34,363 nt of DNA from positions 1 through 34,363 of the forward strand of contig JAMOUS010000102.1 in the NCBI GenBank assembly GCA_027067975.1, given 5' to 3'. Below, piece by piece: positions 1 through 34,363 of this stretch. Numbering within the stretch: the first letter of the stretch is position 1; each line of letters begins with the position of its first letter. Origin of the DNA: Bacteroidales bacterium (lineage in GTDB: Bacteria; Bacteroidota; Bacteroidia; Bacteroidales; VadinHA17). The notes beneath the pieces are model-generated. The model saw only the letters and a list, made by a program, of their open reading frames with translations. It was not told the origin of the DNA and did no database searches. The position numbers and the translations under genes are program-made.

Positions 1-1419
1 CGCCATGGCGTCGGTCTTGCGCAGGTCTTCCGGGTCGCCGGACGTACACACCCAGCGGAAAGGACCAAAACCGTAGTCGAAGAAAAGGGGACCCATGATA
101 TCTTCCACATACGAACGATAACGAAAAGCACCGTCCTCACGGAAGATGTCGGCGCCGGCACGTCCCGCCTCGAGGAGGAAGGCATTGCCGTAATCCCAGA
201 AATACATCCCGCGGGCGGTCATGGCATTGATCGCAGCCACATGGCGCCGCAGCGAGGCATGCACCTGCTCGCGGAAACGCTCCGGATCGTCAGCCATCAT
301 ACGGTTGGCCTCATCGAAAGAGAGCCCTGCAGGATAGTACCCCCCGCCATAGGGATTGTGCAGGGAGGTTTGGTCGGAACCCAGCTCCACCTCAATGTTC
401 CTGTCGACGAGCGCCTCCCACAAATCGACAACGTTCCCCAGGTAGCCGATCGAGACAGCCTCTTTGTTACGGCGGGCCTCTTCCATGCGCCGGAGTATGG
501 TCTCCAGATCGTCGTACATCTCATTCAGCCAGCCCTGGTCGTAGCGTTTTTTGATGGCGGCGGGGTTGATCTCGGCGATGACACCCACGGCGCCGGCGAT
601 GACGGCGGCTTTGGCCTGGGCGCCCGACATCCCGCCGAGGCCCGAGGTGACGAAGACCCGCCCCCGCAGGGTGTCGCCCGCTCCCAACGCCTTCCGGCCG
701 GCATTGAGCACCGTGATGGTCGTGCCATGTACGATGCCCTGGGGACCGATATACATGAACGAGCCGGCGGTCATCTGACCATACTGGCTCACCCCCAAGG
801 CATTGAAACGCTCGTAATCATCCATCGATGAATAATTTGGGATCACCATGCCGTTGGTGACCACCACCCGTGGCGCCTCGCGATGGGAAGGGAACAACCC
901 CAGGGGATGACCGGAATACAGCACCAGCGTCTGCTCGTCGGTCATCTCGGCCAGGTATTTCATCGTCAACCGGTACTGGGCCCAGTTCTGGAAGACAGCC
1001 CCATTGCCGCCATAGGTGATCAGCTCGTGCGGGAACTGGGCCACCGCCTCGTCGAGATTGTTCTGGATCATCAGCATGATGGCTGCCGCCTGTACCGAAC
1101 GGTGCGGGTATTCGTGGATAGGCCGTGCATACATCCTGTATCTCGGCCGGAAACGGTACATATAGATGCGACCGTAACGCCGCAGCTCTTCCGCGAACTC
1201 CGGCGCCAGCACCTCATGGAAACGCCCGGGAAAATACCGCAAGGCATTCTTCAGGGCCAGCTTCTTTTCTTCCCTTGTCAGAACATTCCGCCGCCGCGGT
1301 GCGTGGCTCACCGAGGGGTCCCGCTCGCCCGGCGCCGGCGGCGGCTCTTCGGGAACACCTGCCAAAATGTCCCGGCGAAACTCTTCCAATGTCATCGTAT
1401 CTGTGGTTTTAGGGTTCAT
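1..1419 (-). CDS. hutU: Urocanate hydratase (urocanase), 5' part, cut by window edge
   Basis: The minus-strand frame starts at ATG 1419 (MNPKTTDTMTLEEF) and stays open to base 1, giving 473 codons with no stop, so the C-terminus lies outside the window. Urocanase converts urocanate to imidazolone propionate in cytosolic histidine degradation, using NAD+ as electrophile. Seen in the translation: ITYGGNGAVFQNW, YSGHPLGLFPS, and the Gly-rich NAD-binding stretch GLGGMSGAQ at about residues 260-268, then DQTSLHNPYGGGYYP and GFGPFRWVCTSGDP. The Gly-rich motif sits about 80 residues later than in the roughly 560-residue Pseudomonas enzyme, so this is the N-terminally extended form. Other hut genes may follow beyond the left edge. 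The gene is divergent from lemA across 93 bp. Identity is very secure. Confidence 0.95.
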   Translation of the reverse strand, partial: MNPKTTDTMTLEEFRRDILAGVPEEPPPAPGERDPSVSHAPRRRNVLTREEKKLALKNALRYFPGRFHEVLAPEFAEELRRYGRIYMYRFRPRYRMYARPIHEYPHRSVQAAAIMLMIQNNLDEAVAQFPHELITYGGNGAVFQNWAQYRLTMKYLAEMTDEQTLVLYSGHPLGLFPSHREAPRVVVTNGMVIPNYSSMDDYERFNALGVSQYGQMTAGSFMYIGPQGIVHGTTITVLNAGRKALGAGDTLRGRVFVTSGLGGMSGAQAKAAVIAGAVGVIAEINPAAIKKRYDQGWLNEMYDDLETILRRMEEARRNKEAVSIGYLGNVVDLWEALVDRNIEVELGSDQTSLHNPYGGGYYPAGLSFDEANRMMADDPERFREQVHASLRRHVAAINAMTARGMYFWDYGNAFLLEAGRAGADIFREDGAFRYRSYVEDIMGPLFFDYGFGPFRWVCTSGDPEDLRKTDAMA

Positions 1420-1482
1420 CCTGTAAATTTACAATATTTCTCCCCATTATCTTCCCACCCCTGCCACTGGCAAACTTTTTAC

Positions 1483-1490
1483 TATCTTTG
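1483..1490 (+). promoter_or_regulatory. -7 element upstream of lemA
   Basis: TATCTTTG is an exact match to the Bacteroidota -7 consensus TAnnTTTG, 22 bp before the lemA ATG. I see no good TTTG or TTG at -33 with 18-21 bp spacing, so only half the promoter is supported. It would start a leader of about 15 nt. Confidence 0.4.
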
Positions 1491-1512
1491 GAACGAACAA
1501 AAAATTCCAGCC

Positions 1513-2097
1513 ATGAAAATCAAGAGTACTTTTATATGGATCGGAGTACTACTGGTGGTGGTCCTCTCAATGATTTCCTCGTACAACAAGATGGTACGTT
1601 ACGAGGAAGAGGTTCGTTCGCAATGGGCCCAGGTAGAGAACGTCTATCAGCGTCGTGCCGACCTGATCCCCAACCTGGTGAACACGGTGAAAGGGTATGC
1701 TGAGCATGAGAAGTCGACCCTCACCCAGGTGATCGAAGCACGAGCCAAAGCCACGTCGGTACGGGTCGACCCCGACAAGCTCGACCCGCAGTCGTTGCAG
1801 AAGTTCCAGGCTGCTCAGGACCAGCTGAGCGCAGCCCTGGGGAAACTGCTGGTAGTGGTCGAGCATTATCCCGAACTGAAAGCCAACCAGAACTTTCTGG
1901 AACTGCAGGCCCAACTCGAAGGCACGGAAAACCGTATTGCTACCGAACGGCGGCGTTTCAACGAGGTGACACGCAAGTACAACACCTTCATCAAACGCTT
2001 CCCGCAGGTGCTCTATGCCCGCCTCTTCGGGTTTGAGGAGAAAGGATACTTCAAAGCTGCCGAAGGGGCTGAGAAAGCACCGGAGGTAAAGTTCTGA
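1513..2097 (+). CDS. lemA: LemA family membrane protein
   Basis: A 194-residue protein. The frame is open further upstream, but the start was set at ATG 1513 because LemA homology begins there and upstream codons lie opposite hutU. Residues about 7-22 form one membrane helix (FIWIGVLLVVVLSMIS). A long helical domain follows, with the family pattern YNKMVRYEEEV, QVENVYQRRADLIPNLVNTV, NEVTRKYNTFIKRFP and ARLFGFEEKGYF. LemA proteins are anchored by the N-terminal helix; their biochemical role is unknown. The next gene begins 7 bp downstream and both downstream genes carry TPM domains, a common LemA-TPM operon in Bacteroidota. That context suggests a membrane or envelope role, but this is inference. 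Confidence 0.93.
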   Translation: MKIKSTFIWIGVLLVVVLSMISSYNKMVRYEEEVRSQWAQVENVYQRRADLIPNLVNTVKGYAEHEKSTLTQVIEARAKATSVRVDPDKLDPQSLQKFQAAQDQLSAALGKLLVVVEHYPELKANQNFLELQAQLEGTENRIATERRRFNEVTRKYNTFIKRFPQVLYARLFGFEEKGYFKAAEGAEKAPEVKF

Positions 2098-2104
2098 CGG
2101 GCCG

Positions 2105-2563
2105 ATGAAACCTTCCAAATTCTTTTCCGCCGACGAGAAAGAACGCATCCTCGAGGCGATCCGCGAGGCCGAACGCAACACCTCGGGAGAGATACGCGTA
2201 CATGTCGAGGAGGAGTGCAAGACCGACGTCCTCGACCGGGCAGCATATATCTTTGCCCGCCTGAAGATGCACAAAACCCGTTTGCGCAACGGCGTGCTCT
2301 TCTACCTGGCCCTCAAAGACCGCAAGTTCGCCATCCTGGGCGATGCCGGCATCAACCGGGTGGTACCGGAAGGATTCTGGGACAACATCAAAGAGGAGAT
2401 GCAACGCCTCTTCAAGGAGGGAAAGATCACCGAAGGCCTGGTAAAAGGGATCCTCATGGCCGGCGAAAAGCTGAAAGAACACTTTCCATGGCAGGAAGAT
2501 GATGTGAACGAGCTCTCCGATGAGATCTCTTTCGGGGACAAAATGAAGAAGGAGAAGTCATGA
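2105..2563 (+). CDS. TPM domain protein, cytosolic type
   Basis: A 152-residue protein starting at ATG 2105. It has no signal peptide or membrane helix. The N-terminal two thirds read as a TPM domain: FFSADEKERILEAIREAE, TSGEIRVHVE, then RNGVLFYLALKDRKFAILGDAGI and FWDNIKEEMQRLFKEGKITEGL. The C-terminal tail is acidic and Lys-rich (EDDVNELSDEIS). TPM domains (TLP18.3, Psb32, MOLO-1) are reported as phosphatase-like or as assembly factors in some plant proteins; the bacterial function is not settled. Its stop overlaps the next start by 4 bp (ATGA at 2560-2563), implying translational coupling to the exported paralogue. Family call secure, function unknown. Confidence 0.88.
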   Translation: MKPSKFFSADEKERILEAIREAERNTSGEIRVHVEEECKTDVLDRAAYIFARLKMHKTRLRNGVLFYLALKDRKFAILGDAGINRVVPEGFWDNIKEEMQRLFKEGKITEGLVKGILMAGEKLKEHFPWQEDDVNELSDEISFGDKMKKEKS

Positions 2564-3354
2564 AAAAGATCCTGACAGCACTGCTGCTGGTGCTGACGGC
2601 GTGGACAGCTGCCCCCGGCGCCGACGACGTGTTCCCGCCGCGGCCGGCACCGCCGCGTCTGGTGAACGACCTCACCGGCACTTTCCTCACCCCGCAAGAG
2701 GCTGCACAGCTGGAAACCAAACTCGAGCAGTTCGCGCGCGAGACCTCCACACAGATCGCCATCGCCATCGTCCCCGACCTGCACGGCTATGCCCCCGGCG
2801 ACTATGCCACACGCCTCGCCGAAAAATGGGGTGTGGGACAAAAAGGAAAAGACAACGGCATTCTGATCCTGGTGAAGCCCAAGACCGCCACGGAAAAAGG
2901 CGAGGTGTTCATCGCCACCGGCTATGGTCTCGAAGGCGCCGTCCCCGATGCCGTAGCCAAACGGATCATCATGAACGAGATCCTCCCCGAGTTCCGGCGG
3001 GGCAACTATTACGCCGGTCTCGACAAGGCCGTCACACGCCTGATGGAGCTCACGCGGGGAGAATACACTGCCGAGGAATATCTGCAAAAGTCCGAAGGGA
3101 AAGAAGGCGGGTCGGTACTGGCCCTTCTGATCATGTTCTTTCTGTTTTTCCTCTTTATCTTTGGGGGCTCACGCCGCCGGCGGCACACGACGTTCGGGGG
3201 CAGTGTCCCTCTATGGACGCTCTTTTTCCTTGGCGGTGCCGGCCGTGGCGGGGACTTCGATGATTTCTCCAGTGGCAGCGGCACCTTTGGCGGCGGTTTT
3301 GGCGGCTTCGGCGGCGGCAGTTTCGGCGGCGGCGGCGCCGGCGGCAGCTGGTAA
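2560..3354 (+). CDS. Exported TPM domain protein with Gly-rich C-terminus
   Basis: A 264-residue protein. A signal peptide (MKKILTALLLVLTAWTAAPG) is followed by a TPM domain at about residues 35-165, with LVNDLTGTFLTPQEAAQLE, TSTQIAIAIVPDL, KDNGILILVKP and FIATGYGLEGAVPDA. A membrane helix follows at about 188-204 (VLALLIMFFLFFLFIFGG), then basic RRRR. The tail from about 225 is Gly/Phe/Ser-rich and ends GGGGAGGSW. This is the usual layout of the YgcG-like family, which sits in the inner membrane with the TPM domain outside. The last 144 bp overlap the convergent psd gene on the other strand; the Gly codons there read as Ala codons in psd. Confidence 0.92.
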   Translation: MKKILTALLLVLTAWTAAPGADDVFPPRPAPPRLVNDLTGTFLTPQEAAQLETKLEQFARETSTQIAIAIVPDLHGYAPGDYATRLAEKWGVGQKGKDNGILILVKPKTATEKGEVFIATGYGLEGAVPDAVAKRIIMNEILPEFRRGNYYAGLDKAVTRLMELTRGEYTAEEYLQKSEGKEGGSVLALLIMFFLFFLFIFGGSRRRRHTTFGGSVPLWTLFFLGGAGRGGDFDDFSSGSGTFGGGFGGFGGGSFGGGGAGGSW

Positions 3355-4317
3355 GGCCCGCCCCAGACGCTCACCCATCCGCACGGCCGTCTCCAGACCG
3401 TTGGCCGTGTTCACCAGCAGGTCCTCATCGATGAGGATCCGTCCCGGCTGCAACAACAACACCACCGTCGACCCTCCGAAACGGAAAAATCCCTTCTCCT
3501 CCCCCTTCACCACACGCGGTCCGCGGTGGGTCTGGACGATCGAACCCACCATCGTCGCCCCCACCTCGGCCATGACCATCCGACCGAAACGGTCGCTCTC
3601 GATCACCGTATAACCCCGCTCGTTCTCACACAACAACCGCACACGACGCCGCAGCGCCAAAGGGTTCACAGAGTAGTACGAACCGTCGATCCGCTTCTCG
3701 TACAACACCTTCCCGTCCACCGGATAATGAAAACGATGGTAATCCACCGGCGCCAGACGAATGATGAACATGCTGCCATGGGCGAACATCCGGGCCAGCG
3801 CCGTATCCCCTAAAAATGCCGGCAAGTCGAATCGGTTGCCTTTGATCAGGAAATCTTCCCCCGTGACATCCCTGTATGCCAACACCTTTCCGTCAGCGGG
3901 GGAAACCAGCACCGCCGGGTCGGGGTCGATCCGCCGTGCATCCGCCCGCAACCGCCGCATGAAGAAATCGTTGAACGACCCGTACACCGTATCGCGGAAC
4001 TGTGACATGTCGATATCATACTCCCGGACAAAAGGTGCGATCTTCTTCACCGACGAGGGACGGTCCATCATCCTGCCGTAGATCTCCGAGACGAATTTCC
4101 GTTTCACCAGGGCATTGAGTGTCAGCTCGCCGGCAGGGTTATCGTACAGCCACAGCAGCCAACGTTCCCCGGGGATCTTTTCCGTCACCAGTTGGCCGCT
4201 GTGGCGGTCGACGTACTGCACCGGTGCTTCGTCGCGCGGCACATGCACCACCACCAGCAGGAGCAACACCCCCGCGAGATAGAACATCAATCGTTTATTC
4301 ACCCCTTCTTTGATCAT
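3211..4317 (-). CDS. psd: Phosphatidylserine decarboxylase with extra C-terminal tail
   Basis: A 368-residue protein that makes phosphatidylethanolamine from phosphatidylserine at the inner membrane. Residues about 10-27 form a membrane helix (LMFYLAGVLLLLVVVHV). Pyruvoyl-enzyme motifs are present: SPADGKV (Asp142), PVDYHRFHYP (His194), and FGGST, whose Ser283 should become the pyruvoyl group after self-cleavage. The family normally ends near NTANGLETAVRMGERLG (about residue 319). Here translation continues for 47 more residues (322-368), mostly Ala, Glu, Lys and Thr. These come entirely from the antisense strand of the TPM gene: Leu322 is opposite that gene's TAA stop. The gene starts 45 bp after the glycosyltransferase stop and is probably co-transcribed with it. 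Confidence 0.93.
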   Translation of the reverse strand: MIKEGVNKRLMFYLAGVLLLLVVVHVPRDEAPVQYVDRHSGQLVTEKIPGERWLLWLYDNPAGELTLNALVKRKFVSEIYGRMMDRPSSVKKIAPFVREYDIDMSQFRDTVYGSFNDFFMRRLRADARRIDPDPAVLVSPADGKVLAYRDVTGEDFLIKGNRFDLPAFLGDTALARMFAHGSMFIIRLAPVDYHRFHYPVDGKVLYEKRIDGSYYSVNPLALRRRVRLLCENERGYTVIESDRFGRMVMAEVGATMVGSIVQTHRGPRVVKGEEKGFFRFGGSTVVLLLQPGRILIDEDLLVNTANGLETAVRMGERLGRALPAAAGAAAAETAAAEAAKTAAKGAAATGEIIEVPATAGTAKEKERP

Positions 4318-4362
4318 ATTTTTCGCTTATCCCCTTCCAAATATTCTGCCAAATGTTCTTTC

Positions 4363-6333
4363 TCACACGATCTTTTTCGTCCCCGGCAGATCCCCCAGGT
4401 AAGGCAAGGTACGGATCATGATCCGCAGGTCCAGCAGGGGGTGGTAATTGCGGGCATAGGTCAGGTTGATATTTTTCAACACCTCCGGATCCGTCCGGTC
4501 GCAACGCAAGGTGGTAGCCGGACACACCACGGCCGGTGGCAGCGGGGGCAGGTCATCCGTACCGGTACCGGCACAGTACCCCACCCACGTGGCTTTCCCG
4601 GTGAACACCCGGTAGAGGTTGCGGAAAAAGCCCCCCCGCCGTCGCACCATAAGGATGAGAAGAGGACTGAGGCTCAGTAGCAAGAGGGAGGAAAAAAGGT
4701 CGAAAGCCCGCTTTTTCTTGCGGTTCGTACGTTGAGAAAGGGCGTTGAGCTCGACAAAATAGAGTTCTCCCGGCCGCTCGATGGAGGTGCTCCCGACGAT
4801 GGGACTCCCCTCGGGCAAGGCCACTTTGAACTCCACCGGCACGGCCGCCAGACGGTTCATCGTCCGGATGATCTCTTCGGCTCGGTTGTCGACAGCCGAA
4901 AAGATGATCTCCCGGATGCCTTCCACCCTGACGATGTCGGGCACTTGCCCGAGACGTTCCTCTCCTTTTTCTTTTCCGACAGGGGGAAGGCATCGCACCA
5001 CCTCGGCGTTGAGTTCAAGCTTTTCCAGAAAACGGCGGATACGTTCACACTCCTCTTCCCCGCCGACGACGAGGATCCGCTTGCGCTTTTTGCCGGACAG
5101 TTCGAACAGCTCTGCCGGCAGCAGGCTCAATAACAGCCGCACCCCCACACCGGCGACCATCCCCCACAGGGCGCCGGCAAGGATCAGCACCCGCGAAAAA
5201 CGGAGATACACCGGCAGCAGGGCATACACCACCAGGATCACCAAAGTACCGACCCCTATCCCACGCATCACACGCCCCAGTCGCACCGGCCGACGGTATC
5301 CCCCCGCCAGCCACACCGACACCACCCACACCAACACATAGGCCGGGATGACATACTGCCGGAACAACGGGGAATACACTCCTTCGGTCTGAAAGCGAAT
5401 CCGCTCCCATACCGGCACGAAAAAGTGGTAACCTCCAATCCACAGGATAGCGTCCAGCAGAGGATAAAAGAGGGCTTCCGCCACCCTCCGCAACGCCGAG
5501 AGGACCGCCCGCAGGTATATGGCCGGACGGATCAACATGCCGATCACCCCTGCCTGTCGCGGGGAAAAATGCTTGCCCGCAAAGATGAGCATCGCCTGAT
5601 AGAACAACTTCACATAGTTGAGCGACCCTTTCCGCGTGCTCTCCCCCTTGTAATGGATGATCGTCGCCTCCGGATAGTAGTATATGCGGTACCCTTCCTG
5701 CAGGATACGGTAAGAGAGGTCGATATCCTCACCATACATGAAATACTCCTCATCCAGTCCCCCGATCTTCGTCAGCACCTCAGCCCGGAGCATCATGAAG
5801 GCCCCGGTGAGCACCTCCACGGGATGGGTCTCATCGGGATCGAGATGACCCAGGTAATAACGGTTGAAACGTTTGGAACGGGGGAAGAGGGCCGCCAGGC
5901 CGAAGATCTTGTAAAAAGCAACCATCGGCGTGGGGAAGGCCCGCTTCGACTCGGGCAGGAAATTGCCTTTGCCATCAATCATCTTCACCCCCACGGCCCC
6001 TGCATCGGGATGTTCGTCCATGAAACGCACCACCTTGGCCAGGGTGTTTTCCTCGATGAGGGTGTCGGGATTGAGCAGCAGGACATACCGTCCCTGCGCC
6101 ACGGCAATGCCTTGATTACAGGCTCTGGCAAAACCGACGTTCTCGTGGTTCCTGATCAATCGCACAGCCGGGAACTTCTCCTGCAACATCGGCACCGTGC
6201 CGTCGACCGAGTTGTTGTCGACGACGATGATCTCCCCGCCGGCGGTTTCCTCCAGCGCCCGCTGCACCGAATATAGACACGACTCGAGGAAATACCGGAC
6301 ATTGAAACTGACGATGATGACGGATACGTCCAC
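4363..6333 (-). CDS. GT2 glycosyltransferase joined to degenerate sugar-transferase module
   Basis: The product is about 656 residues. A GTG start at 6333 (MDVSVIIVSFN) fits the usual GT2 N-terminus. A TTG at 6357 would add eight residues but overlaps a perfect -7 box. Residues 1 to about 265 are a family 2 glycosyltransferase (EIIVVDNNSVDGT, NVGFARACNQG, LLLNPDT, FMYGEDIDLSYR). Several membrane helices follow at about 290-410, then a Rossmann-like segment (RILVVGGEEECERI). The end resembles a polyisoprenyl-phosphate sugar transferase (KKKRAFDLFSSLLLLSLSPL, FRNLYRVFTGKATWVGY, NLTYARNYHPLLDLRI), but the catalytic stretches usually found between those blocks are missing. The role is probably surface polysaccharide or glycolipid synthesis; donor and acceptor cannot be told. 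Confidence 0.82.
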   Translation of the reverse strand: MDVSVIIVSFNVRYFLESCLYSVQRALEETAGGEIIVVDNNSVDGTVPMLQEKFPAVRLIRNHENVGFARACNQGIAVAQGRYVLLLNPDTLIEENTLAKVVRFMDEHPDAGAVGVKMIDGKGNFLPESKRAFPTPMVAFYKIFGLAALFPRSKRFNRYYLGHLDPDETHPVEVLTGAFMMLRAEVLTKIGGLDEEYFMYGEDIDLSYRILQEGYRIYYYPEATIIHYKGESTRKGSLNYVKLFYQAMLIFAGKHFSPRQAGVIGMLIRPAIYLRAVLSALRRVAEALFYPLLDAILWIGGYHFFVPVWERIRFQTEGVYSPLFRQYVIPAYVLVWVVSVWLAGGYRRPVRLGRVMRGIGVGTLVILVVYALLPVYLRFSRVLILAGALWGMVAGVGVRLLLSLLPAELFELSGKKRKRILVVGGEEECERIRRFLEKLELNAEVVRCLPPVGKEKGEERLGQVPDIVRVEGIREIIFSAVDNRAEEIIRTMNRLAAVPVEFKVALPEGSPIVGSTSIERPGELYFVELNALSQRTNRKKKRAFDLFSSLLLLSLSPLLILMVRRRGGFFRNLYRVFTGKATWVGYCAGTGTDDLPPLPPAVVCPATTLRCDRTDPEVLKNINLTYARNYHPLLDLRIMIRTLPYLGDLPGTKKIV

Positions 6334-6354
6334 AGGCGCTGAAGAATGTTTCAG

Positions 6355-6383
6355 CAAATATACAAAAAGGGTCAGGGAAACAA
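6355..6383 (-). promoter_or_regulatory. Possible internal promoter before the glycosyltransferase gene
   Basis: On the minus strand TATATTTG (6355-6362) matches the -7 consensus TAnnTTTG exactly. A TTG at 6381-6383 lies 18 bp upstream as a possible -33. It sits just before the GTG start at 6333 and overlaps the alternative TTG start. It would let the glycosyltransferase and psd genes be expressed apart from the aminotransferase upstream. Confidence 0.4.
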
Positions 6384-6389
6384 GGAGTC

Positions 6390-7610
6390 TCAGCGGCCGT
6401 GCTGCTCCATCTCCTCACGGATCACGCGCGCCAACCGCTCCACACCGATACGGTTCTCCTCTTTCGAAGCATAGGAAAAATTGATGCGGATGGTGTTACG
6501 ACCGCCATTGTCTGCAAAGAAGACATTGCCTGCCACGAACGCCACCTTGTGGACGATCGCTTTACGCAGCAACCTCTCCGCATCCATCCAGGGAGGGAGG
6601 GTGACAAAGAGGAAGAGTCCCCCTTCCGGCTCGGTCCATCTGACCCCTTCGGGCATATGCTTCCGGAAGCCTTCGAGCATCAGGTCCCTTTTCTCTTTAT
6701 AGAGTTGTACCACCCGCCGGAGGTTCTTTTCGAAATGTCCCGAGGCCAGGTATTCGGCCGCCACCTTCTGGAGGAATACCGGCGTACAGAGGTCGGCCGT
6801 CTGTTTGGCCATGACGAACTTCTCGATGATCCGGGTATCGGCCACCACCCAGCCGATACGGAAACCGGGGACGAAGATCTTCGAGAAAGTGCCGAGGGTG
6901 ATCACCCGTCCGCTCGTGTCGAGGGCTTTCATCATGGGCTGGGGCGTTCCCTCGAAACGGATCTCGCGGTAAGGGCTGTCCTCGAGGATCAGCAGATCGT
7001 ACTCTTCGGCCAGCTCGAGGATACGGCGCCGGCGCCGTTCGGTGAGGGTGATGCCGGCAGGGTTCTGGAAGTCGGGGATCAGGTAGATGAACTTGACCTT
7101 TTTCCCTTGCTGGCGCAGCTCGCTCAGCACGGAGGCCAGTTCGTCGGTGCGCATTCCTTCATCGTCGAAGGGAATTCCCACCAGGCGTGCGCCATAGGCA
7201 CTGAAAGCGCTGATGCCGCCGAGATAGCTGGGGGAGCCGCAGATGACCACGTCGCCGGGATCGAGGAAGATCTTGCCCATCAGGTCGAGCCCCTGCTGGG
7301 AGGCGGTCGAGATGACCAGGTTCTCCAAAGCGGCCTGCACCCCTTCCTTCCGCAGCCGCTCCAGCAGCAACTCCCGCAAACGGACATCCCCCTCCGTCAA
7401 ACCATATTGCAGCGACGCCGGCCCCTCCTCCCGCAATACTTTCACCATGATCTCCTCAAGCACCTCCACCGGGAACGACTCCGGTGATGGCAAACCTCCT
7501 GCAAAAGATATGATGTCGGGCTGTTGCGTCAGCTTCAGCAGCTCGCGGATGGCCGAGCGCTTCATGTTCCCAGCGATGCGCGAAAAACGCCCGCTCACCG
7601 TGATCCCCAT
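6390..7610 (-). CDS. PLP-dependent class I/II aminotransferase (aminoadipate/aromatic type)
   Basis: A 406-residue cytosolic fold-type I aminotransferase. Seen: SFAGGLPSPESFP near the N-terminus, LQYGLTEGDVRLRE, IPDFQNPAGITLT (Asn183, Pro184), LILEDSPYREIRF (Asp211), and the Schiff-base lysine in TLGTFSKIFVPGFRIGW (Lys244). C-terminal EGGLFLFVTLP and NTIRINFSY are also typical. The pattern matches the LysN/ARO8-like group of 2-aminoadipate or broad-specificity aromatic aminotransferases, and the MocR catalytic domain without the DNA-binding part. The amino-acid substrate cannot be fixed from sequence. A good ribosome-binding site (AAGGAG) precedes ATG 7610. recR lies upstream and the glycosyltransferase downstream on the same strand. 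Confidence 0.9.
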   Translation of the reverse strand: MGITVSGRFSRIAGNMKRSAIRELLKLTQQPDIISFAGGLPSPESFPVEVLEEIMVKVLREEGPASLQYGLTEGDVRLRELLLERLRKEGVQAALENLVISTASQQGLDLMGKIFLDPGDVVICGSPSYLGGISAFSAYGARLVGIPFDDEGMRTDELASVLSELRQQGKKVKFIYLIPDFQNPAGITLTERRRRRILELAEEYDLLILEDSPYREIRFEGTPQPMMKALDTSGRVITLGTFSKIFVPGFRIGWVVADTRIIEKFVMAKQTADLCTPVFLQKVAAEYLASGHFEKNLRRVVQLYKEKRDLMLEGFRKHMPEGVRWTEPEGGLFLFVTLPPWMDAERLLRKAIVHKVAFVAGNVFFADNGGRNTIRINFSYASKEENRIGVERLARVIREEMEQHGR

Positions 7611-7677
7611 CTCTCTCTCCTTTTTTTCTTTTTCTAAATATCGGAAATTACCGCGAGAAACACAAGGAATGACGCAT

Positions 7678-7698
7678 GTTATACATCACATGCATAAC
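7678..7698. promoter_or_regulatory. Operator-like inverted repeat between recR and the aminotransferase
   Basis: GTTATACAT at 7678-7686 and ATGCATAAC at 7690-7698 are inverted repeats with one mismatch, separated by 3 bp. The site lies about 70 bp upstream of the aminotransferase start and about 30 bp beyond the recR stop. Size and symmetry suit a dimeric repressor, but no regulator is known and it could be chance. Confidence 0.25.
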
Positions 7699-7728
7699 AA
7701 TACATCGCTGCCAGCCCAAGATGTACTG

Positions 7729-8355
7729 TCAAAAACGGAATGTCTCTTCGAATGGGGTGCGGTTGGCGATCGAACGGCCGAGGGTGACCTCGTCGGCATA
7801 TTCCAGCTCGCCTCCCACGGCCACCCCCCGTGCGAGGGTCGTAATCTTCAGACCACTGTCGCGAAACCTGCGGAAGAGGTAGAAGTTGGTGGTATCTCCT
7901 TCCATGGTGGGACTGAGGGCCAGGATGATCTCTTTGACCTCCCCTTTTTTCACCCGCTCTTCGAGGGGGGACACCACCAGATCGTCGGGGCCGACGCCGT
8001 CGACGGGTGAGATCAGCCCGCCCAACACGTGATATACGCCGTGGTACTGGCCGGTGTTCTCGATGGCCATCACATCCTGCGGCCCCTCCACCACACAGAC
8101 GGTACTGTGGTCACGGTGCGGGCTGGCGCATATATCACACACCTCCTTATCGGAAATATTGTTGCAGACGCTGCAATAACGGATCTCATCACGCAGGCGG
8201 AGGAGGGTCTCGCCGAAACGGCCGATCACCTCTTTGTCCTGCCGCAAAAGGAAAAGCACCAGCCGCAGGGCGGTCTTGCGCCCGATCCCCGGCAAGCCGG
8301 CGAACACTTCCACCGCCTCCTCCAGTAACTTCGACGAATATTTCGAGAGCTCCAT
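7729..8355 (-). CDS. recR: Recombination mediator protein RecR
   Basis: A 208-residue protein of normal length. Domains in order: helix-hairpin-helix ([15 protein letters not shown], about 18-32), a C4 zinc finger with CSVC and CDIC (Cys61, 64, 73, 76), and a Toprim domain ([31 protein letters not shown]) ending with [21 protein letters not shown]. RecR works with RecO (and RecF) to load RecA on single-stranded DNA at gaps. A promoter is visible just upstream (see 8370-8401). It is the first gene of a minus-strand series recR, aminotransferase, glycosyltransferase, psd; the 118-bp gap after recR makes full co-transcription uncertain. Confidence 0.97.
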
Positions 8356-8369
8356 GGTCTTTCGTGTGT

Positions 8370-8401
8370 CAAAATTACTTCACCCGTCCCGAAAATACAA
8401 T
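8370..8401 (-). promoter_or_regulatory. Promoter of recR
   Basis: On the minus strand a -33 ATTG (TTG at 8398-8400), a 20-bp spacer, and a -7 TAATTTTG at 8370-8377 fit the Bacteroidota primary sigma consensus. The -7 box ends 14 bp before the recR ATG, so the leader would be very short. Confidence 0.55.
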
Positions 8402-8439
8402 TCTCGCTCCCCGTTCTATGGAGGTTTTCCCAAAATCCC

Positions 8440-8447
8440 TATCTTTC
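8440..8447 (+). promoter_or_regulatory. -7-like element before the symporter gene
   Basis: TATCTTTC matches TAnnTTTG at all but the last fixed base and lies 19 bp before the symporter ATG. No clear -33 element is seen at the expected distance. Weak support. Confidence 0.3.
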
Positions 8448-8466
8448 GGACCGCAATATCTGTCCG

Positions 8467-9930
8467 ATGAAACCACTTTTTCTGGCCCTGATCATCGCTG
8501 GTTATTTTGTGCTGTTGCTGGTCATCTCCTTGATCACGGGGAAGAATGCCGGCAACAAGGGGTTCTTTCTGGGCAACCGTCGTTCACCGTGGTATGTGGT
8601 GGCCTTTGGCATGATCGGCGCTTCCCTTTCCGGCGTCACCTTCATCAGCGTACCCGGGTGGGTGGGCGAAAGCCAGTTTGCCTACATGCAGATGGTACTG
8701 GGTTACCTGCTGGGATATCTTTTCATCGCCGAGGTATTGATGCCCCTCTATTACCGTCTCAACCTCACCTCCATTTACACCTACCTGTCCACCCGCTTCG
8801 GCCGTGCTTCGTACAAGACCGGCGCCTCCTTTTTCCTCCTCTCCCGTATCATCGGCGCCTCGTTCCGTCTCTTCCTGATGGCCACCGTATTGCAGATCAC
8901 CATCCTCGGAAAGTGGCACGTGCCCTTCTGGATCACGGTGATCCTCACCATCCTCCTGATCTGGCTCTACACCTTCCGGGGCGGCATCAAGACGATCATC
9001 TGGACCGACACACTGCAGACCACCTTCATGCTGCTTTCGGTGATCCTTACCGTCATCTTCATCGCCCGGCAGATGGGACTCGACTTCGGGGGGATGGTAC
9101 GGACGATCCGCGAGAGCGACTATTCCCGTATCTTCTTTTTCGACGACTGGCACGACAAGCGCTTCTTCCTGAAGCAGTTCCTCAGCGGGGCGTTCATCAC
9201 CATCGTGATGACCGGCCTTGACCAGGACATGATGCAGAAGAACCTCAGCTGCCGGAATATTGGCGAGGCGAAGAAGAACATGTACTGGTTCAGTATGGTG
9301 CTGGTTCCGGTGAACCTGCTGTTCCTTTCGCTGGGGGCCCTGTTGTACCTCTTCGCCGCCCACCGGGGTATCCCCGTTCCGGAACGTGCCGACGAGCTGT
9401 TCCCCCTGATCGCCACGGGCGGCTATCTTCCGGCGGTGGTGTCGGTCTTCTTCATGCTGGGACTCATCGCCGCCGCCTATTCGAGTGCCGACTCGGCCCT
9501 GACGGCGCTGACCACCTCGTTCACCGTCGACATCCTCGGCACCGAAGGCCGTGGCGACGAGGAGGTCAAAAGGATACGCATGCGTGTCCATATAGCCGTC
9601 TCTGCCGTGATGGTGGGGCTCATCCTCCTGTTCCGTGCCATCAACGACGAGAGCGTCATCAGCGCCCTCTTCACCGCCGCCGGGTACACCTACGGTCCGC
9701 TGCTGGGACTCTACGCTTTCGGACTCTTCACTCGCTGGAAGGTGCGTGACCGTCTGGTGCCCTTCGTAGCCATCCTCTCCCCCGTGATCTGTTACGTGCT
9801 CCACCTGAACTCCGAAGCCTGGTTCAACGGATACCGCTTCGGCTTCGAGATGCTCATCCTCAACGGATTGATCACCTTCGCCGGCCTCTGGCTCATCCGG
9901 AAAAAAGCTGCACAACTTCAACCTGCCTGA
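8467..9930 (+). CDS. Sodium:solute symporter (SSS family)
   Basis: A 487-residue inner-membrane protein with about 13 hydrophobic segments. Family features: the N-terminal helix followed by KGFFLGNRRSPWYVVAFGMIG, then SLSGVTFISVPGWV, YTYLSTRFG, the long loop with FLSGAFITIVMTGLDQDMMQKNLSC, and AAAYSSADSALTALTTSFTVDI, a conserved SSS stretch near the sodium site. The last part has YTYGPLLGLYAFGLFTRW. It should use the sodium gradient to import a small solute. The substrate cannot be told; sialic acid, sugar, nucleobase and proline carriers all share this pattern. The thioesterase gene starts 2 bp after the stop, so the two are almost certainly one transcript. Confidence 0.93.
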   Translation: MKPLFLALIIAGYFVLLLVISLITGKNAGNKGFFLGNRRSPWYVVAFGMIGASLSGVTFISVPGWVGESQFAYMQMVLGYLLGYLFIAEVLMPLYYRLNLTSIYTYLSTRFGRASYKTGASFFLLSRIIGASFRLFLMATVLQITILGKWHVPFWITVILTILLIWLYTFRGGIKTIIWTDTLQTTFMLLSVILTVIFIARQMGLDFGGMVRTIRESDYSRIFFFDDWHDKRFFLKQFLSGAFITIVMTGLDQDMMQKNLSCRNIGEAKKNMYWFSMVLVPVNLLFLSLGALLYLFAAHRGIPVPERADELFPLIATGGYLPAVVSVFFMLGLIAAAYSSADSALTALTTSFTVDILGTEGRGDEEVKRIRMRVHIAVSAVMVGLILLFRAINDESVISALFTAAGYTYGPLLGLYAFGLFTRWKVRDRLVPFVAILSPVICYVLHLNSEAWFNGYRFGFEMLILNGLITFAGLWLIRKKAAQLQPA

Positions 9931-9932
9931 CC

Positions 9933-10355
9933 ATGAACCCTGTCGCTGACAAACCCACCCACATCTCCCGCATCCGCGTCCGCTATGGCGAGACCGACCG
10001 CATGGGGGTGCTCCACCACAGTGTATATCCCCTCTACCTTGAGGAGGCCCGCACCGACCTGATGCGCCGCTCAAAGATCACCTACAAGGAACTGGAAGAT
10101 TCGGGCATCATCTTTCCGGTACGCGATATCCATATCACTTTCCTCCACCCCGCCTTTTACGACGACATCATCTCCGTGAAGGTGACACTCGAGGAGATCC
10201 GCGGAGTACGGATCCTTTTCTCCTACGTACTCACCAACGAAGAGGGGACAAAAGTGGCAGAGGCGACCACAGAGCTGATCTTCACCGATGCGAAGACTTT
10301 CCGGCCCATCCGCCCCCCCGAAGAGATCGTAAAGATGCTGACGGAGATCCGCTGA
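9933..10355 (+). CDS. Acyl-CoA thioesterase, YbgC/4-hydroxybenzoyl-CoA thioesterase type
   Basis: A 140-residue single hot-dog domain. The active-site helix region reads VRYGETDRMGVLHHSVYPLYLEEAR, where Asp22 is the likely catalytic acid in the ETDxxG pattern, followed by HPAFYDDIISVKVTLEEI and a C-terminal strand TTELIFTDAKTFRP. Members hydrolyse acyl-CoA or acyl-ACP thioesters in the cytosol; substrate chain length is not predictable here. It begins 2 bp after the symporter stop and ends 3 bp before the stop of the convergent FAH-family gene, leaving no room for a terminator. Confidence 0.9.
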   Translation: MNPVADKPTHISRIRVRYGETDRMGVLHHSVYPLYLEEARTDLMRRSKITYKELEDSGIIFPVRDIHITFLHPAFYDDIISVKVTLEEIRGVRILFSYVLTNEEGTKVAEATTELIFTDAKTFRPIRPPEEIVKMLTEIR

Positions 10356-10358
10356 GTT

Positions 10359-10964
10359 TTACCGCACCTCGAAGTCAAGGAGAAGACGCTCGCCGATATA
10401 TGCCTGAAGACGGTCGCCCTGTTTTACGGGACCCACCCCTGCCGGTGTGCCGGTAAAGATGAGGTCGCCTGTACGGAGGGTGATGAAACGCGACACATAC
10501 GCGATCAGCTCATCAAAGGGAAAGATCAGGTCGGCCGTACTGCCCTGTTGGACGGTCTGGCCGTTGACATCGAGGCGGAAGAGGATGGGATCGGGAAGCT
10601 CTTCGCGCGGGATGAACCCTCCCAGCGGTGCCGAACCGTCGAAGGCTTTGGCCACCTCCCACGGCAGCCCCTTGGCCTTGCACTCGCGCTGCAGATCCCG
10701 CGCCGTAAAATCGATGCCGATACCGACAGCGTCATAATAACGCCGGGCAAACGCTCTCTCCACCGCCTTCCCCATGCGCGAAACACGTAACACCAGTTCC
10801 ACCTCGTGATGCACCTCCTGCGAAAAATCCGGCAGATAAAAAGGTTTGTTATCCGTCAACAAGGCTGTGTCCGGCTTCAGGAAAAAGACAGGCTTCTCCG
10901 GCACGGCATGGTTCAGCTCTTTCGCATGTTTGGCATAATTACGGCCGATACAGATGATCTTCAT
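10359..10964 (-). CDS. Fumarylacetoacetate hydrolase family protein, short form
   Basis: A 201-residue protein that is just the FAH catalytic domain. Seen: an opening MKIICIGRNYAKHAKEL, FFLKPDTALL, metal ligands in HHEVELVLRV (Glu54, Glu56) and GIGIDFTARD (Asp85), then GLPWEVAKAFDGSAPLGGF (Lys106), LIAYVSRFITLRTGDLIFTGTPAGVGP near the end. The family includes acylpyruvases, oxaloacetate decarboxylases and 2-hydroxyhepta-2,4-dienedioate isomerases. The short form with the GRNY start resembles YcgM/FAHD1-like acylpyruvase or oxaloacetate tautomerase, which is the best guess. It starts 6 bp after the exonuclease stop and is probably the last gene of the gldF-dnaN-exonuclease series. Confidence 0.9.
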   Translation of the reverse strand: MKIICIGRNYAKHAKELNHAVPEKPVFFLKPDTALLTDNKPFYLPDFSQEVHHEVELVLRVSRMGKAVERAFARRYYDAVGIGIDFTARDLQRECKAKGLPWEVAKAFDGSAPLGGFIPREELPDPILFRLDVNGQTVQQGSTADLIFPFDELIAYVSRFITLRTGDLIFTGTPAGVGPVKQGDRLQAYIGERLLLDFEVR

Positions 10965-10970
10965 AAACCG

Positions 10971-11738
10971 TCACTTTCCAAATTCGCGCAGCCGGATGCG
11001 GGTGAGCACCCGCTTGGTGTATTCGGGAAAGTCACCGTTCATCATCCAGCTGTAATAGGCAGGATCCTTCTTCAGCACGTCTGCCACCCGCTGTCCTTTG
11101 TATTTCCCGAAGTTGAACACCTCTTCGTCCTTTTCGTTATAGATGATCCGCCCCATCAGATCGACATTGCGGGTATGGGAAGTGAACTTTGCCAGGTAGT
11201 CCACATCGTTCTCTAAGTCATCGTACCGGTCGAGCTGGGCCTTGAGGATCTTGTAAGTCGCTTCAGTGTCGGCCTCGGCGCTGTGAGCGTTCTCCATCTC
11301 GCGGTCGAGGTAGAACTTGTATGCGGCAGCAAGGGTCCTCTGTTCCTTCTTGAAGAAGACCACCTGCACGTCGATGATGCGGCGGTCCTTGAAGTCGAAA
11401 TCCACGCCGGCGCGGGCAAACTCTTCCGCCAGCATGGGGACGTCAAAGCGGTTGCAGTTGTATCCGGCCAGGTCACATCCCTCCAGGAAGAAGGCCAGTT
11501 GTTTGGCCACCTCACGGAAGGTGGGTTTGTCGGCCACATCCTCATCGCGGATGCCGTGGACGGCCGTGGCCCGCGGGTCGATAGGCATCTCCGGGTTCAG
11601 CAGCATGCGCAGCGAATCCTTCTTCCCGCCCGGATCGATCTTGAGCACGGCGATCTCGACAATGCGGTCCTTGCTCACATCGAGCCCGGTGGTCTCCAGG
11701 TCGAAGAAAGCAATGGGTCTTTTCAGTTTCAGTTCCAT
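10971..11738 (-). CDS. DEDDh 3'-5' exonuclease (DnaQ-like) with FGKYKG C-terminal domain
   Basis: A 255-residue protein. All five DEDDh residues are visible: IAFFDLETTG (Asp13, Glu15), GYNCNRFDVPML (Asp99), AHSAEADTEAT (His152, Asp157). The fold is that of the DNA polymerase III epsilon proofreading subunit. A separate domain at about 195-255 carries EVFNFGKYKGQRVADVL and AYYSWMMNGDFPEYTK, resembling the FGKYKG (DUF3820-like) domain found in some exonucleases. The gene lies directly behind dnaN (16 bp), so proofreading or repair at the clamp is a reasonable inference. The start is ATG 11738. Confidence 0.93.
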   Translation of the reverse strand: MELKLKRPIAFFDLETTGLDVSKDRIVEIAVLKIDPGGKKDSLRMLLNPEMPIDPRATAVHGIRDEDVADKPTFREVAKQLAFFLEGCDLAGYNCNRFDVPMLAEEFARAGVDFDFKDRRIIDVQVVFFKKEQRTLAAAYKFYLDREMENAHSAEADTEATYKILKAQLDRYDDLENDVDYLAKFTSHTRNVDLMGRIIYNEKDEEVFNFGKYKGQRVADVLKKDPAYYSWMMNGDFPEYTKRVLTRIRLREFGK

Positions 11739-11754
11739 TCGGGAAATCTCTGGA

Positions 11755-12891
11755 TCAGCTCACGCCGCCGATCATCATGGGCATCAACAACATCAACAGA
11801 TCGTCTTCTTCCGACTCCTGCTCGGCCGGCAGGATGATACCCGCCCGCGTGGGATCGGCCAGTTCGAAGATCACCTCCTCACCCGGCAGGTTGGCCAGGA
11901 TCTCCAACAGGAAGGTCGACTTGAAGCCGATCTCCATATCGTCGCCTTCGTACTCGCAGTTAAGCCATTCACTGGCCGACACCGAAAAGTCGAGGTCTTG
12001 CGCCGAAAGGGTAAGCTTGTTGCCTGTGATCGTCAGCCGCACCAGGTTGCTCGCCTGGTTCGAGAAGACGGAAACACGCTTCAAAGCGTTCATCATCGAC
12101 ATCCGGTCGACCCGCAGCTTGTTGGGGTTGTTCTGCGGGATCACCGAGTTGTAGCTGGGATAACTGCCCTCCACCAGCCGGCATACCAGCACATGATCGC
12201 TCAAGACGAAACGGGCATTCTTCTCGTCAAACTCGATGGTCACCTCTTCTTCCTCTTTCGGCAGGATATTTCGCAGCAGCGAAGCCGGCTTCTTGGGAAG
12301 GATGAACGAACCGGGCTTTTCAATGCTCATCCCCTTGCGGATGTACCGTACCAGTTTGTGGGCATCACTGGCCACCAGCGTCACGGCGTCTTCGGCAATG
12401 TCGAAGAAGATCCCGTTCATGATGGGCCGCAACTCATCGTTGGCCGTGGCAAAGATGGTGCGCGTAATGCCGTTGTACAGCACACCCGGATCCATCTTGA
12501 AGACGGTCTTGCTCTCTTCCTTCAGTTGCGGCACCTGCGGATATTCCACCGCCCGTTGTCCGACGATGTTGTACTTTCCCTGCTCGGCCGTGATCTCCAC
12601 CGAAAGGGTATTCAGGTCGATGTCAAAGGTAAGAGGCTCCTCGGGAAATTCCTTCAACGTATTGGTCAAACGCAAGGCAGGCAGGGCAATGCTGCCTCCT
12701 TCATCGGCATTGTCGATCGTCATCTGCGTCACCAGCGTCGTCTCCAGATCGGAAGCCGTGATCGTCAGGACATTGTCCTCCAGGTGGAAAAGAAAATCAT
12801 CCAGGATCGGCAAAGAGTTCTTCGAACTGATGACCCGGCTCACCGATTGAAGGTGCTGCAAAAGGTCATGACTGGATACTACGAATCTCAT
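11755..12891 (-). CDS. dnaN: DNA polymerase III beta subunit (sliding clamp)
   Basis: A 378-residue protein of normal length with three repeated clamp domains. Seen: MRFVVSSHDLLQHLQSVSRVISSKNSLPILDDFLF at the N-terminus (two overlapping short pieces of it are diagnostic), ITASDLETTL, LVASDAHKLVRY, and a C-terminus MLLMPMMIGG where E. coli has YVVMPMRL. The ring-shaped dimer holds the replicative polymerase on DNA. In this genome it is not beside dnaA; it follows gldF, gldG and the 14028-13000 gene, with its own promoter in the 108-bp gap, and is followed by the exonuclease. Confidence 0.97.
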   Translation of the reverse strand: MRFVVSSHDLLQHLQSVSRVISSKNSLPILDDFLFHLEDNVLTITASDLETTLVTQMTIDNADEGGSIALPALRLTNTLKEFPEEPLTFDIDLNTLSVEITAEQGKYNIVGQRAVEYPQVPQLKEESKTVFKMDPGVLYNGITRTIFATANDELRPIMNGIFFDIAEDAVTLVASDAHKLVRYIRKGMSIEKPGSFILPKKPASLLRNILPKEEEEVTIEFDEKNARFVLSDHVLVCRLVEGSYPSYNSVIPQNNPNKLRVDRMSMMNALKRVSVFSNQASNLVRLTITGNKLTLSAQDLDFSVSASEWLNCEYEGDDMEIGFKSTFLLEILANLPGEEVIFELADPTRAGIILPAEQESEEDDLLMLLMPMMIGGVS

Positions 12892-12938
12892 CGTGATATG
12901 CTTTTTAATAGGGTTTCACACTCTCAAAAATCGGCAAC

Positions 12939-12969
12939 CAAGTATACAAAAAAAAAGTCAGTATGCCAA
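12939..12969 (-). promoter_or_regulatory. Promoter of dnaN
   Basis: On the minus strand TTGG at 12966-12969, a 19-bp spacer including a run of nine T, and TATACTTG at 12939-12946 fit the -33/-7 pattern with one mismatch in the -7. The ATG lies 47 bp past the -7 box. Confidence 0.5.
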
Positions 12970-12999
12970 TTTTTGCAGGAGGGGCTTGTCCCCTTTTTT

Positions 13000-14028
13000 T
13001 CAAGGGTTTTCCGGGAGCAAGTTCATTTCTTTTCCGGCAGTGGGGGTGATAAACTCTTCCGCTTTCAGGAAGAGGGGGTCGATACGGTAATACCGGATGA
13101 GCACCCACTCGCGGGCCGGCTCCACCCAGGCCCGTGCCACATCCACGTCGGTGATGATTCGGCTCTTGGCCGGATCATCAGGCAACAGGGGATAGACCCT
13201 CATACGGAAGGAGCGGTGTCGGCACGCTGCGAGGGTGAGGGAGTAGAGGGGTGGTGTCTCCAGGAGCGAGTCTTGCTGCGCCGGCGGCAGGAGACGGTCG
13301 TACTCATCACATTCGAGATGCTGGAAGTAGGTAAGATAACGCATCACGCGGGCCGTATCCACGGGCAACCCCGCCAGGGCCGTATCGTCAGGGAGAAAGG
13401 TGACCCGCCCGCTGAGGGTGTCATAACCGGCACGGTAGCCGTCATCACGGCCGAGGTAGTGCACCTGCACATCATACACCTCGCCCGGCAGAAAACGGAA
13501 CAGCGTCATATCACGCCAGTAATAGGGATCGACGACAAAGAGGGAGGCGGGGTCGACCTCCTCGCCGGGCAGCCAGGTGATATACCATTTTTTCTTCCTT
13601 CCCTTCAGGCGCATCATGTTGCCACCAGGCAGGAGTGTATCCCGGACGATCTGGAAGTGTTTCAGGGGGAAGAGGCGTCCTCTGACGGTCACACGGGTGT
13701 GCCGGGCGCGGGGGTCGGCCAGGACACGTGCGGCCAGGTCGCCGGAGACGGGGGATTTGACCTCGATCTCACGCAGCACCTTCTCCAGCACCTTCATGGC
13801 GCGGGGGCGTGCCGGCCAGCGCCCATTGACCTGCCAGCCCGTTCGCTTGCGGCGCAGCACCACCCTGGCCGTGTCACGCCGCAGGATGACCGCCTGCACC
13901 CTGTCACCCTGCCGCACCTGGAACTGCCTGCCGGGCTGGGCGGCCCGCTGTCGCACCACCGCCAGGAGGGCCAGCAGCGCCAGCGCCCCCGCCACCACAG
14001 CCAACACCACCAGCGGACGCCCTCTCAT
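13000..14028 (-). CDS. Membrane-anchored protein, DUF4340-like, coupled to gldG
   Basis: A 342-residue protein. Residues about 5-24 are a membrane helix (PLVVLAVVAGALALLALLAV); the rest is predicted outside the cytoplasm. The early part (RDTARVVLRRKRTGWQVNGRWPARP, then EKVLREIEVKSPVSGDLA) resembles the repeated unit of DUF4340 proteins, which often sit beside GldG-like ABC auxiliary proteins. The C-terminal half has no domain I recognise. ATG overlaps the gldG stop by 4 bp (14025-14028), so translation is coupled and a role alongside GldG is likely. Strongly basic and Arg-rich compared with its neighbours. Confidence 0.7.
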   Translation of the reverse strand: MRGRPLVVLAVVAGALALLALLAVVRQRAAQPGRQFQVRQGDRVQAVILRRDTARVVLRRKRTGWQVNGRWPARPRAMKVLEKVLREIEVKSPVSGDLAARVLADPRARHTRVTVRGRLFPLKHFQIVRDTLLPGGNMMRLKGRKKKWYITWLPGEEVDPASLFVVDPYYWRDMTLFRFLPGEVYDVQVHYLGRDDGYRAGYDTLSGRVTFLPDDTALAGLPVDTARVMRYLTYFQHLECDEYDRLLPPAQQDSLLETPPLYSLTLAACRHRSFRMRVYPLLPDDPAKSRIITDVDVARAWVEPAREWVLIRYYRIDPLFLKAEEFITPTAGKEMNLLPENP

Positions 14029-15776
14029 CGCCGTGCCCCTCCTTTCGCAGGCCGCCCGTAACGACGGCGCCGCAACAGGTTCATCACGATGCCGGCAACG
14101 AGGATCAACAATACCGGCACGACGGTGTTCAGCAACTGCCAGAAAAGACGCTCCGACGCCACCTTCTCACGGTCGAGAAGGCGCAGCTTGAACTCCCGCC
14201 CCCGCAGTTCCATCAGGTCGGTCTCGTCGACGAGATAATTCACCGCATTGACGATCAGGTCCTTGTTGCCATAGGTCTGCTGCGTAAGACGGTCCTGCCC
14301 CAACGGCAGCGGCACCCACTTGTCGCCCACACGCCGCACCTTGTTGCGGATGACATCGCCGTCGGAGATGACGATCATGCGTGTGGGAACGCTCTTCTCA
14401 CGGAACTCGGGATGAGGACCCGGGATGATGGCCGAGATCATGCGGTTGCGGAAAGCCGATTCGAACGTGCCCTCCAAGAGGATGCCGGTGATCAGATAAG
14501 GACGGTTATACTCCTGCTCGCGCGGGGGACGCTTGATCTCCTCAAGGCTGAGCATCAGCGGTGCGCCGCGTGTGCGGCTGTAGCGCGAGGTGCGCAGGAG
14601 AATGTGCTTGCGGATGTTACCGTTGCCCTCGACGGTGTCCATGGGGTTGACGAACTCACCCCGCACCAGGTTGAGGTTGCGCGAGAGGGGATGCTTCTGC
14701 GGTGCCATCAGCGGGAAGTAGGGCCACGGCGCCGGCACGTAATGCGGTGCATTGCCCACCACAGCCGTGTTCACCGGCACCAGCGCACAACGCATATCCT
14801 GGATCAGCGTACCCTCGAGCCGTACCCCGTACTTGAATAGCATATCCGTGAGATGCAGATCCATCGGCACCGCAAAGGTGTAGCTGGCATACATCAGACT
14901 GTCGGCATCGACGGCCACCTTGTCGAGGAGCCAGAGGATCTTGCCTCCCTGCATCAGATACTGGTCGAGAACATACTTGTCGGCCTCGCTGAACGGCCGG
15001 GAGGGCTTGGCGATGACCACCGCCGCATACTTGTCGAGGATGCCGGGCTTGCCGCCGATGACCCCGCGGTCGATGTTGAAATACTTCGACAGCTCTTTCT
15101 CCGCATCGCCCACAGCCGGCTCGGGCAGCTCACCATGCCCTTCGGTGAAGGCAATGGTGTACACCGTATCGGCACTGAGGGCCTTGATGCTGTGGATGAG
15201 CTGGTACTCCAACCCCTCGATCGAATGGTTGAGATTGACCGCCGCCGGCAGCGTGGGATTGTTGTTGAGGAAGTTGACCGCCATCTCCATGCCGTTGTAG
15301 TTGACGATCGCCCCCGGAAAGATGATCTTCGAAGAGATGGCCCCCTCTTTGTCGCGCCGCTGCACATCGGTGGGCCGCAACCCCTTTTCGATGAGCATCT
15401 TATAGAACTTGTCACGCTCCTTGCGGGTGCGACCCGCCGCGGGGTTGATGAACTCATAGGTAAGATGCTTCCCCGCATAGGCACGGAACTCGTCGAGCAT
15501 ATCCTTCACCGCCGTACGCATCCGCTTGAACCCTACCGGCATCTCGCCGTCGAGATATACCTGCACATAGACATCCTTGTCCAGACCGCGCAGGATGGCT
15601 TTCGTCTTGGGCGAAAGGGTAAAGCGTTTCTCGGCAGTCAGATCGAGACGGAAGAACCAGTGCGACGACAGCACCTCCAACACCAGCAACACCACGATCA
15701 CCAGGAAAAACTCGGCGACATTGCGTATCACCAGCTTCCTGCGTATCCGATCGCCCGGTAGCCTTTGCCTGCCCAT
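14025..15776 (-). CDS. gldG: GldG, ABC-transporter auxiliary protein of the gliding/secretion complex
   Basis: About 583 residues from ATG 15776, whose A overlaps the last base of the gldF stop (TGATG); a GTG at 15782 is a less likely start. N-terminal helix at about 18-40 (FFLVIVVLLVLEVLSS), then the family hallmark RLDLTAEKRFTLSPKTKAIL and an extracytoplasmic domain (KDVYVQVYLDGEMP, YTIAFTEGHGELPE). A C-terminal helix (LLILVAGIVMNLL) ends in RRRRYGRP. GldG works with GldF and the ATPase GldA in Flavobacterium gliding. In Bacteroidales that do not glide the pair is still common and its role is unclear. No gldA is in the window. Confidence 0.92.
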   Translation of the reverse strand: MGRQRLPGDRIRRKLVIRNVAEFFLVIVVLLVLEVLSSHWFFRLDLTAEKRFTLSPKTKAILRGLDKDVYVQVYLDGEMPVGFKRMRTAVKDMLDEFRAYAGKHLTYEFINPAAGRTRKERDKFYKMLIEKGLRPTDVQRRDKEGAISSKIIFPGAIVNYNGMEMAVNFLNNNPTLPAAVNLNHSIEGLEYQLIHSIKALSADTVYTIAFTEGHGELPEPAVGDAEKELSKYFNIDRGVIGGKPGILDKYAAVVIAKPSRPFSEADKYVLDQYLMQGGKILWLLDKVAVDADSLMYASYTFAVPMDLHLTDMLFKYGVRLEGTLIQDMRCALVPVNTAVVGNAPHYVPAPWPYFPLMAPQKHPLSRNLNLVRGEFVNPMDTVEGNGNIRKHILLRTSRYSRTRGAPLMLSLEEIKRPPREQEYNRPYLITGILLEGTFESAFRNRMISAIIPGPHPEFREKSVPTRMIVISDGDVIRNKVRRVGDKWVPLPLGQDRLTQQTYGNKDLIVNAVNYLVDETDLMELRGREFKLRLLDREKVASERLFWQLLNTVVPVLLILVAGIVMNLLRRRRYGRPAKGGARR

Positions 15777-16507
15777 CACCACCTCCTGCTTTGCAAAACG
15801 AACTTGGTCATCAGGATGAAGAGCGTGATCACCCCCAGGAAATAGAGGATGTCGCGCGAGTCGATCACGCCGCGGCTCATCGACTTGTAATGCTCGTTGA
15901 TTCCCATCTTGATCACCAGGAAGTTGATCTCGCGGAAAGCCTCCATCGAGCTGAGGAAGTCGAACCCGATGTAAAGGATGAAGCTCATCAGCACGGCGAT
16001 GATGAACGCCACGATGGGATTGTCGGTAAGCGACGAGGCGAAGATGCCGATGGCGACGTAGATGAGCGCGAGGAAGAAGAGGCCGATGTACGAGCCCCAG
16101 ATGCCGCCGAGGTCAAGGTTGCCGGGCGGGCTGCCCAGCAGGTACACCGACACCACATACACCAACGTCGGCAGCAGCGACACCAGCACCAGCAAAACGC
16201 CGGCGAAATATTTCCCCAGCACGATCTGCAGGTCGGTGAGCGGACGCGTGAAGAGCAGCTCCAGCGTGCCGCTGCGCCCCTCCTCGGCGAACGAGCGCAT
16301 CGTCACCGCCGGCACCAGGAAGAGAAAGATCCACGGCGCCATCATGAAAAAAGTATCCAACGAGGCATAGCCGCTGTCGAGGACGTTCGTGTCGCCGGGA
16401 AAGATCCACAGGAAGAGCGAGTTGGCCAGCAGGAAGACGCTCACCACCACATAGCCGGTGACCGTGCTGAAGAACTCCGAGATCTCTTTCGCCAGTAATG
16501 CGCGCAT
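15776..16507 (-). CDS. gldF: GldF, ABC-2 type permease
   Basis: A 243-residue inner-membrane protein with six hydrophobic segments. Opening MRALLAKEISEFFSTVTGYV is characteristic of GldF, followed by FFMMAPWIFLFLVPAVTMRSF and the conserved loop EEGRSGTLELLFTRPLTDLQ with VLGKYFAGVLL. These match ABC-2 permeases of the NosY/GldF type. It would pair with an ATPase encoded elsewhere. It is the first gene of the minus-strand series and overlaps the gldG start by one base. A -7 box lies 27 bp upstream of ATG 16507. Confidence 0.94.
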   Translation of the reverse strand: MRALLAKEISEFFSTVTGYVVVSVFLLANSLFLWIFPGDTNVLDSGYASLDTFFMMAPWIFLFLVPAVTMRSFAEEGRSGTLELLFTRPLTDLQIVLGKYFAGVLLVLVSLLPTLVYVVSVYLLGSPPGNLDLGGIWGSYIGLFFLALIYVAIGIFASSLTDNPIVAFIIAVLMSFILYIGFDFLSSMEAFREINFLVIKMGINEHYKSMSRGVIDSRDILYFLGVITLFILMTKFVLQSRRW

Positions 16508-16533
16508 GACAACGCCTTTCCTTTAAGGAGATA

Positions 16534-16541
16534 CAAAATTA
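16534..16541 (-). promoter_or_regulatory. -7 element upstream of gldF
   Basis: TAATTTTG on the minus strand is a perfect TAnnTTTG match in the gap between the tryptophanase remnant and gldF. No TTG is found at the expected -33 distance. Confidence 0.4.
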
Positions 16542-16563
16542 ACACAAATCCCTTTTGTTGCTT

Positions 16564-16910
16564 TCACCTTTCGCCGGAACGTTCAAGTTTGACGGTAAAG
16601 TGCCGCAAGATGGGGGCTTCTTCGACGATGCGCAACCCGCGACGGATGGAATCCCGGCGTTCCCGGACATTGTGCAGGGCGTCGGCGACGGCCTGCAGGT
16701 GGTTGTCGCTGTACACCCGCCTCGGGATGGCCAGAGGGATCATCTCAAGGGCAGGATAGCGGTTCTCGCGCGTCACCGGGTCGCTGGCAGGTTGAACTTG
16801 TTGTAGAAAGCCTCACGGATCCAGCGCTGCTGCTCCTCACGCGTGCTCAGCCGGATCGGCTCGGTCATCTTCGTCTTAAAAGGCTCGAAATAAGGCAGGT
16901 CCATATCCAT
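16564..16910 (-). pseudogene. tnaA: Tryptophanase remnant with large internal deletion
   Basis: Two minus-strand pieces belong to one family. From ATG 16910 the frame reads DLPYFEPFKTKMTEPIRLS, then TREEQQRWIREAFYNKFNL, the N-terminus of tryptophanase/tyrosine phenol-lyase. At about 16788-16783 it switches, with a frame change, to DPVTRENRYPALEMI, IPRRVYSDNHLQAVADAL and ILRHFTVKLER, the C-terminus of the same family, ending at 16564. Only about 110 of roughly 460 residues remain; the whole PLP-binding core is gone. Nothing lies between the two parts, so one deletion of about 1 kb explains it. The gene would have cleaved tryptophan to indole, pyruvate and ammonia. No function is expected now. 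Confidence 0.8.
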
Positions 16911-17012
16911 TTGAAAATTAGGTTGATCAATAAGATCTTCACCGAAATTGAACAAAAAACGACAAATTACAGTAGAAAGCATATCCTGACAGGAAAAAAT
17001 GGACATGCGCTA

Positions 17013-17043
17013 TTTGAAAAGAACAAAGCTGTCCCTATTTTTG
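17013..17043 (+). promoter_or_regulatory. Promoter of the DUF3078 gene
   Basis: TTTG at 17013-17016, a 19-bp spacer, and TATTTTTG at 17036-17043 give a full match to the Bacteroidota -33/-7 consensus, the best promoter in the window. Transcription would begin near 17050 and leave a leader of about 117 nt, which ends in a strong ribosome-binding site (GGGGGAGG, 17155-17162). I see no clear riboswitch fold in that leader. Confidence 0.6.
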
Positions 17044-17166
17044 ACGTTCCGGTAACGTTGTAGGACCAGATATGATAAAAGAGTAGGAATCATTGGCTCG
17101 ATCGTTGCGGATTGGGTTCCGCGGTGGAGACAAATTTACCATTTTTTTCCTTTCGGGGGAGGTTGC

Positions 17167-18972
17167 ATGAGGAAGAATGCCGACAGAAGGTTCACCTTAT
17201 CCTGGAGGACGGTTATGTTTACGATCGTCTTGCTCTTGGTGTCATGTTCTCCTTTGAAGGCTCAATCGTCTGAAAGCAAGGCGCTCCCCGACAGCATCAC
17301 CCAAGCCCTCAAAGTGTTGAAACAGTTTTACAGCAACGACCGTTTCTGGCGTTATGACCAGCAGCACCTGCGCGAGTCGCTCGGCAACCTCATCCACTAT
17401 TTCGAGGCCCCGCCCATCGACACCACCATCTCCTTCCTGAAAGGGTTCCCCTACCCATCGCTACTGGACACCACGATCTACCGCTACAGGGGAGATACCT
17501 TGACGGTAAGGGGCCGGCAACCGCTGATCCTCGACACGCTGGTGCATGGCAACGATTCGCTGTTGCTTGCCGGGGCCGACAGCAGCGGGCTTTTCCTGCG
17601 CGACTCTCTTTTCGCTGCTCTCCCCGACACATTGTTCCGGATCCACTATGCCGACCGGCCTTTTTATGTGCTCCGTGGCGACAGCCTCTTCCGGATGATC
17701 TTTCACTCCTACCATCCCATCCTCGAGGAATCGCCCTATATCTATATCCGTTACCGCGGAGATACCACCCTTGTGCCGGTGACCGACATGGACTATCTCA
17801 TTGCCAGCGACTCGCTGCAGCAGGCAATCATGCGCCTTTTGCAAAAGACCGAAGAAGACTCCACCCGCCTTTGCTTCACCAACCTCGGCGGCAACACCAC
17901 CTGCTTCTGGCTCAAAAAGAACGGCAACCGTTTCCACCGCTTTTGGCTCAAGAACGAATACCACGACTCCATCGGCATCTGGATCCAGGACCTCGATCGC
18001 AACACCGTACGCATCACCGTCGATAACAACGTCTTTTTCCATCGTATCGACAAATACAAGAAAAAAGAGACCTTCCTCATCCCTACCGAACCTGCCGGCA
18101 CCAAGCTGCACGCCGTCAAGCCGGTGGTGATCAAGAAAAACCCCTGGCAGATCGGCGGCATCGGCTCGATCAACCTCACCGAAGGAATCATCTCCAACTG
18201 GGCCGAAGGAGGGGAAAACTCCATCTCCACCCTCTGGTTGCTCAACACCTACGCCAACTACAAGAGCCGGAAACACCAGTGGAACAACACTTTCCGTTTC
18301 AAGTACGGCCTGCTGAAGTCGGGGAAGAACAAGGGGATCCGTAAGAACGAAGACTCCTGGGAGATCGATTCCCGGTACGGATTACGTGCCTCGAAACAAT
18401 GGTTTTACAGTGCCGCCTTCAACCTGCGCAGCCAGATCGCCAATGGATACAAATACCCCAATGACAGCGTGGTCATCTCCAAGTTCATGGCGCCGGGATA
18501 CCTGCATCTCTCGTTGGGGATGGATTACCGGCCCAACAAAAAGATCTCGGTGCTGGTCTCCCCCCTCACCTGGAAGAGCTCGTTCGTCCTCGACACCGCC
18601 CGCATCGACCAGACACGCTTCGGGCTGAAGGCCGACCAACGCGTGCGCAACGATCTGGGAGCTTACATCAAAACCTACATCCGTTACGATTTCTCCAAGA
18701 CGATGTACATGACCCACCGGATCAACCTCTTCTCCCAGTACAACCGCAACCCCCAGAATATCGACATCGACTGGGAGATGTCGTTCATCATCAAGCTGGG
18801 ACCCTTCTTCAACATCAACATCTACACCCACATGATCTACGACGACGATGTGAAGCTTCCTGTATATGACAGTGAGGGCAATCCGGTGCTGGGCCCCGAC
18901 GGCAAGCAGAAACGTTCGCCGGGCCTGCAGTTCAAACAATACCTGAACATCGGCTTCCGCTACAAGTTCTGA
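17167..18972 (+). CDS. DUF3078 outer-membrane protein with long N-terminal region
   Basis: A 601-residue exported protein. ATG 17167 was chosen for its strong Shine-Dalgarno. The signal sequence (MFTIVLLLVSCSPLKAQ) contains both a lipobox-like LVSC (Cys27) and a signal-peptidase I type end. Residues from about 340 match DUF3078: WQIGGIGSINLTEGIISNW, AEGGENSISTLWLLNTYANY, WNNTFRFKYGLLKS, and C-terminal amphipathic strands ending QYLNIGFRYKF, as expected of a beta-barrel. The first half (about 40-330) is not a domain I know. It is rich in Asp, Ser and Tyr and has three similar pieces: YRGDTL (about 107), LRGDSL (169), YRGDTT (196). Function unknown. It converges on the GNAT-like gene with a 6-bp gap. 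Confidence 0.83.
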   Translation: MRKNADRRFTLSWRTVMFTIVLLLVSCSPLKAQSSESKALPDSITQALKVLKQFYSNDRFWRYDQQHLRESLGNLIHYFEAPPIDTTISFLKGFPYPSLLDTTIYRYRGDTLTVRGRQPLILDTLVHGNDSLLLAGADSSGLFLRDSLFAALPDTLFRIHYADRPFYVLRGDSLFRMIFHSYHPILEESPYIYIRYRGDTTLVPVTDMDYLIASDSLQQAIMRLLQKTEEDSTRLCFTNLGGNTTCFWLKKNGNRFHRFWLKNEYHDSIGIWIQDLDRNTVRITVDNNVFFHRIDKYKKKETFLIPTEPAGTKLHAVKPVVIKKNPWQIGGIGSINLTEGIISNWAEGGENSISTLWLLNTYANYKSRKHQWNNTFRFKYGLLKSGKNKGIRKNEDSWEIDSRYGLRASKQWFYSAAFNLRSQIANGYKYPNDSVVISKFMAPGYLHLSLGMDYRPNKKISVLVSPLTWKSSFVLDTARIDQTRFGLKADQRVRNDLGAYIKTYIRYDFSKTMYMTHRINLFSQYNRNPQNIDIDWEMSFIIKLGPFFNINIYTHMIYDDDVKLPVYDSEGNPVLGPDGKQKRSPGLQFKQYLNIGFRYKF

Positions 18973-18978
18973 CCGTCG

Positions 18979-20100
18979 TCAGAGCGGTTTCTGATAGATC
19001 CGGAATTTCTTGATCAACTTTCCACCCACTTTCAGCACTTCCCCGATCATCGGCGTGTTGGTCTCCAGGATCAGATGGCTTTCGATGGTCTCGATGCCGT
19101 GTTTCGAGGCCGATTCGAGCATCTTGATGCCCATCATCACGTCGAGGCCGTTGTTGCGGTATTCGGGCTTGATGCCTCCTAGCAGGAGCACCAGGTGCTT
19201 CGAGCGCTTCAGGGCACGAAGGATATGGATGAAGCCGAAGGGAAAAAGCCTGCCGCGCGCTTTCTTGGCCCCTTCGCTGAAGTCGGGGATCCCCACCACA
19301 AAGGCGATCACCTCCCCCTTGTCGATGACGATCTTCACAAAATGCGGATCCAGGGCAGGAAGATAACGCTTGGCCAACTCGACCATCTCCTTCTCGGTCA
19401 TCGGCACAAACCCGTAAATGGGCGCATAGATCTCATTCACCAGCCGGAATGCCGGCACGATATAGTCCTTGAGCTCTTTGCGGCTGTTGAATTCCAGCAT
19501 CTCATAGCTCTGCTGCCGTCCCGATATGCGGTCGTACACCCGCTGATACAACTGCGGCAACACCTCCGGCACCTCGATGAGATAATCATGCAGGTCGATC
19601 TTCTTCGTATACCCTTCATTCTCGATCAGCTTCGGCATATAGGGATGGTTACCCACCATCGCCACGACGGTCTGGTACTCGAACCCTTCGATCTGAAATC
19701 CCTGGGGATCCTTGTCGGAAAAGCCCAGCGGTCCCACCATCCGCTCCATCCCCCGCTGCCGCGCCCACTCCTCCACGGCCGTGATCAGGGCATGCGCGAC
19801 CTCCTGGTCGTCATAGCACTCCATGAAAATGAACCGGCCGTCCTTCTCCTTGTGGATCTCGTTGTAACGGTGGTTGATGATCCCCATGATCCGCCCCACC
19901 ACCTCCTTGCCCCGCCAGGCCAAAAAGAGAATGGTGTCGGAATACTGAAAGGACTTGTTCTTCTTCGGATTGAAAAAAGCCCACTCATCCACATAGAGGG
20001 GTGGCATCCACGTGTCGTGATCTTTATGGACCTTCTCGGGAAAATAGATGAACTTGCGCAGTTCCCTGCGCGTCTTGACGGGTCGAATGGTAGGCTCCAT
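18979..20100 (-). CDS. GNAT-like acyltransferase family protein
   Basis: A 373-residue soluble protein. Residues about 55-155 resemble the first half of a GNAT fold (TILFLAWRGKEVVGRIMGII, then AHALITAVEEWARQRGMERM and VGPLGFSDKDPQGFQIEGF). The C-terminal part has a second acetyl-CoA-like turn (GGIKPEYRNNGLDVMMGIKMLE) and ESHLILETNTPM. Proteins of this kind are widespread in Bacteroidota and usually annotated only as hypothetical or GNAT-like. The fold suggests acyl transfer; acceptor and donor are unknown. The gene starts 68 bp after the PAP2 stop, so it may be the last gene of the pheT series or have its own promoter. Confidence 0.65.
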   Translation of the reverse strand: MEPTIRPVKTRRELRKFIYFPEKVHKDHDTWMPPLYVDEWAFFNPKKNKSFQYSDTILFLAWRGKEVVGRIMGIINHRYNEIHKEKDGRFIFMECYDDQEVAHALITAVEEWARQRGMERMVGPLGFSDKDPQGFQIEGFEYQTVVAMVGNHPYMPKLIENEGYTKKIDLHDYLIEVPEVLPQLYQRVYDRISGRQQSYEMLEFNSRKELKDYIVPAFRLVNEIYAPIYGFVPMTEKEMVELAKRYLPALDPHFVKIVIDKGEVIAFVVGIPDFSEGAKKARGRLFPFGFIHILRALKRSKHLVLLLGGIKPEYRNNGLDVMMGIKMLESASKHGIETIESHLILETNTPMIGEVLKVGGKLIKKFRIYQKPL

Positions 20101-20168
20101 GATTGAAGTATTGGCTGTATGGCAGGGTAAAAGTAAAAAAAATTATATCTGAAAGAACAAAAAGTTCT

Positions 20169-21110
20169 TTACAACATAGGAGGCACCACAGGAGACTCGG
20201 GCACAACCTCTCCTTCCGGGAGGGATGTCTCGGAAGCCAGCAAGGGATAGAGCGTCTGGCCCACCCAGATCAACAGAGGAACCATCAGAAACCCTCCGAT
20301 CACATCCACCGCATAGTGTGCTTTGATGTAAACCGTAGCCAGCGTCAGCAACAGCGCCGGCAACAACCAGCCGTAAAAAGCACGGCGGTCGTCGCGATAG
20401 AAAAAATACATCAACAGCCAGGTCATCCCTATGTGCGAACTGGGGAATGCCCCTGTGGGCCGGTCACCCAACACCAGGATACGGTTCATCAGCTCCGTCA
20501 TCACATAACCGTGCGGCACCACATTGTCGGGCGGCATCAGGTAATATTGCGGCCCCTCGGAAGGAAACAACGAAAAGATCAGGTAAAAAAGATAAAAAGC
20601 CGTGAAGAACTGGAACGTCCGGTAGGCAAAGAGCCGATGATGACGGTAATAGTACCGGAACATGAAGAAGAGGATGATCACATAGAAGGAGAAATAGGCC
20701 GCATGCATCACCTCGCTGAACCATGGCCACGGGCAGCAGCGGCTGAAGGCCACGCTGGGCATCGTGCCGAAAAGAGCCAGCTCCAGCCGGATCAGCTGCG
20801 GGTCGAAAGCCTGAAAGAAAAGGTTGTTGAAATAATCGGTCTCGGGAAAGAAATAACCCAGAAAGAGCAAAGGATAAAAGGCATGCACGAACCTGGCCCA
20901 GCGGCTGGAGGTCTCGCGGTCGAGGTAGGCCACCACCAGGATCAGCGTCACCATTCCCGCCCGCACCAGGTAATGCGATGCCGGCTGCTCGAGACGTGAG
21001 GTGCCCGCCACCAACAGGAGCGTCGTCAGGAGGATGTATCCCAGCGTCACCCTGTCGGTGGCCGAGAGGAACGAAGCCTCACGACCCCAGCTTGCGGCGG
21101 TAGATCTCAT
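20169..21110 (-). CDS. PAP2 superfamily membrane protein (Aur1/Ipt1-like)
   Basis: About 313 residues, inner membrane, six or more helices. ATG 21110 is preferred because AAGGAG lies at 21115-21120; a TTG at 21134 is the only upstream choice. Phosphatase motifs C2 and C3 are present: [10 protein letters not shown] (catalytic His) and [11 protein letters not shown] (His and Asp, with Lys in place of the usual Arg). The segment before, [19 protein letters not shown], resembles inositol phosphorylceramide synthases of the Aur1 type. It could transfer or remove a lipid phosphate, including head-group transfer to ceramide or diacylglycerol. The start overlaps the macro-domain gene by 32 bp. Confidence 0.82.
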
Positions 21111-21606
21111 AATTCTCCTTGTCAAAAGTAACAAAAATAACTTTCTCGATCTCAGGATGCTGGCGGAGGAACTCCTTCACCACGCCGATGGCGATATCGG
21201 CGGCCTCCTCCTTGGGATAGCCGTAGATGCCGGTGCTGATGTTGGGAAAGGCGAGGGTCTTCACCCCATGTTCCAGGGCCACCTCCAGCGCACGGCGATA
21301 GGCGCTGGCCAGCAGCTCAGCCTCGCCGTGACGGCCGTCGCGCCAGCGGGGACCCACCGCATGGATCACATACTTCGCAGGCAGCAGATACCCTTTCGTG
21401 ATCTTCGCATCCCCCGTGGGACAACCGTTCAGGGTGCGGCACTCCTCCAGCAACTCCGGCCCCGCCGCACGGTGGATGGCACCGTCCACACCACCCCCGC
21501 CCAACAGCGAAGTGTTGGCCGCATTTACGATCGCATCCACCGCCAACTGCGTGATATCCCCACGCACCAGCTCGATCCTTCCCTTCACATCTTCGCTTCC
21601 CATCAT
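21079..21606 (-). CDS. Macro domain protein, O-acetyl-ADP-ribose deacetylase type
   Basis: A 175-residue stand-alone macro domain. Seen: [16 protein letters not shown], the loop [16 protein letters not shown], and [17 protein letters not shown], all of which bind ADP-ribose; VIHAVGPRW is the usual core strand. This matches MacroD/YmdB enzymes that hydrolyse O-acetyl-ADP-ribose or remove mono-ADP-ribose from proteins. Its own substrate is not known. It starts 31 bp after the pheT stop on the same strand and its last 32 bp overlap the PAP2 start in another frame. I see no ADP-ribosyltransferase nearby, so a toxin-antitoxin role is not supported. Confidence 0.93.
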
Positions 21607-21637
21607 TTTGTTTTTTAGGGTCCGACGATCATCCTCC

Positions 21638-24094
21638 CTAACGGATCTTCGCCCCCAGTTCCTTCTCGAACGCTTTCATCAGCCGCTCCATCACAGCGTC
21701 GATCTGTTTATCCGTAAGCGTCTTCTGCGGATCCTGCAAGATAAAGCTCACCGCATACGATTTTTTGTCCTCGCCCAGTTTTTGCGCATCGGTGAAGACG
21801 TCGAAGACGTTCACCTCTTTGAGAAGTTTCTTTTCGGTGCGGAAAGCCAGGCCACGTATCTCCTCGAAGCGCACGCGGCGGTCGAGCAGCAGGGCCAGGT
21901 CGCGCCGCACCGCAGGGAAACGCGGCATCTCGCGATAGGTGATATGGTGCTTCTTGCGCGTCTGCAGGATGGGCGCCATGCGCACCTCGGCGAACATTAC
22001 CGGCTGTTCGATCTCAAAACGCTCGAGCAAGCGGGCTTCCACCTCACCGAAGCGGGCCACTTCCTCCTCGCCGCGACGGTAGATCATGCCGGCACCGAAA
22101 GTGTCGCTACCGGCGATCTCCTCCTTGTGCAGCGACCGCTCGTCCAGACCCATCGCCGCCAGCAGACGGTCGACATACGAACGCAGCGTGTAATAATCGG
22201 GCTCGGGCGCTTTGCCACGCCACGACTCTGGCGCCTGGGGACCCGAGAGGAACAGGGCCAGATGCGCTTCCTCACCGTACTTGTCGAGCGGATGATCCCC
22301 CCGCTTGGCTTCGTCACGGAAGTAAACATTGCCATACTCATACAGCCGCAGCCGCTCGCGCTTGTGGTTGATGTTGCGACGGATGGCCTCCAGGCCGCCG
22401 AAGAGCAGTGTCTGCCGCATGGCATCCAGCTCGTTGCTCAGCGGATTGTACAAACGCACCAGACGTGAGACGGGATGGTCCTTCAGGCCCTCATAATAGG
22501 CCGAAGCCGTGAGCGAATTCGACATGATCTCTGAAAAACCCAGCGAGGTGAGCATCTTCGAAAGATGATCGACCACCTTTTCCTTGTCGGGACGGGGTTG
22601 ATATGCCAGCGATGAGACCACCTCTTCCGGCACCGGGATGTTGTCGTAACCGTAGATGCGCAGGATCTCTTCGATGACGTCGGCCTCACGCGTGACATCC
22701 ACACGATAGGGAGGCACGGCCAGGTGCAGCGCCTCCGGCGTCTCCTCCTCAATGCGGATGTCGAGATTGCGGAGGATGCGTTTCACCCTCCCGGCCGGAA
22801 TATCCGTGCCGGAGAGACGACGCAGTTGGGCATACCGCAGCGTCACCTTCCGGTCGGGGATCGGCTCGGGATAGACGTCGAGGATGTCGGAGCTGATGCG
22901 GCCGCCGGCAACCTCACGGATGAGGAGGGCCGCCCGTTTCAGGGCATAGACGGTGATGTTGGGGTCGGCCCCCCGCTCGAAACGGAACGAGGCGTCGGTG
23001 CTGAGCTGGTGACGGCGCGCCGTGCGGCGTATCCACCGCGGGTCGAACCATGCACTCTCGAGGAAGACGTTTTGGGTGCCCTCCTGCACGCCCGACTCTA
23101 GGCCGCCGAAAATTCCGGCAATGCACATCCCCTCCTCCTCGTTGCAGATCATCAGGTCGTCGGCGGCGAGCTTGCGCTCCACGCCGTCGAGCGTCACAAA
23201 AGGCGTTCCTTCCGGGAGCGTGCGGATGATCACCTTCCGGCCCTTGATCTTGTCGGCATCGAAAGCATGCAAAGGATGACCGGTCTCATAAAGCACATAA
23301 TTGGTCACATCGACGACATTGTTGATGGGGGTGAGCCCCAAGGCCCGCAGACGTCGCTGCAGCCAGTCGGGCGAAGGTCCCACTTTCACGCCCGTGAGCG
23401 TGACCCCGCTATAACGGCGGCAGCCCTCCTTCTCCTCGATGATGATCTCCATGGGCAGGGCATGGTCGTCGGGGGCGAAAGCCGCCACCTCCGGCCACTG
23501 CACTTGCATCCGCTCTTCCTCCTGGTTGAGGAAGGCGGCCAGGTCGCGCGCCACCCCCAGGTGCGAGGCACCGTCGACACGGTTGGGGGTGAGGCCGATC
23601 TCGAAGACCGTGTCGCTCTCCACTTGGAAATATTCGGCGGCAGGCATGCCCACCGGCGCCTCCTCGTCGAGGACCATGATCCCCTCGTGCGAGTCGCCCA
23701 ACCCCAGCTCATCTTCGGCACAGATCATCCCCTCGGACATTTCGCCGCGAATTTTGGTTTTCTTGAGCGTGATCTTATTGTCACCGATATAGAGGGTGGT
23801 GCCGGGCAATGCCACCGGCACCTTTTGGCCTTCCGCCACGTTGGGAGCACCACACACCACGGGCAGCACCCGCCCCCCCACATCCACGCGCGTCACAAAG
23901 AGCCTATCTGCATTGGGATGACGGCGGCACTCCAGCACCTTGCCCACCACTACCCCGCGCAAGCCGCCGGGGACACTCTCCACCTCTTCCATGCCTTCCA
24001 CCTCCAGGCCGGTGTTCGTCAGGATACGCGCCACCTCCGCCGGCGCCAGATCGACAGGGAGATACTCCCTGAGCCAGTTGTACGAGACCTTCAT
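21638..24094 (-). CDS. pheT: Phenylalanyl-tRNA synthetase beta subunit
   Basis: An 818-residue protein of normal length, starting [13 protein letters not shown]. Domains in order: tRNA-binding OB fold at about 40-150 ([33 protein letters not shown]), B3/B4 editing region ([29 protein letters not shown]), B5 ([43 protein letters not shown]), the catalytic-like core ([15 protein letters not shown]), and the C-terminal anticodon-binding FDX-ACB domain ([13 protein letters not shown]). It forms the alpha2-beta2 enzyme with PheS, whose gene is not in the window. A short leader with a hairpin and a -7 box precedes it. Confidence 0.97.
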
Positions 24095-24113
24095 GCGTTA
24101 CCAGTTTTTTCAC

Positions 24114-24136
24114 GCGGGACCACCCTGCCGGACCCG
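24114..24136 (-). other. Hairpin in the pheT leader with a T-box-like stretch
   Basis: In the minus-strand leader GCGGGTCC and GGTCCCGC form an 8-bp stem with one mismatch. The overlapping AGGGTGGTCCCGCG (24113-24126) differs by one base from the T-box consensus AGGGTGGNACCGCG. The leader is only about 45 nt and has no specifier domain or downstream terminator, so a working T-box is unlikely; see the findings. Confidence 0.3.
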
Positions 24137-24146
24137 CCAGGCGGAA

Positions 24147-24154
24147 CAAAAGTA
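24147..24154 (-). promoter_or_regulatory. -7 element upstream of pheT
   Basis: TACTTTTG on the minus strand is a perfect TAnnTTTG match, 52 bp before the pheT ATG and just beyond the terminator of the gene upstream. A TTTG exists upstream but with only 12-bp spacing, so the -33 half is not supported. Confidence 0.4.
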
Positions 24155-24167
24155 AATATTTTTGCAC

Positions 24168-24204
24168 AAAAAAAGGCCGCCCCGCCCTCACGGGCGAAAC
24201 GGCC
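24168..24204 (-). terminator. Rho-independent terminator of the baeRF-like gene
   Basis: On the minus strand GGCCGTTTCGCCC pairs with GGGCGGGGCGGCC (three G-U pairs in the middle) around a GTGA loop, 24175-24204, followed by seven T (24168-24174). It lies 30 bp after the stop at 24234 and separates this gene from pheT. It is the only classical intrinsic terminator found in the window. Confidence 0.85.
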
Positions 24205-24233
24205 CCTCCGGTAATAGCCGGCGGACGCCGGCA

Positions 24234-25340
24234 TCAGTATTTCGTAGTGAGCAGGATACGGTCGTATTTCTCCAGCAGTCCCGGCGTGACAAAATAGACC
24301 TCGCCGCCCTGCGTGAGCACCATTTCGGCCAGATCATCCACCGCATCCGCATGGTAATCATACTCCTCATCCTCGGGTTTGGAGAAGATCAGGAACAGGC
24401 CATCCTTCACACTATATCCCTCCTCGCGATAGCCCTGCTCGACCAGCATGATGCGGGCCTCTTTCATTGCCGCCACCGTCCAAGACTCTTGGATGCCCGA
24501 CACATACCCCAGACGGTCGATATCCGGCTTCACCCGCTCAAGCAGACGCTCGTCGCGAACCCGTATGTACTCTTCCAGCTTTTCCCGAATCTTGTCGCGG
24601 ATCACCGACACCGGCTCGTCGTCATAACTGCCGCGTATCTCGGCGAGGATCTTGTCGGGACGCTTGGTCTTGTTACGGAAATAACCGACCAGCTTCTCAT
24701 CCCCCATCACGATCAGCGGATCATGCATCTCGGTATAAGTGCGGATGAAATGGTCGACATCGGTGACATACAGTTTGAGCGCCTCCATCTCGGCCTTGGC
24801 AGGATCCTCCTTACGGCCGATATAGGTCCGCATATAATGCTCCACCCCCTCCGGGATGGCCTCATTGTCCACCTTCTGTAACAGATCATGATAGCCGTTG
24901 AAGAAAAGGGTCCGCTTGTAGCTGAGGATCACCACATCGTAACGGAACGAGCGGTTGACCGTCCGCAGCAGGTCTCGGATCTCGAAGGTATCATCCACGA
25001 CCACCCGCGTCTGCACCTCAAAAGGCAGCAGCAACAGCTCTTCGCGCTGCGGCGACATGAAGATGATCACCGATTGGAAATCGCGTTCGTAGCGGATGGT
25101 CTCCTCCAACAACGTCAGTCGCTCTTCAAAACGCTTCACCAGGCGTTTGTCGTACCCCCGTGCGGTAAGCGTGTCGATCGCTTCTTTCACACTATTCTTG
25201 ACCGCCAGGCGGAACTTTTCATTCCTCGGCGAGGCGACATCTTTGTTCACCAGGATCGATACGCTGGGATCTTCTTTGACTCCTAACAGTTCGACGAGTT
25301 TTTCCTGGACAGTGGTAGGTTTGTTGGCTAATGTTCTCAT
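24234..25340 (-). CDS. Bacterial eRF1/Dom34-like protein (baeRF type), lacks GGQ
   Basis: A 368-residue cytosolic protein starting at ATG 25340 (MRTLANKPTT), which has a strong GAAGGAGGG ribosome-binding site; an upstream in-frame start would run into the surE promoter. The N-terminal domain (about 30-125) resembles an eRF1-like beta/alpha unit; DVVILSYKRTLFFNG at about 135-149 begins the middle domain, and the C-terminus ends DAVDDLAEMVLTQGGEVYFVTPG, as in eRF1 domain 3. Archaeal and eukaryotic eRF1 carry a GGQ that triggers peptide release; none is present here. Bacterial members are proposed, from comparative genomics, to act in ribosome rescue or translation-linked stress. Moderately sure of family. 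Confidence 0.68.
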   Translation of the reverse strand: MRTLANKPTTVQEKLVELLGVKEDPSVSILVNKDVASPRNEKFRLAVKNSVKEAIDTLTARGYDKRLVKRFEERLTLLEETIRYERDFQSVIIFMSPQREELLLLPFEVQTRVVVDDTFEIRDLLRTVNRSFRYDVVILSYKRTLFFNGYHDLLQKVDNEAIPEGVEHYMRTYIGRKEDPAKAEMEALKLYVTDVDHFIRTYTEMHDPLIVMGDEKLVGYFRNKTKRPDKILAEIRGSYDDEPVSVIRDKIREKLEEYIRVRDERLLERVKPDIDRLGYVSGIQESWTVAAMKEARIMLVEQGYREEGYSVKDGLFLIFSKPEDEEYDYHADAVDDLAEMVLTQGGEVYFVTPGLLEKYDRILLTTKY

Positions 25341-25432
25341 ATCGTTATACCCTCCTTCATTTTTGTTCGCCTCCGGTTTATCAAAAAAGGAGCCAAATCG
25401 GGGTTTCCTGACAGGATGACATACAGAATGCT

Positions 25433-25440
25433 TATCTTTG
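25433..25440 (+). promoter_or_regulatory. -7 element upstream of surE
   Basis: TATCTTTG is a perfect TAnnTTTG match ending 5 bp before the surE ATG at 25446. If used, the mRNA would be leaderless or nearly so. No good -33 is seen; support is one-sided. Confidence 0.35.
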
Positions 25441-25445
25441 TAGTT

Positions 25446-26258
25446 ATGAAGAGAGACACACACCGTCCGCTCATCCTGGTTACCAACGACGACGGCCTGG
25501 GGGCGCCGGGGCTACGGGCCCTGCTGGAGGTGGTGAGGCCGCTCGGCGAGGTGTGGGTGGTGGTGCCGGCCGAGCCGCACTCGGGCATGTCGCACGCCAT
25601 CACCGTAGCCAAGCCGGTACGGCTCACCTATCACGACAACCGCTCCGGCGAGGGGTACCGCTGCTTTTCGGTCACAGGCACACCGGTCGACTGTGTCAAG
25701 CTGGCCATCAACAGGCTGCTGCCACGGCGGCCCGACCTGCTGGTGTCGGGCATTAATCACGGTTCCAACGCCTCGGTCAACCTCATCTACTCCGGCACCA
25801 TGGGCGCCGCCCTCGAAGGCGCTCTCAACGGCATCCGGTCGGTAGGTCTCTCGCTGCTCGACCCCGACCCGACGGCCGACATGGGCGAAGCTCAGCGCAT
25901 CGCCGGCCTCATCCTCCGCCATGTGCTGGAGAACGGCTACCACCCCGCCCTCTGTCTCAACGTCAACATCCCCGCCGGCCATAGCGTCCGCGGCATACGC
26001 GTCTGCCGCCAGGCCCACGGCTACTGGACCGAAGAGTTCGAAGAGGTCACCACCGGCGACGGCCAGACCGCATACCTGCTGCGCGGCACCTACCACAACC
26101 TCGAACCCGAAGCCACCGACACCGACGAGTGGATCCTCCGCCACGGCTATGCCGCCATCGTGCCCGTACATACCGACCATACACGCTATGACGATATCCC
26201 CCTGCTCGACGACCTTAACATCGAGCTGGTCTCCAACAAAACCTTCCAACAAAAATGA
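25446..26258 (+). CDS. surE: 5'/3'-nucleotidase SurE
   Basis: A 270-residue protein. ATG 25446 (MKRDTHRPLILVTNDDG) was chosen over 25416 because it gives the normal SurE N-terminus. Metal and active-site motifs: ILVTNDDG (Asp15, Asp16), AEPHSGMSHAITV, GTPVDCVKLAINRLL, SGINHGSNASVNLIYSGTMGAALEG. SurE removes phosphate from nucleoside monophosphates and short polyphosphates in the cytosol and is linked to stationary-phase survival. The stop overlaps the next start by 4 bp (ATGA, 26255-26258). Its position ahead of lpxB is common in Bacteroidota. Confidence 0.96.
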   Translation: MKRDTHRPLILVTNDDGLGAPGLRALLEVVRPLGEVWVVVPAEPHSGMSHAITVAKPVRLTYHDNRSGEGYRCFSVTGTPVDCVKLAINRLLPRRPDLLVSGINHGSNASVNLIYSGTMGAALEGALNGIRSVGLSLLDPDPTADMGEAQRIAGLILRHVLENGYHPALCLNVNIPAGHSVRGIRVCRQAHGYWTEEFEEVTTGDGQTAYLLRGTYHNLEPEATDTDEWILRHGYAAIVPVHTDHTRYDDIPLLDDLNIELVSNKTFQQK

Positions 26259-26569
26259 CTGCCATGAATGAAAAAACTCGCAAACGGGGCGACGAGCCCC
26301 TCACCGGCTGGATCACCGGCCTCCTCCTGCCACCCCTCACCTTCTTCCTCATCTGGTACTTCTGGGGTCAGCACCGCTCGTTCTGGGAGTTCGTCACCAC
26401 GGCCATCCGCATCAACGTGCTGACGAAGTTCCTCAGTCTGGCCGTGCTGCCCAACCTGCTGCTCTTCTTTATTTACATCTGGACCAAGCGCGATCTGGCT
26501 GCCAAGGGGGTGCTGTGGGCCACCTTCGTCACCGCCCTGGTCATCGTCGCCCTGAAATTTCTGCTGTAG
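26255..26569 (+). CDS. Small membrane protein between surE and lpxB
   Basis: A 104-residue protein with a basic N-terminus and three hydrophobic segments: about 18-38 (WITGLLLPPLTFFLIWYF), 55-75 (FLSLAVLPNLLLFFIYIW) and 83-103 (GVLWATFVTALVIVALKFLL). I do not recognise a named family. An alternative start is ATG 26264. It is coupled to surE by the 4-bp overlap and ends 10 bp before lpxB, so it belongs to the same transcript. A role in lipid A or envelope synthesis is possible from context only. Confidence 0.8.
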   Translation: MTAMNEKTRKRGDEPLTGWITGLLLPPLTFFLIWYFWGQHRSFWEFVTTAIRINVLTKFLSLAVLPNLLLFFIYIWTKRDLAAKGVLWATFVTALVIVALKFLL

Positions 26570-26579
26570 CCTTCCGGCC

Positions 26580-27710
26580 ATGAAATATTTCCTCATCGCG
26601 GGCGAAGCCTCGGGCGACCTCCACGGCGCCAACCTGATGAAGGCACTCCTGCTGGAGGACCCCCAGGCACAGTTCCGTTACTTCGGCGGTGACAGGATGC
26701 TTGAGGCGGCACCCGGCCTGGTGGTCCACTACCGCGAGATGGCCTACATGGGTTACGTGGAGGTGCTCACCCACCTACGCGCCATCTCCCGCAACATGCG
26801 GCGCTGCCGTGAGGCCATCATCACCTTCGCCCCCGACGTGGTGATCCTCATCGATTACCCCGGATTCAACCTGCGCATGGCTGCCTTCGCCCGACAGCAG
26901 GGCTTTCGCGTCTTCTACTACATCTCCCCCAAGCTGTGGGCATGGAAACAGAAAAGGGTCGAAAAGATCAAAGCTTACGTCGACCGGCTCTTCATCATCC
27001 TTCCCTTTGAGAAAGCCTTTTTCGCCCGCCACGGGATCGAGGCGGAATACCTCGGCAACCCGGTGTTGGATGCGGTAGCGGAATATTTGGCTGCGCCGCC
27101 TCCGCGGCAGCAACTCCTGGCCTCGCTCGGCCTCGACGACCGTCCCGTCCTGGCCCTCCTCCCCGGCAGCCGCCGCCAGGAGCTGCACTACCACCTACCC
27201 GTGATGCTCGAGGCGGTGAAGCCCTGGCACGACCACCATCTCCTCGTTGCCGGTGCCCCCTCCTTCAGCGACGACGACTACCGCCCCTTCCTGAAAGACC
27301 ATCCCAACGTGAAGGTGCTCTTCGGAAAGACCTACGACCTGCTCCACATCGCGCGGGCTGCGCTGGTGGCCTCCGGCACCGCCACCCTCGAGACCGCCCT
27401 CCTCGACACCCCCCAGGTGGTGATGTACCGCATGAACCCCCTCACCTACCTCATCGCCAAACACTTCGTCCACGTTCCATACATCTCGCTGGTCAACCTC
27501 ATTCTCGACCGTGAGGCGGTGAAAGAGCTCATCCAGCACGAGATGAACCCCACCCGCATCCGGCACGAGCTGGAAAAGATCCTCCCCCACGACGCCCCCG
27601 CCCGCCAGGCCATGCTCAACGACTACCGCCGCCTGCGCGAGATCCTCGGCCAGCCCGGCGTCTCCCGCCGCGTCGCACAAAGGATGATACAACTACTCAA
27701 AAAAGGATAA
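26580..27710 (+). CDS. lpxB: Lipid-A-disaccharide synthase
   Basis: A 376-residue GT19 enzyme of normal length that joins UDP-2,3-diacylglucosamine and lipid X to the lipid A disaccharide at the inner membrane. Seen: MKYFLIAGEASGDLHGANL at the N-terminus, FGGDRMLEAAPGLVVHY, MAYMGYVEVLTHL, VILIDYPGFNLRMA, YYISPKLWAWKQKRV, LPFEKAFF, EYLGNPVLD, LLPGSRRQEL, and VASGTATLETALL in the donor-binding half. It is the third gene of the surE group. Past its stop lies a repeat-bearing convergent gap with a hairpin but no T-run. Confidence 0.97.
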   Translation: MKYFLIAGEASGDLHGANLMKALLLEDPQAQFRYFGGDRMLEAAPGLVVHYREMAYMGYVEVLTHLRAISRNMRRCREAIITFAPDVVILIDYPGFNLRMAAFARQQGFRVFYYISPKLWAWKQKRVEKIKAYVDRLFIILPFEKAFFARHGIEAEYLGNPVLDAVAEYLAAPPPRQQLLASLGLDDRPVLALLPGSRRQELHYHLPVMLEAVKPWHDHHLLVAGAPSFSDDDYRPFLKDHPNVKVLFGKTYDLLHIARAALVASGTATLETALLDTPQVVMYRMNPLTYLIAKHFVHVPYISLVNLILDREAVKELIQHEMNPTRIRHELEKILPHDAPARQAMLNDYRRLREILGQPGVSRRVAQRMIQLLKKG

Positions 27711-27922
27711 AGGAATATCTTCTGCCGAAGCATCCCACATGGGAAAGTTCCTGCCAAAGGCATCCCCTACTCAAGGCACTTAAAGCACTTTTACAGGACC
27801 CTGACACTTCGCCTTCGGCTTCGGTCAGGGTCAATTCCACCAACGGCTTTCGCTTCAGCCAAAGCTTCGCGAAAGTCGGGTGTCATTGACTTTAGGCACT
27901 TGAAGTACTCCAGGCACTTTAT
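27711..27922. repeat. Convergent intergenic region with modular repeats
   Basis: The 212-bp 3'-3' gap between lpxB and the BNR protein holds no gene. It has two copies of a roughly 28-bp unit on the minus strand (core GGGATGCCTTCGGCAGGAA; about 27720-27745 and 27746-27772) and a 75-bp module at 27819-27893. Short GGCACTT units lie at 27775, 27895 and 27912. The same unit and module recur, inverted, at 32177-32452. Confidence 0.7.
27797..27832. other. Hairpin downstream of lpxB
   Basis: GACCCTGAC (27797-27805) and GTCAGGGTC (27824-27832) are perfect 9-bp inverted repeats around an 18-nt loop that itself contains GCCTTCGGC. It could stop or stabilise transcripts from either side, but no T-run follows on either strand. 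Confidence 0.5.
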
Positions 27923-30277
27923 TTACTCCCACCCCTTCTTCCCGTTCACCTTTTCTCCATCCATCACCCACACGCCGCGGCCGTGGGTGGCGATGACGAT
28001 GATGTTGTCGCGGGGATGGACCACCAGGTCGTGTACGTAGGTGGAGGGCAGGTCGCCCAGCACCTCCCATTTTTTACCCCCATCTTTTGTGACGAACACG
28101 CCGCCGTCGGTGCCTACGTACAAGATGTTCTTGTCGAAGGGGTCTTCGCGGATCACGTTCACCGGCCCCAGGGGGATGTTCGCGGAGATGTCGGTCCAGG
28201 TTTTTCCGAAGTCGGTCGACTTCCAGATGTAGGGGGCGAAGTCGTCATGGCGTTTACCGTTCTGGGTAAGGTAGACGGTGGCGATATCGTATTTGGAAGC
28301 GACGACGCGGGAGATCCACCGTTCTTTGGCAAGGCCGGCGGTGATCTCTGTCCAGTGTTTTCCGTAGTCTTTGGTGACATGGACGCGGCCGTCGTCGGTA
28401 CCTGCATAGAGGAGGCCGGCCTTGATGGGGGACTCGGAGAGGGTGAAGAGGGTGTGATAGGGGATGTCACCCATGCTTTGGGGGTCGTTGTAGGTGAGGT
28501 CGGGGCTGATGCGTTGCCATGTGTCGCCGCGGTCGCGCGACATGAACACATATTGCAATCCCAGGAAGACGATGTCGGGGTTGTGAGGCGAAAGGATGAA
28601 GGGCGCCAGCCACTGGCCTCGCAAGGGTGGTTCGCCGGGATAGACCACGGGATAGATCGACTTGCTTCGTTCGCGCCAGGGCTTGCGCAGGTTGCTGCGG
28701 GTGATGTGGCCGTAGAAGCCGGCCGAATAGACGATGTCGGGATCACGCGGGTCGATGGCGTGGTTGCAGCCCTCATCGCCGGGGGCCCATTCAAACTCCT
28801 GCATGGGGATGCGGTCGCGCCCGCGCCGCAGGTCGACCACCCCGCGGAAGCTGCCGTGGTCTTGTACCGACCCATACACACGGAAGGGCTTGGCCATGTC
28901 ATAAGCGATGTTGAAGAACTGCGACACCGGCAGGTTGTCATAGAAGGTGCGCCAGTGGTGGCCGCCGTCATAGGAGATCGCGATGCCGCCGTCGTTGACG
29001 TTGACCAGGTAATCGCTGTTGTCGGGGTCGATCCACAGGCCGTGGTGGTCGCCATGCATGCCCCGTAACGGCACGAAGGTGTTGCCGCCGTCGTGGGAGA
29101 CGTTCAGGGTCAGCCCCATGGTGTAGACGGTATTCTCATCGTGGGGGTCGACACGAATCTGGCCGAAGACCCAGCCGTAGGTAGCCGAGTGGCGTTCCAT
29201 GTAGCGGCGCGTCTCTTCGGTGAGGCCGCTCACCTGGTGCCACTGTTCACCTTTGTCGTCGCTGCGGTAGACGGTGGCTCCTTTGATGACATTGCTGCGC
29301 GGTCGGCCGTAGGAGTCCAATGCTCCCTCCTCCCATTCCCGGGCGATCTCGTAGTTGTCCACCAGTGCATACACCACATTGGGATTGGCGGGGGTGACAG
29401 CCAGGCCGATGCGGCCGCGGTAACGGGCTTCGGGGAGACCCTTGTTGACCGGCTTCCAGCTCTTCCCCCCGTCGGTGGTCTTGTAGATGCCGCTGTGCCT
29501 GAATCCCGGTTCGATGCGGGGGTCGTTCCAGCGGCGGCGGATGCGCTGCCACATCGCCGCATAGAGCGTGTTGGGGTCGGAAGGGTCCATCACCAGGTCG
29601 ATGGCGCCGGTCATGTCGTCGATGAAAAAGACTTTCTTCCAGGTCTTACCGCCGTCGGTGGTTTTGAAGACGCCCCGTTCCTTGTTGGGGGTCCATTCAT
29701 GGCCGGAAGCGGCCACCCAGACGATGTCGGAGTTGTGGGGGTCGATAAGGATTCGGGCGATGGTGAAAGTGTTGCACAGACCCTTGTAATGCCAGTGTTT
29801 TCCGCCGTCGGTGCTTTTGAAGATACCGGCACCGGCTTGGGAACTGCGGAAGATGTTGGCTTCGCCCGTGCCGGCCCAGATCACCCGGGGGTTGTGCGGG
29901 TCGAGGGCGATGTCGCCGAAGGTGGTGGCCGGCATCGTGTCGAAGAGGGGTTGCCAGGTGACCCCCTCGTTGTTGCTCTTCCACAGGCCGCCGGAGGCCG
30001 TGGCAACGTAGAGCGTATAATGTTTTCCCTTGGGGCGCACCACCTCCACATCGGTGCAGCGGCCGCTGATGTTCTTCGGCCCCAGCAACTGCCAGTGGAG
30101 GTCCCTGTATGGCGAAGCGACCCGCATCTCCTGCAGCCGACGGTACAAGGCCAGCCGCTCTTTGCCGCCGGTCACCGCAACACGCTGGGCGTGGGAGGGT
30201 GCTCCTGCGAAAAGAAAAAAAATCCCCAAAACCAAACCTTTAGGGAAGTGCCGAAAAGGAGGGAAAAGCTTTTTCAT
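27923..30277 (-). CDS. Exported Vps10/BNR-repeat beta-propeller protein
   Basis: A 784-residue protein with a signal peptide ending near PSHAQ (about residue 31), so exported. The rest carries about eleven Asp-box repeats of the form S/T-x-D-x-G-x-x-W, such as SNNEGVTWQ, STDGGKHWH, TTDGGKTWK, SDDKGEQWH, SYDGGHHWR, SRDRGDTWQ and TKDYGKHWT, each followed by a strand with DPHNP or similar. This is the sortilin/Vps10-like propeller seen in many Bacteroidota surface proteins and in GH74-type enzymes. No catalytic residues can be named, so binding and hydrolysis are both open. It is divergent from the sulfatase and shares its control region. Confidence 0.85.
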   Translation of the reverse strand: MKKLFPPFRHFPKGLVLGIFFLFAGAPSHAQRVAVTGGKERLALYRRLQEMRVASPYRDLHWQLLGPKNISGRCTDVEVVRPKGKHYTLYVATASGGLWKSNNEGVTWQPLFDTMPATTFGDIALDPHNPRVIWAGTGEANIFRSSQAGAGIFKSTDGGKHWHYKGLCNTFTIARILIDPHNSDIVWVAASGHEWTPNKERGVFKTTDGGKTWKKVFFIDDMTGAIDLVMDPSDPNTLYAAMWQRIRRRWNDPRIEPGFRHSGIYKTTDGGKSWKPVNKGLPEARYRGRIGLAVTPANPNVVYALVDNYEIAREWEEGALDSYGRPRSNVIKGATVYRSDDKGEQWHQVSGLTEETRRYMERHSATYGWVFGQIRVDPHDENTVYTMGLTLNVSHDGGNTFVPLRGMHGDHHGLWIDPDNSDYLVNVNDGGIAISYDGGHHWRTFYDNLPVSQFFNIAYDMAKPFRVYGSVQDHGSFRGVVDLRRGRDRIPMQEFEWAPGDEGCNHAIDPRDPDIVYSAGFYGHITRSNLRKPWRERSKSIYPVVYPGEPPLRGQWLAPFILSPHNPDIVFLGLQYVFMSRDRGDTWQRISPDLTYNDPQSMGDIPYHTLFTLSESPIKAGLLYAGTDDGRVHVTKDYGKHWTEITAGLAKERWISRVVASKYDIATVYLTQNGKRHDDFAPYIWKSTDFGKTWTDISANIPLGPVNVIREDPFDKNILYVGTDGGVFVTKDGGKKWEVLGDLPSTYVHDLVVHPRDNIIVIATHGRGVWVMDGEKVNGKKGWE

Positions 30278-30301
30278 ATGAAAAGATCATTTTTCTTCGG
30301 G

Positions 30302-30339
30302 AAAATTAGGAAAATAATCTCACCTTTTCCCTAATTTTG
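30302..30339. promoter_or_regulatory. Palindromic divergent promoter with two opposed -7 boxes
   Basis: AAAATTAGGAAAA (30302-30314) and TTTTCCCTAATTTT (30325-30338) are 13-bp inverted repeats with a one-base bulge. Each arm contains a -7 box: TAATTTTG (30332-30339) on the plus strand toward the sulfatase, and TAATTTTC (30302-30309 region) on the minus strand toward the BNR protein. The arrangement suggests a shared switch or joint control of both genes. Confidence 0.45.
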
Positions 30340-30354
30340 GTACTCAATCCGGCC

Positions 30355-30400
30355 ACGTAGGCACTAAACTACGTAGTCGTCTACGTAGTACAATACGTAG
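30355..30400. repeat. Four ACGTAG repeats in the sulfatase leader
   Basis: ACGTAG occurs at 30355, 30371, 30383 and 30395 (spacing 16, 12, 12 bp). Three copies sit in palindromic TACGTA, two in the longer CTACGTAG. They lie downstream of the plus-strand -7 box and upstream of the sulfatase ribosome-binding site. They look like stacked operator sites, or an RNA structure in the leader. Confidence 0.6.
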
Positions 30401-30438
30401 GTGGCGAAATAAATAATGTTAACTAACAGGGAGTTGTC

Positions 30439-32010
30439 ATGAATACTAGAAAGATCTACTGTCGAACTGCTGTAAGATTGCTGGTCGTTTTCCTGCTGCT
30501 GGGAGGAGGGGTCCTCTTGTCGTGCAGGGGGAAAGGGGAGGAGAAGATGCTCCCCAATGTGGTGTACATTCTGGCCGATGACTTGGGCTATGGCGATGTG
30601 TCGGCGCTAAACGAGCATGCGGCGTGGAAGACGGTGCACATGGACCGTCTGGCGTCGCAGGGAATGGTCTTCACCGACGCCCACTCGGAATCGGCCGTCT
30701 GTACCCCCACGCGTTACGGCATCCTCACGGGACGTTACTCATGGCGCTCGCGCCTGAAAAGAGGAGTGTTGGGAGGCAGCTCCCGCCCGCTCATCGAGAG
30801 AGAGCGCATGACCGTCGCCACACTCCTGAAAAAACATGGTTATGAAACGGCTGTCATCGGAAAGTGGCACCTGGGACTGGGATGGCAGATGGCCGGCGAG
30901 AAAAAGGACAGCATCGACTTCACCCGCCCGCTCACCGACACGCCCAACGATCATGGCTTCGACTATTCCTATATCATCCCCGCCTCGCTCGATATGGCAC
31001 CTTATGTGTATGTCGAGAACGATCATGTCACGGCCATTCCCGACCATATTACGGAGAACCGTAAAAAATACAGTTGGTGGCGAAGGGGCTGGACGGCACC
31101 CGACTTCATCCATGAAGATGTTTTGCCACACATGACGTGCCGGGCGGTGGCTTTCATCCGTCGTCATGTGCAGGAGCGGAAGGAGCAACCCTTTTTCCTT
31201 TACTTTGCCCTTACGGCACCGCATACTCCGATCCTGCCTACACCGGAGTTCCAGGGGCGCAGCGGCACCAATCCTTACGGTGACTTTGTTTTGGAGGTCG
31301 ATTCGATGATCGGGCAGATGATGCAGGCGGTGCACGACCTGGGCATTGAGAAGAACACGATCTTCATCGTCACCAGCGACAATGGCTGTTCGCCGCAGGC
31401 CGACTATGCCGAGCTGGCCAAGTATGGGCACAACCCCAGTTATCTCTTCCGCGGCACCAAGTCGGACATCTGGGAGGGCGGTCATCGCATCCCGCTGATC
31501 GTAAGGTGGCCGGCGGTGGTGTCTGCCGGCAGCCGCTGCGATGCGACGGTATGCCTCAACGACCTCATGGCCACCATGGCCGCCATCGTAGGTGACACCC
31601 TCCCGCCCAATGCGGGTGAGGACAGTTACACCATGCTACCCCTGCTAAGGGGGGAGAAAGGACCGATAAGATCTTCCGTGATCAACCACTCCATCGACGG
31701 AAGCTTCGCACTGCGTCAGGGACCCTGGAAGCTTGAGATGTGCAAGGGATCGGGGGGCTGGAGCCTGCCCCGCCGCGTTGCCGACACCATGGACCTGCCC
31801 CCGTTGCAACTCTATAACCTCGACGAGGATATCTCCGAAGCTCACAATGTACAAGACCGCTATCCCGAACGGGTGAAGGCAATGGAGGAGGAACTGCGTC
31901 GCCAGATCCTCCGCGGCCGTACCACCCCCGGCCCCGCACAACCCCAGGTGACCCCCGTAAAATGGCCGGGCTTGTGGTGGAAGGAAAACTGGGATATTTC
32001 GAGAAAGTGA
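30439..32010 (+). CDS. Type I sulfatase, lipoprotein
   Basis: A 523-residue protein. The N-terminus is a lipoprotein signal (LLVVFLLLGGGVLLSC; Cys29 would be acylated), so it is likely held on the outer membrane. Sulfatase motifs: NVVYILADDLGYGD (metal-binding Asp47, Asp48), CTPTRYGILTGR, where Cys88 in C-x-P-x-R should be turned to formylglycine, AVIGKWHLG, and FIVTSDNGCSP. It should remove sulfate from a glycan or small ester; the substrate is not predictable. It needs a formylglycine-generating or radical-SAM maturase encoded elsewhere. Divergent from the BNR protein and convergent, over 605 bp, with a putative glycoside hydrolase. A GGGAG ribosome-binding site precedes ATG 30439. Confidence 0.94.
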   Translation: MNTRKIYCRTAVRLLVVFLLLGGGVLLSCRGKGEEKMLPNVVYILADDLGYGDVSALNEHAAWKTVHMDRLASQGMVFTDAHSESAVCTPTRYGILTGRYSWRSRLKRGVLGGSSRPLIERERMTVATLLKKHGYETAVIGKWHLGLGWQMAGEKKDSIDFTRPLTDTPNDHGFDYSYIIPASLDMAPYVYVENDHVTAIPDHITENRKKYSWWRRGWTAPDFIHEDVLPHMTCRAVAFIRRHVQERKEQPFFLYFALTAPHTPILPTPEFQGRSGTNPYGDFVLEVDSMIGQMMQAVHDLGIEKNTIFIVTSDNGCSPQADYAELAKYGHNPSYLFRGTKSDIWEGGHRIPLIVRWPAVVSAGSRCDATVCLNDLMATMAAIVGDTLPPNAGEDSYTMLPLLRGEKGPIRSSVINHSIDGSFALRQGPWKLEMCKGSGGWSLPRRVADTMDLPPLQLYNLDEDISEAHNVQDRYPERVKAMEEELRRQILRGRTTPGPAQPQVTPVKWPGLWWKENWDISRK

Positions 32011-32070
32011 TCCGCCTACGCTAAAGCTACGGCGGACACGATAAAGCGATGATGCGATAAGGAGAGAACG

Positions 32071-32132
32071 CCCCGGAGGGGCAGCATGGAAAGGGAGCAA
32101 TGGCAAGAGAATTTCATTCTTTCCCTCCGGGG
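32071..32132. repeat. 10-bp perfect inverted repeat
   Basis: CCCCGGAGGG at 32071-32080 and CCCTCCGGGG at 32123-32132 are exact inverted copies, 42 bp apart. Each arm is also nearly self-complementary. Probably part of a dispersed repeat family rather than a terminator, since no T-run follows. Confidence 0.6.
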
Positions 32133-32176
32133 ATGTATTATGCCGATAACCAAATTCAATGTTTGAATATTGGAAA

Positions 32177-32282
32177 ATTTCCCGAAGGGATACCTCCGGC
32201 AGGGATTTGAAATTTGGGATTTATTTTCCCATAGGGATGCCTTCGGCAGGAATTTTCCCAGGGGGATGCCTCTGACAGGAAT
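32177..32282. repeat. Three degenerate copies of a 28-bp unit
   Basis: Copies at about 32177-32206, 32225-32254 and 32253-32282 share the pattern TTTCCC..AGGGATGCCT then CGGCAGGAATT. The second and third are directly adjacent. Two further copies lie in the opposite orientation at 27720-27772. Confidence 0.65.
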
Positions 32283-32615
32283 TTCCAAAAAACTCCATAC
32301 TCGATACTGGGAACTCGGAACTATGCCGTTAAGGCAAAAGGCAACAGCTTTTAGTATCGAGTTCCGAGTAGGGAGTGTCAAGTCAGTGACACCCGGCTTT
32401 CGCGAGCCGGAGGCGATGCGAAAGGCGCTGGTGGAACTGACCCTGACCGGAACGGAGTGGAGCGTCGGGATTGGGAGTTTCATGTTCCAGGTTACAAGTT
32501 CGAATTTCATATTCAATAGTGAGCAACGAATTACCCCACTTTTGCGTTAATCCTTTTGCCTTCCTTGTCCGCCGGAGCCTCTTCGATCAACGTAGCTTTC
32601 TTGACTACCGTAGCT

Positions 32616-34363
32616 TCAGTTACCCTTTTGTCTTCTTTTTCTACCTATTTCCTGACTTTCAAGCAATTCTCCAGATACCACCGGCTCAATGAGTCGGTAT
32701 GGGGATATTTCCTTTTCCGTAAAGACGATCCATGTCTGGCTGTGGGCGGGTATGGTAACCTCGAGCGGAAGGGTGTAGTCGCGGTCGAGGTATTTTTTCA
32801 CGGCTGGACCCTCTTCGAGGGATACCCACACCTCATCGCGCAGGCCGGTGTAGTAGAGGGGCACTTTAAGGGTACGGGTAATATCCTCTCCCAAGGGGTT
32901 ATAGATCATCAGCAGGCCTTTTTCCGTGCCAAAGGGGTTGACGTGGAGGATGGCGTCGTAGTCGCGGCCATCGGGGCGGCGGAGATGGATGATGTCGGCA
33001 TTGAGCACCTCGCGGTGTTTTTTGTAGAAGTCGACCCATTTCTTCACGAGGGCGCGGGTTTCGGGCGCGTCATAGAGTTGGGGGCCGCGAAAGGTAGCCT
33101 GCACGCCGGCGCCGAAGAGGTCGGCCAGGCGCTGTCCGTAGTGGTGCAGATGCTCTTTCAGCGGCTCAATGGTGGCGGCGGCCCCGCCGCCATGGTATTC
33201 CACCAGGGGGAGGAACATCCACCCCATCGAGGGGGTCTTCTCCCAGGTGCCGTCATAGATGTTCTGCCGTTCGATAATCTCTTGCTGTTTCCGGGGCAGC
33301 GACCAGTTGGTCTCGCGGTAGCCCATAGCCGTTTTGTTGCTGCCGTTGAGGAAATACCAGTCGGGCACGCGGAGGAAGATCCCGCGGCTGCGGCACCAGC
33401 GATAGAAGTCGCGGATCTCCGCGAACTGTTTCCACTGGCTGTCGTAGAGGCCGCTGTGGCCGGGATGACGGGTCGAAGCGCAGACGTCGCCGGGGTAGGA
33501 ACCGTCGTGCACCAGCACGTCCTGGCCGGTGGTCTCGTAGAAGCGGTAGAGCTTATGGAAATAGTCGATGCCCCAGCGGCTTTGCAGGCAGGGGGAGTGA
33601 CCGAACACCGGCTTCATGCCGGGGGGCATGACGACATCGTTCTCGGCGTCGATATGGCGGCTGGCCAGGAGGGAGTAGCCACCCAGGGCGATGCCCTTGC
33701 TGTGTGCATAGTCGGCCAGCTCTTTCATCCGTTGCAGGTTATTGCGGGAAGTGTCTTCGAGGTTGAAGCCGCTGCCGAAGCTCATCACCACCAGCTCGAA
33801 GCCCACGTCGGCGCTCTGGTCGATGGCTTTTTTCACCGAGCGGGTGTCGGCATGACGCACGTGCATCTCGAGGGGGTTTTCAGTGACCCAGGGGGCGATG
33901 GCGCGATACATGCGGCGGCGTTCGAGGCTCATGCGCTCGCGGTCCCAGCTGTCGTGGAGCAGCTCCCAAGTGCGGAAGGTAGCGAAAGTGTCGCCGGGGG
34001 CGACCTCCTGGGCAGGGCCCCACTGCGGCCGGCATTCCACCAGGCAGGGGGTCTTGCGCTGGTAGTTGACCTGGGTGAGGTAGAGCGTGTCGGTGATCCA
34101 GAAGACGCTTTTGCCCTCGCTGGCGTTGGCAGCCATGCCGCCGCCGAACTCATAGTCGGCCTCAAGGGTGATGCGGGGCCGCCGCCACTGTTTCTTTCCC
34201 CCCACGGCGCTCTCGCCCTCCACCAACGCCAGGATCTCGCTCTTGAAGCGGTCGACGATAAAGGTGTCGGCAGAATGGTTCTCGACGGTCATCCATTTGC
34301 ACATGACCGGAATATCATCGTAGAGGCGGTAATGGATGTTGACCCGCACATGGCGGAGATATT
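32616..34363 (-). CDS. Putative glycoside hydrolase (alpha-galactosidase/GH36-like), 5' end cut
   Basis: The minus-strand frame ends at 32616 and is still open at the window edge, so the N-terminus is missing; a GTG at 34349 is only internal. At least 581 residues. The visible start (VNIHYRLYDDIPVMCKW, then VENHSADTF) is a beta-sandwich typical of the N-domain of clan GH-D alpha-galactosidases. The middle is a TIM-barrel-like stretch: LVVMSFGSGFNLED, RMKELADYAHSKGIALGGY, DVLVHDGSYPGDV (a possible catalytic Asp), FLRVPDWYFLNG, and GVQATFRGPQLYD. The last part (LHVNPFGTEKGLLMIYNPL) looks like the C-terminal sheet domain. Family assignment is tentative. Convergent with the sulfatase; together with the BNR protein it suggests work on an outside glycan. 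Confidence 0.6.
   Translation of the reverse strand, partial: YLRHVRVNIHYRLYDDIPVMCKWMTVENHSADTFIVDRFKSEILALVEGESAVGGKKQWRRPRITLEADYEFGGGMAANASEGKSVFWITDTLYLTQVNYQRKTPCLVECRPQWGPAQEVAPGDTFATFRTWELLHDSWDRERMSLERRRMYRAIAPWVTENPLEMHVRHADTRSVKKAIDQSADVGFELVVMSFGSGFNLEDTSRNNLQRMKELADYAHSKGIALGGYSLLASRHIDAENDVVMPPGMKPVFGHSPCLQSRWGIDYFHKLYRFYETTGQDVLVHDGSYPGDVCASTRHPGHSGLYDSQWKQFAEIRDFYRWCRSRGIFLRVPDWYFLNGSNKTAMGYRETNWSLPRKQQEIIERQNIYDGTWEKTPSMGWMFLPLVEYHGGGAAATIEPLKEHLHHYGQRLADLFGAGVQATFRGPQLYDAPETRALVKKWVDFYKKHREVLNADIIHLRRPDGRDYDAILHVNPFGTEKGLLMIYNPLGEDITRTLKVPLYYTGLRDEVWVSLEEGPAVKKYLDRDYTLPLEVTIPAHSQTWIVFTEKEISPYRLIEPVVSGELLESQEIGRKRRQKGN

Follow-up and report, generated by a model that had tools for sequence, protein, structure and literature searches.

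An inverted pair of two-hairpin repeats in a Bacteroidales genome and its likeness to non-autonomous IS200/IS605-type elements

Results

Two similar sequences lie in convergent gaps around a BNR-sulfatase block

The DNA analysed here (the window) is 34,363 nucleotides long and is contig C102 of a 2.79-Mb, 311-contig Bacteroidales MAG that is 93% complete. Two similar sequences are present in inverted orientation. Copy B lies between LpxB and a BNR-sortilin protein, and copy A between a sulfatase and a minus-strand gene. Both gaps are convergent, as the preliminary description had noted (3'-3' gaps). The look-alike that it reported, at 27819-27893 and 32380-32452, is real. Two inverted arm pairs were found in a repeat search: 27815-27856/32415-32456 (83% identity) and 27867-27892/32380-32405 (92% identity). 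The shared stretch stands but its length of 75 bp does not, since the true units are longer. The features are as follows.

32382-32473, plus strand: copy A, whole two-hairpin unit as modelled (covariance model R2, 96.9 bits; BLAST family)
32382-32442, plus strand: copy A, hairpin H1 (pair counts, folding, model alignment)
32443-32469, plus strand: copy A, hairpin H2, closing stem partly broken (model alignment; DNA fold)
27796-27890, minus strand: copy B, whole two-hairpin unit as modelled (R2, 88.7 bits; BLAST place 27822-27892)
27829-27890, minus strand: copy B, hairpin H1 (model alignment; DNA fold)
27800-27828, minus strand: copy B, hairpin H2 (model alignment; DNA fold)

Aligned over their full lengths, the units are identical at 71 of 95 columns and the longest exact run is 12 nt. 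With one copy as the BLAST query and the genome as target, the other was recovered at E 8e-14. This value, together with model scores of 97 and 89 bits, means that the similarity is not due to chance.

The copies do bracket the BNR-sulfatase block, as first described. This arrangement looks incidental; sequence adjoining the BNR gene in congeners has no copy of the element (in G003 the gene end alone could be read). A second, different inverted repeat (27735-27766 and 32234-32265, 88%) adjoins the same two copies. It is of a GGGATGCCTTCGGCAGGAA-like type that flanks both, at 27735-27766 (minus strand) and, in three units beside the right copy, at 32176-32280 (plus strand); the type also occurs at a few other loci of the genome. 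Between the divergently oriented BNR and sulfatase genes is a 25-nt inverted repeat (30352-30405, 76%, 4-nt spacer), perhaps an operator.

The pair belongs to a large family in the genome

BLAST with one copy identified 65 places in the MAG and our first covariance model identified 78, so the window pair is two of many. In this genome the element is a repeat of ~92 nt with two hairpins, and family units span ~75-95 nt. The copies examined are mainly intergenic. Many form head-to-tail arrays with a spacing of ~100-190 nt, and some arose through local head-to-tail duplication. Many others are close to contig ends, as expected where repeats break assemblies. One locus, L075, was probably picked up falsely by the first model.

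Orientation with respect to neighbouring genes is not fixed (same/same 20, antisense 14, divergent 12, convergent 11). A gene-linked cis-regulator was rejected for this reason. Several copies begin a few nt past a stop codon or terminator.

Tandem repeats of 7, 8 or 9 nt, with many different units, are abundant in the intergenic DNA around the copies (L002, L003, L004, L017, L025 and other loci of the window's genome, G000, and L064-L091). Of 21 own copies, 17 have short tandem repeats nearby, as do 16 of 21 from relatives; these counts were made without a background control. The repeats recall the heptamer arrays known from Cyanobacteria, Beggiatoaceae and Bacteroidetes (PMC4679880).

The fold is conserved and covaries

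We derived the family fold from 35 copies in the genome. It consists of P1 (6 bp), tandem GA/GA, P2 (4 bp), a 2-nt bulge, P3 (10 bp), a GA/GAA loop, P4 (3 bp) and hairpin H2. H1 of copy A has the same order from P1 to P4. At copy B, an extended H2 stem competes with P1 for a central GAC, and the DNA fold has H2 extended and P1 open. Both window copies, folded as DNA, have z about -4. The TGA/GAA motifs are invariant and the consensus start is RTYARTGA.

In the own-genome alignment of 35 copies, 94.4% of cells are paired and 17 of 31 pairs have changed on both sides. No shuffle reached the observed covariation score, and slid controls gave at most 6 pairs. For a second alignment, 21 copies from other species, themselves found with the covariance model, were aligned by MAFFT without it. 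Pairing holds in 93.6% of its cells, double changes occur in 17 of 23 pairs, and the covariation score is 0.51 (0.19 shuffled, at most 0.10 for slid controls). A third set, of 81 distinct copies, was picked with a sequence pattern in which P1 and P2 are fixed and P3 is free; it has double changes at all 10 P3 pairs. G-T wobbles outnumber A-C (93:30, 30:3 and 29:16). Hence, one strand folds, either as RNA or as single-stranded DNA.

The proposal of a dispersed non-coding element is supported by the many copies and the covarying fold. BLASTN and a covariance model had been suggested as checks, and a lack of further copies and of covariation as grounds for dismissal. Copies proved abundant and the fold covaries in the own genome and, independently, in relatives; hence both points count against dismissal.

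The element is patchy across Bacteroidota

In congeners, a BLAST search for close DNA relatives found no copy; copies there are reached by the covariance model alone. Of 40 genomes searched with the model, 15 have the element, the window's own among them. In a survey of the order, with 14 candidates scored per genome, 52 of 295 genomes bear it, often as many similar copies. Matches in a pattern scan of named genomes were nearly all from Bacteroidota: Bacteroidales MAGs, Prolixibacteraceae including isolates of Maribellus and Draconibacterium, and Flavobacteriaceae (Flavivirga, Aquimarina). Occurrence is patchy, with lineage-specific expansions. The other matches were in a 'Marinimicrobia' MAG and single Gottesmanbacteria and Patescibacteria contigs. 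The MAG labelled Marinimicrobia CG1_02_48_14 has eight nearly identical copies of the long form described below (L229, L235, L245, L250, L275, L279, L297 and L299), which reflect either transfer between phyla or a mislabelled bin.

The pattern scan had no match in viral contigs and BLAST had none in plasmids, so phage or plasmid cargo was rejected. No Rfam family matches at its gathering score, and a permissive E-value gave nothing credible; rows for rox1 and Dictyoglomi-1 were far under their gathering scores and mostly outside the element. A riboswitch or other known Rfam RNA was rejected accordingly.

Long and short forms

Similar copies with unrelated flanks fall into two forms. The short form is H1-H2 alone, occurs without IS200-like ends, and was found in the window's genome, G309, Flavivirga and others. 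The long form, of ~174-180 nt, was found in G201, G181, Maribellus, CG1_02_48_14 and others. It starts behind a TTAA(AT)-like sequence, with H1-H2 as its left part, ending ..GGGATCT. An IS200-like left hairpin follows (e.g. TTCCCCGCCCCTTGGGGCG). The right end is a CCCCG..CGGGG hairpin and then ..TTCATT. Palindromes are thus present near both ends (H1/H2 on the left, CCCCG..CGGGG on the right), and there is no transposase gene inside.

Ends of this kind are associated with Y1 transposase genes elsewhere. In G201, such a right end lies directly behind a Y1_Tnp gene. In G241, five copies of an IS200-type element, with unrelated flanks, read TTTAAT|CTCTTTGGGT...GGGGAGATTCATT|. The right end and target type of the long form match the Y1 elements of G241 and G201, which are other genomes than Maribellus. 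The window's MAG, at 93% completeness, has no Y1_Tnp match. Own-genome copies examined have no IS-like right end behind them, and the short form there has no ends in common with a Y1 element of the same genome. Across the order, 49 of 52 element-bearing genomes have Y1_Tnp, compared with 154 of the other 243 (Fisher P 2e-6), an association that may reflect genome size or mobile-element load. All Y1 genes of G181, a genome rich in long forms, resemble the class without IS ends.

The long form inserts without target duplication

In Maribellus luteus and Maribellus sp. CM-23, repeated matches cover query 865-1038, which is exactly the long form and nothing more. When the flanks of four Maribellus copies were joined, each join aligned without interruption to the sister species (91-95% identity). 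Thus, all four long-form sites tested are empty there, with no target duplication and one base ambiguous. The empty sites read TTAAAT|AAAAC, TTAAAT|CCTC, TAAAAT|TTTT and TAAAGT|AGTT; at filled sites the element stands behind ..AAAT. They were read by eye from the sequences, automatic alignment having misplaced some gaps. Three further sites are occupied in both species. The long form in Maribellus is a recent exact insertion (or excision) without duplication.

This evidence concerns the long form and the window holds the short form. For the latter, we examined copies inside 7-8-nt tandem repeats. Among 24 copies tested, removal of the copy restores the phase of the repeat at L002, L003, L006, L064 and L089, and the phase is ambiguous in others; end and target coincide over 2-3 nt. 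The case for mobility is good for the long form; for the short form in the window's genome, mobility is plausible.

Proposed mechanism

On balance, we consider it probable that the window pair are copies of a small non-autonomous, PATE-like element of IS200/IS605 type, in which it is the fold of one strand that is conserved. Single-strand transposition of the IS200/IS605 kind fits because the target is short and not duplicated, the hairpins are strand-specific and the ends are those of Y1 elements. A Y1 (HUH) transposase acting in trans would recognise the folded strand, cut it at both ends and paste it behind a matching target. We infer that this is also what moves the short form in the window's genome.

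In IS200/IS605 elements, guides 5' of the palindromes choose the cleavage sites by pairing, and a changed guide retargets the element (PMC8266576). The bases directly 5' of H2 could be such a guide, pairing alternately with the left end and with the bases after H2. The trinucleotide at this position is also the 3' end of P1 and covaries with the left trinucleotide. Its last base also covaries with the base that immediately follows H2 (123 of 142 Watson-Crick, 86 expected from shuffling). Kinship among the copies weakens these statistics. Because the first two left-end bases come from the target at Maribellus sites, the trinucleotide may serve as the guide at both ends. A bolder and rather doubtful extension is that the module by itself, at ~75-95 nt, makes up a full single-strand transposable unit. 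One central guide, common to both abutting hairpins, would pair alternately with the left and right cleavage sites, and guide changes would retarget the unit between lineages (TTAAAT, AAGTT, AGT). Were this so, the module would be among the smallest self-guiding mobile DNAs.

Alternative explanations

The preliminary description raised the possibility that the 4.5 kb between the copies inverts. The copies are indeed in inverted orientation, as a local inverted duplication acting as a switch for the BNR-sulfatase block would have them. However, their longest identical run is 12 nt, and no inverted arrangement of 27893-32380 was seen. Identical runs of up to 12 nt are poor substrates for homologous recombination. 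Chance similarity or a purely local duplication is contradicted by the BLAST and covariance-model counts, the pair being two of ~78 places. We give this explanation, by chance or by switch, almost no credence.

A REP-like element moved by a Bacteroidota TnpA_REP (RAYT subclass 2.6), with the IS200-linked long form secondary, is unlikely. The short form does exist without IS200-like ends, and the available text of PMC6006769 describes subclass 2.6 genes in Bacteroidetes as flanked by atypical secondary structures that also occur elsewhere in the genome. However, 27 Y1 genes from nine element-bearing genomes include few of YxxNP class 2, and none of the 27 loci has a copy within 1.5 kb. Nor was a class-2 Y1 gene found in the loci around copies, and a RAYT-flanking REP was rejected on these grounds. 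Strong covariation, the invariant motifs and starts just past stop codons or terminators would also suit a structured RNA (a 3'-end element, terminator or regulator) kept for its function in transcripts, spread by recombination and not transposable. The absence of a fixed gene relation in the orientation counts, the patchy lineage-specific expansions and the exact empty sites of the long form argue against it, and we regard it as quite unlikely. Passive satellite DNA, in which replication slippage and unequal recombination amplify hairpin units in tandem-repeat-rich intergenic DNA without a transposase, would account for the head-to-tail arrays, the nearby tandem repeats (uncontrolled for background) and a MAG without a Y1 match. 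It is improbable given the many genomes with single copies, exact ends and unrelated flanks, and a structure conserved across families.

Relation to known elements

The closest known kind is the PATEs, palindrome-associated transposable elements of Haloquadratum walsbyi (PMC3119063). Like the long form of the present element, they are non-coding, with palindromes near the ends, no target duplication and ends like those of an IS605-type transposon. Both also show insertions that are strain-specific, with matching empty sites, and both have other repeats inserted into them. The Bacteroidota element differs in its additional ~80-nt two-hairpin module, conserved tandem GA motifs and covariation across many families, and in a short form without recognisable IS ends. 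With IS200/IS605 (TnpA Y1, class 1.1), exemplified by the autonomous element of G241, the long form has in common its right end, an A/T-rich left target and the lack of duplication. Unlike these elements it has no transposase gene, and the H1-H2 module stands between the target and the IS-like left hairpin. That module is absent from the autonomous copies examined, and no autonomous copy combining H1-H2 with a Y1 gene was found in the loci examined.

REP/REPIN sequences with RAYTs (PMC6006769, PMC3733652) are likewise irregular-stemmed hairpins scattered between genes, with copies in many genomes of one phylum. The present element is longer, has two abutting hairpins and is not beside Y1 genes. 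GTAG or CGTC tetranucleotides at the hairpin foot are absent from the element alignments. The structures described at RAYT subclass 2.6 genes (PMC6006769) could be related to H1-H2.

The family accounts for widespread intergenic repeats of Bacteroidota that are missing from Rfam, supplies a covariance model and exact ends for them, and would tie them to the IS200-type transposase lineage. Its cultured hosts, Maribellus and Draconibacterium, would allow tests of single-strand transposition and guide-directed targeting.

Sequences of other kinds adjoin the element at some loci. A hairpin of CCTGCC..GGCAGG type is inserted at the P1/H2 junction in several genomes (L084, L089, L091, L167, L195, L201 and L379). 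At L071, L074 and L085 (about 1206-1590), from two relatives of the window's family, an attC-like site, GCTAAACGGTTGGCATATGGCC...CGGCGTTGTTG, seems by eye to enclose the element.
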